Shown: positions 1-64,000 of the stretch, piece after piece
How positions within the stretch are numbered: position 1 is the first letter of the stretch
Layout of the letters: each line of letters starts with the position of its first letter
DNA from: a virus
Reading direction: 5' to 3' (one strand)
IMG/VR virus record: IMGVR_UViG_3300025137_005412
Coordinates: 62,001-126,000 of that record
DNA length: 64,000 nt
Made by a program: the position numbers and the translations under genes
The notes under the pieces: model-generated
The model's database searches: none
What the model was told of the DNA's origin: nothing
What the model saw: the letters and a program-made list of their open reading frames with translations, nothing else

Positions 1-132
1 ATCGTAAAAATCGTCTAAAGGGTTATCAGGTAGATTATACTTCTTTTTACGATCTTTTTCCGCTTGTTCTTTTTCTTCTTTAGTTAGGCCGCGATCTTTC
101 AGAGGTCTAGCCTCCATAAATCGGTCTGTCAT
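1..132 (-). CDS. hypothetical protein, N-terminal part only
   Basis: An open frame starts at an ATG at 132 and runs off the left edge, so only the first 44 residues are visible. They are very polar, with a Lys/Glu-rich helical stretch (around residues 17-31) followed by a Pro/Asp-rich tail. The next minus-strand gene ends 10 bases upstream, which suggests the same transcription unit. I do not recognise a family, and no function can be given from the fragment. Confidence 0.55.
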   Translation of the reverse strand, partial: MTDRFMEARPLKDRGLTKEEKEQAEKDRKKKYNLPDNPLDDFYD

Positions 133-142
133 ACTATATTTA

Positions 143-571
143 TTACCCGATATTATCAAGTGCATCTCTGACAAATTTGATATTATCAGCATTATTATCT
201 AACACTTTAATAGCATCATCCATATAAGTTATGTAGTCTGTTTCTTGTTCTATCTCTCTAACAATCACATCAACTTTATCATGTATAGGATCATCGTGAT
301 CTACTAGGTCCCATATCTTATAGCCAATAGATTCAATCTCACTTACTTTTTCTTTGAAAAATTTTTGAGCCTGTTCTTTATTGTAGCTATCCATAATAGT
401 ATCATAATCTCTGCTACCTTTTTCAGCAACTGAGAGTACTAGCTCATCATCACTTGACCAAGCTTCGTACAGTACATACTCTTTGCCATCTCTGACACCT
501 TGAACACGAATGATCTTTTCTTCATCAGTATAGTTATCTTCAATAACATTTTTTAAATTTTCTAGTTTCAT
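143..571 (-). CDS. hypothetical acidic protein (142 aa)
   Basis: Complete minus-strand frame of 142 residues, acidic, with no signal peptide or membrane segment, and probably an alpha/beta cytoplasmic protein. A weak AGTAGG ribosome site lies a few bases before the ATG. It sits directly downstream of another small unknown gene (2-base gap), in the small-gene area typical of early regions of T4-like phages. I do not recognise a family. The call rests on intact length, tight packing and phage-like context only. Confidence 0.6.
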   Translation of the reverse strand: MKLENLKNVIEDNYTDEEKIIRVQGVRDGKEYVLYEAWSSDDELVLSVAEKGSRDYDTIMDSYNKEQAQKFFKEKVSEIESIGYKIWDLVDHDDPIHDKVDVIVREIEQETDYITYMDDAIKVLDNNADNIKFVRDALDNIG

Positions 572-573
572 AT

Positions 574-915
574 TTACCTACTTTCTTGGATTAATCTTGG
601 AGTGTGAGCATTTCTTTCCATTTTTGAAAAGTATTCTGACCACCATTTATCAGTACTAGTTTCTCTGACTTCAGAGGTCTTGATTACTTGTTTTAAAGTA
701 ATAAGATCTGCTTCATAAAAATCTAATAACATATCAGTGAATGGATTTCTGTCATTTGATTTCCATTTGATTTCATTGCCATCAGCATAAAAATCATCTT
801 TATATGTTTCTACTGCATTTTGTGTAGTAGACCATTGATAATTGTAGAACTCATCATTTCTCTTATAGTCTCTACCAGCGATAGTCACTTCATTAAATAA
901 TTTTTTATCTTTCAT
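574..915 (-). CDS. hypothetical protein (113 aa)
   Basis: The frame can be extended upstream to 936, but I place the start at 915 because that ATG has a good GGAG site six bases before it, whereas the upstream ATG has none. The product is about 113 residues, soluble, and rich in Trp, Tyr, Asp and Lys, with no membrane segment. It is followed after 2 bases by the next unknown gene, so the two are probably co-transcribed from the GTATAAT element in the gap upstream. No family recognised. Confidence 0.6.
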   Translation of the reverse strand: MKDKKLFNEVTIAGRDYKRNDEFYNYQWSTTQNAVETYKDDFYADGNEIKWKSNDRNPFTDMLLDFYEADLITLKQVIKTSEVRETSTDKWWSEYFSKMERNAHTPRLIQESR

Positions 916-1015
916 ATATTCTCCTTTGTTAATCATTTATATGTACCATTCTATACAGGTTATACAGTAATGTACAACGTTTTATGCGTTTCTTTAAGAT
1001 TAAATTGTTATAAGA

Positions 1016-1104
1016 AAACAACTACTTAGACCTAAACTGTTAATAACTTTTAGATTATACTTTAAAATCAACAACTTAAACTTTCGTTTGTTATCAACCA
1101 CTTA
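1016..1104 (-). repeat. intergenic repeat element, copy 3 and partial copies
   Basis: On the minus strand, 1104-1081 matches the 24-base repeat seen at 2161-2138 and 2107-2084 at 21 of 24 positions (TAAGTGGTTGAT then AACAAACGAAAG). Two weaker TAAGTNGTTG-type copies follow. The first three bases of the good copy are the TAA stop of the SprT-like gene. The element lies just before a GTATAAT promoter candidate. This gap holds no tRNA and no additional gene that I can see. Confidence 0.55.
1054..1059 (-). promoter_or_regulatory. putative -10 element (GTATAAT), early/middle type
   Basis: Read on the minus strand this is TATAAT preceded by G, in the 186-base gap before the gene at 915. The same GTATAAT element occurs before other minus-strand genes in this window (2039, 3327, 5945, 6332, 21517). 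No convincing -35 box is visible, so it may need a phage activator. Inference from sequence only. Confidence 0.4.
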
Positions 1105-1734
1105 AAGTTTTTTCCTCATAGCAGCCATTTTTTGTCTAGCGGTGTGCCATCTTGAAAAGGAATAAGGTGTAGGATGCTTACCTAGCTTGAGACCTTCTTT
1201 TCTAAATTCTGATTTAAGAACATCATGACATTCTCTACCCATAAATGCTGATACTAGTTTTAAGAGTACATTACGGTATTCACGACCATGATGCATCTGA
1301 CCTGCGGCATGAGATAATTCATGAAGTAGAACATATAGATTATAACCATGTTTCTGATCAAGTGTAATCTCATATATGTATGCCCAGCCATGACAACCAC
1401 GACCATTGTAGTTTGCCTTATCTCTAAGCTTTACTTTATGACCACCCTTAGCGTCAGCTTTTATAAATGCTGAGGACTTACAAATCCTATTGCATCTTTG
1501 CTGAGCCTCTTTAAGAGTCTTATAATATTCTTGTTTGTGTTTAAATGCTGGTGTTCTGTATAGTGCTCTTTCTGCTCTATATACTTTACCAGCTTCGGTA
1601 TCTCGTTTATTTTCCATACGAGACATGCTGTGTTTTTTCTTATGCTGATTGAGATATCTGATATAAGCTCGTTGCTCGCCAACAAGGATATCCTCCCTCT
1701 CATTGACATCGTTTTTAAACGACTGATAGTCCAT
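1102..1734 (-). CDS. SprT-like zinc metalloprotease
   Basis: 210 residues. The HExxH zinc motif (HELSH, residues 138-142) is followed by a His-rich stretch (H148-H149) and REYRN, a pattern typical of SprT/Spartan-like metallopeptidases, which in cells cut DNA-protein crosslinks. The N-terminal 100 residues are basic and helical and could bind DNA. The start at 1734 has a GAGG site upstream. SprT-like genes are seen in some large phages. A role in clearing proteins from DNA, or in processing a phage or host protein, is inference. Substrate unknown. Confidence 0.7.
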   Translation of the reverse strand: MDYQSFKNDVNEREDILVGEQRAYIRYLNQHKKKHSMSRMENKRDTEAGKVYRAERALYRTPAFKHKQEYYKTLKEAQQRCNRICKSSAFIKADAKGGHKVKLRDKANYNGRGCHGWAYIYEITLDQKHGYNLYVLLHELSHAAGQMHHGREYRNVLLKLVSAFMGRECHDVLKSEFRKEGLKLGKHPTPYSFSRWHTARQKMAAMRKKL

Positions 1735-1760
1735 ACTTAAGTTGTCCTCTCTGTTAGTAT

Positions 1761-2003
1761 TTATTTCATGTCATTCAAAGTCGTATCGTCAGTAGAGTCT
1801 TTATTAGACTGGCGCTTAGATTGCCAGTTATTGATATGATTTTGAATTTGTTTCTGAGTAAGTTTGATTTTGAAATTCTCAGGAAAGTCTTTTCTTTCTT
1901 GAAGTAGGTTTTCAAGAAATTTGATTTTAGCTTTTTTAGTAGGTAAAGCTTGGAATGGTTGATATAAAGTTTCTGTTTTGTTTTGTTGAGTGTATTTTGT
2001 CAT
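1761..2003 (-). CDS. hypothetical basic protein (80 aa)
   Basis: 80 residues, Gln/Lys/Asn-rich, mostly helical and basic, with no membrane segment. It ends 26 bases before the SprT-like gene start and has its own candidate promoter (2039-2044) upstream. The ribosome site is poor (AAAGAAAG). I do not recognise a family. It could be a small nucleic-acid-binding protein from its composition, but nothing in the sequence proves that. Confidence 0.5.
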   Translation of the reverse strand: MTKYTQQNKTETLYQPFQALPTKKAKIKFLENLLQERKDFPENFKIKLTQKQIQNHINNWQSKRQSNKDSTDDTTLNDMK

Positions 2004-2038
2004 AATTGTAATTGGTACTTTCTTTGTTGATTATTAAA

Positions 2039-2044
2039 ATTATA
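2039..2044 (-). promoter_or_regulatory. putative -10 element (GTATAAT)
   Basis: Minus-strand TATAAT preceded by G, about 35 bases before the ATG at 2003 and just downstream of the two 24-base repeats of this gap. The arrangement stop codon, repeat, GTATAAT is the same as in the 916-1101 gap, which makes a functional promoter cassette more likely. Confidence 0.45.
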
Positions 2045-2083
2045 CTCATTTTATCAAATTTTTATACGTTTGTAAAACAGTTT

Positions 2084-2161
2084 GTTTCGTTTGGAATCAA
2101 CCACTTAGAAAAAAGGCTTTAGAAACAATCACTTATAGTTTCGTTTGGAATCAACTACTTA
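2084..2161 (-). repeat. 24-base direct repeats (two near-perfect copies)
   Basis: On the minus strand, 2161-2138 and 2107-2084 read TAAGTRGTTGATTCCAAACG then AAAC, differing at one base, with a weaker copy (TAAGTGATTG) between them. The first copy begins exactly with the TAA stop codon of the MaoC-like gene. The start-to-start spacing is 54 bases. A third copy lies at 1104-1081. They may be protein-binding sites, RNA 3'-end elements, or boundaries of exchangeable gene cassettes. Confidence 0.65.
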
Positions 2162-2617
2162 TGCGAAGACGTGTAAATTAATCCAGTCACAGGTCATAGC
2201 GGGCTTCTTTTCTCCCTCTATTTCAATAACTATATCTATTGTTGTTCTAAACTTATTACCTAGTTTCTTATATGATTTAAGAGTAAAGTGAGCTCTGATT
2301 TTCTGATCAGCTTTTACTGCTTGTCTAAATTTTAGATTCTCTACTCCAACATTAGTAGCAAAGACCTGACCAGCAAAAGGTTTAATAATCTCATAACTAA
2401 ATTTTGGTAGTAGGGAAACAATGAGAAATCCATGAGATATGATACCACCAAATGGTGTAGCCTTAGCATAGTTCTCATCAGTATGGATTGGTTGATCATC
2501 ACCAATCAATGCACCATATAATTGTATTAGTTCTCTATCAATGGTTTCCCATGATGAAGTTAACTTTACTCCAATATGTTCTTTATATTTTTTGTCAGCT
2601 GCATCAATGGTGTTCAA
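2159..2617 (-). CDS. MaoC-like (R)-specific enoyl-CoA hydratase
   Basis: 152 residues forming one hot-dog-fold MaoC domain. The hydratase-2 signature is intact: Gly-Asp (G39-D40) followed by Pro-Ile-His (H45) and Ala further on, then the SHG motif at 61-63. Cellular homologues hydrate trans-2-enoyl-CoA to (R)-3-hydroxyacyl-CoA in fatty-acid or polyhydroxyalkanoate metabolism. It starts with an ATGA overlap on the glutaredoxin gene, so the two are translationally coupled. With the desaturase at 23839 it is one of two lipid-related genes here. The acyl substrate is unknown. Confidence 0.82.
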   Translation of the reverse strand: MNTIDAADKKYKEHIGVKLTSSWETIDRELIQLYGALIGDDQPIHTDENYAKATPFGGIISHGFLIVSLLPKFSYEIIKPFAGQVFATNVGVENLKFRQAVKADQKIRAHFTLKSYKKLGNKFRTTIDIVIEIEGEKKPAMTCDWINLHVFA

Positions 2618-2850
2618 AGTTTTTTCTCATCCAATTGTTTTTTGAATTGATCATATCCACCAATATTATTATCATCAACAAAGATCTGTGGAAATGTTCT
2701 TGCATTTGGTTGTAGTTCTAATAACTCTTCCATTGTAAAATCTTTATTCAACATTAGCTTCTCATAAGTATGTTCAGTTAATTTCTTTGCTTCTCTCTCA
2801 GCCATATCACAGTATGGACATGGAGTTTTACTATAAATTTTTATATGCAT
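2614..2850 (-). CDS. glutaredoxin
   Basis: 78 residues, the usual size for a small dithiol glutaredoxin. It has the CPYC active site (C11, C14), the cis-proline motif TFPQIF and the GG motif near the C-terminus that binds glutathione. It would reduce disulfides or glutathionylated proteins. It follows the peroxiredoxin gene after 2 bases and overlaps the MaoC gene by 4. Glutaredoxin is a known electron donor for Prx5-type peroxiredoxins, so the pair probably works together. T4-like phages also use glutaredoxins for ribonucleotide reductase, an alternative role. Confidence 0.9.
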   Translation of the reverse strand: MHIKIYSKTPCPYCDMAEREAKKLTEHTYEKLMLNKDFTMEELLELQPNARTFPQIFVDDNNIGGYDQFKKQLDEKKL

Positions 2851-2852
2851 GA

Positions 2853-3296
2853 TTAAGCCTGTAAATATGTTAGCATTGTCTTAGCATCAGAACATTCAAA
2901 TGGATCAGCATCTACTTCACATTCATTGCATTTACCTTCTTCAACAAACATCTTTACAACTTGACCGTCATGTAATAAAGATGAATAACGCCATGATCTT
3001 GAACCAAATCCTTTATTCTTCTTAGTCACTAACATGTTTAGTTTGTTTGTTAGGTCACCATTGCCATCGGCAATATATTTTACTTTAGTAATTTCTTGCT
3101 TTTCAAACCAAGCTTTCATTACGAATTCATCATTTACTGAGATACAATATACCTCATCAATACCACACTTTTTAATCTCGTCATATAGTTCTTCATAACC
3201 TGGTAAATGTTGTGTAGAACAAGTTGGTGTAAATGCACCAGGCAATCCAAAGATTACCACTTTCTTATTATCGAATAGCTCTTTAAACTGAGACAT
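2853..3296 (-). CDS. peroxiredoxin, Prx5-like
   Basis: 147 residues. The N-terminal motif PGAFTPTC places the peroxidatic cysteine at C26, in the P-x3-T-x2-C setting of the Prx5 family, and the VNDEFVMKAW segment is typical of that group. Further Cys residues (for example in the KCNECEVD segment near residue 125) could act as resolving cysteines. It would reduce hydrogen peroxide or alkyl hydroperoxides. A good AGGAG site precedes the ATG, and a GTATAAT promoter candidate lies at 3327-3332. It heads the Prx-Grx-MaoC cassette. In some bacteria Prx5 and Grx are fused; here they are adjacent genes. Confidence 0.88.
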   Translation of the reverse strand: MSQFKELFDNKKVVIFGLPGAFTPTCSTQHLPGYEELYDEIKKCGIDEVYCISVNDEFVMKAWFEKQEITKVKYIADGNGDLTNKLNMLVTKKNKGFGSRSWRYSSLLHDGQVVKMFVEEGKCNECEVDADPFECSDAKTMLTYLQA

Positions 3297-3326
3297 ACTT
3301 TCTCCTTTACTTTAGTTTCTATAGGT

Positions 3327-3332
3327 ATTATA
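3327..3332 (-). promoter_or_regulatory. putative -10 element (GTATAAT)
   Basis: Minus-strand AAGTATAATACC about 30 bases before the peroxiredoxin ATG, in the 40-base gap between the glycosyltransferase stop and the peroxiredoxin start. It would drive the Prx-Grx-MaoC cassette. Confidence 0.45.
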
Positions 3333-3336
3333 CTTA

Positions 3337-4665
3337 TTATGCGAAAAAACTTTCAAGATCAGAAGCTTTTTCTTTTTGATGTACAGCTTTAGTTTTACTT
3401 ACTATATCTGAATACACATCGATAGCATCACAGTGAGACTTCCAAAACTCAAAAGCTTTATGTCTTTCTTCATCTCTCTTAGAATGATTAGTACTTAACA
3501 TTGATAATGTATCAGCAACCGCTGTATACTCATGATTAATCAAAGCTACCTTATGAGCATCTGCACCATAATTTCTTTGTTTAAAATTATCTGTAAGGAA
3601 CACTGTACCACTATTTTCACATGCAATAACTGGATCACCAATCTTATTGTGAATAATATGAGCACCAAAATGTTCATGGAATATAGGAACTGTACCAGCA
3701 CCTAAACAATCTGCATGACAGTATTCTATATTTGCACCATATTGTTCTGGCTTGAGATGATATAGATCAGAACCAAACATAGACTTTGCCATTCTTAACA
3801 TCATATCATGGTGTTGATAGCCAGGATAAAGATAAGCACCTTTATTTAGTTCTTCTTCACCATATTCAAACTTACCAGTTTCATCATATTCTTTTTCAGG
3901 CCTAAACTTATTTACTACATTCCATCTTGTTGATGGATCCTTATCATTTTTATATAAGATACCTTTATAACCTATTGATGCTTCTAATCCTTCAAGTATT
4001 GTAATGAATCCTCTATCCATCATTTTTTCTTGATGAAAATCAATTAGTTGCTGTGGACCTTTCCATCCAGCAGATCTACCAACCCATCTAATAATCTTTT
4101 CTTGTTCTTCAATTGGTTGCCAATACTTTTCTTTACCTTCATCAAAGTTATAACCTACACCTGCAGTTGTAATAGGAACTGAAATGTTTTCTTTCTCACA
4201 CCATTTAGAAAATGGATTAGTTGTAGCATGAGTCATAATAACATCTAAACATTCTAATACTTCTTTAAGTTTAGCATTACGATGAATTGATTGAATATTA
4301 TGATCAACCTGAACAATGCTTTTCTTAACATTAATTTTTTTTAATAACTCTATGAAGTTGTCAACACATTGTTCAGGGTGATTTTTAGATGGAACAGAAA
4401 AGACAATCAAAGCTTCACACTCATTTATCTCATCAATGACCTCAGTACAAGTCATTAGATCTGGAAACTTCTTAGTTGATTTACTAATATCTGACCAGTC
4501 TGCTCCTCTAAAATAGTTTACATCAAACTCCATGGAGTTTTGTCTTGGCCATACTTTATCCATAGTGGCATAGACTTTTACACCCATTAGTTTTTGGAAT
4601 TCTACTACATTCTTTGTGACACCGCAACCTTCGACACCACGACCCATAAGTACTGCTACAGTCAT
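3337..4665 (-). CDS. T4 alpha-glucosyltransferase (AGT)-like glycosyltransferase
   Basis: 442 residues, against about 400 for T4 AGT. From memory of the T4 protein, several blocks align well: the N-terminal Gly-rich loop (GRGVEGCGVTK, residues 8-18; T4 has ARGLEGCGVTK), a DHN-x-QS-x-HRN block, RWVGRSAGWKG followed by FH, and an EGLEAS block (T4 EGLERS). T4 AGT moves glucose from UDP-glucose onto hydroxymethylcytosine in DNA. The GalE-like gene overlaps the start by 4 bases (ATGA), so sugar-nucleotide supply is coupled. No hydroxymethylase or glycosylatable base pathway is visible in this window, so the acceptor (DNA base or glycan) is open. Confidence 0.8.
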   Translation of the reverse strand: MTVAVLMGRGVEGCGVTKNVVEFQKLMGVKVYATMDKVWPRQNSMEFDVNYFRGADWSDISKSTKKFPDLMTCTEVIDEINECEALIVFSVPSKNHPEQCVDNFIELLKKINVKKSIVQVDHNIQSIHRNAKLKEVLECLDVIMTHATTNPFSKWCEKENISVPITTAGVGYNFDEGKEKYWQPIEEQEKIIRWVGRSAGWKGPQQLIDFHQEKMMDRGFITILEGLEASIGYKGILYKNDKDPSTRWNVVNKFRPEKEYDETGKFEYGEEELNKGAYLYPGYQHHDMMLRMAKSMFGSDLYHLKPEQYGANIEYCHADCLGAGTVPIFHEHFGAHIIHNKIGDPVIACENSGTVFLTDNFKQRNYGADAHKVALINHEYTAVADTLSMLSTNHSKRDEERHKAFEFWKSHCDAIDVYSDIVSKTKAVHQKEKASDLESFFA

Positions 4666-5543
4666 TTGTTTTTACCTCTCTCTAAATTATACTGATCCAT
4701 ACACATATCTTCTAAACTCTTTGTTAGTGTAATCTTTTCTGATAATGTATCTACAGTTGAAGATTCAGCATCGCCTTCACGTCTACCACTTATCTTTATT
4801 GCTACACCTTTACCAGTGACTTTTCTCATTGTTTCAATAACTTCATTTACTGAATAACCTTCATTAGAACCTAAACATTCGTATGGTGTATTTGATGGTC
4901 CATCATCAACAGCATTACATATTGCATTTGCTAGGTCAACCACATGTACATAATCTCGTATGCATGTACCGTCTTTAGTATTATAATCAGTACCATATAC
5001 TTCCATCCAATCTCGTTTACCGCATGCAACCTCAGCAGCTACCCTTATTAAATGAGTTGATGGACCTATTTGTTTGTGTACACCATCTGAACCTGATACA
5101 TTGAAGAATCTAAATATTGTATATCCACCAGCTTTTTCTTTAATAACATCTTCAGCAGCTACTTTTGATTTGGCATAAGGTGATGCCATTTCCCATGCGG
5201 CTGATGTAGATGCAAATAAGATATGAGCCTTTGGAAACATTTCACATACACTTAATGTACCCATTACATTACTCACATAATAATCTGATGGTCTCTTCAT
5301 ACTTTCAGGTACTACTGACAATCCACCTAAATGAACTACTGCTTCATAGTCCGGATATAATTGAGATTTTCTATAGTCTCTTACATTATTATTATAATAA
5401 TTCTTTAAGTATTGGTTTACATCATTCTTATCTTCTCCATGAATATTAATATCCATGCCATCAATAATATGACCACGTTCATTTAGTATCTTACATACAT
5501 GTGAACCAATATATCCATTACAACCTGTGACTAAGACTCGCAT
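4662..5543 (-). CDS. UDP-glucose 4-epimerase-like SDR (GalE-like)
   Basis: 293 residues of the extended short-chain dehydrogenase family. The N-terminal Rossmann motif VTGCNGYIGSH binds NAD, and the catalytic Ser/Thr (STSAAW) and YAKSK (Tyr-x3-Lys) are present. An RDYVHVVDLA block, typical of GalE, is also visible. It likely interconverts UDP-glucose and UDP-galactose or a related sugar. It is a little short of the usual 320-340 residues. It overlaps the cytidylyltransferase gene by 13 bases and the AGT-like gene by 4. The exact sugar is inference. Confidence 0.85.
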   Translation of the reverse strand: MRVLVTGCNGYIGSHVCKILNERGHIIDGMDINIHGEDKNDVNQYLKNYYNNNVRDYRKSQLYPDYEAVVHLGGLSVVPESMKRPSDYYVSNVMGTLSVCEMFPKAHILFASTSAAWEMASPYAKSKVAAEDVIKEKAGGYTIFRFFNVSGSDGVHKQIGPSTHLIRVAAEVACGKRDWMEVYGTDYNTKDGTCIRDYVHVVDLANAICNAVDDGPSNTPYECLGSNEGYSVNEVIETMRKVTGKGVAIKISGRREGDAESSTVDTLSEKITLTKSLEDMCMDQYNLERGKNK

Positions 5544-5938
5544 ACTCTTCTCCTTAAATCTGACGATGAGAATCTATGTTCTCGTTTATTAAAATACAAA
5601 GATATACCACGCTTCTTACATACATCTTTACCAGTAAAATCTTTTTCTCTATACTCATCACCAAGAATTCTAACATCAATAGTATATAGTTCTAATATAT
5701 CTTCTAAATCTTTTTCAGTAGCATAAGGAATAATCTCATCAACATACTTTACTGCTTTGAGTTGTGTATATCTTTCTACTAAAGTTTGAATGGGTGAGTT
5801 CTTTTCTTTTCTATCAATCGATGGATCCACTTGCAAAGCACATATAAGATAATCACATTGTGACTTTGCATCTCTTAACATTTGTACATGACCTGCATGT
5901 AGCAAATCAAATGATGAACAGCTGAATCCAATCTTCAT
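5531..5938 (-). CDS. nucleotidyltransferase, TagD/glycerol-3-phosphate cytidylyltransferase-like
   Basis: 135 residues, one cytidylyltransferase domain of normal length. The nucleotide-binding HAGH motif (HxGH) is near residue 15, RILGDEY lies in the middle, and SSSDLRRR near the C-terminus stands in for the ISST-x-x-R motif. Family members join CTP to glycerol phosphate or ribitol phosphate, or ATP to heptose phosphate or pantetheine phosphate. It is the first gene of a sugar cassette with GalE and AGT-like proteins, suggesting an activated polyol or sugar precursor. The start lies six bases after a GTATAAT element, with almost no leader. Confidence 0.82.
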   Translation of the reverse strand: MKIGFSCSSFDLLHAGHVQMLRDAKSQCDYLICALQVDPSIDRKEKNSPIQTLVERYTQLKAVKYVDEIIPYATEKDLEDILELYTIDVRILGDEYREKDFTGKDVCKKRGISLYFNKREHRFSSSDLRRRVCES

Positions 5939-5944
5939 AGTAGT

Positions 5945-5950
5945 ATTATA
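5945..5950 (-). promoter_or_regulatory. putative -10 element (GTATAAT) for the sugar cassette
   Basis: Minus-strand GGGGTATAATACTACTATG. The ATG of the cytidylyltransferase follows the hexamer by only six bases, so a transcript from here would have almost no 5' leader. It lies immediately after the hairpin at 5958-5985. Confidence 0.4.
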
Positions 5951-5957
5951 CCCCGAA

Positions 5958-5985
5958 ATGGGAGGAATATTTCTACTCCTCCCAT
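5958..5985 (-). terminator. hairpin, possible weak terminator of the HTH gene
   Basis: Perfect 9-base inverted repeat (ATGGGAGGA / TCCTCCCAT) with a 10-base loop, 22 bases after the stop of the helix-turn-helix gene in the transcribed direction. There is only a short T run after it (ATTTCGGGG), so as an intrinsic terminator it is weak. It may instead stabilise the mRNA 3' end or separate two transcription units. Confidence 0.5.
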
Positions 5986-6007
5986 AACAATAACAAATAA
6001 GGTTAGT

Positions 6008-6271
6008 TTATACTAAGCCTTGCGCAATTGCTTGGTAGCCCGCTGCTACAACAGCTCGTGTTGGAGTACCTAAACGATACCTTAATGCACGAAGACTGCT
6101 AGATTTAGCAGGTCTGTTGCCGTAGATAGCATAACCTTTATTTCTAAGGTTTGCAACCACTGCAGTTGGGTTAGCCATGTTAAATCTGTCTCTCATTTGA
6201 GCAACAGTTAACTCAGCACCATTTGATAGAGCATCAATTACTTTGCTCTCTTGGGATTTTGTTTTAGCCAT
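6008..6271 (-). CDS. small helix-turn-helix DNA-binding protein
   Basis: I start this at the ATG at 6271, which has an AGGAG site seven bases upstream. The frame continues upstream but without a ribosome site. The product is 87 residues and basic. Residues about 8-52 look like a winged helix-turn-helix: a first helix, then LTVAQMRDRF and a recognition helix with PTAVVANLRNKGY, the pattern of small phage HTH proteins conserved in marine T4-like phages. It is transcribed divergently from the curli operon, so it is a candidate regulator of the 6272-6417 control region. That role is inference. Confidence 0.72.
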   Translation of the reverse strand: MAKTKSQESKVIDALSNGAELTVAQMRDRFNMANPTAVVANLRNKGYAIYGNRPAKSSSLRALRYRLGTPTRAVVAAGYQAIAQGLV

Positions 6272-6331
6272 TTGTATTTTCTCCTTACTTAGTCTAAAAA
6301 ATATGTTAATTAATTTTAACATCACGAATAG

Positions 6332-6337
6332 ATTATA
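6332..6337 (-). promoter_or_regulatory. putative -10 element (GTATAAT) for the HTH gene
   Basis: Minus-strand AGAGTATAATCTATTC, about 60 bases before the ATG at 6271. The leader that follows contains a GTTAA/TTAAC inverted repeat. Same GTATAAT core as other minus-strand genes here. Confidence 0.45.
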
Positions 6338-6375
6338 CTCTTTATCTCGATTTTTTTCATTTTCTTTTAGAGTGA

Positions 6376-6397
6376 GTACCCGCACCCCCGCGGGTAC
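6376..6397. promoter_or_regulatory. GC-rich palindrome upstream of the curli operon, candidate operator
   Basis: GTACCCGC, six bases (ACCCCC), then GCGGGTAC: a perfect 8-base inverted repeat of almost pure G+C in an AT-rich genome. It sits in the divergent control region, 8 bases before the late-promoter motif at 6406-6413. It lacks a T run on either side, so it is not a simple terminator. The 8-mer GCGGGTAC recurs at 13517 inside the last gene of the same operon. Confidence 0.5.
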
Positions 6398-6405
6398 ACA
6401 CGGGT

Positions 6406-6413
6406 AATAAATA
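6406..6413 (+). promoter_or_regulatory. late-promoter-like motif AATAAATA of the curli operon
   Basis: AATAAATA resembles the T4 late promoter TATAAATA. It ends exactly four bases before the ATG at 6418, the same spacing as at 21534, 36927, 41059, 43458 and 60648. If it is a -10 element, transcription would start at or next to the start codon. No ribosome site is visible. Confidence 0.5.
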
Positions 6414-6417
6414 ATGT

Positions 6418-7842
6418 ATGATGAAATGGTTGCTACTTCCTGTAGCTTTAACAATCTCTGCGATCGCTGCTTTCTACTCAATCTATGGATTGGTAGCTAT
6501 ATTTGCCGCGGCCGTGATACCAATTATAATCATGGGTACAGCCCTTGAGATTGGTAAACTTGTATCCGTTGTATATCTACATCAGTACTGGGTAGAAACT
6601 AAGTTTCTCTTAAAGAGCTATCTAGTGTTGGCTGTTGCACTTCTCATGTTTATTACATCATTAGGAATATTTGGATTCCTTTCTAAGGCTCATGTTGAGC
6701 AAGCATCTTTAAGTGAAGAGCAGGTTGCTTTAATTGAAACACTTGAAGATAAAGAAATCAGATCAGAATTAAAAATTGAAAGATGGAATAAAGAGCTAAC
6801 CAAGCTATTAAACAATGAAGATACACGTGTAGACACTCTTATAGGAAATGAGCAAGATCAACTCAATAGTTTATATGATAGAATTGATAAAGAAAAAACC
6901 ACAGCTGCTGATAGATTTGATAATGCTAAGGCTGCAGCAAACAAGGCTTACACTCAAAAAGTAAAAACAATCAATGATACAATAACAGGCTTTGGCTCTC
7001 AAAGTAAGAAGACAGATCAAATTGAAATTGCAAATGGTGAGCTTAAAAAAGAATTAAGTAGTATTGAAAAGAAATACAATAATGAAGTAGAAGATATTGA
7101 TACTAAATATAAAGACGAAATTTTAGAATTACAAAATGTAATTAAAGGTTATAGAAATCAAGTCACAGAAAAAACTGGTGATATTGATATAAAGATTGTT
7201 GAATTAGAATCTAAGATAGATGCTGAACAAAAAATAATTGATGAAGTCATTGGTGAAAAAGGAATCTATGAGAAAGAATATAGAAAGCTTGAAGCTGAAG
7301 TCGGACCAATTAAATATATTGCTGAACTTATCTATGGCGAAACTGATAGAGGTTTATTAGAAGATGCTGTAAGATGGGTTATTATTATATTAGTTATTGT
7401 ATTTGATCCTCTAGCGGTTGCGTTATTAATAGCATGGAATGATATTATAAAACGTGAATATCCAAGAAGTCCATATCCAATTCCTAAAATAAGAAAACCT
7501 GAACCGGTAGAACCAGAAAAAAAAACTGAAGAACCCGAAGAAGAAGAGCATTGGTTAGAAGAAGAACCAAAGGTTGAGGTTAAAGAAGAAGTTGAAGTAG
7601 AAAAGGATTACGAAAAAAGCCATTACTATAATATGGGTGGACAAAAAGTAAAAGCAAATCCTAAAACACTAAAAGACTTTATGGAAGAAACACCTGATTT
7701 CTTCGCGCAGCTAGCGGATGAAATGGGTGGAAGAGTAGAATATGATAGTGACGCTGCACAGATAGATGTTCCTGAAGATGTATTGGAACAATTACCTGAT
7801 GGTACTTATAGAAAGAAAGAACCGAAGCGTACAAGAATTTAA
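6418..7842 (+). CDS. membrane-anchored coiled-coil protein (474 aa), conserved marine T4-like type
   Basis: N-terminal hydrophobic helices (about residues 4-26, 28-48 and 65-88) are followed by a long charged coiled coil (about 95-300, Lys/Glu/Asp-rich heptads). Another hydrophobic helix (about 315-340) and an acidic Pro/Glu-rich cytoplasmic tail complete it. A similar layout, including a FLSKAH-type motif after the third helix, is familiar to me from myophages of marine cyanobacteria, where the function is unknown. It is the first gene of the curli operon and may organise a membrane complex. No enzymatic motif is visible. Confidence 0.75.
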   Translation: MMKWLLLPVALTISAIAAFYSIYGLVAIFAAAVIPIIIMGTALEIGKLVSVVYLHQYWVETKFLLKSYLVLAVALLMFITSLGIFGFLSKAHVEQASLSEEQVALIETLEDKEIRSELKIERWNKELTKLLNNEDTRVDTLIGNEQDQLNSLYDRIDKEKTTAADRFDNAKAAANKAYTQKVKTINDTITGFGSQSKKTDQIEIANGELKKELSSIEKKYNNEVEDIDTKYKDEILELQNVIKGYRNQVTEKTGDIDIKIVELESKIDAEQKIIDEVIGEKGIYEKEYRKLEAEVGPIKYIAELIYGETDRGLLEDAVRWVIIILVIVFDPLAVALLIAWNDIIKREYPRSPYPIPKIRKPEPVEPEKKTEEPEEEEHWLEEEPKVEVKEEVEVEKDYEKSHYYNMGGQKVKANPKTLKDFMEETPDFFAQLADEMGGRVEYDSDAAQIDVPEDVLEQLPDGTYRKKEPKRTRI

Positions 7843-7851
7843 GGTTTTAAT

Positions 7852-8133
7852 ATGAAAGAGTTTATGATATTGCTAAGTGAATTTGGATTGCCAGTGGCTG
7901 GTGCAGTCGTAATGGCAGTATTCATTTATATTATATTAAGATATATTCTAGATTCAGTGGTTGGTCAAGCCACAACTCTCAAATCAATTATAACTCAATT
8001 AGATAATCGTGTTAAGAACATGAATAATGACATGATAAAACTCGATATACAAATAACTCATGTGTTAGGTTTAAAGCCAGATGAAGAACGTATATCAAGA
8101 GCCAATGGTAAAGAAGATGCGAGAAGAGATTAA
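7852..8133 (+). CDS. small single-span membrane protein, holin-like
   Basis: 93 residues. One hydrophobic helix (about 10-32) is followed by a short coiled coil (about 45-70) and a charged tail. The size and layout match BhlA/UviB-type holin-like proteins, but many other small membrane proteins look the same. It overlaps the next gene, its apparent paralogue, by 1 base. Its place inside the curli operon makes an envelope role likely; lysis is only one option because a separate holin and lysozyme lie at 34929-36052. Confidence 0.6.
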   Translation: MKEFMILLSEFGLPVAGAVVMAVFIYIILRYILDSVVGQATTLKSIITQLDNRVKNMNNDMIKLDIQITHVLGLKPDEERISRANGKEDARRD

Positions 8134-8411
8134 TGAAAATCGTAATTGAAATTTTAACTGTATACGGATTTCCAACTTTAGCTGCTATAGCAATGGGTTG
8201 GTTTATTTGGTTTGTCTATAATTTCACTACAAAAAATATCAAAAAGAAACTTGGTGAAACTAATGTAGTTCTTATTGCTTTGTTAGATAGAATCAGAATG
8301 CTTGATAATGATATTATAAGATTGCGTTCTAAACTAGACACAATCATTCAGATGAAAGAGAATGAAAAGCCGTCTAAATCACATACCGTAACTAAAGATT
8401 CTAATAAATAA
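8133..8411 (+). CDS. small single-span membrane protein, paralogue of the preceding gene
   Basis: 92 residues with the same plan as its upstream neighbour: helix at about 8-30, then a coiled coil with DRIRMLDNDIIRL resembling DNRVKNMNNDMIKL in the neighbour, and a Lys/Ser tail. The two probably arose by duplication and may form hetero-oligomers in the inner membrane. It starts with a TAATG overlap. The function is unknown; a holin-like or scaffold role in the curli-cyclase operon is inference. Confidence 0.6.
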   Translation: MKIVIEILTVYGFPTLAAIAMGWFIWFVYNFTTKNIKKKLGETNVVLIALLDRIRMLDNDIIRLRSKLDTIIQMKENEKPSKSHTVTKDSNK

Positions 8412-8414
8412 TAT

Positions 8415-8930
8415 ATGATAAAAGCACAACTAAAGATAGGTGTGCTGCGTACTTGGGTTGTTATGTTTCTTGCGGTGATAGTGGCAGCCCTACTCCCGAC
8501 AAATCTCTCAGCTAGTGAACTGAACTTTGAGTTTGGCAACCCCGCATTCTCAAAGCAAGGCTACTCTTCACATGTATTATCTATCGAGCAATTACAATAT
8601 TCACGAGATAAAGATAACGAGAAAGATAAAAAATCAGAAGCAGCATCGGCAGAAAGAGATCTAAATAATACAACTATTGCTAAGTTTATTAAGAACGTAG
8701 AATCAAGAATTTATGCCAACCTTTCTAAACAATTGGTTGATAATATGTTTGGTACTAACTGTGTAAATACAGATGCCATTACATGTGCAACTTCAGGTAC
8801 CGCAGAAGTAGAAGGTGCCACAATATATTGGGTGAGAGACGATACTACTGATACAATAACTTTAACCGTAACTGATGATACAAATAATACTACAACAATC
8901 ACTGTTCCTATCGGAGACTTTCTTTTCTAA
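8415..8930 (+). CDS. csgF: curli assembly factor CsgF-like
   Basis: 171 residues with an N-terminal signal peptide (cleavage probably after A33). The mature N-terminus SELNFEFGNPAF fits the CsgF start, in which an aromatic/NPxF segment plugs into the CsgG channel; E. coli CsgF has TFQFRNPNF. The C-terminal part (DTITLTVTDDTNNTTTITVP) matches the beta-rich CsgF tail. In bacteria CsgF couples secretion to nucleation of curli at the outer surface. It is directly followed by csgG. No csgE, csgC or csgD is visible. Confidence 0.85.
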   Translation: MIKAQLKIGVLRTWVVMFLAVIVAALLPTNLSASELNFEFGNPAFSKQGYSSHVLSIEQLQYSRDKDNEKDKKSEAASAERDLNNTTIAKFIKNVESRIYANLSKQLVDNMFGTNCVNTDAITCATSGTAEVEGATIYWVRDDTTDTITLTVTDDTNNTTTITVPIGDFLF

Positions 8931-8939
8931 TAGAAATGT

Positions 8940-9770
8940 ATGCAGATGAAAACAATTGCACTTTTAACATTAATGTCATTGATGATAACTGGGTGTGTAA
9001 GCACTCCAGATAAGATAGATTATTATATTGATAAACCTGTTTTTGCACACAGTACTCCGACATCTGAATTACTAGAAACTTTACCAGCTCTTGATGGTGA
9101 TATTATTACTATTGCAGTATATAGTTTTTTAGATAAAACTGGTCAAAGAAAACCAAGTACAAAGTTTTCTCAATTATCAACAGCCATATCTCAAGGTGCA
9201 GATGTATGGGTTATACAAGCTTTAAAAGAAGCAGGTGATGGAACCTGGTTTAAAGTTGTTGAAAGAATGGGATTAGATAATGTAATAAAAGAAAGACAGC
9301 TTATACGTTCTACAAGAGAAGCGTATGATGGAGATCAAGCTGTAGGAAATTCTTTAAAGCCTCTAATATTTGCCGGTCTCTTATTAGAAGGTGGAGTCGT
9401 AGCCTACGATACTAATATCGATACAGGTGGAAGCGGCGCAAGATACTTTGGCATTGGTATATCTGAAGAATATCGGGTAGATCAAGTCACTGTTGCTATG
9501 AGAATCGTTGCTGTACAGACAGGCGAAGTTTTAATTACCGTATCAGGTACTAAAACAATTGCTAGTCATAAATCAGGAACGGATGTATTTAGATTTCTCG
9601 ATATGGGAACTAAAGCATTAGAAATAGAGAGCGGAGTTGCTATGAACGAGCCAGTAAATTATGCCATTCGATCAGCTATCGAATATTGCGTTATAGAAGT
9701 AATTAAACAAGGAAAAGACCAAGGTCTTTGGAAATATAAGGAGATAAAATATGAAAAAGATGTTCATTAG
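8940..9770 (+). CDS. csgG: curli secretion channel CsgG-like lipoprotein
   Basis: 276 residues. It begins with a lipoprotein signal (MITGC, lipid-bearing C19; a second ATG six bases on is equally possible). The body follows CsgG: an IAVYSFLDKTGQRKP block, the WFKVVERMGLDNVIKERQLIR block, the GARYFGIG segment and the closing VTVAMRIVAVQTGEVL strand region. CsgG forms a nonameric outer-membrane pore that exports curlin subunits. Length agrees with E. coli CsgG (277 aa precursor). It overlaps the curlin gene by 20 bases, so secretion and substrate are coupled. Confidence 0.93.
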   Translation: MQMKTIALLTLMSLMITGCVSTPDKIDYYIDKPVFAHSTPTSELLETLPALDGDIITIAVYSFLDKTGQRKPSTKFSQLSTAISQGADVWVIQALKEAGDGTWFKVVERMGLDNVIKERQLIRSTREAYDGDQAVGNSLKPLIFAGLLLEGGVVAYDTNIDTGGSGARYFGIGISEEYRVDQVTVAMRIVAVQTGEVLITVSGTKTIASHKSGTDVFRFLDMGTKALEIESGVAMNEPVNYAIRSAIEYCVIEVIKQGKDQGLWKYKEIKYEKDVH

Positions 9771-10443
9771 CTTTTTAGTCATTTCGTTTCTTAGTTTAAC
9801 AGGTACATTATTAGCGAATGATATTTATGTCACACAAAGTGGTAATACACTTGACTTAGATATTACGCAAGATGGCCAAAACAATACTGTTGGTAATTCT
9901 ACCACATCATCATCGGTTGTAGGTGCTACATCTACTATTGATATTGATCAAGTAGGAAATAGTAATGTGTTAACTTTTGATGTTAACGGTGCTAGTTATA
10001 CCGGTACTTTTAGTACTACGGGTAATTCCAACAATATTGATTTTAATTGTGATAGTACTGCAGGAAATAGTTCATGTGCTACAGTCACAAGTAATATAAC
10101 ATGGGTTGGTAGTTCCAATGATTTAGATATAGACATTGGAGAAACCTCTGCGGCTGGTGGCGGTACAGTAGCTATAACAGGAGCAAGTGGTTCCGATTCA
10201 AACGTTATTGCTGCAACTGTCGATGGCACAAGCGCTATCTTAACCTTGACTGTTAACGGAGATACGAATAACTGGTTGATAGATATTGATGGTAATGGAG
10301 ACATTAACGGCCATACGTTAATTCACACCCATACCGGTGGTATTGCTGATGTAGATATAGTTCAGAGTGGTGTTAATGATGCCATTATAAACTTAACTAC
10401 TGTAGGTGATAATCACGATATTGATATAAGTCAAACAGACTAA
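9751..10443 (+). CDS. curlin-repeat protein, CsgA/CsgB-like
   Basis: 230 residues with a signal peptide (cleavage near residue 22). The mature start NDIYVTQSGN, then DLDITQDGQNN, has the curlin repeat pattern of alternating hydrophobics with Gln-x-Gly-x-x-Asn. Further repeats are degenerate but keep the GNSN/GDTN and DIDQ signatures, and the end IDISQTD is repeat-like. There are two Cys near residues 92-102. It is preceded by a strong AAGGAGA site inside csgG and overlaps the FecR gene by 1 base. It is probably an amyloid-like fibre subunit exported by CsgG. Confidence 0.85.
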   Translation: MKKMFISFLVISFLSLTGTLLANDIYVTQSGNTLDLDITQDGQNNTVGNSTTSSSVVGATSTIDIDQVGNSNVLTFDVNGASYTGTFSTTGNSNNIDFNCDSTAGNSSCATVTSNITWVGSSNDLDIDIGETSAAGGGTVAITGASGSDSNVIAATVDGTSAILTLTVNGDTNNWLIDIDGNGDINGHTLIHTHTGGIADVDIVQSGVNDAIINLTTVGDNHDIDISQTD

Positions 10444-11570
10444 TGCGTGTTATAATAAAGAGTATTGCTCTCATTGTGGCGGTGAGTATAGTGTTTTTGT
10501 ATGGCAATAAAGTTTATGCTAATACCATAGGAGATGTCATATTACAAGAGGGCAATACTGTTATAGAACAAAGTGGAGAAGATAATATATCTGTCGAAGG
10601 ACTAGGTATATTTTCTTATGATGTCGTTAAGACGGGAAATGGTAAAACTGCTATCTCGTTTATTGACGACACTCGCGTTGATGTCACTGAACATTCAAAA
10701 CTCATAATTGACGAGTTTGTATTTGATCCTGTAAACAATAAAGGATCACTCTCATTGAAAGCAACTTTAGGAACTGTACGTTATGCTTCTGGCCAGATAG
10801 CAAAGAACTATGCACAGAACGTAAGTATAACTACTCCAACTGCAACAATCGGAGTAAGAGGAACTGATTTTAGTATGACCGTCGATGAAATTGGCGGATC
10901 AACAATTATACTATTACCATCATGCAATACAAGTGGATATTGTTATGTAGGAGAAATTGAAGTTGAAACAGATGCTGGATTTGTAATAATGAATCAAGCA
11001 TTCCAAGCAACTGTAGTCACAACAGGTGAAACAAAACCTATGAAGCCTGTCATCTTAGATCTAGATGAAACAATGATAGGTAATCTTTTAATAATTCAGA
11101 AACCACCAGAAATTAAAGAACAGCAAGAAAAAGCTGAGTATAATGAAGTAGCAAATGCTCTTGATATAGACTTCTTAGAATTTAATGATTTAGAAGTTGA
11201 TGAGCTTGAACTTGAAAATGATACATGGGCTACTGGTCTAGATATAGATTTTTTAGAACAAAACTTCTTAGTAGATGTATTAGATCAAATTAATAAAGAA
11301 CTTGCAAAAGCAATGAGATCAGCATTTGCAAAATCAGAACAAGATACTATTGGTAATATAAAACTTGGTAAGGATCCTGAAACTGGTATCTTTATATTAG
11401 ATGAAGATCCTCAATGGGTGTATGGTAGAGAAGGACCATCCAATTATTTTGAATTAAGATTAGATAGAGAGTTTGGATATATTATTAGTTTTACTCAAGG
11501 CGATTTTGAAATATATGACTTTGAATTAGGAGGACAGGATAATGAGATCCGCATTTTTCAAAGCAATTAG
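10443..11570 (+). CDS. FecR-domain periplasmic protein
   Basis: 375 residues with a signal peptide (cleavage near A26). Residues about 27-175 form a FecR domain: IGDVILQEG, then SYDVVKTGNGKTAISFIDDT, then a beta-strand ladder with TPTATIGVRGTDF, the usual landmark. The rest is acidic and Leu/Asp-rich (LDIDFLE twice), perhaps a partner-binding region. In bacteria FecR domains are periplasmic sensors or scaffolds and, to my recollection, are often encoded beside CHASE2 proteins. Here a CHASE2 cyclase is two genes downstream, so a sensor pair is plausible. Confidence 0.85.
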   Translation: MRVIIKSIALIVAVSIVFLYGNKVYANTIGDVILQEGNTVIEQSGEDNISVEGLGIFSYDVVKTGNGKTAISFIDDTRVDVTEHSKLIIDEFVFDPVNNKGSLSLKATLGTVRYASGQIAKNYAQNVSITTPTATIGVRGTDFSMTVDEIGGSTIILLPSCNTSGYCYVGEIEVETDAGFVIMNQAFQATVVTTGETKPMKPVILDLDETMIGNLLIIQKPPEIKEQQEKAEYNEVANALDIDFLEFNDLEVDELELENDTWATGLDIDFLEQNFLVDVLDQINKELAKAMRSAFAKSEQDTIGNIKLGKDPETGIFILDEDPQWVYGREGPSNYFELRLDREFGYIISFTQGDFEIYDFELGGQDNEIRIFQSN

Positions 11571-12861
11571 TATTCTATTTTTTGTTCTATTAATGAATGA
11601 TACTGTCGAAGCTGGTTCATTGAACTATGAGGTGTTTGCAATTACATCATACGCTCCATATTTAGAAGCACCTTGTTTTGATGGTGGTAATTATCTTTCT
11701 ACATGTAATAATACTAATCCAGCGTATAGAGGTGCTTCACAGGGAAGTGGTACTCTTGACAGTTTAAATTACAACTGGAATAGTGGCAATATTAATATTG
11801 GTGGCAATAATTATAGTGGATCATATAGAATGATAGTTATCACAGGATATTGGCAACATCCAGGAACTGCAGGTCAAACATCAACTGTATATTTTGCTGG
11901 TCGTAATGATGATGGTCTTATAGTAAATATTAATAATACTAAAGTAATATCTGACTGGGCACAACAAGGTCCAACATATTGGAACTCTAATGGTTCATTT
12001 TCTGGTGTGGGTGGTCAATGGTATCCGATAAATATAAACTGGTATGAATGGAGTGGTTCTGCCAATATGGATATTCATTATAGAATTGATGGTAATAATG
12101 CTACTAATACAACATCTGGTTGGTTAGATATGAACAACAATCATTTTGCCTTGACATTAACTGTGCAAGCAGGTATAACTTCATCTCAACAAACTTCAGT
12201 GACTAATACAAAGAATACATCAAGCACTACAAATAACATATACATAACACAAAGTGGTAGCAATGTAGATCTTAGTATACTACAAGATGGTGATAATAAT
12301 GTGGTGATAGGAACTGACTTAACATCTGCAGGTGTAATCAGTGGAGATAATAATGATGTAGATATAGCACAATATAGTAATAACAATATATTAGGAATTG
12401 ATATAAGCGGTAATTCAAATGATGTTGATATTTGGCAAGACCTAAATCAACGAGCAATAATAGATATTAATGGAGCATCAAACACTTTAGCTTTAAAACA
12501 AGAAGATCTCAATGGTTCAGGTGCTCACTATACTAACATAGATCTTGATGGTAATAACAATATACTAAGCTTATGGCAAAAAGAAACTGGTGATAAGATC
12601 TTATTTATGGATATTGGCAATAGTAATAACGTGACTACATTACAACATGGAACTGGTGATCATTTTCTTGATATAAATCTTGGTGATAGTCATACTGTAA
12701 ATGTAGAACAGGATGGTTCTGGAACTCATAATGCTTATATTAATTTGACAGGAAATTCTTCCTCACTTACATTAACACAAGATAGTTCAAGCAATATGAA
12801 TTATCATTTAAATCAGAATTGTACTAATCCAAGTTGCTCAGCAACGGTGACACAGAACTAA
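11542..12861 (+). CDS. PA14-like domain fused to curlin repeats
   Basis: 439 residues with a signal peptide (cleavage near A24). Residues about 90-185 look like a PA14 domain: the FAGRNDDGLIVNINNTKVI strand pair, then WYPININWYEWSG and a DIHY strand. PA14 domains often bind carbohydrate. From about residue 232 to the end there are around nine curlin-type repeats (IYITQSGS, ILQDGDNN, GNSNDVDIWQ and similar). The first repeat is nearly the same as in the curlin gene at 9751, suggesting co-polymerisation. A strong GGAGG site lies inside the FecR gene. Likely a fibre tip or adhesive subunit. Confidence 0.8.
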   Translation: MRSAFFKAISILFFVLLMNDTVEAGSLNYEVFAITSYAPYLEAPCFDGGNYLSTCNNTNPAYRGASQGSGTLDSLNYNWNSGNINIGGNNYSGSYRMIVITGYWQHPGTAGQTSTVYFAGRNDDGLIVNINNTKVISDWAQQGPTYWNSNGSFSGVGGQWYPININWYEWSGSANMDIHYRIDGNNATNTTSGWLDMNNNHFALTLTVQAGITSSQQTSVTNTKNTSSTTNNIYITQSGSNVDLSILQDGDNNVVIGTDLTSAGVISGDNNDVDIAQYSNNNILGIDISGNSNDVDIWQDLNQRAIIDINGASNTLALKQEDLNGSGAHYTNIDLDGNNNILSLWQKETGDKILFMDIGNSNNVTTLQHGTGDHFLDINLGDSHTVNVEQDGSGTHNAYINLTGNSSSLTLTQDSSSNMNYHLNQNCTNPSCSATVTQN

Positions 12862-14726
12862 TGAAGAAAATATTTACACATTGGACATTTGCATTTGTCA
12901 CGCTCTTTATCCTTACATATATAGGATTACAAGATCCTACAGTAAAAGAAATATTACGTCTAAAATCATTTGACTTTCTTATTCAATCACAAGAAAAATC
13001 AATGTCAAAAGATATTATTATTGTAGAAATTGACGAGGCTACAATAGAAAAATACGGTCAATACCCATTTAACAGAAGTGTATATGCAGATCTAATATTA
13101 AAGTTAAGAGAGAATGAAGCTGGCGTAATTCTATTTCCAATATTATTTTCTGAAGAAGATAGACAAGGTGGTGATGAATACTTTGGAGATGTATTACAAT
13201 ATGGCACTGTTATTGCACAAGTAGGTACAACACAAATAAACAAGAATGCGGTACCAAGAGGTGTTGCAAAGATTGGAGATCCAATACCATTTTTATTTGA
13301 ATGGCCTGGAATGTTAGGACCGATTCCTGAATTAAAATCAAATGGTGTAGGTGTAATTAATACTGTACCTGAAATTGATGGTGTTGTAAGAAGAATACCA
13401 TTGCTTATGAGAATTGGTGAAGAAGTTTATCCGTCAATGGCAATTGAAATGATAAGAGTTGCAGTAGGTGATCCATCATACCAAGTGAAAGCTGATGCTA
13501 ATGGTATCACTGCTATGCGGGTACCCGGGTACGCGACCATACCCACGGACATGCATGCACGGGTCTGGTTGAATTATAATAAGACCTTTGATTCTATCTC
13601 ATTAGTAGACGACGACTTGCATTATGAACTAGTAAAAGGCAAAACAGTCATAGTTTCTTTAACCGCTGAAGGTCTTAATAACATTATAGCTACACCATTA
13701 GGTGAACAATATTCACATACAATAATAGCAAACAACATTCAAACAATTATTGATGGTGATAATATTATTAGAAATGATTTACAATTACTAGAACTTTTAA
13801 TTGCATTCATGGCTTCTGCTTGTTTTATAGCATTAACAAGAATAGCACCTTATTGGATTATTGGTGTAGGTCTTATTGGTGCATATATAGTGAGTGTATA
13901 TGGTACATACTTTATGTTTCATCAAACAAAAGAGATGTATGATGTAAGTTGGTTTCTTATCATGATTACATTTGTAAGTTTACATGCAATCTTTAATAGA
14001 TTCATACTAGAGTTTAATTTAAAACAACAAATAAGAAAACAATTTGAAAAGTATCTTGATCCAAGACAAGTTGCTATATTACAAAAGAATCCAGATAAGA
14101 TTAAACTAGGTGGTGATAGAAAAGAAATGAGTTTCTTATTTATGGATATTGTAGGTTTCACACCGATATCAGAACATTACAAAAATCAAGATGATCCAGA
14201 AGGATTAGTCGAAGTCATTAATGATTATCTAAATAGAATGACTAAGATTGTTTTAAGAAATGGTGGTACTGTAGACAAATATATGGGTGATTGTATTATG
14301 GCATTTTGGAATGCACCACTTGATTGTGATAATCATGCGGATCTTGCGGTACAAACAGCAATTGAATGTGCTGAAGAAACAGAAATAATTAAAGAAGAAT
14401 TTAAAGCAAAAGGTTTACCTGAAATTAATATTGGAAGTGGTGTAAATACTGGTACTTGTATTGTAGGTAATATGGGTAGTGAAATGAGATTAGATTATTC
14501 AGTGATTGGTGATTCAGTAAATCTTGCCGCTAGATTAGAAGCTGCAACTAGAAACTATAAAGATAAAGATGGTAATGTAGCTACATTATTATATTCACAA
14601 CATACTAAGGATTTACTAACTAATGTAGAGTCTATCGAAGTGGATAAGATAAAAGTTAAAGGTAAAGAAGAATTAATTACTATCTACTCACCACTATCTA
14701 CAAGTTCTGCTTCTAAACCTGGATAG
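12861..14726 (+). CDS. CHASE2-domain membrane-bound class III nucleotide (probably adenylate) cyclase
   Basis: I start at 12861, where the ATG overlaps the preceding TAA (TAATG); a longer frame begins at 12834. The 621 residues comprise an N-terminal membrane helix, an extracytoplasmic CHASE2 domain (about 30-300) and two to three membrane helices (about 310-395). The class III cyclase domain (about 425-600) follows. The catalytic set looks complete: metal aspartates D429 (MDIVGF) and D477 (KYMGD), K473 that favours ATP over GTP, and transition-state N554 and R558 (NLAAR). S547 takes the place of the usual second Asp/Thr of the purine pocket. It would make cAMP in response to an envelope signal. 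Its last 43 bases overlap the convergent radical SAM gene. Confidence 0.92.
   Translation: MKKIFTHWTFAFVTLFILTYIGLQDPTVKEILRLKSFDFLIQSQEKSMSKDIIIVEIDEATIEKYGQYPFNRSVYADLILKLRENEAGVILFPILFSEEDRQGGDEYFGDVLQYGTVIAQVGTTQINKNAVPRGVAKIGDPIPFLFEWPGMLGPIPELKSNGVGVINTVPEIDGVVRRIPLLMRIGEEVYPSMAIEMIRVAVGDPSYQVKADANGITAMRVPGYATIPTDMHARVWLNYNKTFDSISLVDDDLHYELVKGKTVIVSLTAEGLNNIIATPLGEQYSHTIIANNIQTIIDGDNIIRNDLQLLELLIAFMASACFIALTRIAPYWIIGVGLIGAYIVSVYGTYFMFHQTKEMYDVSWFLIMITFVSLHAIFNRFILEFNLKQQIRKQFEKYLDPRQVAILQKNPDKIKLGGDRKEMSFLFMDIVGFTPISEHYKNQDDPEGLVEVINDYLNRMTKIVLRNGGTVDKYMGDCIMAFWNAPLDCDNHADLAVQTAIECAEETEIIKEEFKAKGLPEINIGSGVNTGTCIVGNMGSEMRLDYSVIGDSVNLAARLEAATRNYKDKDGNVATLLYSQHTKDLLTNVESIEVDKIKVKGKEELITIYSPLSTSSASKPG
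13517..13535. repeat. GC-rich palindrome inside the cyclase gene
   Basis: GCGGGTACCCGGGTACGCG contains the perfect 12-base palindrome GTACCCGGGTAC and shares GCGGGTAC with the palindrome at 6376-6397 upstream of the same operon. The surrounding 50 bases are strikingly GC-rich and use codons (CGG, CCC, GGG, ACG) that are rare in the neighbouring genes. It encodes part of the CHASE2 domain, so it must satisfy protein constraints as well. Confidence 0.45.
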
Positions 14727-16261
14727 TAGTTATCCCCGTAAATTTGTTTCTTTGCATAGTTGTAGGCAAATGCAGCGGTCTTTCTTTCCATATGTTCCCA
14801 ATTAATATCTTTTTGTTTTGTATGTTGTATCTTTCTAAAGTCTTCATCAATAGCTGTTAATTGCATGAGTCTAAATCCAGCAGGCTTAACAAATTCGTTA
14901 GAAGCATAATTGAATTCAACACATGCTCTATTTGCTGTAGATGAATTGAAGTTTCCTTGTTTCCAATATAATCCATTACCTGGAATAGGAAACTTATATC
15001 CCCATTTCTGAGCATCTCTATCAAACTTACTCATTTGTATTTCACCTGGTTTTTCATGTTGATTAATATAAAGTGCTTGAAAAATCCAATATCCAGGTTG
15101 ATGTTTTACTAACCAATCCCATGTCTCTTGTAAATTTTCTTGTGTTTCTCCTGGTAATCCAATAATAAATCCTAATTCAAATGTGATTTCATCTTTCCAA
15201 TCATTCATTAATTCTTCCATGAATTCTTTACCCATTCTACCATTCCAACCTTTACCAATTGCTTTCGAAGCTTCTGGATGAAATGATTCGATACCAAAGA
15301 ATGGTGATACTAATCCTATCTCTCTTAATAAATCTTTCTGCGCTTTCCTTGCCCATATTAAATCCAATCTATGATAACCTACATACTTTAAATCAAATGG
15401 CAAGTCACTTGATATTTTTGCAAGTTGTTCCATCTTATCCATATCCTCATTAAATGTATCATCAGTAAAGATATATTTTGTTGTACCGAATGTTTCATAG
15501 TTATATAAGAACTCATCTTCAATTCTCTTGTAATCTCTTATATAAGTTCCTTTCTTTTTTCCAATTAGTGGATATGAACAGAATGAACATTCAAATTGAC
15601 AGCCTCTACCCATCTCCATAAGTAAAGCTTCATTAGAACCTATAGATAAGTTAGTACCAATGTACGCACGATTTGATTGTTTTATATCAAAATCTTTTCT
15701 TACACCAGCAAAATTACTTCTTTCATCGAGATATTTTAAGAAAGCATCTTCAGCAAAGCCATGAATCTTTCTCCAATTAAATTCCATATTACCATAGTGT
15801 GATTGTGAACCTCCCATTACCCAATCTAATTTTGGATATTTTCTTTCTAATTCTGTTCTTGCATTAATTACCCAGTAAGGTTCTTCAGTTCTATTTGGAC
15901 CAGCCATCATATTAGTAAAGTTCTGATCGAATAGTTTTCTTTTTTGTGTTGGATCGTTTGAATGACCGACTTGATCACCAACTGATGTAGTGTATGTATT
16001 TGTTTTTTGAGAACCTTTTGCTTTCTTCATCCTTACACTTGGATGCCAGAAAGATGTACTTACACCGATACCAATTGTTTCAGGACCGATATGTTTCTCA
16101 TTAATTTCTATAAAATCTTTGTGTTGTAGTAAATGACTGAAGTCAATTACTTTTACGTTGTACCCATGTTGAATACACCATGACGCAAGTTGATGTGGAC
16201 CTAATGGTCTTATTGGAGCGTAATCCTCCGCAAGACAATTCCATATAACAAAATGCGCCAT
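14684..16261 (-). CDS. radical SAM protein with B12-binding-like N-terminal region
   Basis: 525 residues. The radical SAM iron-sulfur motif CxxxCxxC is at C221, C225 and C228 (CQFECSFC), and GIESF and GFIIGLPGET further on are typical of the SAM-binding barrel. The N-terminal 200 residues resemble a cobalamin-binding fold in layout, but I do not see the DxHxxG cobalamin motif. The substrate is unknown. It is the last gene of the minus-strand replication unit, 17 bases after gp32. It needs a 4Fe-4S cluster, which fits the IscU and A-type carrier genes encoded nearby. Confidence 0.85.
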   Translation of the reverse strand: MAHFVIWNCLAEDYAPIRPLGPHQLASWCIQHGYNVKVIDFSHLLQHKDFIEINEKHIGPETIGIGVSTSFWHPSVRMKKAKGSQKTNTYTTSVGDQVGHSNDPTQKRKLFDQNFTNMMAGPNRTEEPYWVINARTELERKYPKLDWVMGGSQSHYGNMEFNWRKIHGFAEDAFLKYLDERSNFAGVRKDFDIKQSNRAYIGTNLSIGSNEALLMEMGRGCQFECSFCSYPLIGKKKGTYIRDYKRIEDEFLYNYETFGTTKYIFTDDTFNEDMDKMEQLAKISSDLPFDLKYVGYHRLDLIWARKAQKDLLREIGLVSPFFGIESFHPEASKAIGKGWNGRMGKEFMEELMNDWKDEITFELGFIIGLPGETQENLQETWDWLVKHQPGYWIFQALYINQHEKPGEIQMSKFDRDAQKWGYKFPIPGNGLYWKQGNFNSSTANRACVEFNYASNEFVKPAGFRLMQLTAIDEDFRKIQHTKQKDINWEHMERKTAAFAYNYAKKQIYGDNYYPGLEAELVDSGE

Positions 16262-16278
16262 GTAGTATTTAACTACTC

Positions 16279-17187
16279 TTAAGAGTCAGCAGCTAAGGTC
16301 TTAAAGTAATCTTCAAGATCTTCATCATCATCTTTGGTAGTTGATTCTTTGCTTTCAAATACTTGTGCAAAGTCATTACCTTCAGTTGTTGATGTTTCAG
16401 CAGTTGGCACTTCGACGGTTTTTGTAGCTACTGCCGGAGCAGAAGTTTCCATAATCTCGCCAAGAGTCAAGGTGAGCTTTTCTTTAAGTTCGTCATAAGA
16501 CTTAAACTTATCTTCAGCAACAAGATCATGAACATCATGCTGTGCATCAAATATAGCTTTCATCTTTTCATCAGACTCAGATAAAGCAGATGACTTTTCA
16601 AATGTAGAAGAGTCATAGTTCCAATAGCCACCAACCATTTTGATTTTGATTCTAAAGTTTGCACCTTCGATTAAATCAAATGGATTAACTGGTTGATCAT
16701 CATCAAACTCAGGTTGCATTGCAGACATAATTTTGTCAAAGATTTTTTGACCAAATTTGTATATCTTAACTTTACCTTCGTTTGTGGTGTCATTAGGATC
16801 ATTGAGAACAAGTGCATTCGCATAGTAAGCAGTTCTTCGTTTCTGCTTTCTTGCAATATCTTTATTCTCTTCAATACCTGAATTCCATAACTTAGAGTTA
16901 TGTTCAGATACTGGATCTTGTTTACCGATGGTTGTTAGAGAATTCTCTATATACCATTTACCAGTGGGACCCTGAAAACCATGATCATACATAGTCACCC
17001 AAGGTGTTTTGTTGGAATCTTTACCAGGTAAGAATCGAACTACAGCATAACCTGTACCATCTTTTCCCATACGTGGTTTCCAGATACGATCATCATCGTA
17101 GCTTTTCTTCTCAGTATTTTTCTGTAAAGATTGTTGAAGTTGCTCAAATTGATTTGAGCGGTTTTTTAGATAATCATCAAAAGACAT
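16279..17187 (-). CDS. 32: single-stranded DNA-binding protein gp32
   Basis: 302 residues, matching T4 gp32 in size and plan: a basic N-terminal region for cooperativity (SFDDYLKNRSN), an OB-fold core with the WYIENSLTTIG block, and an acidic C-terminal tail (DDDEDLEDYF) that recruits replication partners. It coats ssDNA during replication, recombination and repair. The protein has no cysteine at all, so the zinc site of T4 gp32 (one His, three Cys) is absent, as also in cyanophage versions. A very strong GGAGGT ribosome site fits high expression. gp59 is the next gene upstream. Confidence 0.95.
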   Translation of the reverse strand: MSFDDYLKNRSNQFEQLQQSLQKNTEKKSYDDDRIWKPRMGKDGTGYAVVRFLPGKDSNKTPWVTMYDHGFQGPTGKWYIENSLTTIGKQDPVSEHNSKLWNSGIEENKDIARKQKRRTAYYANALVLNDPNDTTNEGKVKIYKFGQKIFDKIMSAMQPEFDDDQPVNPFDLIEGANFRIKIKMVGGYWNYDSSTFEKSSALSESDEKMKAIFDAQHDVHDLVAEDKFKSYDELKEKLTLTLGEIMETSAPAVATKTVEVPTAETSTTEGNDFAQVFESKESTTKDDDEDLEDYFKTLAADS

Positions 17188-17243
17188 AATTTACCTCCGT
17201 TTCGTCGTTTCGATTGTTCGTAGCAGTTAAGTTTAACAAGATT

Positions 17244-17831
17244 CTAGCTTGATATAAAAGTATCTCTTGCAATACCTTCATAATATTTATACTCCAGTTT
17301 ATTAATTATAAATGGTTTATACTTCTTGACTTTCTTGATATAATCAGGCCAGACAAAAGGTAATTTAACCATCGCTTCGTGCTTCTCCAAAAACGGATAT
17401 ATATTATCTAATAATACCACGGATTCAAGATTTATTTCGCTTTTCATCACTTTATCATGAATTAATGGTATTGAATCTTTTGTAGCTTCTAACATTTTAG
17501 ATGGACCAACTTCTTTTATATGTATCATATCATCTTTAAATAGTTGTGGCATTCTTCTTATCTTACTTTTCCATTCTTCGAAAGTGGACTTATTCATATT
17601 CTTTATCCAGCATTTTGGATTATCAATAAAGTGTGAGACTAGAAAGTCTTCTATATCTGATGGCTCTATTACTTTAGTTAGCTTTTCAAATGAGAACATA
17701 TCATTTCTTTTTTGATATGCATCTGTTGAAGCTTTTACTTTACCACCAAACTTGTGATAATCATAGTTGCTTGTAAAGTGTCTTTGTAATGCAAGGTATT
17801 TTAAGTAAGCGAGATATCCTGTCTTTGTCAT
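17244..17831 (-). CDS. 59: helicase loader gp59
   Basis: 195 residues, slightly shorter than T4 gp59 (217). Shared landmarks with T4 gp59 are the DAYQKRNDMF block near the N-terminus (T4 DAAYQKRRDKYFF), a central WIKNMN/EEWKSKIRRM region and a C-terminal LLDNIYPFLEKHE block (T4 LLDSFLNIIDKHD). It loads the gp41 helicase onto gp32-coated DNA. It lies next to gp32 as in T4. It overlaps the alternative oxidase gene by 4 bases (ATGA). Confidence 0.88.
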   Translation of the reverse strand: MTKTGYLAYLKYLALQRHFTSNYDYHKFGGKVKASTDAYQKRNDMFSFEKLTKVIEPSDIEDFLVSHFIDNPKCWIKNMNKSTFEEWKSKIRRMPQLFKDDMIHIKEVGPSKMLEATKDSIPLIHDKVMKSEINLESVVLLDNIYPFLEKHEAMVKLPFVWPDYIKKVKKYKPFIINKLEYKYYEGIARDTFISS

Positions 17832-18391
17832 GTACTATACCTATAATTTATTTCTGCATGTTTCTCTTCATCAGCTCTTATCTTTATAATAATATCTCTG
17901 AGTGTTGAATCATCTTTTAAATTATAGTACTGTTTTGCTAGCTTTGTTGCTGGAATATTTTCAGCTTGTCCAGAATCAACCATGTGTAAGTATTGTGTAT
18001 AAGATATTACAGCTTCTTTCTCAAAGTAATGTATCATTCTGTGAGCTGTCTTTGGAAAGAATACAAACAGAAAAAAGTAAAATACAAGAAAGATAAATTG
18101 TGCAAATAATACTATCCATCTTTCTAACCATGTAGGTTTTGCTATATCAATAAAAATCATGAGATGCATTCTTTCATTCTCAGCTTCATCCATCATCTCT
18201 CTTATCTTAGGACCAAGACCAGCTTCCATTTTTCTTAATGATTTCATGTGTAGCCATACACCAGCTACAATACCTGGAACACCTGCAATAGTCTCTAATA
18301 CTATTGCTCTATGCCCATATCTCTTTGCAAAGAACGTGTCAGCTATGAGCCGAAAGAAGGAGGTCATAGATCTTGCAAACTTATCAGACAA
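17828..18391 (-). CDS. aox: alternative oxidase (AOX), di-iron quinol oxidase
   Basis: 187 residues. All AOX signature motifs are present: LETIAGVPG (E33), ENERMHL (E73, H76), FEKEA (E124/E126) and RADEEKH (E175, H178), giving the six di-iron ligands. A very hydrophobic stretch at about 92-112 would seat it in the membrane. AOX oxidises ubiquinol and reduces oxygen to water without pumping protons. The sequence reads like bacterial/mitochondrial AOX rather than a plastid-type oxidase. It is wedged between gp59 (4-base overlap) and gp33 (8-base overlap), so it is expressed with replication and late-transcription genes. Confidence 0.93.
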   Translation of the reverse strand: MSDKFARSMTSFFRLIADTFFAKRYGHRAIVLETIAGVPGIVAGVWLHMKSLRKMEAGLGPKIREMMDEAENERMHLMIFIDIAKPTWLERWIVLFAQFIFLVFYFFLFVFFPKTAHRMIHYFEKEAVISYTQYLHMVDSGQAENIPATKLAKQYYNLKDDSTLRDIIIKIRADEEKHAEINYRYST

Positions 18392-18674
18392 GGCTATTGA
18401 CCTTATACTTTAACATATTTAGGTCAGAAGCATCTTTCTCAATCTTTTCTTTTATATTCTTAGGCAACATTAACTTCATACCTTCTACTTCTAATCCATA
18501 TTTTTCACAGACATATACTACAGCATCAATATAATTACCACCACCAGATGCTACAACTTCTTCTATTTCTTTTGGTAGGTTTTTAACTTTAGCTTGGAAA
18601 TCACTATCTGTAATTTCTTTTTTCCTTGCAGATAACTTGGGTAAGGTATCGTTGTCTTCTAATCCTATTTGCAT
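18384..18674 (-). CDS. 33: late transcription co-activator gp33-like
   Basis: 96 residues, near the size of T4 gp33 (112). The central YIDAVVYVCEKYGLEVE segment and the C-terminal LPKNIKEKIEKDASDLNML match cyanophage gp33 as I recall it. In T4, gp33 bridges RNA polymerase to the sliding clamp at late promoters together with gp55. In T4 it follows 59 in the same 32-59-33 cluster, and the order is kept here except for the AOX insertion. It overlaps the 75-aa gene upstream by 1 base. Confidence 0.8.
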   Translation of the reverse strand: MQIGLEDNDTLPKLSARKKEITDSDFQAKVKNLPKEIEEVVASGGGNYIDAVVYVCEKYGLEVEGMKLMLPKNIKEKIEKDASDLNMLKYKVNSLV

Positions 18675-18901
18675 TATGTTATTTCTGGGTTATCTTGTAC
18701 GTCATAATCTTTTGATAAGACGGACTTAATTAAATTTGCTAGAACAACATCCATGTCATTCAAATTTCTTGATCTGTAGTAATCTTCTACTAATTGTAGT
18801 ATTCTGATTTGTTCTTTATGTGGTACTGATGCATTTTTCTTGAAATTAATAATGTCAGTCATTACTTTCTGTACATCAGAGGGTCCTATAAAACTATCCA
18901 T
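18674..18901 (-). CDS. hypothetical protein (75 aa)
   Basis: I start at the ATG at 18901, which has a GAGAG site upstream and overlaps the exonuclease gene by 8 bases. The frame extends further but only as an out-of-frame shadow of that gene. The 75 residues are helical and moderately charged (PSDVQKVMTDIINF near the start, LVEDYYRSRNLND in the middle), with no membrane segment. I do not recognise a family. Its position between a nuclease and gp33 suggests DNA metabolism or late transcription. Confidence 0.65.
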   Translation of the reverse strand: MDSFIGPSDVQKVMTDIINFKKNASVPHKEQIRILQLVEDYYRSRNLNDMDVVLANLIKSVLSKDYDVQDNPEIT

Positions 18902-19559
18902 ATTCACTCTCCTGTTGTTTTGATTTATATAAGGCAATTCTCGTCTTAAGTCTTTCAGTCCAATACTTGTTTTCTCTGGCAGTTTTGGTAAACTCTTGGA
19001 TCCTACCATCTTGAGTGCAGATAATGATTTTAGTACTTTTTGGTAATATGTTTGTATGTTCATAAAATGCATTGAAGTAAAAAGCCGCTTGTATAAAATA
19101 ATCTTGTATCCATTCTTCATTCTTTGGTTTCTTAGAAGTCTTAAAATCAATAACGGATATTTCACCATCCATTTCAGCAATACAATCTACAGTACCAGCA
19201 ACTCCTAAGCGATCACTGTATACCGCTTGTTCTAGACACTTAACAGTAGATATCCTGTCAAGGGTAGGACGTATGGCTCTAAATAATATAGATTTATCAA
19301 ACTTTTCATTGAGTAAATATCTTTCACATTCTTTATGAAAGCGAGTACCGTGTGTTGTTGCTTGTTTGCTAACTCTGTTTGCTTCTTTTTCACCAACTCT
19401 TTTCTTCCATTCAAATAGTTTTGTCTTATCAGCGGTTTGTCCAAGTACTGTTGTTATAGATGGATATTTATTTCCATCCGGAGTATTGTAGTATCTTCTG
19501 TCAGGTTCCGTAACTTGTTCAAGCTTAGGAACTTTAATAAAATCATGTTGAAACTTCAT
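18894..19559 (-). CDS. PD-(D/E)XK exonuclease, RecB/MGME1-like
   Basis: 221 residues. The nuclease core is visible: a GTRFHKECE helix, GVAGTVDCIAEMDG with the first acidic residue, then VIDFKTSKK (D-x-K pair of the PD-(D/E)XK motif) and a Gln-containing YFIQAAFY helix. The order matches RecB-family and mitochondrial MGME1-like single-strand exonucleases common in marine T4-like phages. Likely DNA processing in recombination or host DNA degradation. It overlaps clpX by 17 bases. Confidence 0.85.
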   Translation of the reverse strand: MKFQHDFIKVPKLEQVTEPDRRYYNTPDGNKYPSITTVLGQTADKTKLFEWKKRVGEKEANRVSKQATTHGTRFHKECERYLLNEKFDKSILFRAIRPTLDRISTVKCLEQAVYSDRLGVAGTVDCIAEMDGEISVIDFKTSKKPKNEEWIQDYFIQAAFYFNAFYEHTNILPKSTKIIICTQDGRIQEFTKTARENKYWTERLKTRIALYKSKQQESEYG

Positions 19560-20676
19560 CTAATATCTTTTTAACATCTTTTTCATCTAGTACCGCCGAT
19601 TCTAAATTAAACATATAGTCTAATAATACTAATTCTACCAAGGATTTTAATCCTCTTGCACCTACACCTCGTTCTAAGGCTTTTTCAGCAATGAGTTCTA
19701 ATCCTTTCTTTGAAATCTTTAATTCAATATCAGAGTATGCAAATAGTCTTGAATATTGATCTATCAAATTATTCTTTACTTTAGATAATATATCAATAAG
19801 ATTTTCTTTAGTAAGTTCTTGTAATGGTGCAATAGTTGGTATACGACCTAGAATCTCAGGAATAAATCCATACTCTTCTAAATCTTGTGGTTGTACATGA
19901 TTGATTATATTAGTCAGTGATTCTTTCTCTTTAAATTGTGCACCAAATCCAATACCAGTTTTTCCTGTACTTAATCTATCTTGAATAACTTCATCTAAAC
20001 CAGTAAATGCACCACCAACAATGAATAATATATTAGATGTATCTACAACAAATCTTACTTTAGATAATCCTTGCATTCTTTCCATTTCAATTTCAGTACC
20101 TTCAATAAGTTTTAATAAAGCTTGTTGTACTGCTTCACCACCAACATCTTTTCTATTTCTTCCAGCACCACCATCATTCTTACTACAAATTTTATCAAAC
20201 TCATCAATGAATACTATTCCTGTAGCTGCAGCATCAAAGTTTCCTCTAGCATTTTGAAATAATCCATCAACTACAGATTCAACATCTTTACCAACATAAC
20301 CTGAAGCTGTCATGTTATTAGCATCAGCAATGTAATAAGGAACCTTCATCATTTCAGCAAGCTTCTTTACAAGATAAGTTTTACCAGAACCTGTAGGACC
20401 TAATAACATAAGATTTGTTTTTTCAATTCTATTAGTATCATCATAACCTTCTTCTTTAAAGATCATTAATCTTTTATAATGGTTATGTGCACCAGTAGAG
20501 AGAACTTTCTTCGCTCTATCTTGACTTATAACATAAGTATCAAGATATTCGTAAATCTCTTTAGGTGATGGTAATGTAAAATCTAATTGTGCCTTAACAG
20601 TATAAAGACTTAGTTTTTCTCTAGCCTTTGATATATTATTAAGTAAGAATTCTTTATCTACCTGACCGATGCTCAT
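19543..20676 (-). CDS. clpX: ClpX-like AAA+ unfoldase without the zinc-binding domain
   Basis: 377 residues. It lacks the N-terminal Cys4 zinc domain of bacterial ClpX but keeps the rest: Walker A GPTGSGKT (93-100), pore loop GYVG (126-129), Walker B IVFIDEFDK (154-162), the ClpP-docking IGF loop (GIGFGAQF, about 241-248) and the sensor-2 GVGARGLK near residue 335. It could therefore dock host ClpP and redirect proteolysis, with altered adaptor use because the zinc domain binds adaptors. No clpP is visible in the window. It overlaps iscU by 23 bases. Confidence 0.93.
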   Translation of the reverse strand: MSIGQVDKEFLLNNISKAREKLSLYTVKAQLDFTLPSPKEIYEYLDTYVISQDRAKKVLSTGAHNHYKRLMIFKEEGYDDTNRIEKTNLMLLGPTGSGKTYLVKKLAEMMKVPYYIADANNMTASGYVGKDVESVVDGLFQNARGNFDAAATGIVFIDEFDKICSKNDGGAGRNRKDVGGEAVQQALLKLIEGTEIEMERMQGLSKVRFVVDTSNILFIVGGAFTGLDEVIQDRLSTGKTGIGFGAQFKEKESLTNIINHVQPQDLEEYGFIPEILGRIPTIAPLQELTKENLIDILSKVKNNLIDQYSRLFAYSDIELKISKKGLELIAEKALERGVGARGLKSLVELVLLDYMFNLESAVLDEKDVKKILDEVST

Positions 20677-21091
20677 ATTGATTATGCTTTCTGTGAGAAG
20701 TTTTTGATTCCCAGTTTTCTATTGCTTTCTTTATACTCTCTTCTGCCAATACAGAACAGTGTAATTTAATTGGTGGCAATTCAAGTGCTGCTGCAATTTC
20801 TTTATCTTTAATATTCTTTGCTTCATCAATTGTTTTACCGGTTAACATTTCAACAAACATTGTGGATGATGCTATTGCACTGCCACAACCATAAGTTTTA
20901 AACTTTACATCTATTATTATACCATTTTCATCGAGTTTTAATTGTAATTTCATAACATCTCCGCAGGCGGGTGCACCTACCATACCAGTAGCAATATCAT
21001 GATCTTTAGGATCAAACCTACCAACAGAGTGTTTATCCGGGTTCCTCAGTACAGATTCAAATCTGTCAACAACCTTCTTAGAGTATGCCAT
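20654..21091 (-). CDS. iscU: IscU-like Fe-S cluster scaffold
   Basis: 145 residues. The three scaffold cysteines and the regulatory Asp are in place: GAPACGD (C43, D45), TYGCGSAIASS (C69) and KLHCSVLAEE (H111, C112). The LPPIKLHC segment is the LPPVK chaperone-binding motif (HscA in bacteria) with Ile in place of Val. Bacterial IscU builds 2Fe-2S clusters using IscS sulfur. The C-terminus carries an extra basic His/Arg tail of about 15 residues. No iscS is visible, so host IscS is probably used. It lies between clpX and a small gene, each overlapping. Confidence 0.94.
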   Translation of the reverse strand: MAYSKKVVDRFESVLRNPDKHSVGRFDPKDHDIATGMVGAPACGDVMKLQLKLDENGIIIDVKFKTYGCGSAIASSTMFVEMLTGKTIDEAKNIKDKEIAAALELPPIKLHCSVLAEESIKKAIENWESKTSHRKHNQYEHRSGR

Positions 21092-21330
21092 TAAATGATG
21101 TGGTCTAAACCTTTTGAGAGTGGATGAAGCTTCTTAGCTTCTCTCATTTTGTCTTTGAATCCCTCAGGTAATTTACCTTTTTGAACTGATGTCTGAGATA
21201 TAATTTTAGGGGCACCTATTATAAAGATATAGTTTGGGTTATCTTTAAGCCATTGTTCTTTCTCAGCCCATGGCATATTAACTTCTTTTTGATTCTTTGT
21301 TTTCTTGTGTTCTATTGTGTATATTGGCAT
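21091..21330 (-). CDS. small conserved T4-like protein (79 aa), N-terminus FmdB-like
   Basis: 79 residues. The start MPIYTIEHKKTK resembles the MPxYxY start of FmdB-type proteins but has none of their zinc-ribbon cysteines. The later YIFIIGAPKIISQTS and LPEGFKDKM blocks resemble a small protein I recall from cyanophage T4-like genomes, of unknown function. It overlaps iscU by one base (TAATG) and follows the next small gene by one base. Confidence 0.65.
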   Translation of the reverse strand: MPIYTIEHKKTKNQKEVNMPWAEKEQWLKDNPNYIFIIGAPKIISQTSVQKGKLPEGFKDKMREAKKLHPLSKGLDHII

Positions 21331-21331
21331 A

Positions 21332-21496
21332 TTAACCCTTTAGTTTTTCCTTTTCGTTTAGTCTCGCTATGAGCTCTGAGTAAAATTTCTTAAACTGTCT
21401 ATCACTCTTTACCAGAGTAGGTTTAACTTCCGCTGCATGGTTTATAATATCCCAGGCTCTTCTTGCTGCAGTTTCTGCTTCTTTAGAATGTGTCAT
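21332..21496 (-). CDS. hypothetical helical protein (54 aa)
   Basis: A short frame read by hand: ATG at 21496 with an AAGGAG site seven bases upstream, stop at 21332. The 54 residues are basic and helical (KEAETAARRAWDII at the start, LIARLNEKEKLKG at the end). It begins the long minus-strand operon down to 14684 and lies under the GTATAAT element at 21517. No family recognised. The good ribosome site and tight spacing support it as a real gene. Confidence 0.65.
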   Translation of the reverse strand: MTHSKEAETAARRAWDIINHAAEVKPTLVKSDRQFKKFYSELIARLNEKEKLKG

Positions 21497-21516
21497 AGTT
21501 GCTCCTTGTTAAGTAT

Positions 21517-21522
21517 ATTATA
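21517..21522 (-). promoter_or_regulatory. putative -10 element (GTATAAT) for the replication operon
   Basis: Minus-strand TTTTGGTATAATATAC about 21 bases before the ATG at 21496. It would drive the operon from the 54-aa gene through iscU, clpX, gp33, AOX, gp59 and gp32. It lies back to back with the late motif at 21534-21541. Confidence 0.45.
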
Positions 21523-21533
21523 CCAAAATAAGG

Positions 21534-21541
21534 TATAAATA
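21534..21541 (+). promoter_or_regulatory. late promoter motif TATAAATA
   Basis: An exact T4 late-promoter octamer, ending four bases before the ATG at 21546. It starts the long plus-strand block of tail genes. Transcription from it would begin at about the start codon. Confidence 0.6.
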
Positions 21542-21545
21542 TATC

Positions 21546-22088
21546 ATGCCATCTAATACTATTTATCAAAGATATGCAGAACGAGCCGAGAAGGCAGGTG
21601 TGAAGAGAAACACAAGAGGTGCAATTGACTGGTTTCGAAAGACTATAAGAAAAGATAGAGCTGTGGATTTAGATAAAGCAACTGAAGGTTTAAAACAAAA
21701 AGGTATTCAACCTGGTAATCTTTATATTTATGGATATAATCCTAAGTATGCTAAAGAGTTGAAGTATTATGATAGCTTTCCTTGTTGTCTTATATTAGAG
21801 ACTACAAAGGATGGATGGTATGGTCTGAATTTACATTATCTGCCACCTGCTATGAGAGCAAGATTATTGGCAGAGAATAATGTAAAGTCAGGAAATGGTC
21901 TGAAAATAGGTAAAGCCATGGGAAGAAGTAGATTTGGTAAGCATGCATTGCATAGATATATTGCCAATCAATTAACTTCAAGACCAAAATTTGTTCCAAT
22001 AAAAGATTGGGAAATAGCAATACAATTACCATTTGAAGGATTTAATAAGATTAGTAATACACAAATATGGAGAAAAGCGAATGGCTAA
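21546..22088 (+). CDS. conserved T4-like protein, probably virion- or DNA-end related (180 aa)
   Basis: 180 residues, basic, no membrane segment. The start (NTIYQRYAERAEKAGVKRNT) and the block FPCCLILETTKDGWYGLNLHYLPP resemble a protein I recall near the baseplate genes of cyanophage T4-like genomes. I am not certain of its T4 counterpart. It is the first gene after an exact late-promoter octamer, so it is a late gene. The last 8 bases overlap the next small gene. A DNA-terminus or head/tail completion role would fit its position, but that is inference. Confidence 0.65.
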   Translation: MPSNTIYQRYAERAEKAGVKRNTRGAIDWFRKTIRKDRAVDLDKATEGLKQKGIQPGNLYIYGYNPKYAKELKYYDSFPCCLILETTKDGWYGLNLHYLPPAMRARLLAENNVKSGNGLKIGKAMGRSRFGKHALHRYIANQLTSRPKFVPIKDWEIAIQLPFEGFNKISNTQIWRKANG

Positions 22089-22239
22089 ATTAGCGAAAAG
22101 TTATCAGGCACATGAAAAAACAAGAAAAAAGACATCACAAGGAACAGGTGGTCGTGGAAGAAAAGTAAAAATTGGTATGTCAATGATGAATAAAAGTAAA
22201 CGTCGTTCATACAAAGCTTATAGAGGACAAGGTAGATAA
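22081..22239 (+). CDS. small very basic protein (52 aa)
   Basis: I start at the ATG at 22081, overlapping the preceding gene by 8 bases; the frame upstream of it is a shadow of that gene. The 52 residues are almost half Lys, Arg, Gly and Ser (GTGGRGRKVK in the middle, KRRSYKAYRG near the end) with no hydrophobic core. It is probably disordered and nucleic-acid binding. The next gene starts immediately after its stop. It may be a small virion component. No family recognised. Confidence 0.6.
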   Translation: MAKLAKSYQAHEKTRKKTSQGTGGRGRKVKIGMSMMNKSKRRSYKAYRGQGR

Positions 22240-22932
22240 ATGGCATTACAAGAGTTTAGAGCAAACCTTTCAAAAGGTGGATTAGCAAGAGCCAGTAAAT
22301 GGATGGTTCGTGTATTTCCTCCTAGAGGAGTCACTGCTTCTGGTAATGCTCTTGGTAGATTGCTTGGTGGTGGATTAGAAATTAACCTACCAATATTTGA
22401 TGCATTAGACAATGCAGTTGGAGTATTAAATGATATTGATGTAAGTCTTGGTGGATTGAATATAAACTACAATCCAAATATTCCTACATTAGGTTATGCT
22501 TTATCAGGAGAGAATGAAGCATTAAGAACAATTAATTTATTCACAGCAGATGTAGAATTACCTGGTAGAGATGTGAATGAAATAGAAAGAAGAACAGAAG
22601 GTGAAGTAAGATCTGTAGGATACTTACATACACATCAAAGTCTTAATGTAGGTTATTACTGTTCTGAATCTCTAGCAGAAAAAGATTTCTTTGAAACTTG
22701 GCAAGAAGTTGTTTATAACAAAGATAAGGTTGCGAGTGGTTATTATGATGACTACACGAGCCGTATCGAAGTGATTAAATATAATGCAAGCTTCAAGAAA
22801 GAAGTTGCCAGATATCAATTCAATGAATGTTATCCAACAAACATTGGTTCACTGCAATTGGAAAATACTGGTGATGCAATTATGAAACTGCAATTGCAGT
22901 TTAAATTTAGAAACTATGATAGGATAAAATAA
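22240..22932 (+). CDS. tail-tube-fold protein, probably gp54-like tube initiator
   Basis: 230 residues. The LFTADVELPGRDVNEIERRTEGEVRSVGY region is the hallmark of T4 tail-tube-fold proteins (gp19, gp48, gp54 group), and SLQLENTGDAIMKLQLQFKF closes the beta-barrel. It is longer than a gp19 tube protein (about 163) and shorter than T4 gp54 (320). It sits with hub genes gp26, gp51, gp29 and gp48, so a gp54-like role in starting the tail tube is favoured. It starts directly at the preceding stop and ends with TAATG into gp26. Confidence 0.7.
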   Translation: MALQEFRANLSKGGLARASKWMVRVFPPRGVTASGNALGRLLGGGLEINLPIFDALDNAVGVLNDIDVSLGGLNINYNPNIPTLGYALSGENEALRTINLFTADVELPGRDVNEIERRTEGEVRSVGYLHTHQSLNVGYYCSESLAEKDFFETWQEVVYNKDKVASGYYDDYTSRIEVIKYNASFKKEVARYQFNECYPTNIGSLQLENTGDAIMKLQLQFKFRNYDRIK

Positions 22933-23639
22933 TGAGCGAGATTAGTCGTATTAAAATATCGACTCCCGAATATGATGAAATTTTACCTTCTACCAAAGAA
23001 GCGATAAAGATCAAACCATTCAGAGTAGCCGATGAAAAAACTCTTTTGATAGCATCAGAGAGCAAAGACCCCAAACAAATGGTGAATGCCATGAAAAAGA
23101 TTGTGGGTAATAGCCTTGTTGAAGATAGAGACATAGAGAAATTAGCTCCACATGATTTTGAATATCTGTTCTTAAAGATCAGAGCAAAGTCTGTTGGTGA
23201 AATTTCAAAACTAAAAGTAGCATGTAAAGAGTGTGAAACTAAAAATGATGTTGAATTTGATTTAGAGTCAGTCAGCATTAAAGAAGATGAAAACTTTTCT
23301 TCAGTACTTAAGATAAATGATAGGCTTCATTTTAAAATGAAGTACTTGAGTTTAGATGATGTTGTTGGAATGGATCCAGATGCAAAATCTTCTGAGATGT
23401 TTAGTATTATCGCAGATGCTGTAGATGTTATTGTCTATGAAGATGAAACAATAAATGTGGGTAAAGCAGAAAAGAAAGATGCATTAGATCTAATTGAAAG
23501 TCTACCATCCAAAGACTTTGAACAATTTGTTAATTACTTTTCTAATATGCCACATGTTATAGGTGTTGCAAACTTTAAGTGTTCAAACTGTGGTGCTGAA
23601 AATGCACATGAGATAAGAGGCCTTCAAAATTTTTTTTGA
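22932..23639 (+). CDS. 26: baseplate hub assembly protein gp26-like
   Basis: 235 residues (T4 gp26 is 208). The start, with YDEILPSTKEAIKIKPFRVADEKTLLIASES, is characteristic of the T4 baseplate hub gp26 family. A probable zinc ribbon is present: CKECE in the middle (about residues 98-102) and CSNCG near the C-terminus. It helps assemble the central hub and may be a chaperone rather than a virion part. It overlaps the gp51-like gene by 4 bases, and genes 51 and 26 are also neighbours in T4. Confidence 0.82.
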   Translation: MSEISRIKISTPEYDEILPSTKEAIKIKPFRVADEKTLLIASESKDPKQMVNAMKKIVGNSLVEDRDIEKLAPHDFEYLFLKIRAKSVGEISKLKVACKECETKNDVEFDLESVSIKEDENFSSVLKINDRLHFKMKYLSLDDVVGMDPDAKSSEMFSIIADAVDVIVYEDETINVGKAEKKDALDLIESLPSKDFEQFVNYFSNMPHVIGVANFKCSNCGAENAHEIRGLQNFF

Positions 23640-23836
23640 TAGCCCTTTCCCACATTAATTTAGAACACTACTATAAACTTAACTTTGCGATGAAACAACA
23701 TCACAAGTGGAGTATTGGTGAAATAGAATTAATGATACCTTGGGAAAGGGAAATATATGCTGGATTATTACAGCGGTTTCTTGAAGAAGAGCGTGACAGG
23801 CAAAAAGCCCAAGACGCTAAAATGAAGAGGAAATAA
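23636..23836 (+). CDS. 51: baseplate hub assembly catalyst gp51-like
   Basis: 66 residues. The pattern SIGEIELMIPWEREIYAGLL matches short gp51-like proteins in marine T4-like phages, with a helical, highly charged C-terminus. It is much shorter than T4 gp51 (249), so only the conserved core is comparable. It overlaps gp26 by 4 bases and is followed by the desaturase gene after 2 bases. It may act as an assembly chaperone for the hub and tape measure. Confidence 0.6.
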   Translation: MIALSHINLEHYYKLNFAMKQHHKWSIGEIELMIPWEREIYAGLLQRFLEEERDRQKAQDAKMKRK

Positions 23837-23838
23837 TT

Positions 23839-24630
23839 TTGAAGAATGAGTTCAAACATAACATACTTAAAGTCATGGGGATTTTCCAAATCGCTCTGCC
23901 TATCTGTGCTATTACATGGTTTATTCTATTTGGGTTGGACCCTGTTTTACTAATTGCTGGAATAGCTTTAGGTTATATTTTTTTCATACTCACTATGGCT
24001 GGGTACCACAGAATTCTGGCTCATAAAATTGTACAAACACCAACATGGTTTAAAGCACTATACAGCTTTGTCGGTTCTCTAGCTTTCTCATCACCACCAA
24101 TATCATGGGCCTCTACTCATATACTGCACCACATGTTCTCAGACACTGATAAGGATCCACATTCACCTAAGTATTTAGGACCTATCAAAAGTTCTTTATT
24201 CTATTTTCAAACACCATTCGGTGAGATTATGAAGAAGCTCAATCTTAGAGAAAAGAAAAAGTTTCTCATGACAATTAAACATCTTATCAAAGACCCAATA
24301 CTTATATTCTTTGAAAAGAACTATCTTGTATTAACCTTTATGTATTGCATAGCTCTAGCAATCATTCATCCATCGTTAGTTATATACTTCTATTGTATAC
24401 CTGTAATGTATAGTCATCTAGGTGCATTGCTAGTGGTCACTAATCATGATGGTGTATTTGGTGGAGTAAACAATAGCAATAGACATAGAGCATTCAATAA
24501 ATTTTTATTATGGCCAATAGTATATGGTGAACACAATCATGCTGATCATCATGACCACCCTGGACGCGCGGATGGATTAAATAATCTATTAAGGAAAGTG
24601 TTTAGTAAATGGCCGAAGAGCAAAGTATAA
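23839..24630 (+). CDS. membrane fatty-acid (acyl-lipid/acyl-CoA delta-9 type) desaturase
   Basis: 263 residues with three His boxes: HRILAH (H57-H62), HILHH (H94, H97, H98) and HADHH (H234, H237, H238). Two pairs of membrane helices lie before and after box 2. It introduces a double bond into fatty acids using oxygen and an electron donor. I use the TTG at 23839 as start because an AGAGGA site lies before it; the next ATG (23875) has none and would cut the first helix. It is inserted among hub genes (2 bases after gp51; 22-base overlap with gp29), so it is expressed late. Confidence 0.92.
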   Translation: MKNEFKHNILKVMGIFQIALPICAITWFILFGLDPVLLIAGIALGYIFFILTMAGYHRILAHKIVQTPTWFKALYSFVGSLAFSSPPISWASTHILHHMFSDTDKDPHSPKYLGPIKSSLFYFQTPFGEIMKKLNLREKKKFLMTIKHLIKDPILIFFEKNYLVLTFMYCIALAIIHPSLVIYFYCIPVMYSHLGALLVVTNHDGVFGGVNNSNRHRAFNKFLLWPIVYGEHNHADHHDHPGRADGLNNLLRKVFSKWPKSKV

Positions 24631-26315
24631 ATCAAAGAAAAATTCAACTTCTAAAAGAGAAGAATATTGCTGACGAGATAAAAAATCTTGGCAGCTTGAA
24701 TGAGATCATACGTCGTAATAAAAAGATAGCTGATCAAATGCTTGATAGTTTTACAAAATCAGATGGAAAGAAAACTGTTATTGACCAAGAAGCCGTAGCT
24801 AAAGATGTTGACGGTGCTAGAAAAGCACTCATAGAATTTCAAAAACAAGCTTCAGCCTCAGCAGATGTTGAAGGAAAAGCAGATAGTACTAAAGAAGCTA
24901 TAGACGCTTTAGGTGTTAAATTACAAGATCTTCAAAAAAGAGATAATGAAGGTGATAAGAAATTTTTAATGAAATTATTTGGAACACCTGGAGATAGAAA
25001 ACAAGCTCAAGCTGAAATGAAACAATTCTTTATGGACCTACCAAAGAAGATTGGTTTAAAATTAAGTGGTATAGTGAACAAAGCATTCAGTTCAATAAAA
25101 GATGGAATAGGTACTTTCTTTGATATTCTCAAAACAGGTTTATTATTACTTGGTGGACTTGCTGCACTCGATGGATTCATAGACGGTTGGTCAAATGCAG
25201 AAAGATGGTTAGGTGCTAATGCTAATTTTGGTGATAGACTTGCTTCTGGATTAACAGGTATTGTTCGTGCATTTAAGCCGATGACAGATGAAGAAGCCGC
25301 TGCATTAGCTGAAAATTTAGCTGGTAAATTTGAAACATTAACCGCTATAATTAAAAGAATTGGTACTGCATTTGGAAACATTCTTGGTTTAAATACTGAT
25401 GCAGAATCACAAAGTCTTTTTGATAAAATAAAAGATTGGGGTATAGCTATAACGACATCATTATTATTATTCACAAATATAGCATCTACAATGGCTGTAG
25501 GAATTATAAAACAAGCTGGAAAACTATTCTATCAAGTCGGATTATTTGCTTTGAATTCAAAGTTCCTTTCAGCAAGGTATTTAAAAATAAATGCTATATT
25601 AGCTGGTAGAAAACTTAAAGCAGCATTAACTGGTCTTAGACTTGGAATGATTGCATTTGCAACCGTAACGATTCCAGCAATGGCAGCTACGATATGGGGA
25701 ATGGTCTCAGCTGTAGGAGTCTTCTTAGTATCAAATCCAATTGGTTGGATAATCTTAGCCTTACTTGCGGTTGGAGCTTTATTTTATGTCTTCTGGGATC
25801 AAATCTCAGCTATGCATAAAGCCGTTAAAGATTCTGGTGGTTATATACTACATTTAAAATTGATGTGGGCAAAAGTCACCGATGCCATAGGTTCATTTGC
25901 TAATATGTTTATTGGTTGGTACAATAGTATTATAAGCTATCTACCAGAGTTTATGAGACCAAGACAAATACCAAAAAGTTCTATGTTTGCAACCGATAGT
26001 GCTGATAAGATTAAAGCAGAAATGACACAAAATATGAGAGAAGCTGCAGAAAGAGATGCTGCACTTGAAACCGCTCAGTTAGAACAACAAAATAATGTTT
26101 CAGCCTATGATATGGGATCTGGAAGTGAAGCAGCTGAGTTAGCGGATTTTGAAGCTCAAATGGCTGCATTAGGAATTAATAGCGAAGGTACAACAACAAC
26201 AAATAATGCTGCAGCATTCACACAAAATATTGTCAATACAAATAATAATACTTCAGTTGCTTTGAAAACGAGACCTGGTTATACTATGGATTTTGGTAGT
26301 GCTTATAGCTACTAA
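24609..26315 (+). CDS. 29: tail tape-measure/baseplate hub protein gp29-like
   Basis: 568 residues, close to T4 gp29 (590). It has a coiled-coil, polar N-terminus; hydrophobic and glycine-rich segments in the middle (about 170-195 and 335-400) as in tape-measure proteins; and an Ala/Gln-rich C-terminus. It sits right after gp26 and gp51 and before gp48, which fits a tape measure. T4 gp29 sets tail length and is ejected with DNA. Sequence resemblance is weak by eye, so the call leans on size, composition and order. It ends convergently with gp4, overlapping by 4 bases. Confidence 0.72.
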   Translation: MAEEQSINQRKIQLLKEKNIADEIKNLGSLNEIIRRNKKIADQMLDSFTKSDGKKTVIDQEAVAKDVDGARKALIEFQKQASASADVEGKADSTKEAIDALGVKLQDLQKRDNEGDKKFLMKLFGTPGDRKQAQAEMKQFFMDLPKKIGLKLSGIVNKAFSSIKDGIGTFFDILKTGLLLLGGLAALDGFIDGWSNAERWLGANANFGDRLASGLTGIVRAFKPMTDEEAAALAENLAGKFETLTAIIKRIGTAFGNILGLNTDAESQSLFDKIKDWGIAITTSLLLFTNIASTMAVGIIKQAGKLFYQVGLFALNSKFLSARYLKINAILAGRKLKAALTGLRLGMIAFATVTIPAMAATIWGMVSAVGVFLVSNPIGWIILALLAVGALFYVFWDQISAMHKAVKDSGGYILHLKLMWAKVTDAIGSFANMFIGWYNSIISYLPEFMRPRQIPKSSMFATDSADKIKAEMTQNMREAAERDAALETAQLEQQNNVSAYDMGSGSEAAELADFEAQMAALGINSEGTTTTNNAAAFTQNIVNTNNNTSVALKTRPGYTMDFGSAYSY

Positions 26316-26854
26316 GATCTTCTTTTAGGTTTAGTATATTTTCTTACTATTTTATTTCCAGCAGATTTAGACAATCTTTTTTCAGCAAGTAATAGACTCT
26401 TATCTACTTCCCAAGATAATATACCCATTCTTTGTAATTCTACTTCAGTCCAAATTTCAAATTTCAAACCATTCTTCATACAAGCATTATTGGCGTTCTT
26501 CCATTTCTCAGAATTGATTGCCCATCTCGCAGTCTCTTCAATCCATCTTTTAGACTTTCTTGTTGGAGATTCTGGTGGTACAGTTTCTTTCTTTGGCTTT
26601 ACTTCTATTACTTTTGTAGTACCATCTCTGAATTTTATATAGAAATCTGGATAATATCTGGCTCTCTTACCAGTCACGGGGTGTTGATATGGTATAGCAA
26701 TCTCTTCACTTGCCCATTCCATTACATCAATGTTCTCATCACACCACTTCATGACGTTTCTTTCCCATAAAGATCTGTATAAAATCTTCTTAGGATCACC
26801 TGCATATTTTTGTGGATTATCTAGTGATGTAAATTTTCCTCTGTATGTTGCCAT
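26312..26854 (-). CDS. 4: head completion protein gp4 (nuclease-like fold)
   Basis: 180 residues. It follows T4 gp4 clearly: YRGKFTSLDNPQKYAGDP, ILYRSLWERNVMKWCDEN, WASEEIAIPYQHP, ARYYPDFYIK and IEVKPKKE. The last two contain the D...ExK residues of a PD-(D/E)XK endonuclease fold. In T4 the gene product (also called gp50) completes filled heads before tail joining. It is the only minus-strand gene in the 21.5-36 kb block and has its own late motif at 26885-26892. Confidence 0.92.
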   Translation of the reverse strand: MATYRGKFTSLDNPQKYAGDPKKILYRSLWERNVMKWCDENIDVMEWASEEIAIPYQHPVTGKRARYYPDFYIKFRDGTTKVIEVKPKKETVPPESPTRKSKRWIEETARWAINSEKWKNANNACMKNGLKFEIWTEVELQRMGILSWEVDKSLLLAEKRLSKSAGNKIVRKYTKPKRRS

Positions 26855-26862
26855 AATAAATA
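26855..26862 (+). promoter_or_regulatory. late-promoter motif AATAAATA before gp48
   Basis: Plus-strand octamer 35 bases before the ATG at 26898, the spacing expected for a T4-type late promoter with a 5' leader. It overlaps the region of the divergent motif for gp4. Confidence 0.45.
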
Positions 26863-26884
26863 TCTATATTAGTAATTAATAGGA

Positions 26885-26892
26885 TATTTATT
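26885..26892 (-). promoter_or_regulatory. late-promoter motif AATAAATA before gp4
   Basis: Minus-strand octamer about 30 bases before the gp4 ATG at 26854. Together with 26855-26862 it makes a small divergent late-promoter pair. Confidence 0.45.
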
Positions 26893-26897
26893 TAAAA

Positions 26898-28013
26898 ATG
26901 CCAGAGAATTTTGTAAGCTTAAGATACCCAGAGAATCTCGGTACATCATCATCACCTAACTACGTGACATTTTCACCAGTAGAAATTGATTATGGTACAG
27001 GAACAAATTATGGAAACCCAGTAGATCGTGGAAGTGGTGGTTTATTCGGTGGTGGATCAGGTGGAGGTCTTGACATAAATCTTGGTGGTGGTAATCCATT
27101 TAAACAAATTGCAAATCAAATTGGTGGTACATTAACAAGCCTAGCTGATGCAGCCTTAGATTCAATTGATGCTATTGGTAGTATTTTTGAAGCAGGTTCT
27201 TTATCAGCTAAAGCAAGTGCATTTGGTAAAATTGTAAATGGTAAAATTCGTATTGGAGATTTTATACTTTCATCTGGAATTAAAACAACTGCTCCACAAT
27301 TAAACACTAAAGGTTCTATATCATTATATTTACCACAGTCACTCACATCAAATACTTCAGCTAACTATGAGAATAAAGAATTAGGTGCAACAGGTGCAGC
27401 TGCACTCGAAGCAACCTCAGGAACTGATACACTTAACGCATCAGAAGATGCACCAAAGTTGTTGGAGGCATTGTTAGGAGATACTATAAAAAGAACTGGT
27501 CAACTTGGAGATATATTAGCTATTAAAGAAGGTGCTATTGTAAATCCATATTCATACCAATTATTTGGTGGTGTGTCACATAGAACATTTTCATATCAAT
27601 TTGATTTTGTACCAAAGAATGCCAAAGAAGCAAGAGAAGTAGCGAATATATGTGATATGTTTTTATTCTATATGCTTCCATCTAAAGGTATAGGCGATGC
27701 TGAAACTAAATTTTTTAGTCAAAATGAACTTAAAGATGGTGAAGCAGCAACTAAAGATAATATGGGAAGTGAGATAAAAGGAGATTTTGGTAGACATTTC
27801 CTAAAGATGCCATCAATGTGGGAAATCAATTACTTTAGAAATGGTAATGAATTATCTCATGTACAAAAACCAAATAAATGTTTTATGGATACATGTAATA
27901 TTACTTATGGTGGAGATTCTGGTAATCTTTTACATTCTGATGGTTCACCAGTAAAAACTACAATTGAAATGTCATTCACAGAAGTTGAACCATTGGTAAG
28001 AGGTCGTCAGTAA
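26898..28013 (+). CDS. 48: baseplate tail-tube cap gp48
   Basis: 371 residues (T4 gp48 is 364). The N-terminal VSLRYPENLG...NYVTFSPVEI segment is the typical gp48 start, followed by a Gly-rich linker (about 45-65) and a C-terminal tail-tube fold with SHRTFSYQFDFVPKNAKEAREV and IEMSFTEVEPL. gp48 caps the baseplate hub and starts the tube together with gp54. It overlaps gp53 by 1 base (TAATG). DSD motifs, abundant in outer baseplate proteins here, are absent. Confidence 0.88.
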   Translation: MPENFVSLRYPENLGTSSSPNYVTFSPVEIDYGTGTNYGNPVDRGSGGLFGGGSGGGLDINLGGGNPFKQIANQIGGTLTSLADAALDSIDAIGSIFEAGSLSAKASAFGKIVNGKIRIGDFILSSGIKTTAPQLNTKGSISLYLPQSLTSNTSANYENKELGATGAAALEATSGTDTLNASEDAPKLLEALLGDTIKRTGQLGDILAIKEGAIVNPYSYQLFGGVSHRTFSYQFDFVPKNAKEAREVANICDMFLFYMLPSKGIGDAETKFFSQNELKDGEAATKDNMGSEIKGDFGRHFLKMPSMWEINYFRNGNELSHVQKPNKCFMDTCNITYGGDSGNLLHSDGSPVKTTIEMSFTEVEPLVRGRQ

Positions 28014-28669
28014 TGTCTTATTTTAAAAACTTCCAAAGAATAGTATACGAATTTCCTGATGATGTTAAGAGAGTAATTACAGACTTATCAATAAGACCAA
28101 AATTTAGAGATAATATTCTAGAGAATGTAAACAATTTTGAATTTTATAATGTAAGAGATGGTGATACACCAGAGATCATTGCTTATGAACAATATGGTGA
28201 TGTTGAATTACATTGGGCTATATTAATTGCAAATAATGTTATGAGTATCTATAATGATTGGGTAAAAGATCAGAACCAATTTCAAGAGTTTCTTTTTCAA
28301 AAATATAAAACACAAAGTGATAGTGATGGAGTTGCAGTGACTTTATCTAAGGTTGGAGTCACAGAGTACATACAATTTGTAGGTACTTCTTCAAATGACT
28401 TTTCAAGTTATGTCACAGGCACTAGTGTTAAAACAAGACCACATCATTTTGAAGATACAAATAAAGTAGTTTACTCTTATGATAGTATTGTAAATAATGG
28501 TTCACTTAAAGATGCATTTGGAAATGGAATATCATATCCAACAGTATCTCCAGTATCAATTGAAACTGTAGAAGATAGATTAAATGAAGAGAAAAGACAA
28601 ATCATTATTCCATCAAGAGCAGTAATCGATAAATTGCGTAAAGAAATCAAAGAGTATATAAATGGCTAA
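28013..28669 (+). CDS. 53: baseplate wedge protein gp53
   Basis: 218 residues (T4 gp53 is 196). The N-terminal beta-strands and the LysM-like block YNVRDGDTPEIIAYEQYGDVELHWAILIANN are diagnostic of gp53. The protein clamps the wedge core around the hub. One SDSDG tripeptide cluster occurs near residue 104. It overlaps gp27 by 8 bases. In T4, 53 also neighbours gene 4 and gene 5, so the local order is conserved. Confidence 0.9.
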   Translation: MSYFKNFQRIVYEFPDDVKRVITDLSIRPKFRDNILENVNNFEFYNVRDGDTPEIIAYEQYGDVELHWAILIANNVMSIYNDWVKDQNQFQEFLFQKYKTQSDSDGVAVTLSKVGVTEYIQFVGTSSNDFSSYVTGTSVKTRPHHFEDTNKVVYSYDSIVNNGSLKDAFGNGISYPTVSPVSIETVEDRLNEEKRQIIIPSRAVIDKLRKEIKEYING

Positions 28670-29858
28670 CACAGGTAATTTCCCTGGAAAATGGGAACTA
28701 AAGAAATGCGAAGTAGCAAGAAGTGGATCTGGTCTAGAGATCACATCGCTCGTTTCTGAATTCAATGTATATGCATCTATTATAGATCCAACAATTGTTG
28801 GTGAATTACTTATTATAGATGGACAAAATTTACTTTCAGGAATGCCAGTTCAAGGAGGTGATATTATAAAACTAACTGTTGAAATAACTGGTGAAATAAG
28901 AGAATACAAATTACAGATTGCGCAAATAAAAAATATAAGTGATCTTGAAACTCAAAGAATGTATGTATTTCAATGTGTTTCTATATTCTTCTTTGAAAGC
29001 TTTCATCAAAAGTTCTCTCAATCATTTAAAGGACCACTATCTGAAACAGCTTTAACTATATTTAAAAAATACACTGATGAAAAGTATGGAATATGGGAAG
29101 GTTCTAAGGGATCTGAAACAGTTATTATTCCTAATTGGAATCCTATTAAAGCATTAACTTGGTTGGCTGCAAGATCTGAATCATTAGAACAAGCTGTAAG
29201 ATTTAGATTCTTTCAAGATACTAAGGGTAAATTTAATTTTATGCCAATCGAAAAGGCACTTACTAATTATAAAGATAATCCACCATTTGAATTTGTATAT
29301 CGTGGAAATAAATCTGGTATTGGTTCAGCAACACAAACAGATGAAGATTTTCATGCTATCAAAAATTTAAACTTCAATCCATCATCTTATGATTTAGGAA
29401 AAGCTTTGAGAGAAGGTTATTTAAAAGCAAGATCTTATGGCATTAATATTACTAATAAGACACAAACAATAATTGACTATGATTACTTTGCAGAATTTGA
29501 TTCAAAAGATTATCTGAATGATTTTCCAAGTTATTATAAAAAAGATTTTAATGTTGGTAAAATTAAGATGGATTTAATTACATCTTCTGGTAAGCAAAAA
29601 AGTATTTCAGATTTAAGAAGAACTACTGTGACCGATTATAATCAGATGGTACAAATTACAATATTTGGTAATTCAGAAATTGATATTGGTCAAGTTGTAG
29701 ATCTTGATATTCCAAATCCAGATCCAGCCAACAAGTCAGATCAGGATAAATTATGGTCTGGTAAATATTATGTAATAGGAAAAAGAGATCTATATACTGG
29801 TGATAATTGTAATATGGTTCTTGATTGTGCAAAAGAAAGTATGGGTATGCAGTTATGA
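28662..29858 (+). CDS. 27: baseplate hub protein gp27-like
   Basis: 398 residues (T4 gp27 is 391). It starts GNFPGKWELKKCEV with ITSLVSEFNVYASIIDPTI, then GELLIIDGQNLL, the pattern of gp27-like hub proteins, whose trimer forms the adaptor between the tube and the gp5 spike. The WLAARSESLEQAVRFRFFQD block lies in the gp27 central domain. It overlaps gp5 by 4 bases (ATGA). No DSD motif is present, consistent with an inner hub location. Confidence 0.85.
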   Translation: MANTGNFPGKWELKKCEVARSGSGLEITSLVSEFNVYASIIDPTIVGELLIIDGQNLLSGMPVQGGDIIKLTVEITGEIREYKLQIAQIKNISDLETQRMYVFQCVSIFFFESFHQKFSQSFKGPLSETALTIFKKYTDEKYGIWEGSKGSETVIIPNWNPIKALTWLAARSESLEQAVRFRFFQDTKGKFNFMPIEKALTNYKDNPPFEFVYRGNKSGIGSATQTDEDFHAIKNLNFNPSSYDLGKALREGYLKARSYGINITNKTQTIIDYDYFAEFDSKDYLNDFPSYYKKDFNVGKIKMDLITSSGKQKSISDLRRTTVTDYNQMVQITIFGNSEIDIGQVVDLDIPNPDPANKSDQDKLWSGKYYVIGKRDLYTGDNCNMVLDCAKESMGMQL

Positions 29859-31162
29859 TGTTAGATGGAAGAATGTATTGGTTTTCTGGTGTTGTTGAGG
29901 ATAGAAATGATCCAGAAAGAATGGGTAGAGTTAAAGTAAGAATTCACGGTGTTCATACTGATAATAAAGATTTAATACCTACAGAAGATTTACCTTGGTC
30001 ACAAGTAATGATGCCTATAACATCTGCATCACTCGCGGGTGTAGGTACGTCTGCGACTGGAATTGTACCAGGTTCATGGGTAGTAGGTTATTTTATTGAT
30101 GGAGCTGATATGCAAGAGAGTATTATTATGGGTACTCTACCATCAAAACCATATATAAAAAATCCTGAGATTGGATTCTTTGATCCTAAAGGACAACATC
30201 CAACAAGATCAGATGGTGTAGATACACCTGACTCAGCTTTAACAAGTAAGTTTAGTGAGCATCCATCATATGTCGAGAAGGTAGATAAAAGACAAACAAA
30301 AGTAGAGACTGCTACTCCACCATGGCTTCGAACCGTAACTATAGATGAAGAAGATGATCCTAAGTTTACAAGACCTACATGGGATATGCCAGAAATACAA
30401 AGAGGTTTTGAACCATCTTATCCATTTAATAAAGTCACTGAAACAGAAAGAGGTCATGTATTTGAAGTAGATGATACTCAAGGAAATGAAAGAATTTCAA
30501 TGTATCATAGAGGTGGTACTAACTTTGAAATTCAGGATAATAGTGATATGACTTCAACTATTGTTGGTGATAATTATACAGTAGTGTTTGGTAATGATAA
30601 GATATATGTAAAAGGTAATGTAGATATTACAATCGATGGAGATGTAAGAGAACTCATTAAAGGTAATTACCATTTAGAAGTTGAGAAAGATTATACTGTA
30701 AATGTAAAAGGATCACGTGAAACAGCAATTGGTGGTAATGAATTATTAGAAGTTGGTCGAGCTTATTCATCAAATATAAATCTCGATTATACAACAAGAA
30801 TTGGTGGTCATGAAATAAGAGTTGTAGATAAATCAAGAAATACAACTATTGGTGATTCAGAAGATTTAACAGTCACAACTAATATGAATGAGATTGTTTC
30901 TGGTAAGAGAGATATGTTTACAAAGGATGAACATACACAAGTGATTACAGACAAATTAAATATATCAGCACTAGGTGATATTACTGTAGGTACTAAAGCG
31001 AATCATGTAGAAACTATTAAGGGTACTAGAACAGAAGTTATTGATGGTGCTGTAGGTGAAACCTATAAAGATGGACAAACAACAAATGTCACTGGCACAA
31101 TAGATATAGATGCTACTGAAGATGTTGATATGGATACTGGAGGCAATATACTGTTAAACTAA
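29855..31162 (+). CDS. 5: baseplate central spike gp5-like (OB fold plus beta-helix, no lysozyme domain)
   Basis: I start at the ATG at 29855, in the ATGA overlap with gp27; the frame upstream is a shadow. The 435 residues have an OB-fold (YWFSGVVEDRNDPERMGRVKVRIHG, about 8-32 onward) and a long repetitive beta-helix (about 205-435) with short strand repeats such as YTVNVKGSRETAIGGN. The T4 lysozyme domain between the two is missing, as in cyanophage gp5. The spike punctures the outer membrane. It is followed by TAATG into the next gene. Confidence 0.9.
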   Translation: MMLDGRMYWFSGVVEDRNDPERMGRVKVRIHGVHTDNKDLIPTEDLPWSQVMMPITSASLAGVGTSATGIVPGSWVVGYFIDGADMQESIIMGTLPSKPYIKNPEIGFFDPKGQHPTRSDGVDTPDSALTSKFSEHPSYVEKVDKRQTKVETATPPWLRTVTIDEEDDPKFTRPTWDMPEIQRGFEPSYPFNKVTETERGHVFEVDDTQGNERISMYHRGGTNFEIQDNSDMTSTIVGDNYTVVFGNDKIYVKGNVDITIDGDVRELIKGNYHLEVEKDYTVNVKGSRETAIGGNELLEVGRAYSSNINLDYTTRIGGHEIRVVDKSRNTTIGDSEDLTVTTNMNEIVSGKRDMFTKDEHTQVITDKLNISALGDITVGTKANHVETIKGTRTEVIDGAVGETYKDGQTTNVTGTIDIDATEDVDMDTGGNILLN

Positions 31163-31596
31163 TGAATGAACTTTTAAACTCAGAAATACTAAACATTTGG
31201 AATTTGCTCGGACCATGGGCTGCTATCATAGGTTCTATAATAGTTGGTATGTGGATAAAGGATTGGTCTACAGGATTTGCAAAAGGTGCTAGATTCAGAA
31301 TGAGTAAATCATTTAATGAAGGTGATAAGGTATTATTAGAAGGAAAGCCTGCACTTATTATAAAGATTGGATTTACTGAAACAGTATTTGGAATCTATAA
31401 TGAAGATGGTTATACATGGAGATATGTGCAGAATGAAAGAATACCATTTCTTAAATTAGAAAAAATTGTAGATAAAGATCTACATCAAGATACAGATGCA
31501 GAAAAAGCACAGAAGATAATTGACACAATACAAAATGTAGAGATCGCTAAGAATGCGAAAGAGATTGAGGCTATGAAGAATGGCAAAAAAAAATAA
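31162..31596 (+). CDS. single-span membrane protein with MscS-like beta domain
   Basis: 144 residues. One membrane helix (about 14-33) is followed by a small beta domain, FNEGDKVLLEGKPALIIKIGF with an aromatic GYTWRYVQNERI strand, similar in layout to the beta domain of small-conductance mechanosensitive channels. A charged helical tail ends the protein. The pore-lining helices of a full MscS are absent, so it is unlikely to be a channel on its own. It overlaps the PAP2 gene by 17 bases. A role in the envelope during infection is only a guess. Confidence 0.55.
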   Translation: MNELLNSEILNIWNLLGPWAAIIGSIIVGMWIKDWSTGFAKGARFRMSKSFNEGDKVLLEGKPALIIKIGFTETVFGIYNEDGYTWRYVQNERIPFLKLEKIVDKDLHQDTDAEKAQKIIDTIQNVEIAKNAKEIEAMKNGKKK

Positions 31597-32137
31597 ATTC
31601 CTCTCAAAATTAACAATGGCTTATATTAATATGCCTGAACCACATGCGGTTTCTAAAGAAGCTGTTGAATATGTTGTATCAGAAATAGAAACAAGAAATA
31701 AGTTTTGGGATGCTTCAGTCGCTGCACATGATGAAGATCCTTCATTTGCTGTAAGAGAATATTGTAAAGAGAATGGTTTGGATTTTCCTAAAGAAGTTTA
31801 TACCCTAGAAGATGAAGCAGTAGAAACTATTAAGTTCTTTAAAAGAAAGTTTGCACAAGATAGACCTTATGAAGCAGCAAGAAAATTAGGTATGCCAGAA
31901 CTAGATAGATTACCTAGCAAAACAAATAAAACAAGATCATATCCAAGTGGTCATTCAACACAGGGTTATCTGGCTGGATTATATGTAGCTCAAGAAAATC
32001 CTGAACATGCTGATAAAATAATGGCTGCAAGTTTAGAATGTGGAATTGGTAGAATAAAAGCTGGATTCCATTATTTAAATGATCATCATGGTGGTATTCA
32101 TTTAGCTCAAGAAATATTTAGATTGATACAGAAATGA
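31580..32137 (+). CDS. PAP2/class A acid phosphatase-like protein
   Basis: 185 residues, soluble. The three PAP2 motifs are visible: KxxxxxxRP (K88 to R95-P96), PSGH (122-125) and R158...H164-x3-D168. Members are phosphatases acting on lipid or soluble phosphomonoesters. There is no signal peptide or membrane helix, closer to class A nonspecific acid phosphatases. It overlaps the HAD gene by 4 bases. In a phosphate-poor ocean it could release phosphate during infection; this is inference. Confidence 0.82.
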   Translation: MAKKNKFLSKLTMAYINMPEPHAVSKEAVEYVVSEIETRNKFWDASVAAHDEDPSFAVREYCKENGLDFPKEVYTLEDEAVETIKFFKRKFAQDRPYEAARKLGMPELDRLPSKTNKTRSYPSGHSTQGYLAGLYVAQENPEHADKIMAASLECGIGRIKAGFHYLNDHHGGIHLAQEIFRLIQK

Positions 32138-32739
32138 AAAGTTTTGCACAAATATTACAAGAAGAAGCTGGTAAAGGTTTAACTGTATTTGATATTGATG
32201 ATACATTATTTAGAACTTCTGCTAAAGTAAAAGTTAAAAATAAAAAAACAGGAGATGTAAAAGAACTTCCACCACATAAGTTTAATAAGTATAAGTTGAA
32301 GAAAGATGAAGAGTGGGATTTTGGTGAGTTTAAATCTGCAAAGATATTTCAGCAGACAGCTATGCCAATTGGTAGAATGGTAAAGAAAGCAAAAGCTATA
32401 ATTAGAAATGCTACAAGAAGAGGTTCTAAAGTAATTATAATTACAGCTCGATCTGATATGGATGATAGAGACTTATTTTTAGATACTTTCCGCGCGCACG
32501 GAATTGATATTGATAAGGTACATGTTGAGAGAGCTGGAAATCTTGGTGGTAGTGCAGCTGCAGCTAAGAAAAAAATATTTCAAAAGTATCTGAGTTCAGG
32601 TGACTTTGAGAGAGTGCGATTTTTTGATGATGATAAAACTAACTTGAAGAGCTTTTTGTCTCTTAAGAAAGAATATTCTGAAGTTGACTTTTCTGCCTTT
32701 CAAGTACAAAATAACGGCACAGTTAGGAGTGTTAAATAA
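32134..32739 (+). CDS. HAD-superfamily phosphatase-like protein
   Basis: 201 residues. The catalytic DxDxT motif FDIDDTLF (D20, D22) opens the HAD domain. IIITARSDMDD is motif II (the Thr-Ala-Arg version, as in polynucleotide 3'-phosphatase-type proteins), and FFDDDKTN gives the C-terminal acidic pair. It may be a nucleotide or polynucleotide phosphatase. It lies between the PAP2 phosphatase (4-base overlap) and the SNase-like gene (1-base overlap), so phosphate release from nucleic acids is one possible shared theme. Confidence 0.8.
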   Translation: MKSFAQILQEEAGKGLTVFDIDDTLFRTSAKVKVKNKKTGDVKELPPHKFNKYKLKKDEEWDFGEFKSAKIFQQTAMPIGRMVKKAKAIIRNATRRGSKVIIITARSDMDDRDLFLDTFRAHGIDIDKVHVERAGNLGGSAAAAKKKIFQKYLSSGDFERVRFFDDDKTNLKSFLSLKKEYSEVDFSAFQVQNNGTVRSVK

Positions 32740-33140
32740 TGTACGAATATAGATGTAAAATATTAAGAGTAATTGATGGCGATACTGCGGATGTAGATAT
32801 TGATTTAGGTTTTGGAGTGTGGATGCACAAAGAAAGAGTAAGATTCCATGGAATTGATACACCTGAATCTAGAACAAGAGACTTAGTAGAAAAGAAATAT
32901 GGTCTTGCTGCGAAAGCTTTTGTTCAAAAGTATTTACCTAAAGGATCAGCACAAACTCTTGTGACTCAAAAAGATGGTACTGGTAAATTCGGTAGAATCT
33001 TAGGTAAATTTAAACTAGATGATGGGACTATGCTTGGAGAACTTATGATTCAAGAAGGTCATGCTGTAGAGTATCATGGACAATCAAAAGAAGAGATTGC
33101 TGAGGCTCATATAAAAAATAGGGAGATAGTAAAGATATGA
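32739..33140 (+). CDS. staphylococcal-nuclease-like endonuclease
   Basis: 133 residues, one SNase OB-fold. The key residues are VIDGDTADVDID (first Asp), then VRFHGIDTPESR (Arg, Asp and Glu of the active site) and GKFGRILGKF (second Arg). This fold cleaves DNA and RNA with calcium. There is no signal peptide. It overlaps the HAD gene by 1 base and the tiny membrane peptide by 4. It could act in host nucleic-acid breakdown or be packaged near the spike; which is unknown. Confidence 0.88.
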   Translation: MYEYRCKILRVIDGDTADVDIDLGFGVWMHKERVRFHGIDTPESRTRDLVEKKYGLAAKAFVQKYLPKGSAQTLVTQKDGTGKFGRILGKFKLDDGTMLGELMIQEGHAVEYHGQSKEEIAEAHIKNREIVKI

Positions 33141-33208
33141 CATTTCTAATTATGATAGGTGTGACTATTATCATGTTATGGGTTATTAGTTCAGCAGCAG
33201 GTCTATAA
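33137..33208 (+). CDS. tiny single-span membrane peptide (23 aa)
   Basis: ATG at 33137 overlaps the SNase stop (ATGA), and the stop TAA at 33206-33208 overlaps the PAAR ATG (TAATG), so it is linked on both sides as a real gene would be. The 23 residues are almost all hydrophobic (TFLIMIGVTIIMLWVI core) and form a single membrane helix. It may be translated mainly to couple its neighbours or may be a small membrane toxin or lysis helper. Function unknown. Confidence 0.55.
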   Translation: MTFLIMIGVTIIMLWVISSAAGL

Positions 33209-33504
33209 TGCCAGGCGTAACTCGATTAGGTGATAAACATTCTGGACATGCAAGTCCAACACCAAATCCATTTCATCAAACCGCCTATGTTGGTGGTTCA
33301 GGTAATGTATTTGCTAATGCGAAAAATGTAATGAGAGCAAATCAAGATTCTACATCATGTGGAGATCCGGCTGTGGCTGGTTCTAGTAAGGTATTTGTAA
33401 ATACAAAACCAGTGCATAGAATTGGAGATGCAACTGGTGGTCATGGTAGTTGGGTACCAAACTCATCTGCTGAAGGTTCTGGAAACGTAATAGCAGGAGG
33501 ATAA
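33208..33504 (+). CDS. PAAR-domain spike-tip protein
   Basis: 98 residues, a complete PAAR domain: PGVTRLGDKHSGH at the start, FHQTAYVGGSGNVFANAK in the middle, CGDPAVAGSSKVFVNTKPVHRIGD with ligands for a metal ion, and a Gly-rich end. PAAR proteins sharpen the gp5 spike of T4-like phages (T4 gp5.4) and type VI secretion systems. gp5 is a few genes upstream. It is followed after 1 base by the 401-aa gene, which could be a spike-associated cargo. Confidence 0.92.
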   Translation: MPGVTRLGDKHSGHASPTPNPFHQTAYVGGSGNVFANAKNVMRANQDSTSCGDPAVAGSSKVFVNTKPVHRIGDATGGHGSWVPNSSAEGSGNVIAGG

Positions 33505-33505
33505 T

Positions 33506-34711
33506 ATGGTTTTAAAATGTGGTACTAATGAAGCTTTAAAAGGTCTTACAGATAAGACTAAAGAAGTGGCTGATACGTTAAAGAATGCCGTGAACCTTGA
33601 TGAGTTAGAAGCTTTCAAAGCAAAAGCTGAAGGTATAGCTGAAGATGTTAAAGGTAAATTAGTTTCTCAAATACCAAAACCTAAAAACTTACAAACTGAA
33701 CTAGCAGCTTTAGGTAAATTAGGAGATGCAGTAAGTGTAGGACTTGCTGTAGCTGCTATTGAAAAAGATTTTGGTAAAGGATTAGCTGCTGGTGTTTTAA
33801 CTGGTGCATTAAAAAATATTGTTCCACCACTTTTACAAGGAGCGGCTGGAGTTATACAAGGTGCTGAAGATGCATTATCAGGTGCGTTAGCAGGTGCTGG
33901 AAAATCATTTGATGTATGCAAAAATGTTCCTAATCTTGAAATAGATGATTCAGGTGAACCTGTAGAAAAAGCAAAAGTAGAAGCTAAAGCAGACGGCCCT
34001 GCTGAAACACCACCTAAAGTTGAACCAACAATAGTAGACTCTACAACAGAAGAATCTGTTGGTACAAGTAAATATACTAACAATGAATATGCTTCTGCTA
34101 ATGCAGATCTAATTCTTGCACAAATAGATTTAAAAAAGAAATTCAAGAATGACACAAAGAAAAGTAATCTTGGTTATAAGAAGACTTTGAATAAATTCAA
34201 GGGTTATTTAAAAAAGAATAAAAAGAAATTAGCTAAAGTGACTAAAATTAGAGAAGCTGGTAAAAAGCATGCAACAAATGCTGATTTGTTTATTGCAGGT
34301 GAATGGCCAGAAGAAGTATGTCCATTTAGTCTATATAAAGAAGGTTATAAATTACAAGCAAATATGCTTTATGCAACCGCTTTACATGGTGAAATTGGTG
34401 ATAATAATACCGCAATAGAAGGTGGACTAACTTATAAAGAGTATCACGGTTTTCATCCATTATTTGCATTCGATGACTGGACTGATAAGACAAAATACCC
34501 AAATCATTTTGTATATAAATGGTATCAAAATATTTATGATGAAAAGAAAAGAGATGAAAAAGGATATGGATTTGAATTAGCTGATAAGGCTATTGGTGAT
34601 TTTTATTCAGAGCAATTTGATGAATTCTTAGCATTTTATGACAGAGATGATATAAAAGGCTATATAGAAATAGTCACAGATTACAAGTATGCAGGTCGAA
34701 CAAAAGAATAA
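33506..34711 (+). CDS. hypothetical protein downstream of PAAR (401 aa)
   Basis: 401 residues. The N-terminal part (1-180) is helical, Ala/Gly/Lys-rich with hydrophobic patches (LAVAAIEKDFGKGLAAGVLTG) and a Pro/Glu linker. The middle (205-270) is very basic, and the C-terminal 130 residues are aromatic and acidic, globular in look. I do not recognise a family. Its position right after PAAR and its multi-domain plan suggest a virion protein carried at the spike or injected, but nothing proves that. It ends just before a late-promoter motif at 34707-34714. Confidence 0.65.
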   Translation: MVLKCGTNEALKGLTDKTKEVADTLKNAVNLDELEAFKAKAEGIAEDVKGKLVSQIPKPKNLQTELAALGKLGDAVSVGLAVAAIEKDFGKGLAAGVLTGALKNIVPPLLQGAAGVIQGAEDALSGALAGAGKSFDVCKNVPNLEIDDSGEPVEKAKVEAKADGPAETPPKVEPTIVDSTTEESVGTSKYTNNEYASANADLILAQIDLKKKFKNDTKKSNLGYKKTLNKFKGYLKKNKKKLAKVTKIREAGKKHATNADLFIAGEWPEEVCPFSLYKEGYKLQANMLYATALHGEIGDNNTAIEGGLTYKEYHGFHPLFAFDDWTDKTKYPNHFVYKWYQNIYDEKKRDEKGYGFELADKAIGDFYSEQFDEFLAFYDRDDIKGYIEIVTDYKYAGRTKE

Positions 34712-34714
34712 ATA
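34707..34714 (+). promoter_or_regulatory. late-promoter motif AATAAATA before the lysis genes
   Basis: Octamer overlapping the end of the preceding gene, 17 bases before the ATG at 34732, with a TTGAGG ribosome site between. It would drive the small gene, holin and lysozyme. Confidence 0.5.
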
Positions 34715-34731
34715 TATTGAGGTAAATTATT

Positions 34732-34917
34732 ATGTTTAATATGATAAAGAAATGGTTCACAGCAGAACCGGTTTTAGTATTGAAAGTTCAACCATTAAGT
34801 GAGTTGAAAAAGATGTCTAAAAAAGAGCTAGAAGATTATGGTCGTACATTTGGTTATGAAGTCGATAGGCGTTTAACTAAAGATAAAATCATAAAAGAAG
34901 TTAAAAAACTTAAATAA
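34732..34917 (+). CDS. small basic protein with SAP-like motif (61 aa)
   Basis: 61 residues, Lys-rich. The segment LSELKKMSKKELEDYGRTFGYEVD, then RRLTKDKIIKEVKKL, has the helix-turn-helix layout of a SAP/LEM-type DNA-binding motif (leucine, then ELxxYG, then DRRLTKxxLI). Such motifs occur as small modules in many phage proteins. A GAGG ribosome site precedes the ATG. It stands at the head of the lysis cluster, 11 bases before the holin. Function unknown. Confidence 0.6.
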   Translation: MFNMIKKWFTAEPVLVLKVQPLSELKKMSKKELEDYGRTFGYEVDRRLTKDKIIKEVKKLK

Positions 34918-34928
34918 GGAGTAATATT

Positions 34929-35378
34929 ATGTTGACACTTTTGTCTACACTAATGGGATTCGGAACTTCATTTGTTCCTAAGATCTTGGATTTCATGCAG
35001 GATCGTAAGGATAAATCACACGAACTTTCTGTGATGGCTATGCAATTAGAAAGAGAAGAGAAACTCGCAAGTTATAAAGCTGATGCAATGATGCAAGCAG
35101 CTGAAGTACAAAGAGATTCTCAATTGCTAGTTCATGATACTGAAGTTGGTAAAGGTGCTTCACAATGGATTACGAATTTAAGATCTTCAGTAAGACCAGT
35201 AATTACATATTTGTTTTTTGCAATTTTCTTCTTCGTTGAAGGAGTTGCAGCTTATGTAGTATTGACTCAAGGTGGAGATATCCAAACTATTACAAATGCA
35301 TTATGGTCAGAAGAGACACGTTCTATTTTTGCCGCTATCGTAGCATTTTGGTTTGGTTCCAGAGCAATTAAAAAATAA
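34929..35378 (+). CDS. holin of the three-helix GTA type
   Basis: 149 residues. The N-terminal short hydrophobic segment (1-17), a charged coiled coil (about 25-70), and two C-terminal membrane helices (about 94-112 and 127-145) with the SVRPVITYLFFAIFF and WFGSRAIKK landmarks match the 3TM holin family of gene-transfer agents. It would form lesions that let the lysozyme reach the cell wall. A GGAG site lies upstream. The lysozyme gene is two frames downstream, completing a lysis cassette. Confidence 0.85.
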   Translation: MLTLLSTLMGFGTSFVPKILDFMQDRKDKSHELSVMAMQLEREEKLASYKADAMMQAAEVQRDSQLLVHDTEVGKGASQWITNLRSSVRPVITYLFFAIFFFVEGVAAYVVLTQGGDIQTITNALWSEETRSIFAAIVAFWFGSRAIKK

Positions 35379-35388
35379 GGAGTAAATT

Positions 35389-35595
35389 ATGAAAGATGCG
35401 AAAGCAGCAGAACTAAACATTCGCGATATTGCCGATTGTATAAAGATTATAGATATATGCGCAAAACGAGGAGCATTCGATGGCATGGAAATGGAATCTG
35501 TGGGCAAAGTCAGAAACAGACTTGAAGTCTTCACCGAAGCATACACACAAGCAAACCCAGAAAAAACAGATGAGCAACCCGACGAAGGTAAGTAA
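35389..35595 (+). CDS. small helical protein (68 aa) between holin and lysozyme
   Basis: 68 residues, helical (AAELNIRDIADCIKIIDICAKR in the first half) with an acidic, disordered C-terminus (ending KTDEQPDEGK). A GGAG site precedes the ATG. Similar small proteins occur beside lysis genes of marine T4-like phages. Its last 26 bases overlap the lysozyme start in another frame. It might be a spanin-like or accessory lysis factor, but it has no membrane segment, so this is uncertain. Confidence 0.6.
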   Translation: MKDAKAAELNIRDIADCIKIIDICAKRGAFDGMEMESVGKVRNRLEVFTEAYTQANPEKTDEQPDEGK

Positions 35596-36052
35596 TAACT
35601 GTATTAAGATGATCAAACACCATGAAGGTGTTAGGCAACAACCATATCAAGATCCAATTGGATTATGGACTGTTGGTGTAGGTCATTTGATTGGTGATGG
35701 TAAAAAACTTCCAAAGAAATGGAACAAGACATTTTCAATGGAAGAAGTAGATAACATTTTGAAAGAAGATCTTAATAGATTTGAAAAAGGTGTTAATACA
35801 TTAATCCCTATTACTAAGCTTACACAAAATCAATTTGATGCTTTAGTATCATTCTCTTTTAATGTTGGTCTTGGTAATCTACAAGCATCTACTCTTAGAG
35901 CGAAACTAAATAGAGGTGAATATGAAGGTGCAGCTAATGAATTTCCTAAATGGAGAAAAGCTGGTGGTAGAGTATTAGCTGGATTAGTTAGAAGAAGAGC
36001 TGATGAAAAGAATTTATTTATGGCTGATGTAATTCACTCTATTGGTTATTAA
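35570..36052 (+). CDS. e: T4-type lysozyme (GH24 endolysin)
   Basis: I start at the ATG at 35570, inside the end of the preceding gene; a longer frame from 35480 only adds a shadow region. The 160 residues match T4 lysozyme (164). The catalytic triad has T4 spacing: E19, D28 and T34 (T4 E11, D20, T26), in KHHEGVRQQPYQDPIGLWTVGVGH order. The NQFDALVSFSFNVG block follows. It cleaves peptidoglycan at the end of infection. Its stop overlaps the convergent A-type Fe-S gene by 4 bases. Confidence 0.92.
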   Translation: MSNPTKVSNNCIKMIKHHEGVRQQPYQDPIGLWTVGVGHLIGDGKKLPKKWNKTFSMEEVDNILKEDLNRFEKGVNTLIPITKLTQNQFDALVSFSFNVGLGNLQASTLRAKLNRGEYEGAANEFPKWRKAGGRVLAGLVRRRADEKNLFMADVIHSIGY

Positions 36053-36354
36053 ACAGAGAAACTTTCACCACATCCACAAGACATAGAAGCATTAGGATTT
36101 TTAATTACAAGACTTGATCCTGCAAATTGTTCAACGTAATCTACTTCAGAACCAAAGATATGTAATTCAGCTATCTTATCTACAACTAATACATCTTCAA
36201 TTAATACACCATCATCTTCAGTATTAGTAAAATCCCAGATATATTCAAAACCAGCACAGCCACCACCTTTAATAGAAAGAAATGCATACTGTTTTTCTTG
36301 TGTAGTTAATTTTTCTTTAATATATTTTTTAGCTGATGGTGATATACTAAGCAA
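36049..36354 (-). CDS. A-type Fe-S cluster carrier (IscA/ErpA/HesB-like)
   Basis: The HesB domain starts at LSISPSAKKYIKEKL. I place the start at a TTG at 36354, which has an AGGA site and overlaps the stop of the fibre gene by 8 bases, giving 101 residues, close to normal for the family. An ATG at 36435 would add a 27-residue tail that is read from within the neighbouring gene. The three ligand cysteines are present: GGGCAGFEY (C33) and SCGCGES (C93, C95). It would deliver clusters to apoproteins such as the radical SAM enzyme. Confidence 0.88.
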   Translation of the reverse strand: MLSISPSAKKYIKEKLTTQEKQYAFLSIKGGGCAGFEYIWDFTNTEDDGVLIEDVLVVDKIAELHIFGSEVDYVEQFAGSSLVIKNPNASMSCGCGESFSV

Positions 36355-36922
36355 AGGTTTTTCCTGTGAATTGAGCGGTACCACCAGTATTTTGTATTTC
36401 AAAAGTATTAAATGAAGATACGGTTGTACTACCAAGTGTGAAGTTAGCTGTTGTTAAATTTGTAAATGTAGACTTACCTGTAGAAGTAAGTGTAGAACCA
36501 GAGTTCATTGTTAAATTAGGTATAGTCACATTTGAGTTAAATGTAATTGTTCCAGAAGACTTAACATTAAGTGTTCCTTCAACATCTACACTTCCTCTTA
36601 GATATGTTTTTCCAATTTGATTTGTTGTACCGTAGTTTGTCCATATATCATCAGAATCAGTACCATAATATATTGCTGTACCATTAAAACTATCTGAATC
36701 TGAACCAAGATAAATTCCACCTTGTTTTATATCAATAGTAGCGCCAGTAAATACTGCACTTCCAACAACACCAATATTACCATTGAATATGGTATCACCC
36801 GTGACTTCTAAGCCAGGCAATGTTATATTAGAAGGATTTTCAAAACCTGTTAGATTACCATTTTCATCAAATGATAAGGAGCTTATTATATCCGCGTGCT
36901 TTCTTGTTTTACTCTTAGCCAT
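36347..36922 (-). CDS. virion surface/tail-fibre-like protein (191 aa)
   Basis: 191 residues, Thr/Ser/Asn/Gly-rich beta-strand repeats (FNSNVTIPNLTMNSG, GNIGVVGSAVFTGATI) like fibre shafts. The N-terminus MAKSKTRKHAD is almost the same as that of the gene at 38922 (MAKSKTRRFAE), so it may be a shared attachment tag. Two DSD motifs are visible. It overlaps the A-type carrier by 8 bases. A late motif lies four bases before its ATG. T4 counterpart not identified. Confidence 0.75.
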   Translation of the reverse strand: MAKSKTRKHADIISSLSFDENGNLTGFENPSNITLPGLEVTGDTIFNGNIGVVGSAVFTGATIDIKQGGIYLGSDSDSFNGTAIYYGTDSDDIWTNYGTTNQIGKTYLRGSVDVEGTLNVKSSGTITFNSNVTIPNLTMNSGSTLTSTGKSTFTNLTTANFTLGSTTVSSFNTFEIQNTGGTAQFTGKTFA

Positions 36923-36926
36923 ATAT

Positions 36927-36934
36927 TATTTATC
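36927..36934 (-). promoter_or_regulatory. late-promoter motif GATAAATA, four bases before the ATG
   Basis: Minus-strand ATAAATA followed by ATAT and the ATG at 36922. Same four-base spacing as at 6406, 21534, 41059, 43458 and 60648. Confidence 0.45.
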
Positions 36935-38072
36935 CATTCGGGTCAATAAACTTTACTGTTTGAACTGTAGAACCTCCTACATTTTGTACAGTAAGAATCA
37001 TTTTAGTTGGTATAGAAACGTTTGTAGAACCTATGTTAAATCCATCACTATCAACAGTCATTATATTATGACCACTGCCTGAATGGTTTGCTGTTAATGT
37101 ACCATCAGAATCTCGTATATCAGATACAGTTAATTGAGGTTTATTTACTATTGTTCCACTAGAGTTATGTATTGGATTAAACTTAAATGTACCAGTTCCA
37201 GTTAATGTAGTATTTTTCATATTTACAAACGATTTACCTAACTGATTTGATCCGAAAAAAGTATCTAATCTTTGTGAACCACCATTTGCACCCATACCAG
37301 AACTTCTTGAACCTGTATTACCTGAACTATTATATTCATAAATAAAACCATTATCTGCGTCAGAGTCAGAACCTAAATATCCCCATATAACATCAGACGC
37401 TTTAAATAAAGTTCGACCTTGTAAGTCTAATGTACCGAAACTTGTGAATACAGTATTCTCTGAATCGTATTGATTTCCTGCAGTTCTTGGATATCCAAAT
37501 TGCAGAGGTGTATTTTCACCTGATACCCTAGCAATATTGATTCTCTGAGTACCGTGTTTTCTACCAAATATAATTCCACTACGTTTAACAAATCTACTAA
37601 TACCTCTACTCACTAATCCCTGATTGTTTTGACTTCCACCTACTAATATAGAATCTGAATCTAATGGAAATTTTCTATGACGGTTTGTAAAGTCATCTAA
37701 CTTATCGCCATTTATATCTTCACCAAGAAAGAAGTTTCCTTTAAAAGTTGTAAGTGAATTATCTGAATCACTACCAATGATTGCATCTTGAAATGGTCTT
37801 GCATCTGGCAAATTAGTGGATGAGAATCTATTAAAGTTATCTGAGTCTGGTCTATTATTAAGTGGGAATAATAAATTTCTTGATGTTCTTGTAAAATGAG
37901 TACGTATACTATCTGCACCTACTTCAAGTCTACCGAATTTTATTGATGTATCATTACTATTACCAAATGAAATTGCATCAGAATCTTCTGATAAGATAAA
38001 CTTACCACCTGGACTATTAGGATTTACTAAAGTATTTGCTATAAGTCTTGTTTTTGATATTTTTTGTGACAT
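36930..38072 (-). CDS. virion surface/fibre-like protein with DSD motifs (380 aa)
   Basis: 380 residues, beta-rich and Asn/Ser/Gly-rich with no recognised domain. It starts MSQKISKTRLIANTLVN, again with an SKTR motif near the N-terminus. DSD/DSE tripeptides recur along its length (for example DSDSILVG, GSDSDADNG). The GTGTFKFNPIH and GFNIGSTNVSI segments look like beta-helix repeats. Part of the five-gene minus-strand fibre block; 7 bases before the next gene. Probably a distal fibre or baseplate decoration. Confidence 0.7.
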   Translation of the reverse strand: MSQKISKTRLIANTLVNPNSPGGKFILSEDSDAISFGNSNDTSIKFGRLEVGADSIRTHFTRTSRNLLFPLNNRPDSDNFNRFSSTNLPDARPFQDAIIGSDSDNSLTTFKGNFFLGEDINGDKLDDFTNRHRKFPLDSDSILVGGSQNNQGLVSRGISRFVKRSGIIFGRKHGTQRINIARVSGENTPLQFGYPRTAGNQYDSENTVFTSFGTLDLQGRTLFKASDVIWGYLGSDSDADNGFIYEYNSSGNTGSRSSGMGANGGSQRLDTFFGSNQLGKSFVNMKNTTLTGTGTFKFNPIHNSSGTIVNKPQLTVSDIRDSDGTLTANHSGSGHNIMTVDSDGFNIGSTNVSIPTKMILTVQNVGGSTVQTVKFIDPNG

Positions 38073-38078
38073 AACATT

Positions 38079-38480
38079 TTAAAAATTAAAAATTCTAGGA
38101 ATATCTTTTGTATTATCGTTTATATCACTAGGTCCTTCAATTGCATTTCTTATTGCTCCTGAAGATGCACCACCACCTCTTACAAGACCATTGCCTGAAA
38201 TTTTTAATTGCACATTTCCTGCATTATTTACTATACCACCACCTGAACCAAAACCACCATTACCTATAATATTTCCATTACATATAACTTTTATATATGT
38301 TGCTTTAGTAAAATGTGGTAATGTTAATGCTGATATTCCAGGTAATGCTGTGAGGCTTACACCGTCTGGTACGTCAATAATTACTGATGTTGCTGAAGTT
38401 CTTTCAACTTCGTTAGGTTCTATTATGTGACCTACTTGATCTGTTGTGATTTTTTTATAGTATTGAGTGAGTACATGCAT
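38079..38480 (-). CDS. glycine-rich putative adhesin (133 aa)
   Basis: I start at the ATG at 38480, directly after the stop of the neighbouring gene at 38482; the frame further upstream is a shadow. The 133 residues have a beta-strand N-terminal half and a Gly-rich block, IGNGGFGSGGGIVNN then GLVRGGGASSGAI. Glycine-rich loops of this kind form the receptor-binding end of T-even gp38 adhesins and of some fibre tips. It lacks DSD motifs. A receptor-binding role is inference from composition and position in a fibre cluster. Confidence 0.62.
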   Translation of the reverse strand: MHVLTQYYKKITTDQVGHIIEPNEVERTSATSVIIDVPDGVSLTALPGISALTLPHFTKATYIKVICNGNIIGNGGFGSGGGIVNNAGNVQLKISGNGLVRGGGASSGAIRNAIEGPSDINDNTKDIPRIFNF

Positions 38481-38481
38481 C

Positions 38482-38922
38482 TTAGCCTGCCGATGCTTCA
38501 GTGAAGAACCATTTACTACCGTCAAATGTTCCTGAAGCCATCTTAGCAGAGTTGCTTAATGTTGTTCCTTTAGCTCCGGTTCCCCAATCAATTGTTAATG
38601 TACCATTTGAGACTATGGATAATTGTGAACCTGCAATCCAACCAGAAGTAGGAACTGTGACTGTACCGACACCAGTGTGAATTACTGTTGTGACAAAACT
38701 TCCAGCAGTGACATTATCATTCGCTGTTAAATTTTGTACACTTCCTAGAGATCCTGTCATTGCAATGCTATTAGCAGCTATATTACCTGAGCTTACATTT
38801 CCACTTACTGAAAGTGTGGTTGATGTAATACCTTGAGTTATGATATTTGTTATATTAGCATTCGCATCTTGTTGTATAAGATTTGGTAATTCTGCGAATC
38901 TTCTAGTTTTTGATTTTGCCAT
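38482..38922 (-). CDS. fibre-like protein sharing the MAKSKTR N-terminus (146 aa)
   Basis: 146 residues, Thr/Ser/Asn/Gly-rich, all-beta in appearance. The N-terminus MAKSKTRRFAELPNL parallels that of the gene at 36922. The C-terminal KMASGTFDGSKWFFTEASAG is a common phage-fibre ending. It has a GGAG ribosome site and a late motif 14 bases upstream of the ATG. It is next to the glycine-rich gene and may be its partner on the fibre. No DSD motif. Confidence 0.72.
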   Translation of the reverse strand: MAKSKTRRFAELPNLIQQDANANITNIITQGITSTTLSVSGNVSSGNIAANSIAMTGSLGSVQNLTANDNVTAGSFVTTVIHTGVGTVTVPTSGWIAGSQLSIVSNGTLTIDWGTGAKGTTLSNSAKMASGTFDGSKWFFTEASAG

Positions 38923-38936
38923 AATTTCTCCTACTA

Positions 38937-38944
38937 TATTTATT
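38937..38944 (-). promoter_or_regulatory. late-promoter motif AATAAATA
   Basis: Minus-strand octamer 14 bases before the ATG at 38922, with a GGAG ribosome site between. It overlaps the last two bases of the 703-aa gene. Confidence 0.45.
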
Positions 38945-41054
38945 ATCCAGACGATCGCTTAAACCAAACTTGTACATTCATTTGGATTGGATCTATTGGG
39001 TTAGCACTAGCATCCCATGTACGTACACGGATAGCTCTATTGTTTGGATTTGCAATGAGTGGTTTACCACCAAAGACATCGATTGTTGCTCCTGTTTCTG
39101 AATCAGCTCCAGGACCAGGTGCTACTGCATTTGCGCCTTGAGCATCAATTGATGAGAATATCGGTTGACCTTGTGGTGCACATGTTGATACTGCCATTGA
39201 CATATAGAATCCATTAGTATCTGTAATTGGTACTACTTCAGAATCTAATAAGAAGAAGTAAATACCTTCAGCATGTCTTGAATATTTTAACTGATCTGAA
39301 TCAAATCCGTATGTTGCTCTATCAATAATCTTATTAGGATTAGGACCATTATCTGAATCAAATGAAACTCTCATCCAAGCTGCTGTGACTGGTGTCTCTT
39401 TAATAGCATCTGCAAATTGATGTGTCCATTGACCACCAGAATAAACTAATGATTCACCAATACTTGGTTGTTGACCATCGACTGCTTCATCAACATTTGA
39501 TAATTGACCAAGAGAACTTACTCCAGTTGTTGGACCACTGAATGAGTATACAGCTACAAAGTCATTAACACTGAGTTTAGTTGGGAATAATATATCATTA
39601 CCATTTACTTGATATTCAAGAACTGGTGATTGTGATAGTAGTAAACCATTAAGGAATACTAATACGTTTTGTGGGTCATTTGATGCTCCTAATACTGGAG
39701 AACAATCTACTAATCCAGTAGTAAATCCTGGATGATTAGTATTATTCACAGTAAATGTATGTTCTAAAGTATTAAATGATTCTGATGGTAATCTATTACC
39801 ACCTAATTGGTTTGATACGTTTCTTATCCATACAGCAGATAATTCATCTGAATCTTTCACATAGTTATCTGAATCAAATGCAATCATTCTTGATGCTTTG
39901 TAAGTGTTTACCTGATCAGAATCTGAATCAAAATAATAGAAGTCTCCTTGTTTCTGTGATATGTTTATACCATTCAAGAAGATTAAAGGATTACCACCGA
40001 CTCTAGCAACAATCATATCAGAATCACTGTAGATATCTGAATCAATCATTCTAAATGTTTGGTGATTTCCATTTGCACTTTGTGCGGTTGTACGAGATTT
40101 TCTAAATACAACAAAATCTGAATCTGCAAATTTAAAGTTCTTATAGAAGTGAGCTACTGATTCATCAATAGGTGATATAATAGAAACTTCATCATTTGCT
40201 TTTAAACTTCCATAGAATTGAATTGCATCAGATGGACCAGAAACTACTTGGTCAACATCTTTAGTTGTGACATTTGCAAGAATTCTATAATCAATAAATG
40301 CATACTTATCAGAATCAGAATCTCTTGTAGTTGTACCTGAACCTGTAGGAGATCTACCATCTCCAAATGCATCTGAATCTACTGGCTGTAAATGACCATT
40401 AACAAATACTACAGCATTTGCATTTGAAATTACTTTTGAGAAACCAATCTTTGTATCTGAATCTGTAATTGATTGTGGTGAAACTGCAGCTGACTGAAAG
40501 TCAATAGTAAAGTTTCCTGTTTTATCTGGATCTTGTGGTTCATACTTATTACCAGTCCATCTTAAATATTGACCAACAGTTGGACCTTTATCATTATTCA
40601 TATCACTCATTAAACGAGTAGACATTTCAGCTTGTAGTTCTGCTAATTTAGGATTATAGTTTGAATTTGTTGGGTCTAGATTATTTCTACTTTTTGCTAT
40701 TACAGCATCAACAACAGCATCCATAAGATCACTATCAAAGTGTTGACCTGATCTGAATTCAACGGTACCAGCGGTATTAAATGCTTCTTTTCTATCAGCA
40801 TCTTTTTGTACTTTATTAAATACGAGTTTGTCTTTAATTGCTGTTGAATGTCTTGTTTCAATTGTAGGATTTGCTTGATCTGGATTTACAATGAATACAT
40901 CACTATCTTTACCTGAGTTATAGTTTGCATTATCTCTCTTTACTGATAACGTAGTAAATGTTTCAATTGTATTATCACTATCAATACGTGATTTAGTTCC
41001 GTCAACTACGAAACCAGCACCTAATTTTGATAAATCTCTTGTCTTAGTACCCAT
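38943..41054 (-). CDS. large virion surface protein with many DSD motifs (703 aa)
   Basis: 703 residues. The start GTKTRDLSKLGAGFVVDGTKSR again has a TKTR element. About 16 DSD tripeptides are spread over the chain, far above chance. Repeated modules are visible, for example VFVNGHLQPVDSD, LIFLNGINISQKQGD and VLVFLNGLLLSQSP, which look like a beta-sandwich unit repeated three times. No T4 counterpart recognised. It is likely a long fibre, whisker or baseplate arm. A late motif lies four bases before its ATG. Confidence 0.78.
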   Translation of the reverse strand: MGTKTRDLSKLGAGFVVDGTKSRIDSDNTIETFTTLSVKRDNANYNSGKDSDVFIVNPDQANPTIETRHSTAIKDKLVFNKVQKDADRKEAFNTAGTVEFRSGQHFDSDLMDAVVDAVIAKSRNNLDPTNSNYNPKLAELQAEMSTRLMSDMNNDKGPTVGQYLRWTGNKYEPQDPDKTGNFTIDFQSAAVSPQSITDSDTKIGFSKVISNANAVVFVNGHLQPVDSDAFGDGRSPTGSGTTTRDSDSDKYAFIDYRILANVTTKDVDQVVSGPSDAIQFYGSLKANDEVSIISPIDESVAHFYKNFKFADSDFVVFRKSRTTAQSANGNHQTFRMIDSDIYSDSDMIVARVGGNPLIFLNGINISQKQGDFYYFDSDSDQVNTYKASRMIAFDSDNYVKDSDELSAVWIRNVSNQLGGNRLPSESFNTLEHTFTVNNTNHPGFTTGLVDCSPVLGASNDPQNVLVFLNGLLLSQSPVLEYQVNGNDILFPTKLSVNDFVAVYSFSGPTTGVSSLGQLSNVDEAVDGQQPSIGESLVYSGGQWTHQFADAIKETPVTAAWMRVSFDSDNGPNPNKIIDRATYGFDSDQLKYSRHAEGIYFFLLDSEVVPITDTNGFYMSMAVSTCAPQGQPIFSSIDAQGANAVAPGPGADSETGATIDVFGGKPLIANPNNRAIRVRTWDASANPIDPIQMNVQVWFKRSSG

Positions 41055-41058
41055 AGTT

Positions 41059-41066
41059 TATTTAAT
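41059..41066 (-). promoter_or_regulatory. late-promoter-like motif ATTAAATA, four bases before the ATG
   Basis: Minus-strand ATTAAATA, then AACT, then the ATG at 41054. One mismatch to the ATAAATA family, same four-base spacing. It lies between this gene and the 781-aa gene. Confidence 0.4.
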
Positions 41067-41067
41067 C

Positions 41068-43413
41068 CTAATTTACCATTGTGTGATACTCAATAGTGAT
41101 CACATCGGCTATCGCGGTGTTTACCGCAAAGTTAATAACAATATTCGAACCTGAAACTGCTGATGAACTTATATCAACCGTATGGTTAACTAAAGCAGTA
41201 CCTAATCTATTATAAGATTTAGAATTTAATTGTCTTACACCATTGTGAAATACTTTAATGTTTTCTGCTAATGGTGTTGTGACTTTATTTGGTACTACAA
41301 ATGTAAATGATGAGTATGAACCTTCAGAATCATTTACAATATGTTCTTGTGTTATCATTCTAAATGAATTAGCAATATGTTTAGAGAATATTTGGTCTAT
41401 ATCACTATCATCTCTTATTACTTGAACAACTCCTCTTGCAGTTCTTCTCTGTAAGTCAGAGTCTGAATCAAATGTTTGAATATAATTCTTTTTAAGTGTT
41501 GCTTTTAAATTTGTACCAGAAACAAGATCATCTGAGTCTAATCTTTGAACTCTATCTAAAATTAAATTATCAAATCTTACACGTAGGTCTGAATCTCTAG
41601 CCATAGAATCTGAATCAGAAGCAACTGCACTTTCAGATATTCTATTTAGTAAATGTGTGAATGTTCTTGATACAAGTTCTGAATCTGAATCCATCTTTAA
41701 GATTTCTTTTCTTGCTACACTTTGTATAAGATTGTTCTCAGAATCTTGATTTATTAATTGGTTTATAACTATATCTGAAAGTCTATCTTTAAGACTCGTG
41801 TCAGAGTCAATAGTTTTCATTACAATATCATTTACAATAACTGATTTATCTGAATCAGTAAATGATCCAATAATTGCTCTTCTTACTTTCTCTAATTCTG
41901 AATCATTACCATTCTTATAACCATTATCTGAATCACCAGATCCAAATACATATTCTCTTAATGGTCTCCATATTTTATGTCTGTGTAGTTTCTTATCACT
42001 GTCAGAAATATTAACACCATTTCCACCAAGATATCTTACAGAAGTTCTTTCTACAAACTTTTTATTAATATCAAAGAATTTTCTTGCAAATGATGGGTGA
42101 TACATGTAGTAGTTTGTATGTGTTCTCTTACCACCGTTAGTTGCTCTACTTCTGTAATCAGAATCTTTTAATTCCATCATGCTGTCTGAATCTACAGCAC
42201 CAAGTCTGAGTCCCATGAAACCCCAGAAGTTTGCATTTCTGGCAATTAGATCTGCAATATAATCTGAATCTTTTCTTACTTGAACAAGAACACCCGGTTG
42301 GGTTTTCTTATCATAACCTAATGAATATCCTTCAGAGTCTGAATCAGTTAATACTCCACGACCTTGTTGAGCATCAATTGTTCCTGAACCTGAGACACCT
42401 GCTAGATATTGAAACTCTGAATCACGTTTTAGGTGACTAAAATCAAGGTAATCATAGAATAAGTTAAAATTACCAGTGTGTAATGGTTGTGATCTTCTTG
42501 TGACTGTTTGATATGTAGCACCTAATCTTGTTCCAAGTAAGTTAGCACCATAAGTTCTCGTATGACCAGCATTAGTAAAGTCTGAATCAAGTATAATACC
42601 TTCAACAACTATAGATGCGAGTTTTCTTCTAAGGTAATAAAGTCTATTTCTGTTTGTATCTGAATCAATTAAATTATTTGTATCTGAGTCATGCTTAAGA
42701 GCACCATAAGAGAGATCTCTGTTAAATGGTAATAATAGTCTTTCAGTATTGCTTGCTGAGTTTCGTAAACCTATAGAATTTTCTTCAAAGAAATCAAGAA
42801 ATACTTCTAACATGTCTGTTGCAGCTGGTAAGTCTGAATCGTAATGTAATGGTAATTGTCTTGCAATAGCTTTATAGCCATCACTATCATTCTTGACAAT
42901 ATTCAATTCAGCTTGTAATCTTCTTAGTTCTACTTGATCAAATTTTATGAAGTTTATAAAATATGCTTTTAGTAATGTTTTGAAACTTATAAATTTTGAT
43001 GCTGAATCAGAGTCAGCCGCCATCAATACATGCGGAGCTCCTTTATAAGTGTTTCCTGCACCATCATCAAATGAAACAGGTATCTCATCTATGAAAGATC
43101 TAAGTTTTGACCATTCAGCTGAGTTAGGACCAGTGCCACTATCAATAGCTGAAGTCTTACTCCAACCAGAAGGCTTGCCATAATATTCTACTAGGTGATC
43201 GCTATCTATGTTTTGGTATATTGTATTGATGACATCTGAGTCCATGGTTCGAGCGATTGAACGAACATAGTGTCTGAGATCATCAGAAACTCGTTTTGAA
43301 TCGTGGGCCGTAACTCCACGTGAGTCATATATTTTTGAGATTTTTGCCCAATCGGAACGTAATCCCGTTACGTCGGTCTGAAAGGGTCTTATCTCGGAAT
43401 CATTCAATGCCAT
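41068..43413 (-). CDS. large virion protein extremely rich in DSD motifs (781 aa)
   Basis: 781 residues with no recognised enzyme domain. I count about 23 DSD tripeptides and several DSE, spread over residues 1-700. A helical, periodically repeating middle (about 480-680: units such as IVNDIVMKTIDSD and DRLSDIVINQLINQDSE) looks like a repeated coil. The C-terminal 90 residues end in a beta unit (FHNGVRQLNSKSYNRLG, ITIEYHTMVN) also seen in the 703-aa neighbour. It has its own late motif. Probably a long fibre or arm protein. Not matched to T4. Confidence 0.78.
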   Translation of the reverse strand: MALNDSEIRPFQTDVTGLRSDWAKISKIYDSRGVTAHDSKRVSDDLRHYVRSIARTMDSDVINTIYQNIDSDHLVEYYGKPSGWSKTSAIDSGTGPNSAEWSKLRSFIDEIPVSFDDGAGNTYKGAPHVLMAADSDSASKFISFKTLLKAYFINFIKFDQVELRRLQAELNIVKNDSDGYKAIARQLPLHYDSDLPAATDMLEVFLDFFEENSIGLRNSASNTERLLLPFNRDLSYGALKHDSDTNNLIDSDTNRNRLYYLRRKLASIVVEGIILDSDFTNAGHTRTYGANLLGTRLGATYQTVTRRSQPLHTGNFNLFYDYLDFSHLKRDSEFQYLAGVSGSGTIDAQQGRGVLTDSDSEGYSLGYDKKTQPGVLVQVRKDSDYIADLIARNANFWGFMGLRLGAVDSDSMMELKDSDYRSRATNGGKRTHTNYYMYHPSFARKFFDINKKFVERTSVRYLGGNGVNISDSDKKLHRHKIWRPLREYVFGSGDSDNGYKNGNDSELEKVRRAIIGSFTDSDKSVIVNDIVMKTIDSDTSLKDRLSDIVINQLINQDSENNLIQSVARKEILKMDSDSELVSRTFTHLLNRISESAVASDSDSMARDSDLRVRFDNLILDRVQRLDSDDLVSGTNLKATLKKNYIQTFDSDSDLQRRTARGVVQVIRDDSDIDQIFSKHIANSFRMITQEHIVNDSEGSYSSFTFVVPNKVTTPLAENIKVFHNGVRQLNSKSYNRLGTALVNHTVDISSSAVSGSNIVINFAVNTAIADVITIEYHTMVN

Positions 43414-43442
43414 TGGTCACCAATTATAAAGTATACTTGATT

Positions 43443-43450
43443 TATTTATT
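43443..43450 (-). promoter_or_regulatory. late-promoter motif AATAAATA for the fibre block
   Basis: Minus-strand octamer 29 bases before the ATG at 43413. It is back to back with the plus-strand motif at 43458-43465, so the fibre block and the wedge block are driven divergently from a 56-base gap. Confidence 0.5.
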
Positions 43451-43457
43451 CTTTTGG

Positions 43458-43465
43458 AATAAATA
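43458..43465 (+). promoter_or_regulatory. late-promoter motif AATAAATA, four bases before gp25
   Basis: Octamer followed by ATTC and the ATG at 43470. No ribosome site fits between, so a leaderless or nearly leaderless transcript is expected if this is a -10 element. Confidence 0.5.
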
Positions 43466-43469
43466 ATTC

Positions 43470-43877
43470 ATGGCAATACAACAGACATTTCAAAGAAAAA
43501 GCAAATATAAAGATTTCGATCTAAACTTCACAAAACACCCTCTTACAAATGATTTAGCTGTAAAAAAAGGTGTATCATCTATTAATCAATCTGTGAAGAG
43601 TTTAATTCAGACCGCTTTCTATGAGAGACCATTTCAACCGACTCTTGGTTCACAAGCTAGAAGCCTTTTGTTTGAAAATGCTGATGCGATAGTTATACAG
43701 AACATGAGAACATTGATCAAAGAGACAATTACAAATCATGAACCAAGAGTAGCAGTGCGAAGTATTGCTATTCAAGATATGACAGATTCAAATGCTTATG
43801 CTATTGAATTAAGATATGAGATGCTTGATATTAAAACAGATGAGACACTCAATATAGTTCTCGAGAGACTGAGGTAA
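43470..43877 (+). CDS. 25: baseplate wedge protein gp25
   Basis: 135 residues (T4 gp25 is 132). It follows the gp25/lysozyme-like family: the start with KYKDFDLNFTKHP, the ERPFQPTLGSQARSLLFEN block, and the closing HEPRVAVRSI with IELRYEMLDIKTDE. gp25 starts the sheath and bundles gp6 and gp7 in the wedge core. No DSD motif, consistent with an inner location. gp6 follows after 2 bases behind a GAGGT site, as in T4 order 25-6-7-8. Confidence 0.93.
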   Translation: MAIQQTFQRKSKYKDFDLNFTKHPLTNDLAVKKGVSSINQSVKSLIQTAFYERPFQPTLGSQARSLLFENADAIVIQNMRTLIKETITNHEPRVAVRSIAIQDMTDSNAYAIELRYEMLDIKTDETLNIVLERLR

Positions 43878-43879
43878 AA

Positions 43880-45694
43880 ATGTCCGACAATAGACCAATT
43901 ATAGCCAATCCTGATTTCAATGATATAAAACAGGATATCATTACACATTTCAAAGCAGATTCTAATTTTGCTGACTATGATTTCAAAGGTTCAGCTATGA
44001 ATACTATCATAGATATTCTAGCTTATAACACACACTATAATAATCTTGCTGCAAACTATCTTGTAAATGAATCATTCTTAGATACAGCACTCATGAGAAA
44101 TAATATCATTTCAATTTCTAAGATGTTGAACTATACACCAAGATCTAAAGCTGCAGCTAAAGCAAGTTTAACATTAAGAATTCCAAAAGTAAATGGTAAT
44201 AACGTTTACACAATTCCAGCTGGAAGTTTATTTACCGCTTCTGATGGTTCAACAACATATAACTTCTACACATTAAGAAACTACAGTGTTCAATATGATG
44301 CAACTGATGCGAACGGTGTCACAAGAGATGTGATTATAGAAATTTGTGAAGGTGATCAAATTACACAAAGATTTGCAGCTACAGCTGAACACACAAGTTT
44401 TCCTAAATTTGAATTAGGTAATAAAGGAATAGACACAAAAACAATTAGTGTATCAGTAAATGGAGAGACTTGGACACCAGTCACAAACGATACACAAGGA
44501 ACCACTGGAGTTTCAAACCTTAGTACAATATATTTTATTGAAGAAACAAGAAATTTACAACATAGTATTATGTTTGGTAATGGTGTATTAGGTAAGAAGC
44601 TAGAAGTTGGTGATGAAATATTAGCAACATACATCGTAACGAATGGTGCAGAAGCAAATGGAATTAATAATTTTTCAATTAAGATTTCTGGAAGATCTGA
44701 TATAACAACAGTATTGACAGTGCCAGCTGATGGTGGTGGTGATATAGAAACTATAAGAGAAATTAAAGACAACGCACCTAACTGGTTCCAAGCACAATTC
44801 AGAGCCGTAACAGAAAATGATTATAAAGCTATATTAAAAAAAGAGTATGCTGATATTCAAGCTTTGAATGTTTATGGTGGTGAAACTGTAGGTAAACCTG
44901 GTAAAGTTTTCTTTTCAATTAAACCAAAGTCTGGTGACAAATTAACAGAACAAGCAAAACTTACAATCACTAGAGATATATTATCTAAATTTAATCTTGT
45001 GACTGTCACACCAACTGTTGTAGATCCACTTATAACAAGAATTATTGTTAAAACAGTTTTACAATTTGACAACTCTAAGATTACTACAAGTTCTGAAGTT
45101 TTAGAATCTAAAGTATTAGCATTGTATAATGTATTGAACTCATCTTACATTGGTGATTTTATGGAATCATTCTCAGTGTCAAGATTAATGGAAGAAATTT
45201 TAAAGCTAGATAATTCAATCACAGCTGTAAATCCTAGAATCAATTTAAGATTTAATGTAAATGCAAAGAATTCGCTTTTAGATAATTCATCATTCACATT
45301 TAATAATAGATTACATACTGAACCTTATGCTGGTGAAGCCTCTGTAGGTGGTGTATTAAATTCAACATTATTTAAAAGATCTGGAAGAACTAACTTCTCC
45401 AAATTTGTAGATGATGGTAAAGGAATATTAAGACTTGTTGATGTAATTGAAGGTTCAAACATTATTGTTAACACATCAGCAGGAACAATAAATTATGAAA
45501 CAGGTGAAGTTAATGTCACTGATTTTGATCCAGAAGATGGAACAATTGGTTTTATCGTTATACCAGAATCTTTTGATGTTCAGGTACAAGGTAATTATCT
45601 TTTACAAATATCAACTGGAGATTCAACAGTAAGAGCGATTGATAAGAATGATACAGCTTCACTCAACTTATTTAATGTATCGAGAGCAAGTTAA
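43880..45694 (+). CDS. 6: baseplate wedge protein gp6
   Basis: 604 residues (T4 gp6 is 660). The N-terminal NTIIDILAYNTHYNNLAANYLVNESFLDTA block is the signature of gp6/J-like baseplate proteins. A central FGNGVLGKKLEVGDEI region and a GKVFFSIKPKSGD block follow. gp6 forms the continuous ring that holds wedges together. DSD motifs are absent here, in contrast to gp7 and gp8. It has a strong GAGGT site and ends with TAATG into gp7. Confidence 0.92.
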   Translation: MSDNRPIIANPDFNDIKQDIITHFKADSNFADYDFKGSAMNTIIDILAYNTHYNNLAANYLVNESFLDTALMRNNIISISKMLNYTPRSKAAAKASLTLRIPKVNGNNVYTIPAGSLFTASDGSTTYNFYTLRNYSVQYDATDANGVTRDVIIEICEGDQITQRFAATAEHTSFPKFELGNKGIDTKTISVSVNGETWTPVTNDTQGTTGVSNLSTIYFIEETRNLQHSIMFGNGVLGKKLEVGDEILATYIVTNGAEANGINNFSIKISGRSDITTVLTVPADGGGDIETIREIKDNAPNWFQAQFRAVTENDYKAILKKEYADIQALNVYGGETVGKPGKVFFSIKPKSGDKLTEQAKLTITRDILSKFNLVTVTPTVVDPLITRIIVKTVLQFDNSKITTSSEVLESKVLALYNVLNSSYIGDFMESFSVSRLMEEILKLDNSITAVNPRINLRFNVNAKNSLLDNSSFTFNNRLHTEPYAGEASVGGVLNSTLFKRSGRTNFSKFVDDGKGILRLVDVIEGSNIIVNTSAGTINYETGEVNVTDFDPEDGTIGFIVIPESFDVQVQGNYLLQISTGDSTVRAIDKNDTASLNLFNVSRAS

Positions 45695-48600
45695 TGGCCA
45701 AACATATACTGCCAATAGTCAAAACGCAGTTGCCGGAGTTCATAAGATCTGAACATCCGCAATTTGAGCTGTTCATCAGTGCATATTACGAGTATCTAGA
45801 AAAACAAACTGATAGTGATTCAACATCAGCTTTAAATCTTTTTAAGTCTGCACCCAATGCGGGTGCAATAATAAACAATGCAGAAGAATATCGTGATGTA
45901 CATACTACACTTAACGAGTTCAAAGAGTACTTTCAAAAACAATTAACTCCATTTGTAATAACAGGAAACAAAGTCACAGATGGAATAGTATTCCAAAAAG
46001 CTAGAGATGTTTACTTATCTAAAGGTTCTCCAAATTCATTTAAGCTTTTATTTAGAATATTGTTTGGTCAAGAGATTGATCTCTTCGAACCTAAAAATCA
46101 AATTCTTATTGCTTCAGAATCATTGTATACATCATTTGCACAGATAAAAGCTGAAGTAATACAAAATGAATCTAATCTTGGTGACTTTAATTATGAGCTT
46201 GCAACAATACGTTTAGACACTGACATAAATGATAGTGATGCATCTAAGAATATACTCACTGTTCTTGATGGTACATTTACTGGTGTTACGAAAAACAATA
46301 GAACAGTACTTACATTATATCTTACAAAAAATCCAGATTCAGATATGAATGGATTACTTGTTCCAAGAAGAGAAGTACTTTTAAGAGATTCACAAGACCC
46401 CACAAAAGAAGTAAAAGTAAGATTATTAAATCACTTAGGAAATGTAAGTGTCACAGACGGTGGTTCTGGATTTAGAATTGGTGATAAGTTCTTTGTAAGA
46501 GATACCACAACAACTATACCAGTTCAGGTGACGAAAGTTGCATCAGGCGAAATTGATAGATTAATGATAAGATCAAGAGGTACTAACTACAGAGTTGGTG
46601 ATACAATTGAATTTCTTGATACCGCCTCAGGTGCAGGTGCTTTAGCATTCATTACCGGTGTTGATCAACAAGGTACAGTCACACAAATAGATGGTACAAA
46701 TGTAAGATTAGGTGAAGCAAATACTGGTTATCTTTCAGAAGAATTTGAACCTGTAGTAGTTCCTATTATTCAAAAAGGTCAATACACACATATTCCTGTA
46801 CCATTTATAAGAACAAATACTGGTTCTGGTTTAGTAGTAAGTGGTCTATCATCTCAGGTTGGAAAGATATTAGAGGTATCTACTCCACAAACTGGATTCT
46901 TTGACTCAGATAGTTTTGGTATTCCAACACTTGAAAGTCCATTAGGTATCAGAATTACAAATGAAGAATCAATTGATGTAGGTAATGTTATTGAGTTTCA
47001 ACATTTTACACCAGATTCAGAAGGTGGTTCATTAAGACACGATAGTGAAGTCTTTACAATTAATTTAACAATACAAGATTCTGATGGTATTACAAATGAT
47101 AGTGATACATTATATTGGTCTGGTATAGAAGAACTTGGAACAAACGTATTGTATGATAGCACTTCTGGTGGTTCTAATTATGCTCCTGGAAGTATGGCTG
47201 ATTCAGATGATATAATTGTTTCAAGCAACTTTGACAAACACCGATTTGATGGTAGAAGTAATGGTCTATTTAGTACTCAATGGGTTCAAGGTATAGTAGA
47301 ACCTAAACTTTTAGGTGGCAATAGAACTAAAGATGCACGTCATTATGTAAACTATTCATCTAACAGAAAGTATTTCTTTAGAAGTGGTTTAAAATTTAAG
47401 ATTATAAGAATGCCTGTTGCATGGGATTCTGAAAATTACAATTGGAAAATTAGACAAATAAAATATTATGACTCTGATGGAGATAGTGATTTTATAGAAA
47501 GATGGAAAGCAAATCCTGAATTTGATATTCAAGGAATTACACCAACTTATTATTCTTGGGAATTAGGTCAACCAGGTCCTAATAAATGGGCTAGATGGGT
47601 AAGTGCTTGGGCAGCAATTGATGGTGGTCACTTAAATGAATCAGATGGTAAGTTTACAACAACTGCAACCGAAGGAAATGCAGCATGGAAAAATATTCAA
47701 CACCAAACTACAAGAGTTGCAGGTAAACCTGGACAAAGATATGGATATCCAGTAAACAGATCAGATTCTGATGAATATCAATTAGGTCAATTTAGTAATA
47801 GTACAAATGCTATTGATTCAGTTGACATGCCACTAGATAAGTATAAGAATGCTGGTATGAGATTAGGCGATCCAGAAAGAACTACACATCCAGTAGATTC
47901 TGACAACGGTGGTGGTGGTACTAGTGGTATTAATATATGGTACGATCATGCGGATAACGCTAGTGAAGCTGGTGATTTAATTAAGTTGCAAACAGAACCA
48001 GCATCAAGACATGCAGTACAAGCTTTTCCAATTAAGATCGATGACCCAAGACTTTACAGATTAGATAAGTTTCATTTAGATCAATTAAAACAATCTGCAG
48101 TAAATGATTCTGAAAACACATTAACATATAGTACAGAGATTTTTGTATCTGCAGACTTATCAGATTCTGATGGTTCAGGTAAGGGAACATCAAAAACTAT
48201 TGGTGAATTTGTTAGTACTGGATATGGTGGTGTAGTTGCTACTAAATCAGCTGACGGTACAAGCTTTACAATTTCTAAGGCAGATAGCGAGCAGGTTTTA
48301 TCTACATTGAACAAACCAATGAATTTCCCTAATGATAGTGAAATACTAGTTTTTGATAGATTACCTCACGCATTGTTAAGAGTTATTAAAGTAAACCCTT
48401 CTGACGGTACTAAACTATCACAAGAAACATTCCCAGTTTCAAATGCTATAGTTCAATATGAATCACCAATTTTGAAAACAGGTTTTCCTCTTACTTCAAT
48501 AACAGAAAAAACATTTCTTAACGAATCAGGTTTTTTAAGTTCTATTTCTGGTGGTATATTAAGAGATAACTATACAGTATCAGAATTCTCATACATCATT

Positions 48601-49941
48601 CAAACAGAATTATCTATGAATAAATGGAGAGGACCAATCAAAGATACTTTACATCCTGCTGGAATGTATATGTTTGGTGAATTAAATGTTGATACGAGTG
48701 CTGAAATCAATACAGGAAATTCTGCATTGCCACACACAGACATTGGTACTGAAGCATCTTCACTTACATTTGATGCAGATGATGATTATTATAATGATAA
48801 GCAAACTGAAGGTATTGCTGTTTTTTCAGATAGTATTTCTTTTGCTTCAAATCCATTTAATGTTGTATCATTAACAAACGATGCATCAGGAACTTTCCTT
48901 ACCGCAGATTATACTCAGAGAAATGTTGAATCATCAATACAATCACAAAGAGGAAATGCTTTCTTTGATTATGAACCAGTTGGTCTCGTACATAAAGTAT
49001 GGACAGTGTTTGACTCTGAAGGTCATTACAATCATGTAAGAGGAGCAATTGATTCAGACTCTGATTTGAAAGCTAAATTTGGAATGTACTTCACACCAAG
49101 ACAAGGTGATGGTAAACTAATATTAGGTTCAGGCTTTGATTCAGATTTCTTTAAGAGAGATATTACAACACAAGTTCATGATAGTGAAATTACTCGTGAC
49201 TCAAAAGTTAATAATGTAAAAACTCATTATGTGCCTAGTGAATTTCATGGAGCCAAAAGATATGGTAATATAGAATTAATTGGTATATCACAAGTCAAAT
49301 ATGAAGATTTTGAGTTATTTAGAGTTTATGATTCAGAAATTCCAAAAGATATTTTTCAAAGATGGGATGCTGAAACTGCCGTAACATTTGAAAAAATTGA
49401 TTACAGTAGAATCAAAGATAGTGATAAAGATGTTGATACGTTCAACACTCCATTAGAAAGAACAAGAGAAATAAGAATAAGTAAAGCTGTTGACTTTAAC
49501 ACAGCATTAAGACTTAATAAAGATTTGAACTTCACAGTAAATGGAACAACTTACTATGACTTAGAAGCATTTGAACAAAAGTATCATAACTTCAATGCTT
49601 TAAGAGATTCTGAGTACAATGAAGGTTGGAGCATACCAGGAAAATTCACAGCATTAGGTAATATTAGACAGACTGCACCTGACTCAGAATATGATTCAGA
49701 TATGATTGTAAGAGATGATCAAGCACGTAAGCGATTTGCTATTGAAAAAGAAAGAGGATATTCAGATACTAAATCACCTCGAACAGCAAGAGCTTTTGGA
49801 AATTATTTAGGTGGATCTAATACTATAATCGTAAGACCTACTTATCCTGCGGGTGCTGGAATAAATAATACAGCACAACTATTAGGAACAGTTTCTGACT
49901 CAGATTACAAAGAGAATCTAGAATTTAAGAGAAAAAATTAA
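45694..49941 (+). CDS. 7: baseplate wedge protein gp7-like, enlarged
   Basis: 1415 residues, against 1032 in T4. The N-terminus (AKHILPIVKTQLPEFIRSEHPQFELFISAYYEYLE) and the FKLLFRILFGQEIDLFEPKNQI block are typical of marine T4-like gp7. A beta-rich core with a NVSVTDGGSGFRIGDKFFV unit follows. About 18 DSD tripeptides and many DSE are scattered over the middle and C-terminal two-thirds. The extra length is mostly in these outward regions. It lies between gp6 and gp8 as in T4, with 1-base overlaps on both sides. Confidence 0.88.
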   Translation: MAKHILPIVKTQLPEFIRSEHPQFELFISAYYEYLEKQTDSDSTSALNLFKSAPNAGAIINNAEEYRDVHTTLNEFKEYFQKQLTPFVITGNKVTDGIVFQKARDVYLSKGSPNSFKLLFRILFGQEIDLFEPKNQILIASESLYTSFAQIKAEVIQNESNLGDFNYELATIRLDTDINDSDASKNILTVLDGTFTGVTKNNRTVLTLYLTKNPDSDMNGLLVPRREVLLRDSQDPTKEVKVRLLNHLGNVSVTDGGSGFRIGDKFFVRDTTTTIPVQVTKVASGEIDRLMIRSRGTNYRVGDTIEFLDTASGAGALAFITGVDQQGTVTQIDGTNVRLGEANTGYLSEEFEPVVVPIIQKGQYTHIPVPFIRTNTGSGLVVSGLSSQVGKILEVSTPQTGFFDSDSFGIPTLESPLGIRITNEESIDVGNVIEFQHFTPDSEGGSLRHDSEVFTINLTIQDSDGITNDSDTLYWSGIEELGTNVLYDSTSGGSNYAPGSMADSDDIIVSSNFDKHRFDGRSNGLFSTQWVQGIVEPKLLGGNRTKDARHYVNYSSNRKYFFRSGLKFKIIRMPVAWDSENYNWKIRQIKYYDSDGDSDFIERWKANPEFDIQGITPTYYSWELGQPGPNKWARWVSAWAAIDGGHLNESDGKFTTTATEGNAAWKNIQHQTTRVAGKPGQRYGYPVNRSDSDEYQLGQFSNSTNAIDSVDMPLDKYKNAGMRLGDPERTTHPVDSDNGGGGTSGINIWYDHADNASEAGDLIKLQTEPASRHAVQAFPIKIDDPRLYRLDKFHLDQLKQSAVNDSENTLTYSTEIFVSADLSDSDGSGKGTSKTIGEFVSTGYGGVVATKSADGTSFTISKADSEQVLSTLNKPMNFPNDSEILVFDRLPHALLRVIKVNPSDGTKLSQETFPVSNAIVQYESPILKTGFPLTSITEKTFLNESGFLSSISGGILRDNYTVSEFSYIIQTELSMNKWRGPIKDTLHPAGMYMFGELNVDTSAEINTGNSALPHTDIGTEASSLTFDADDDYYNDKQTEGIAVFSDSISFASNPFNVVSLTNDASGTFLTADYTQRNVESSIQSQRGNAFFDYEPVGLVHKVWTVFDSEGHYNHVRGAIDSDSDLKAKFGMYFTPRQGDGKLILGSGFDSDFFKRDITTQVHDSEITRDSKVNNVKTHYVPSEFHGAKRYGNIELIGISQVKYEDFELFRVYDSEIPKDIFQRWDAETAVTFEKIDYSRIKDSDKDVDTFNTPLERTREIRISKAVDFNTALRLNKDLNFTVNGTTYYDLEAFEQKYHNFNALRDSEYNEGWSIPGKFTALGNIRQTAPDSEYDSDMIVRDDQARKRFAIEKERGYSDTKSPRTARAFGNYLGGSNTIIVRPTYPAGAGINNTAQLLGTVSDSDYKENLEFKRKN

Positions 49942-51353
49942 TGGCAACTATAGGTAAAGTCACTAACGAATTAAAAACACTTTTAACTAAGTCAACACGT
50001 GATGAGATTCGTGATACAACGAATGATGACTCGTTTTATGCGTTTATTGCCTATACAGATTCCGAAGACTATCCCTTCAGTGACTCAGACGCTTCTGAGG
50101 CTGTAACGGACTCAGATCTAATAGGAATCTATAAGAATATGGTCACAATGCACCGAGTACTGCCTGGAGGTGTTTCTCGAGTGATTAAGAGAAAGAACTG
50201 GATAACTAATAGTAGTTATGTCGGTTGGAACTCAGATACTTCAAATGATAGTGACTATTATGTAATGTCTACAGAGATTGTGCAAGGTGTTCCAAGACAA
50301 AATGTTTATAAGTGTTTGAATGCTCCATCTAAAGTATCATCCACTGTAGCACCAACTGGTTCATCTTCATTACCATTTAAAACTTCTGATAATTATTGGT
50401 GGCAGTATATGTACACAATTACAAATTCAGATGCTATTTTATTTATGACATCTGCATTTATGCCAATACCAGAAAGAGTTGATGTAGCTGAATCCGTTAA
50501 CGTAACGGCAGGTACCGCAAGATATGACTTATTGCAAGTACAAAATAATGCAATTAAAGGTAGTGTCTTTAATGTAAGAATAAAACATGGTCCTAATGAA
50601 AGACCAGACTCTGATAAATTAAGAGGATTTACAAACAAACTTGTTGTAAACATTAAAGGTAAAGATGGAGTAGGTAATACACCTACACAAACATTTAAAG
50701 CAACTGCAACTAGAGATAGTGAACAGTCAGCTGTATGGAAATTTCAAGTACAACAATATGGTATAGGTTATACTGCACTTCCTTATGCTTGTGATTCTGA
50801 GAATGATTCAGAAATTAAATGTTTCAGATTAGATCTTGCTCCTGGACTTGGACATGGTGCTGATGCTGGTGATGAACTACAAGCGAGAGATGTTATGATG
50901 ACTTCTCGTGTAATTCCACTAGATAATGGATTTTCAAAATTAGCAAGTGGTGAATTCAGTATGATTGGATTAATTAAGAATCCTATTGATACAGCTACAA
51001 ATAGAATTGGAACACAAAATTATTATACAGTTGCTAAAAAAATAACATGTGATAACGCTGCATTATTCAAAATCAATGATGTGTTCTATAAACAAGGTGA
51101 TTCAGATACAGCTGGTAAAGTTGTTTCGATAGATAATAAAGATGTTTTTTATATTAATGTTGGAAAATTAAGAAACAATTTTGCAGACAGTGATCAGATT
51201 ATTTCCACTACTCACAATAATGTAATTCAGAAAGCTAAGTCAGCTGATGTTATCTTTAATAGTGGTCAATTCTTATCGGTTGATTATTTACCAACAGCAT
51301 TAGAAAGATCACAAGATCAGATAGAATCATTGAATATTATCTTGAAATTGTAA
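49941..51353 (+). CDS. 8: baseplate wedge protein gp8-like, enlarged
   Basis: 470 residues (T4 gp8 is 334). gp8 landmarks: FYAFIAYTDSEDYPF at the start, VPRQNVYKCLNAPS, then DNYWWQYMYTITNSDAILFMTSAFMPIPE. About six DSD tripeptides are present, several in the N-terminal loop that in relatives carries other polar residues. gp8 connects the wedge core to gp10 and the fibres. The start overlaps gp7 by 1 base. A late motif lies right after the stop (51352-51359). Confidence 0.86.
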   Translation: MATIGKVTNELKTLLTKSTRDEIRDTTNDDSFYAFIAYTDSEDYPFSDSDASEAVTDSDLIGIYKNMVTMHRVLPGGVSRVIKRKNWITNSSYVGWNSDTSNDSDYYVMSTEIVQGVPRQNVYKCLNAPSKVSSTVAPTGSSSLPFKTSDNYWWQYMYTITNSDAILFMTSAFMPIPERVDVAESVNVTAGTARYDLLQVQNNAIKGSVFNVRIKHGPNERPDSDKLRGFTNKLVVNIKGKDGVGNTPTQTFKATATRDSEQSAVWKFQVQQYGIGYTALPYACDSENDSEIKCFRLDLAPGLGHGADAGDELQARDVMMTSRVIPLDNGFSKLASGEFSMIGLIKNPIDTATNRIGTQNYYTVAKKITCDNAALFKINDVFYKQGDSDTAGKVVSIDNKDVFYINVGKLRNNFADSDQIISTTHNNVIQKAKSADVIFNSGQFLSVDYLPTALERSQDQIESLNIILKL

Positions 51354-51359
51354 TAAATA
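51352..51359 (+). promoter_or_regulatory. late-promoter motif AATAAATA
   Basis: Octamer at the end of gp8, 22 bases before the ATG at 51382. A GAGAGAG stretch between may serve as ribosome site, although it lies farther from the ATG than usual. Confidence 0.45.
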
Positions 51360-51381
51360 AAAAGAGAGAGATTTACTATAT

Positions 51382-54300
51382 ATGTCAACAATTAACTTAA
51401 ATGTATCGCCGTATTTTGACGATTTTGATGAGAAGAAGGATTACCTTCGTGTCTTATTTAGACCTGGTTTTGCGGTACAGGCAAGAGAGTTAACACAACT
51501 ACAGACTATAGCACAAAAGCAAGTTTCAAGACAAGGAAATCATATATTTAAAGATGGTTCTCGAGTCACTGAAGGTAATGTAAATATAAACTTCAATACA
51601 CACAACATGAACCTTATATCAGGTTCTGGTAATATTAATTTCCCATTAAGTGGTGCTCTCACAGGTTCAGTTGAAGCTACACTAGATAATTTTTCTGAAA
51701 CAATAATTTCTAACCAGGACAACACTGTAAAAGCTAGAGTTTTAAAAACTCCTACTGGTTCTGTACTAGCAAATAAAACAGGTAATATTTACTTCACATA
51801 TATAACAAGTAAAAAATTCACAGATTCAGATCAAGGATACATATACGCAAGAGCTGAAGATAATCCAGAACTTACTGTCACATACGTAAATGTCTTTTCA
51901 AAAGTATCAGAAGCTACAATGGCAACTATACTTTCAGGTATTTACTATATAGATGGTTTCTTTGCAAGAATACAAGAACAAAATATCGTTGTATCATCTA
52001 CAACTCAAAAGCCAACAGCAGCTATAGGTTTCTCAATTACATCAAAAGATATATCTGCAAATGATGATGCATCACTCTTTGATAATGCACGTGGTTCTAC
52101 AAACGAAGGTGCACCAGGTGCGAATAGATTACAAAACCTAATTAGTGTATTAATAAAGAGTACATTAGATCAAGGTTCTGATCCAACATTCTACAAGCAA
52201 GTAGAGATTAAAGATGGTGTAATTTTAGGAGATACTGAAAAGACTCCTACTGGATCAAGAGTGACTCCAAATCCTATGTACAATGGTCTTGGCGATACAA
52301 TGGCAAGAAGAAGAAAAGAAGAATCAGGTTCTTATGCAGTTAATAAATTCATTCCAAAAATTCAACAACAATCTTATGAAGATTCAGATAAGTTTGCAGT
52401 TTCATTCAGCAAAGGTCTAGCTTATATTAATGGATATAGACAAGAAACATTTGCAGATGAATTAATATATTTAGATCGTAATACAGAAGCTAAAAAAGAA
52501 ACAAACCACAAAATTCCTATTCTAGGAGCACCATACGTAGAAGTAAGAAATGTAAACAGTGGTACAATGTCTGGTATGTTAACTGCTGATGCTAATGGTA
52601 TTGGTGCATTCACTAACAAACTAGCGCTAAAAGATTCTGATGGAAATACTATTGGATTTGCTAGATCATATGGTTATCAAGCAACTAACGGTGAAACTAA
52701 TGGTAGAGTATATCTTACTGATGTTAAGATGTTCCAACATGTAAGATTTGGACCATCTGGTACATATGATTCAGACACAAGTCATTTTTGGAGAAACTCC
52801 TTAATTGCTGGTGAACAAGTCACTGCAACTTTAAATGGTAAAGTTCAGACTGGTGATGTTGTAAAATTGTATGCACAACACAAGAACGATTCTGACTGGA
52901 CAGATATAAACTTCTCACCTAATGGTCTAAACAGACTTGGTGGTGTATCATCTTATAAGACTACTGGTGTACTACTCACAAATTCAAATGCACAATTTCA
53001 AAAAGGTGCAAAGATTGAAGGTTCTATTGATAGAACTGTGGTATTATCTCCAAGAATTGAAAATGCACGTCAATTTAAGTTTGCAGAAGTAAGAGAAGTA
53101 AGAGGTTCAACAAACGATTCTGAAGGTGTATCATTCAAGGCATTTACTGATTGGACACCTGGTGAAGGTGCTAAAATGAAAAATGTTTCAGGTGCATTAT
53201 TTGGTGGTACCGGAAAAACATTTAAAACACTACGTTCTGGTACAGTTCCATTTGATAATGACTTTGATGTTCTTTATAAAGCACCACCTACAATTTCTTC
53301 AACAGACGGTGGATTAGCAGTCACACCAGACTTTTCAGATTCTCAATGGTCAACACACTTTAGAAATGGTGACTATAAGAAAACGAGAATTGATGATGCT
53401 GTAGAGATTACAAAAGAATTAAAATATGGTGTTTTAAAAATAAGAAATACATCAGATATTACAAGATCGTCTTCAGTGAATTCCTCTTGGTCAGCACTAG
53501 ATAGAAAGATTAACTTATTCTATCCAGACATTTACAGAGTTTATAAGATTGTTCATGGTTCTACGAACAATTCATTTGGTACATCAACTACAGAACCTAA
53601 CGCAAGCTTTGATAGAATTAAAGTAAACATTTCTGGTGGTGCAACTATACCACAAGGTTCACTAATAATTGGTAAAACTTCCAAGACACGTGCTAGAGTA
53701 GCACTTTCAAATACAATTGCAACTGGACAGACTACATTATCAGGTTCAACTGGTTATCATATCTCAATGTCAGGTACTGGTGCTCAAGATTTACTTGAAG
53801 TGTGCTTTGAAAAAGGTCAAGCTTTCACTGCAGGTGAACAGTTAAAAATAAAAGTTCCTGCTAAAGAAGATGCTATATCTTCAGAAATTACATTTACAGA
53901 AGTAAACACAAAAAAACCAGGTTCAGATATTACAGCTAACTATTTACTTGATGATGGACAAAGAGTTGATTCATATCATATTGGTTCTGTTATCAGAAAA
54001 ACTGGTGTACCAGCACCAGCTAATGGTGATATTTTAATATTCTATTCATACTTTGATGCTAATCCATTTCAATCATTCTATTATGGTGTAGATTCATATT
54101 CAGGTGATGGTTTCTATGATGTAGACCCAAGATATTATGGTAAACCAACTGAAATTAAAGAATATGAAGCATACACTGGTCTTAATTTAAGAAATGTTAT
54201 TGACTTTAGATTTAGACAAAGATTAATAAGTGGTTATGCAACAACTAACAACCCACTATCATTTTTATATAGAGAGTTTGAAAACACTGGTGTTCATGTT

Positions 54301-57300
54301 ATTCCAGATGGTCAATTCTCTACAGATGCAGAATTCTTTACTGGACAAAATATATCTTTCATACTTAATAATAAAGGTAGGATTAAAACAGTTCCAGGTG
54401 TAGCAGATGTCAAATCTCCAAAAGACCCAGATATTCAAGCAGGCGGAATGGTTCTTGCAACAATCTCAGTTCCACCAGCAGTAAGATACCCAGATAAAGA
54501 AATAGTAATATTCAGTGACCAACAACGTGGATATACAATGCGTGATATTGGAAAACTTGAAAAACGTATTAGAAATTTAGAAACATCAGTAAGCCTGTCT
54601 CTCTTAGAGAGTAAAGCTTTACAAGACAATATTGGTACAAGAGTAAAATCTGGATTTATTGTAGATGACTTCTCATCAGCTATTAACACTCCAGCTGATA
54701 TAACAAATACACAGTTTAGATCTTCTATTGATGTTTCAAGAAACGTATTAAGACCACCATCTGTAGAAACAAATGTACAACTTCAAAGAGTAAGTGATGG
54801 TAATCGTATTGATCCATTCTTCTTAGCACAAAACACTGGATTTATCTTAAAATCCTACACACAAGAACAGATGCTTGAACAAACATTTGCTTCAAGCTTA
54901 GTCAGAATTAATCCATTTGCAACTTGGGTTTATTCAGGTCAAATAGAATTAAATCCAACCCAAGATTTCTGGAGAGATCCAACTTGGAATGTTGTAGAAA
55001 ATTTCTTTGTAGATAGAACTTCTTTTGGTGGTGGTTTATCAACTGTTTCACAATCAGTATTCGATAATTTAGTACCAGTCACAAGAGATATTCCTAACAC
55101 TAACTTTAACACAGTAGAAACAAACTGGACTGGAACCGTGACTTCTACTACAACTGATGACTTTGGTAATCCAATGCTAGGTTGGTGGTGGTGGAATCAG
55201 GGTGGTACAACTACAACAACTACAGAAACACAAGTAGGTACTGAAACTACTAGCAACTTTATTGCACAAGAAGAAGAGTTTACAAGTTCTTCAGACTTTA
55301 ATGTAAGAGAAGTAAGAGAAAAAGATGACGCTTGGATAAGATCGCAAACATTAGAATTCGAAGGTCAAGGATTTAGACCAGACACAGATCTTAAAGCTAT
55401 ATTTGATGGTCAAGATGTTTCAAGTACATGTTCACAAACAGATTTCTTACCATTAGAAACTACAACTGCAAGAACTTATGCAGTTCAAGGTAATTTAAAA
55501 ACAGATGGTAAAGGACAAATACGTGGAAGATTTATAATACCATCACAAACATTCAAGACTGGAACTAAAGGTTTTATACTTTCTGACAAAGATGGTTCAA
55601 AAACAACTGAAGGTACAGTGTTCTTTACATCTAGAGGATTCTTTGAAGTTGGAGATTTAACAAACTTTAGAGCAACTAGAGATGCTGGTAATAGATTAAT
55701 ATCATCACAAACATCTAACGTAACTGGTGAATCAACCGTTACTACTAACACAGTATGGAATCCATTTATTTGGCCAATATTCAACTTAAATATAGGTGGT
55801 GGTGATCCTATTGCACAGCTATTTACTTTACCACTTGATCCTGGATCAGATCCAAACAATTTTAACCCAGTTAGAAATGAAGCAAGATCAACTGGTTCAT
55901 TCATAACATCAGTAGATATATTCTTAGGTTTCATAGATACAAGAGCTAACAATGATCACGTAATTTGTGAGATTAGAAGTAGTGATAATGGTTATCCTGG
56001 TAGAGAAATACTAGGTAGAGCAAGAGTTGATGTGACAAAGGCAAATGAGAATATAAGTAAACCAACAGTAGCTACAAACTTTAGATTTACAAATCCAGTT
56101 TACTTACAAGAAGAAACAGAATATGCAATTGTTCTACTAACACCATCAGATACTACATCAGCTTGGACAGCATTACAAGGAGAAGAAGATGTTATTACTG
56201 GTGGAAAGATAACTTCTCAACCAAATGTTGGTGGATACTTTGGATCATTCTTTAAATCGCAAAATGGTTCTACATGGACAGCCGAACAAAATAGAGATCT
56301 AACATTCAAAGCTTACCGAGCTAAGTTTGATCTTGGTGAATCTGCAATAACAATGAGAGATAAAGCAAACTTCTATGGCCAACCAATTGGTCAAGCAGCT
56401 CAGGGATTAGCAGTAGAAACATTTAACAATTCATACTATATTAAAATCCATCATCCAAATCACGGAATGTATGGTCCTGATGATACACACAGTGTAAGAA
56501 TTCTTGGTGTTGCTGGTAATGGAAATATTAGTAATGCTGCAGATTCAGACTTAGTAAGATTTAGAGGAGAATCTGCATTGAATGGTTTACCAGTATCACT
56601 TATTAATAATGTAAGTAGTTTAGGAAATCTAACAACTACTTCCACAACTGCAAAACATAAAGTAAAATTTGCTACTCAAGATACATACATAATCGATATG
56701 AGTGAAGCTGATTCAGATACTTCAGCAGTAGCTTCATCACCAACAACTGGTGGATGGCACAAACAAGTTAAGAGTGGTAGAGGTGGTGGAGTACAAGTAG
56801 TTGCAACTGCAAACGTGCAGTATGATTCTATTAGAACTAATACACAAGCAATTAATTTTGATGAAACCTCAGTGAAACAAGAAGTTAAGACAACTACTGG
56901 TGCAAACTTAATATTAAGATCAGCATCAAACCAATTTGGTTATAATACTGATTCAATATATTATAAATCACCACTTGTAAAAGATACAGCTGCAGTAAAT
57001 CTTCCTATGGATAAACTCACAGACTTTGATCATCCAAGAATTATCTTAGGTTCTATGAATAAATCATCATCTGCAGACTTTGAACAAATTCTTTATTTAA
57101 ACACAGCAAATGAATACCTATCACCAGTTATTAGATTAGATGCTGCAAGTCAAATGTTTGTACTTAAAAATAACTATGGTAAATACATTGATGATTCAGA
57201 ATTAGCTGGTTTTATTGATTCAGATTTAGCAGCATCATCAAATACTACTAAGCAAAAACAATATGCTTCTTACAAAGCTGGTTTATCAAGTTTTGATGAA

Positions 57301-57654
57301 ACTGCAGCATATATAACAAAAGATATTACACTCTTAGAACCAGCAACCCAGATACGAGTATTATTTGATGCTGATATGGATCCAGGTGCTGAGCTTGTAG
57401 TTAAGTATAAAGCTAGAGTTGTAGGTGATAATACTCAATTTGAAGAATTAGAATGGCAAACATTCCCTAGAAATCAAGTAGTAAATGAAACAAACTTTGG
57501 TAAGTTCACATCAGATATTGATTTTGATCAATACTCATTAACGCAAGATGTTGGATTTGAATTTGAGTCATTTAAAATTAAAATTGAAATGAATTCTGAG
57601 AACTCTTCCTTCATCAGTCAAGTAAGAGATTTAAGAATTATTGCAGTAGTATAA
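51382..57654 (+). CDS. very large baseplate/virion structural protein, DUF4815-type N-terminus (2090 aa)
   Basis: 2090 residues. The N-terminus (LNVSPYFDDFDEKKDYLRVLFRPGFAVQARELTQLQTIAQ) is that of DUF4815-type virion proteins common in marine T4-like phages, located where T4 has gp9/gp10. A coiled-coil block at about 1050-1080, a Trp/Thr-rich insertion (GWWWWNQGG then Thr runs) near residue 1270, and beta-rich C-terminal domains follow. DSD motifs are present but sparser than in gp7. It is likely the outer baseplate pin or arm that carries fibres. The stop overlaps the next small gene (TAATG). Confidence 0.82.
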   Translation: MSTINLNVSPYFDDFDEKKDYLRVLFRPGFAVQARELTQLQTIAQKQVSRQGNHIFKDGSRVTEGNVNINFNTHNMNLISGSGNINFPLSGALTGSVEATLDNFSETIISNQDNTVKARVLKTPTGSVLANKTGNIYFTYITSKKFTDSDQGYIYARAEDNPELTVTYVNVFSKVSEATMATILSGIYYIDGFFARIQEQNIVVSSTTQKPTAAIGFSITSKDISANDDASLFDNARGSTNEGAPGANRLQNLISVLIKSTLDQGSDPTFYKQVEIKDGVILGDTEKTPTGSRVTPNPMYNGLGDTMARRRKEESGSYAVNKFIPKIQQQSYEDSDKFAVSFSKGLAYINGYRQETFADELIYLDRNTEAKKETNHKIPILGAPYVEVRNVNSGTMSGMLTADANGIGAFTNKLALKDSDGNTIGFARSYGYQATNGETNGRVYLTDVKMFQHVRFGPSGTYDSDTSHFWRNSLIAGEQVTATLNGKVQTGDVVKLYAQHKNDSDWTDINFSPNGLNRLGGVSSYKTTGVLLTNSNAQFQKGAKIEGSIDRTVVLSPRIENARQFKFAEVREVRGSTNDSEGVSFKAFTDWTPGEGAKMKNVSGALFGGTGKTFKTLRSGTVPFDNDFDVLYKAPPTISSTDGGLAVTPDFSDSQWSTHFRNGDYKKTRIDDAVEITKELKYGVLKIRNTSDITRSSSVNSSWSALDRKINLFYPDIYRVYKIVHGSTNNSFGTSTTEPNASFDRIKVNISGGATIPQGSLIIGKTSKTRARVALSNTIATGQTTLSGSTGYHISMSGTGAQDLLEVCFEKGQAFTAGEQLKIKVPAKEDAISSEITFTEVNTKKPGSDITANYLLDDGQRVDSYHIGSVIRKTGVPAPANGDILIFYSYFDANPFQSFYYGVDSYSGDGFYDVDPRYYGKPTEIKEYEAYTGLNLRNVIDFRFRQRLISGYATTNNPLSFLYREFENTGVHVIPDGQFSTDAEFFTGQNISFILNNKGRIKTVPGVADVKSPKDPDIQAGGMVLATISVPPAVRYPDKEIVIFSDQQRGYTMRDIGKLEKRIRNLETSVSLSLLESKALQDNIGTRVKSGFIVDDFSSAINTPADITNTQFRSSIDVSRNVLRPPSVETNVQLQRVSDGNRIDPFFLAQNTGFILKSYTQEQMLEQTFASSLVRINPFATWVYSGQIELNPTQDFWRDPTWNVVENFFVDRTSFGGGLSTVSQSVFDNLVPVTRDIPNTNFNTVETNWTGTVTSTTTDDFGNPMLGWWWWNQGGTTTTTTETQVGTETTSNFIAQEEEFTSSSDFNVREVREKDDAWIRSQTLEFEGQGFRPDTDLKAIFDGQDVSSTCSQTDFLPLETTTARTYAVQGNLKTDGKGQIRGRFIIPSQTFKTGTKGFILSDKDGSKTTEGTVFFTSRGFFEVGDLTNFRATRDAGNRLISSQTSNVTGESTVTTNTVWNPFIWPIFNLNIGGGDPIAQLFTLPLDPGSDPNNFNPVRNEARSTGSFITSVDIFLGFIDTRANNDHVICEIRSSDNGYPGREILGRARVDVTKANENISKPTVATNFRFTNPVYLQEETEYAIVLLTPSDTTSAWTALQGEEDVITGGKITSQPNVGGYFGSFFKSQNGSTWTAEQNRDLTFKAYRAKFDLGESAITMRDKANFYGQPIGQAAQGLAVETFNNSYYIKIHHPNHGMYGPDDTHSVRILGVAGNGNISNAADSDLVRFRGESALNGLPVSLINNVSSLGNLTTTSTTAKHKVKFATQDTYIIDMSEADSDTSAVASSPTTGGWHKQVKSGRGGGVQVVATANVQYDSIRTNTQAINFDETSVKQEVKTTTGANLILRSASNQFGYNTDSIYYKSPLVKDTAAVNLPMDKLTDFDHPRIILGSMNKSSSADFEQILYLNTANEYLSPVIRLDAASQMFVLKNNYGKYIDDSELAGFIDSDLAASSNTTKQKQYASYKAGLSSFDETAAYITKDITLLEPATQIRVLFDADMDPGAELVVKYKARVVGDNTQFEELEWQTFPRNQVVNETNFGKFTSDIDFDQYSLTQDVGFEFESFKIKIEMNSENSSFISQVRDLRIIAVV

Positions 57655-57833
57655 TGCATAAACGTGATTTAAAAAGAGATCCTAAGAATGGTGCTCTATT
57701 AAATACTAATAGACAAGATGTTATTGAGTACAAAAAGAAAATTGCTGAAGAACATGAAAATGAAAAAAGATTAACAACACTAGAAAAAAAGATGGATAAA
57801 ATTATAAACATATTGGAGAAGCTTGATGGCTAA
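57654..57833 (+). CDS. small coiled-coil protein (59 aa)
   Basis: Short frame read by hand: ATG at 57654 in a TAATG overlap, stop at 57833, overlapping the next ATG by 8 bases. The 59 residues are basic and charged at the N-terminus (KRDLKRDPKNG) and form a Lys/Glu coiled coil at the C-terminus (LEKKMDKIINILEKL). The overlaps on both sides support a real gene. It may be a small trimerising or accessory virion protein. No family recognised. Confidence 0.65.
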   Translation: MHKRDLKRDPKNGALLNTNRQDVIEYKKKIAEEHENEKRLTTLEKKMDKIINILEKLDG

Positions 57834-58668
57834 TTTAAGAGATATACTAGTACCAAATTTTGGATTTCAGGATTCTGATACTGAAGTAGGTATTGCTCCA
57901 GTTAATATAGATTCAGGTACTTTACCATTTAATGATGCTAGCAGAATTGTAAAAAACAATGTTAGAATTAATATTGGTTCTTCACCTAATTCAAACACAG
58001 GTGATCCATTAAGAACAGCATTTATTAAAATTGGAAACTTTATGGAAGCAGTTTATCGAGCTGACTCTGATAAAGACTTACGTGTTAAAAGATTTGAAAC
58101 ACCAGTAGGTGACTCTGACTTTAGAATTTTAGGTGTCAAGAGTTGTGATGATTTAAGATGGGATTCTGATGGTGTACATACAAATTTAGGAAATGCAAAC
58201 ACAGGATTTGATAGTGATACATTTGCTGGTCTAAAACCTGGTGATACATTACTCCTTACAGATCAAATATCTCCTAGAAGTAGACAGTCATTTGTTGACA
58301 GATATGCAAGATCTAATCCACACGGTCGTATTGATATTAATACAGTAAGACTAAAAAATAATGAATACAGTGTAAACGCACCAGCATTCTTAAAAGTAGG
58401 CGCTGATGGTTTATTAAAAGTACAAACTGAGTTTGCCTTAGATCAAGTTGGTCTTGATTTTGATGGTGCATTAGAAAGATTAAGTGCAGGTACTCAAAAA
58501 AGTAAACTAAGCTCAGCAGATCAAAAAAAATTATATCAAGACTTTAATGATGTTCAAGGTTTAACATCCTCATCTTTCAGAATCAGTGCTAGTAATATAG
58601 AAGATGGCTTTGCTGAATTAGTAGCCAGACAAGTAAGGATTGGATACGATGCAGGATTCTATGGATAA
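57826..58668 (+). CDS. virion structural protein with IGSSPNxxTGD module (280 aa)
   Basis: I start at the ATG at 57826, which has a GGAG site; a TTG just upstream is less likely. The 280 residues contain INIGSSPNSNTGDPLRTAFIKIGNFMEAVYRAD (about 47-79), a module repeated in altered form in the 474-aa gene at 60660. Several DSD tripeptides lie in the N-terminal third. The C-terminal third is helical. It lies before gp14, where T4 has wac and 13, but I do not see clear resemblance to either. Probably a neck or baseplate accessory protein. Confidence 0.68.
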   Translation: MANLRDILVPNFGFQDSDTEVGIAPVNIDSGTLPFNDASRIVKNNVRINIGSSPNSNTGDPLRTAFIKIGNFMEAVYRADSDKDLRVKRFETPVGDSDFRILGVKSCDDLRWDSDGVHTNLGNANTGFDSDTFAGLKPGDTLLLTDQISPRSRQSFVDRYARSNPHGRIDINTVRLKNNEYSVNAPAFLKVGADGLLKVQTEFALDQVGLDFDGALERLSAGTQKSKLSSADQKKLYQDFNDVQGLTSSSFRISASNIEDGFAELVARQVRIGYDAGFYG

Positions 58669-58677
58669 TGAGCACAG

Positions 58678-59778
58678 ATGTCAACAGTAAGAAACAACTT
58701 TGCAGGATTCACAATCGCACCAACCGGATTTGGTGGAGATTCAGATAACGATTCCGATTTCGGTGAAAATCTAAACCGATCAATACAAGCAATCAATAAA
58801 TCTTATGCCATTAAATCAGGCGTACAAAACACATTCATCGATGGATACATAAATCAATTTGGTGCTTCATCACGTTTCTCTACAAATGAACAGAGAACAA
58901 TGCAGAACCTTATTAGAGAATCAATTAATGTTAATGGTATAACAATACGTTATATGCCAAGAGCATCTGATTATACTGATAATGTTTGGAATGAAAGACC
59001 TGAATCTCACTTTGATTCTGGTTATCAAATAGATATGCTTCTCGTAGCTTCTGCTGGATTTGAAGGTGAAGGAGATACTATGACTCTTTATGGTATGGAG
59101 TTCAGAGAAGAAGTTATAATGTCTGTTGCAATTAATAATTTTACACAAAAAGATTCTGATTATAGAACAGTACTTAAACAAAGACTTACTGATTCAGATG
59201 GTTTTGCTACAGGAGGTGAATCTGCTTCTAATGATTCTGATTCTGATCAATATCAAAAATTACTTTCAAAATTTGCAAGAACAAGACCACTTGAAGGTGA
59301 TCTTATTGTAATACCATTTGGTAGATCTGCACAAAACAAAAGTCAGTATGTACCAAAAGTCTTTGAAATTACTCGTGTGACCACATATCATGATGGTGCT
59401 TTCTTTCAATTAGGAAATAACTATCAATATAAGATACACGCTAAACTATTCGAATTATCTGGAGAAGACTTGTACTTCAATCCAACTGCTATTACATATA
59501 GTAATACAGGTTCAGCTACAAGTACTACAGACGAAATAGTCACGCAAGCGGCAACAGGAATTACATTTACTGATTCAGAAACTAAAGCTATTGACATAAC
59601 TGATAGTGATTTAATTACTGACTCTTGGGCTTCTAATACTGAAATTGAACAAAGAGCAGAAAGTCAAGAAGTCTATGATAATAATGGTGTAGTAAGAGAA
59701 ACACCGAAAACAATAACAGATGACTATACAGCGAGAGCTTTTGGTCAACCAGGAATAAGGAATTTGGATAATATCTAA
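58678..59778 (+). CDS. 14: neck protein gp14-like
   Basis: 366 residues (T4 gp14 is 256). The block ITIRYMPRASDYTDNVWNE, then FDSGYQIDMLLVASAGFEGEGDTMTLYGMEFREEV, matches the T4 neck protein family. A later RPLEGDLIVIPF and FQLGNNYQYKIHAKLFELSGED follow it. DSD insertions occur near residues 22-27 and 163-185. gp14 joins the portal side to the tail. It overlaps gp15 by 1 base, keeping the T4 14-15 order. The C-terminus is longer than in T4. Confidence 0.85.
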   Translation: MSTVRNNFAGFTIAPTGFGGDSDNDSDFGENLNRSIQAINKSYAIKSGVQNTFIDGYINQFGASSRFSTNEQRTMQNLIRESINVNGITIRYMPRASDYTDNVWNERPESHFDSGYQIDMLLVASAGFEGEGDTMTLYGMEFREEVIMSVAINNFTQKDSDYRTVLKQRLTDSDGFATGGESASNDSDSDQYQKLLSKFARTRPLEGDLIVIPFGRSAQNKSQYVPKVFEITRVTTYHDGAFFQLGNNYQYKIHAKLFELSGEDLYFNPTAITYSNTGSATSTTDEIVTQAATGITFTDSETKAIDITDSDLITDSWASNTEIEQRAESQEVYDNNGVVRETPKTITDDYTARAFGQPGIRNLDNI

Positions 59779-60644
59779 TGTTAGGAACTCACTTTTATCA
59801 CGAAACTGTTAAGACTGCAACTGCGGTCTTCGGTAGTTTATTCAACAACATCGTTATCAAAAGACGTGATGGTAAACTATTACCTGTTCCTATTTCTTAT
59901 GGTCCAAGACAAAAATGGTTGGAAGCTCAAAAAGGTTTAAGACCAACTGAAGAGATGTTTGAAAAACTATTACCAAGAATGTCTTATGAGTTTGTTGCAA
60001 TGGTTTATGATTCAAATAGAAAATTAAACAACAAACCAAATGTATTTAGATCTCCAGATAGTTTAGCTTATCCAAGACAAAAGGCTAATATGCCTACACC
60101 ATACACTTTATCATATACATTACATATTGAAACAAAGACATTGAATGATGGATGGCAAATTATAGAACAGATTGTACCATTCTTTAACCCAGCTTATACT
60201 GTCAAAGTAAGACATTTTCCTGCTGATGCAGATACTAATACACCAACACCTACAAATGCATTTGACATGCCGTTCCAACTTACATCAGTCACATGGACAG
60301 ATGATTGGACAGGAGATATTAATACAAGAAGAACCGTAGAATGGACACTAGAATTTGAAACAAAAACTTGGTTCCATGGACCGATTGCAGCAACAAAAGT
60401 AATCTTAGATTCAAGAGCAATAGTTGCTACTCCTGGAAATGCAACAGATTCTGATAGACAAGATCTTAACCTATTAAGAAGAAGTGATAGTGATCTTATG
60501 GGAGCTGATGTAGGTTATGCTGTGCTTCAGAAAAATGACTCTGAAGGTATATATGACAGTGACTCGAAAGTTAGTCCAAGTATTACAAACTTAACAGACT
60601 CTGATGGATTAAGAGTATTATTAGTACGAGATTTCAACCTCTAA
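59778..60644 (+). CDS. 15: tail sheath stabiliser and completion protein gp15
   Basis: 288 residues (T4 gp15 is 272). The shared blocks are FGSLFNNIVIKRRDGKLLPVPISYG at the start (T4 GDLFSNIQIKR), LPRMSYEFVAMVYDSNRK, YTLHIETKTLNDGWQIIEQIVPFFNPAY and RRTVEWTLEFETKTWF. gp15 caps the contracted-competent sheath and tube. The C-terminal 65 residues, beyond the conserved core, hold four to five DSD/DSE motifs. A late motif follows the stop. Confidence 0.93.
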   Translation: MLGTHFYHETVKTATAVFGSLFNNIVIKRRDGKLLPVPISYGPRQKWLEAQKGLRPTEEMFEKLLPRMSYEFVAMVYDSNRKLNNKPNVFRSPDSLAYPRQKANMPTPYTLSYTLHIETKTLNDGWQIIEQIVPFFNPAYTVKVRHFPADADTNTPTPTNAFDMPFQLTSVTWTDDWTGDINTRRTVEWTLEFETKTWFHGPIAATKVILDSRAIVATPGNATDSDRQDLNLLRRSDSDLMGADVGYAVLQKNDSEGIYDSDSKVSPSITNLTDSDGLRVLLVRDFNL

Positions 60645-60647
60645 TGG

Positions 60648-60655
60648 AATAAATA
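60648..60655 (+). promoter_or_regulatory. late-promoter motif AATAAATA, four bases before the ATG
   Basis: Octamer followed by AATC and the ATG at 60660, the same four-base spacing as at gp25. It lies 3 bases after the gp15 stop codon. Confidence 0.5.
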
Positions 60656-60659
60656 AATC

Positions 60660-62084
60660 ATGGCCACAAAAGATTTAATCAACTTAGGTATATCACCCGA
60701 CTCAGGAACAGGAGACTCGGCAAGAAAAGGTGGAGCAAAGATAAATGATTTGCTTTCAGATGTTTATAGTAAATTCGGTGACAATCCGATTGGTCAAGAT
60801 ATAGACAAACCTTTCTATGGTTATCGTAGAAGATTTGGTGAGTTTGAATATAGAGTTGGTGAATTACATCCTGCGGGAAAATACCTCAACATCTCTTTTA
60901 GAACTGTAAACGCCAATAGAGATTCAGATTACACAACTGGTTTTAAATTACTAGATCAAACAAGAGGTTGGAGAATCGATGCTGATTCAGATAATGATGG
61001 TATTCCAGATTTATATTTAGATTCAGAATTTTATTTTGCATCAAGAGGAGAAACTATCGATGTTGATGTTTCTGGTGTAGATGTAAATAGAACTGCTCAC
61101 GTAGTATTACCTATTGCACAAGCTGGTGATGTAATTAAAATAAGAGAATCAAGAGGTTCTTTCTCAAATGGTAGGTCAATGTCAATATGGACAACACCAT
61201 TTAGATTCAAAGATTCAGATCAAAGAGCTGAATGGAAAAACAATTCAAATAACGTTGTAGCACCACAAAATAAACACACATTTGTAAGAGACATTGATGG
61301 TACATTTCAAAATGCATCAGCATTTAGTATTCCATTTGATTCAGAAGGTGCAGTATTTTCTCAACGTTCATTAGGTTATGGTGTAAGTTATGCTGGTGAA
61401 CTTGGTTCATACGGTATTAAGTCTTCTATTGAACTAAATTCAAATCATTCTATATATGAGTTTACATATTCTGGCCATGATATTGGTTGGGTATTTGTAA
61501 GACATAATATAAGAGCATCAGCAAGAGATTCAGATAATTTAAAAATCTATACAGATATATTTGATTCAGATGATTGGCATCAAACAACTGCTAATTTCAC
61601 AATTGGCGGTGTCACAGAAGTTCCATCTGGTAGATATATGCTACCAATAACAAGATATTCGTTTGCTGATACAACATTTAGTAGAGAGTTTGAAAGTTTA
61701 CAATCTGTAATGGATGTTAAGATCTATAAAGCTGTAATGCAAGATGGAAACAAAACTACTATAAATAATGAAGTACTAGAATTTATTAGATCACAACTTT
61801 ATAACTCAATTGATTCTGAAATGGGTGCAAGTAATACTGATTCTGATAAAGTTTCAAGATTTAAAACGGTATGGGGTACTCAAGGTGCAGACTCAGATAG
61901 CGCACAACCTGGTTCCTATACAAATACAAATAGCTATGGTGCTGATGGTTATACTGGATTCAATGATGTTGATAAGATGTTTATTCCAGTTGATGTCACA
62001 ACAGTTATGGATAATGAAGGAAATGCAATTGTATTTTCACAAACAAAATTTAAAGGACAAGCAAAGATTATAACTTTAGGATAA
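60660..62084 (+). CDS. virion structural protein with calcium-type Asp repeat (474 aa)
   Basis: 474 residues. The N-terminus LINLGISPDSGTGD then KINDLL is the same module as in the gene at 57826. At residues 107-117 the run DADSDNDGIPD is a thrombospondin-type-3/OmpA-like calcium-binding motif. The middle (RRFGEFEYRVGELHPAGKY, ISFRTVN) is beta-rich. Several DSD motifs occur throughout. It is the second to last gene in the window and starts under its own late motif. T4 counterpart not recognised. Likely a tail fibre or whisker protein. Confidence 0.72.
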   Translation: MATKDLINLGISPDSGTGDSARKGGAKINDLLSDVYSKFGDNPIGQDIDKPFYGYRRRFGEFEYRVGELHPAGKYLNISFRTVNANRDSDYTTGFKLLDQTRGWRIDADSDNDGIPDLYLDSEFYFASRGETIDVDVSGVDVNRTAHVVLPIAQAGDVIKIRESRGSFSNGRSMSIWTTPFRFKDSDQRAEWKNNSNNVVAPQNKHTFVRDIDGTFQNASAFSIPFDSEGAVFSQRSLGYGVSYAGELGSYGIKSSIELNSNHSIYEFTYSGHDIGWVFVRHNIRASARDSDNLKIYTDIFDSDDWHQTTANFTIGGVTEVPSGRYMLPITRYSFADTTFSREFESLQSVMDVKIYKAVMQDGNKTTINNEVLEFIRSQLYNSIDSEMGASNTDSDKVSRFKTVWGTQGADSDSAQPGSYTNTNSYGADGYTGFNDVDKMFIPVDVTTVMDNEGNAIVFSQTKFKGQAKIITLG

Positions 62085-62087
62085 TAA

Positions 62088-64000
62088 ATGACTATTAATT
62101 TTAATAACGGCAGACCAACATATCAACACAGAAGATCTTTATCAACAGGATTGAATGCTGAAGGTCAACCAACCACAGATCAGATAGAACAAGGTGAGAT
62201 AGCCATTAACCTTTCTACAAGAAAGATTTATACAAAACGTCCTACTGTTTCTCGTGACTCTGATGGTAAATCAGATGTTTTAGAAGTAGGTAAAATATTA
62301 AGAAGTGGTGTTAAATATCGTCTTCCAGGATTTCAACCATTTGGTCAACAGATTCAAAATGGTGGTCAAATTAAAGTTATTTCAAGAAGAATTTTAGATT
62401 CAGATCAAGCTGGTTTATCAGTTAAAATTAAAATTAGACAACATGGATTTTTAGATTCTGATGAAGCACTAAACTATACAAGAGATTCAGATGCTTATGC
62501 TATAACCATGACAGATTCTGATGGTACAAATACATTAGCATCATCAGCTGCAAACAGAGATGGTACTATTACTAATGGTGATGGTAAAGCTTATATGATT
62601 CGTCATATACCAGTTTTCAAAGCTTTTTGTGATAGAGCTCAATCAGATAAGTTAAAGTTATTGCTTCATGATTCTGATGGTACCGCAGATTCTGATGGTA
62701 CTCCTGTTAATGCAGTTTCTGGTTCTAAATTTGGTGGTGGTATTGTAGAAGTATCTTTCAATATTGATTCAGATTTAAGTTCAACAGAAATAGCAACAAG
62801 AATTTCAAGTGCTGTAAATAGTTCATCAGCACTAGCCGCAATGGATGCTAAGATTAAAGCTGAAGTTGATAGAACAAGTCCAGATATTGTATACATTTAT
62901 GGTGGTGATAAAAAAATTACAGTAGAAGCTTCTGATAAATTTACTAAGACTATTGATAATTCAATCACACCATTATTTAAGTTTGTACCACAAGATTCAG
63001 ATACTAATTTCTTAAAGAGAGATTCAGAGAATGATTCAGACTTTGCAAAAAGAGTTGAAGTCACATTCTTCTACTTAGATGAAACAAAACCAAGAATTGC
63101 CGCTACTGGTGAGATCATGGATACTTCTACATTCGGTATTGATACTATTTCAAACTCACCTATCTTTGCAAGAAATTCTCTTATTCTAAAGAATGTGGTC
63201 GGTAATATTGGAACTGTTGATTCAGATCAAACAGCTCCTGGTCAAGTAAATGCTACAGAAAATAATAGATTCAAATTAAGACCAGCTGCATTTACCGGTG
63301 TTGATGAGATTATTGCACTTAATGCGGTTGCAGTTGTAAGTGCTACACCACCTGCATTTGATATTACTAACGGTTCATTATGGTTAGAAGATAATAGTAA
63401 TAAAACACCAAGATTTGATGCTGTTGATTCAGAAACCCATCACATGGAAGTTGTATTCAACAGAAGAGGCACATTCACAGGTAATCCAGATTCAGAATTC
63501 TCAGTTCCTTACGGTGCATTAGTAAATCAAACAGCTGCCGATTCAGATGATAAAGTATTAAACATTAATGTTGGAGATTCAGAAGCTGGTGTTGCAAGAA
63601 AAATTGTAAACTTATTAAATGATTCTGATTATAAAACAAGAGCAGGTAGAAAAGGAACAGCAATTCAAAGAAACTCTATGGGTTCAGGTCTCATGGGTAG
63701 ATATGATTCAGATTCAGATGGTTCTCCTAGAGGAACAGGCTATAAGTTCATATCAGTAATGTATGATTCAGAGCATGACTCTGATCTATTTGGTAAGAGA
63801 ATTTATCTACCAACAAATGATGATTCAGATGGTAGAAATATTGTAGTAAGAACTGGCACAGATACCGATCAACATTTTGATGGTCTTGTTATTGAGATAA
63901 TCAATAAACAAACAGAGACTGGTAGAACATTTGCAGGTTTCAGAGCCGCAGAGATTTACTTCTTAGATGCAACATTAATTGATGATCCTACAGCACAAAC
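62088..64000 (+). CDS. large virion/tail-fibre protein with many DSD motifs, 3' end missing
   Basis: The frame starts at 62088 and is open to the window edge (637 residues visible). The start (TINFNNGRPTYQHRRSLSTGLNAEGQ, then QIEQGEIAINLSTRKIYTK) is a common opening of marine phage fibre proteins, with a repeat seen in many tail fibres (GEIAINLSTRKIYTK). About 17 DSD tripeptides are spread over the visible part, among the densest in the window, often followed by Gly (DSDG). The rest is beta-rich. Likely a long fibre or side-arm subunit. The end is not visible, so the total length is unknown. Confidence 0.78.
   Translation, partial: MTINFNNGRPTYQHRRSLSTGLNAEGQPTTDQIEQGEIAINLSTRKIYTKRPTVSRDSDGKSDVLEVGKILRSGVKYRLPGFQPFGQQIQNGGQIKVISRRILDSDQAGLSVKIKIRQHGFLDSDEALNYTRDSDAYAITMTDSDGTNTLASSAANRDGTITNGDGKAYMIRHIPVFKAFCDRAQSDKLKLLLHDSDGTADSDGTPVNAVSGSKFGGGIVEVSFNIDSDLSSTEIATRISSAVNSSSALAAMDAKIKAEVDRTSPDIVYIYGGDKKITVEASDKFTKTIDNSITPLFKFVPQDSDTNFLKRDSENDSDFAKRVEVTFFYLDETKPRIAATGEIMDTSTFGIDTISNSPIFARNSLILKNVVGNIGTVDSDQTAPGQVNATENNRFKLRPAAFTGVDEIIALNAVAVVSATPPAFDITNGSLWLEDNSNKTPRFDAVDSETHHMEVVFNRRGTFTGNPDSEFSVPYGALVNQTAADSDDKVLNINVGDSEAGVARKIVNLLNDSDYKTRAGRKGTAIQRNSMGSGLMGRYDSDSDGSPRGTGYKFISVMYDSEHDSDLFGKRIYLPTNDDSDGRNIVVRTGTDTDQHFDGLVIEIINKQTETGRTFAGFRAAEIYFLDATLIDDPTAQ

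Follow-up and report, generated by a model that had tools for sequence, protein, structure and literature searches.

The curli locus and its nine genes

The window analysed here, a stretch of 64,000 nucleotides, lies within a 152 kb virus record. At positions 6418-14726 it carries nine open reading frames, all on the plus strand and following one another with overlaps or gaps of a few bases, as the first-pass annotation had placed them (Table 1). The flanks encode a T4-like ssDNA-binding protein and a helicase loader, and the source phage is a T4-like relative of pelagiphage HTVC008M. B, C, CsgF, CsgG, FecR and the cyclase all have PHROGs matches and thus belong to phage families already known. 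Neither a riboswitch nor a tRNA was found in the window.

Table 1. Features of the curli locus, in window coordinates
Feature	Coordinates	Strand	Basis
Gene 1 (gene A), membrane protein, 474 aa	6418..7842	+	hydropathy
Protein B, small TM and coiled-coil protein, 93 aa, phrog_18771	7852..8133	+	PHROGs
Protein C, paralogue of B, 92 aa, phrog_18771	8133..8411	+	PHROGs
CsgF, curli nucleation/assembly factor, signal sequence	8415..8930	+	Pfam PF10614 5.3e-11, residues 19-165
CsgG, outer-membrane lipoprotein secretion pore subunit	8940..9770	+	Pfam PF03783 6.2e-53
Curlin-repeat fibre protein 1, 230 aa, no extra head	9751..10443	+	PF07012 0.0045
FecR-domain protein, signal sequence, conserved C-terminal hxhxQ strand	10443..11570	+	PF04773 1.6e-8
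Second fibre protein	11542..12861	+	AF2 model, Foldseek PDB, HMM vs PDB, Pfam
Hypervariable head segment of second fibre gene	11604..12203	+	72-94% identity to L004
CHASE2-domain class III adenylate cyclase	12861..14726	+	PF05226 2.9e-42, PF00211 (Guanylate_cyc) 3.8e-18

Just upstream of the module, on the minus strand, positions 2853-5938 hold peroxiredoxin-like and surface-sugar genes, which places them beside a lectin-like fibre; the sugar genes (3337-5938) resemble those for a glucosyltransferase, a nucleotide-sugar epimerase and a heptose adenylyltransferase. Downstream, 14684-16261 on the minus strand encodes a protein of 525 residues that looks radical-SAM-like by reading and has no PHROGs match.

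Pfam agrees with the identities first given to CsgF, CsgG, the two curlin-repeat proteins, FecR and the CHASE2 cyclase, the curlin repeats being weak in both fibre proteins (0.0045 in the first and 5e-4 in the second). For CsgG and CsgF, homology spans the full length; the CsgG profile retrieves solved CsgG from the PDB with an E-value of 4e-67, and the predicted lipobox is borne out by a Cys19 that is invariant in 23 homologues. The second fibre protein matches NCBIfam CsgB (3.5e-6), and its family profile finds, through the body, weak matches to the solved curlins 8c50 (E 0.007) and 8enq (E 0.27). Three features of type VIII secretion are present, namely CsgG with a lipobox, CsgF, and curlin-repeat subunits with weak but consistent scores and signal sequences judged by hydropathy. 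Family searches gave no CsgE match among the nine module proteins; the CsgE gate aids export, yet it has been reported as non-essential (PMC7029224). We also considered loss of the aromatic CsgG constriction as a special feature of the phage pore, which has Leu at the E. coli Phe56 position, and rejected it because Leu is also found there in some bacterial CsgG.

Gene 1 encodes, by hydropathy, three N-terminal TM-like segments, a coiled coil, a further TM-like segment at 311-344 and a charged tail. The much smaller B and C (92-93 residues) each have one N-terminal TM-like segment and a short coiled coil, and they may dimerise and link membrane proteins. Conserved motifs are LDNRVxxMNND and a C-terminal GKxDARRD in B, and LDRIRMLDND in C; neither protein has a Pfam kinase domain or a conserved His. 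Judged by its length and motifs, B is no histidine kinase. PMC9599517 places a 'histidine kinase' in front of the pelagiphage CsgF-to-cyclase gene set, and if B or C is the gene meant there, that name should be dropped.

Conservation in phages and relation to bacterial modules

The csgF and csgG genes were described in pelagimyophages in 2020 (PMC7029224) and in phage Melnitz in 2022, where a role in lysis was proposed (PMC9004378). PMC9599517 (2022) reports CsgF, CsgG, CsgA/B, FecR, a second CsgA/B and an adenylate cyclase in podo- and myo-pelagiphages, together with expression of these genes in metatranscriptomes. The pelagiphage order csgF-csgG-curlin-fecR-(curlin)-(cyclase) is that of the window, and the genomes of HTVC008M and Melnitz directly show the same order, with the same gene families; the window's CsgG and cyclase are 50-66% identical to theirs. 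Given that report and these two genomes, the gene combination is already known: what the window holds here is the type VIII secretion (curli) module previously described from pelagiphages, and the first-pass view that the full combination could be assigned to no described system does not stand. Record MW574966 of PMC9599517 has no T8SS annotated.

Conservation was assessed over 80 IMG/VR csgG loci, counting only those whose contig reaches far enough to be testable. A homologue of fibre protein 1 follows csgG in 60 of 60 such viral loci, FecR adjoins the csgG region in 42 of 42, the cyclase is present nearby in 29 of 29, and B or C is present in 74 of 75; in L014 both the cyclase and B/C lie on the opposite strand. 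The cyclase and FecR genes are not, then, usually elsewhere in relatives, and both gene content and conservation agree with the proposal of one phage locus that combines a curli pore and fibres with a co-conserved FecR and CHASE2 cyclase. Gene A is the exception to the nine-gene unit originally drawn; detected in just 10 of the 80 loci, it falls outside the conserved module. By reading of the sequence, IscU-/IscA-like iron-sulphur scaffold genes occur in or beside the curli module in L011 and L012 (both 14010-14492), L116 (5082-6111) and L268 (9597-10838).

Bacterial curli (csg) loci encode homologous CsgG, CsgF and curlin repeats, while the phage operon differs from them in having no CsgE or CsgD family match. 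The flanks of 72 bacterial csgG loci, some on short contigs, contain no homologue of the phage FecR, B or C, and the phage cyclase profile gives a single weak match in these loci, at the edge of L136. Of 22 bacterial CHASE2 proteins scanned, in genomes that also have curli, 9 nevertheless have a FecR-domain gene as their upstream neighbour, and a FecR-CHASE2 cluster has been described in Campylobacterota (PMC9239204). Because FecR, B and C were not found in those bacterial csgG flanks and the FecR-CHASE2 pairing exists without curli, the phage module unites two modules that are usually separate in bacteria, which agrees with PMC9599517. The bacterial clusters, which outside Campylobacterota come mainly from alphaproteobacteria, likewise place a secreted FecR-domain protein beside a CHASE2 class III cyclase. 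The Campylobacterota cluster has in addition a cAMP phosphodiesterase and a TPR protein, whereas the phage pair sits in a curli operon and its likely hosts mostly have no cNMP-binding domains.

A bacterial origin of the whole combination was considered and rejected: the full module occurs on 'bacterial' contigs only in MAGs, and the contigs inspected (L100, L101 and L116) carry phage-like genes by reading. Phage-type curli modules are binned into Pelagibacter, Flavobacteriaceae, Rhodobacteraceae and Pirellulales MAGs (L095-L101, L116 and G049:C1), and such contigs could mislead surveys of bacterial curli. Separately, OR851715.1, an unannotated sequence of 1499 bases named as a Salmonella phage, also codes for a CsgG, with 41% identity to that of the window; it is probably host sequence.

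Architecture and head exchange of the second fibre protein

The second fibre protein consists of a signal sequence, a PA14-type head (about residues 23-210), a curlin body (about 230-425) and a Cys-containing C-terminal cap. Its curlin body had been recognised in the first-pass annotation and its head overlooked. In an AlphaFold2 model built with 20 relatives (mean pLDDT 74.5), the head is rich in beta structure and is followed by a ladder of short strands. When the PDB was searched with Foldseek, 42 matches were obtained at E<=0.001, of which 41 are PA14-type structures, with the best E-values down to 1e-6. They are mostly sugar-binding adhesins (Flo1, Flo5, Epa1/6/9, Cea1 and the Marinomonas PA14), and they include two PA14-containing anti-sigma proteins, 6qdi and 6qe7. 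The head model is moderate, with target-normalised TM-scores mostly of 0.4-0.64 and identities of 11-18%. At the sequence level, the family profile likewise finds, through the head, the PA14 proteins 6qe7 (1.3e-5) and 6qdi in the PDB, and Pfam PA14 scores above its cut-off in relatives L002, L032 and L058, the window protein itself being below it (19.3 vs 24). These matches assign a PA14 fold to the head. The second fibre protein of HTVC008M has a PA14 head as well. Asp123-Asp124-Gly125 is invariant in seven aligned PA14-headed relatives, and presumably occupies the position of the Asp-Asp pair of PA14 lectins. Judging from the fold, the head looks like that of a sugar-binding adhesin, which suggests that it may bind sugars.

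What the protein shares with PA14 adhesins such as the flocculins Flo1/Flo5, Epa and the PA14 of Marinomonas MpAFP is the head fold, presumably the Asp-Asp-Gly motif, and the beta-rich repetitive stalk that comes after the head. Unlike in those proteins, whose stalk is wall-anchored or RTX, the phage stalk is a curlin-type repeat of the kind secreted by the T8SS. The main text of PMC9599517 does not mention PA14 and does not appear to describe head exchange, and no paper that brings together curlin, a PA14 domain and phage was found in the open-licence literature. What is new here is a modular second curlin protein with an exchangeable, fast-changing PA14-type head.

Heads differ in kind as well as in sequence. 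By a rough, heuristic classification, in which the Pfam ThuA match is weak, 68 distinct second fibre proteins fall into 15 with a PA14 head, 20 with a Rossmann/ThuA-like head, 23 that are headless and 10 that are very short. The head is thus not essential to the module, about half of these proteins being without a PA14 or Rossmann-like head; the second curlin of Melnitz is headless too. Bodies at least 80% identical are joined to heads of about 45% identity or less in 35 pairs (L020 and L045, for example, share 88% in the body and 28% in the head), and the reverse pattern, with like heads on unlike bodies, is seen in 25.

Close relatives show the same at finer scale. The window is 95-100% identical to the near-identical locus L004 along the module and drops to 72-94% in the head segment, the two heads (residues 24-210) differing at 38 aligned positions. 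Per site, head differences exceed those in the rest by 25-fold in this pair, 22-fold in L005/L007 and 16-fold in L011/L012 (p<=7.3e-12), the cyclase being excluded from the last ratio since this gene contains a separate divergent patch. A single head bin, at 91%, interrupts the 99-100% identity of L032 and L033, and between L031 and L032 nearly the whole fibre gene is replaced within flanks of 94-100% identity. Two further differences lie outside the fibre gene: the L011/L012 cyclase patch just mentioned, about 50% identical at roughly 15401-15600 (end of CHASE2 or the TM region), is a second exchanged segment, and a gene-sized indel of about 500 bases at 17804-18400, around the ORF at 17828-18391, separates the window from L004.

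Head dS reaches 0.41 and 0.27, against no more than 0.04 in neighbouring genes, and head dN/dS is below 1. Since silent sites are so strongly affected, the heads were most likely replaced by recombination with divergent alleles and not by point selection alone. All these pairs come from metagenome assemblies and the substitutions are clustered within a few hundred bases, so chimeric contigs or a diversity-generating retroelement might be suspected; we hold either to be highly improbable. An assembly artefact fits poorly with four independent pairs and one whole-gene swap in which reading frames stay intact, or with the same head in L005 and L006, which derive from different samples. A retroelement was rejected: searches of the window's record and of ten records from related phages (some of them partial genomes) gave no RVT_1, the head DNA has no duplicate in the records searched that could serve as template repeat, and the many silent differences (dS 0.41) are unlike adenine-targeted mutagenesis. 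With no reverse transcriptase found, recombination is the likeliest cause of head change.

Putative signalling pair and possible functions of the module

The catalytic residues first read in the cyclase are confirmed by its class III motifs, FMDIVGFT (436), KYMGD (482) and DYSVIGDSVNLAARLE (554); residues 436-569 supply the metal Asp pair, the Lys/Asp adenine pair and the Asn/Arg pair. K[YF]xGD is kept in all 29 relatives, and the FMDIVGFT and DYSVIGDSVNLAARLE motifs in 23 of them. By its family, we take the enzyme to be an adenylate rather than a guanylate cyclase. Its start needs correction from TTG 12834 to what is most likely ATG 12861, as that codon forms a TAATG overlap with the curlin stop and relatives begin MKKIFTHW. 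FecR is a secreted protein with a FecR domain only; it contains no anti-sigma domain, and the operon has no sigma factor or TonB receptor of the FecA-FecR-FecI type. An hxhxQ strand ends FecR in 46 of 46 homologues, as it does the fibre proteins (50 of 52 for curlin 1). FecR was accordingly tried as a curlin and rejected, since aligning its profile with that of curlin 1 gives no significant match (probability 2%) and AF2 yields a poor model (pLDDT 50.8); the idea is kept as a lead.

The first-pass idea that the pair turns envelope state into cAMP retains an intact cyclase and loses an obvious receiver. No cNMP-binding domain was detected in this record, six related phages or two Pelagibacter MAGs, the host of this phage being inferred from relatives; among 79 Pelagibacter-family genomes, which may be incomplete, 4 encode such a domain and 75 do not. 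Of the 79, 3 encode a class III cyclase, in two cases on the same contig as csgG, as in the phage module. The scarcity of cNMP-binding domains calls for a receptor of another family or for another role of the cyclase, which makes the cAMP output step doubtful and sharpens the question of the phage cyclase's partner.

We propose that, during infection, the phage would equip the outer membrane with a CsgG pore of its own, together with CsgF, and through this pore the two curlin-repeat proteins would be exported and displayed on the infected cell as amyloid-like fibres. The fibre would present the PA14-fold head of the second fibre protein, which may bind a glycan or other ligand, probably a host-cell surface glycan that differs from strain to strain; the swapping of heads between phages by recombination would be expected of a part whose ligand varies in this way. 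The periplasmic FecR and the CHASE2 cyclase would act as a sensor pair, derived from a pairing that bacteria have independently of curli, and probably report export or envelope state. To a displayed, adhesive curli fibre on the infected cell we give slightly better than even credence. Melnitz carries the module and no clumping was seen in Melnitz-infected cultures (PMC9004378), which, with the missing CsgE match, counts against it. More tentatively, phages of the most abundant marine bacteria may furnish infected cells with an adhesin of phage make, amyloid fibres with interchangeable lectin heads whose specificity is exchanged by cassette, much like that of tail-fibre tips, with FecR-CHASE2 monitoring through some cyclic-nucleotide receptor.

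The same machine could bring another benefit if the head binds glycans of its own cell or rival virions and masks receptors, as superinfection exclusion or a decoy. This possible but doubtful role is already proposed in PMC9599517 and agrees with a head that varies like a part tracking variable glycans and with the sugar genes just upstream on the other strand (3337-5938); the PA14 matches, however, are cell-cell and cell-surface adhesins, which fit aggregation equally well. CsgG and CsgF have also been seen as a gated secretin or pinholin that times lysis, as PMC9004378 proposed for Melnitz. The pore proteins are indeed conserved, and B and C resemble holins in size, if in nothing else, but a curlin fibre protein lies beside csgG in 60 of 60 loci, the curlins treated as missing in that work are found here and in PMC9599517, and lysis has no need of a rapidly exchanged lectin-like head; we consider it improbable. 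An ungated CsgG admitting cofactors or siderophores, with FecR as iron sensor (PMC9599517; uptake also in PMC7029224), would suit the FecR family name and the lack of a CsgE match. It is scarcely credible for an operon that has neither sigma factor nor TonB receptor, whose FecR is of the secreted stand-alone type paired with CHASE2, and which always encodes fibres alongside.

Since 2020, proposals for the pelagiphage curli genes have ranged from sibling capture to lysis timing. That an adhesin-like head is exchanged so fast suggests that these genes serve specific binding, and the PA14-type head offers a small, testable domain through which pelagiphage curli function may be approached.
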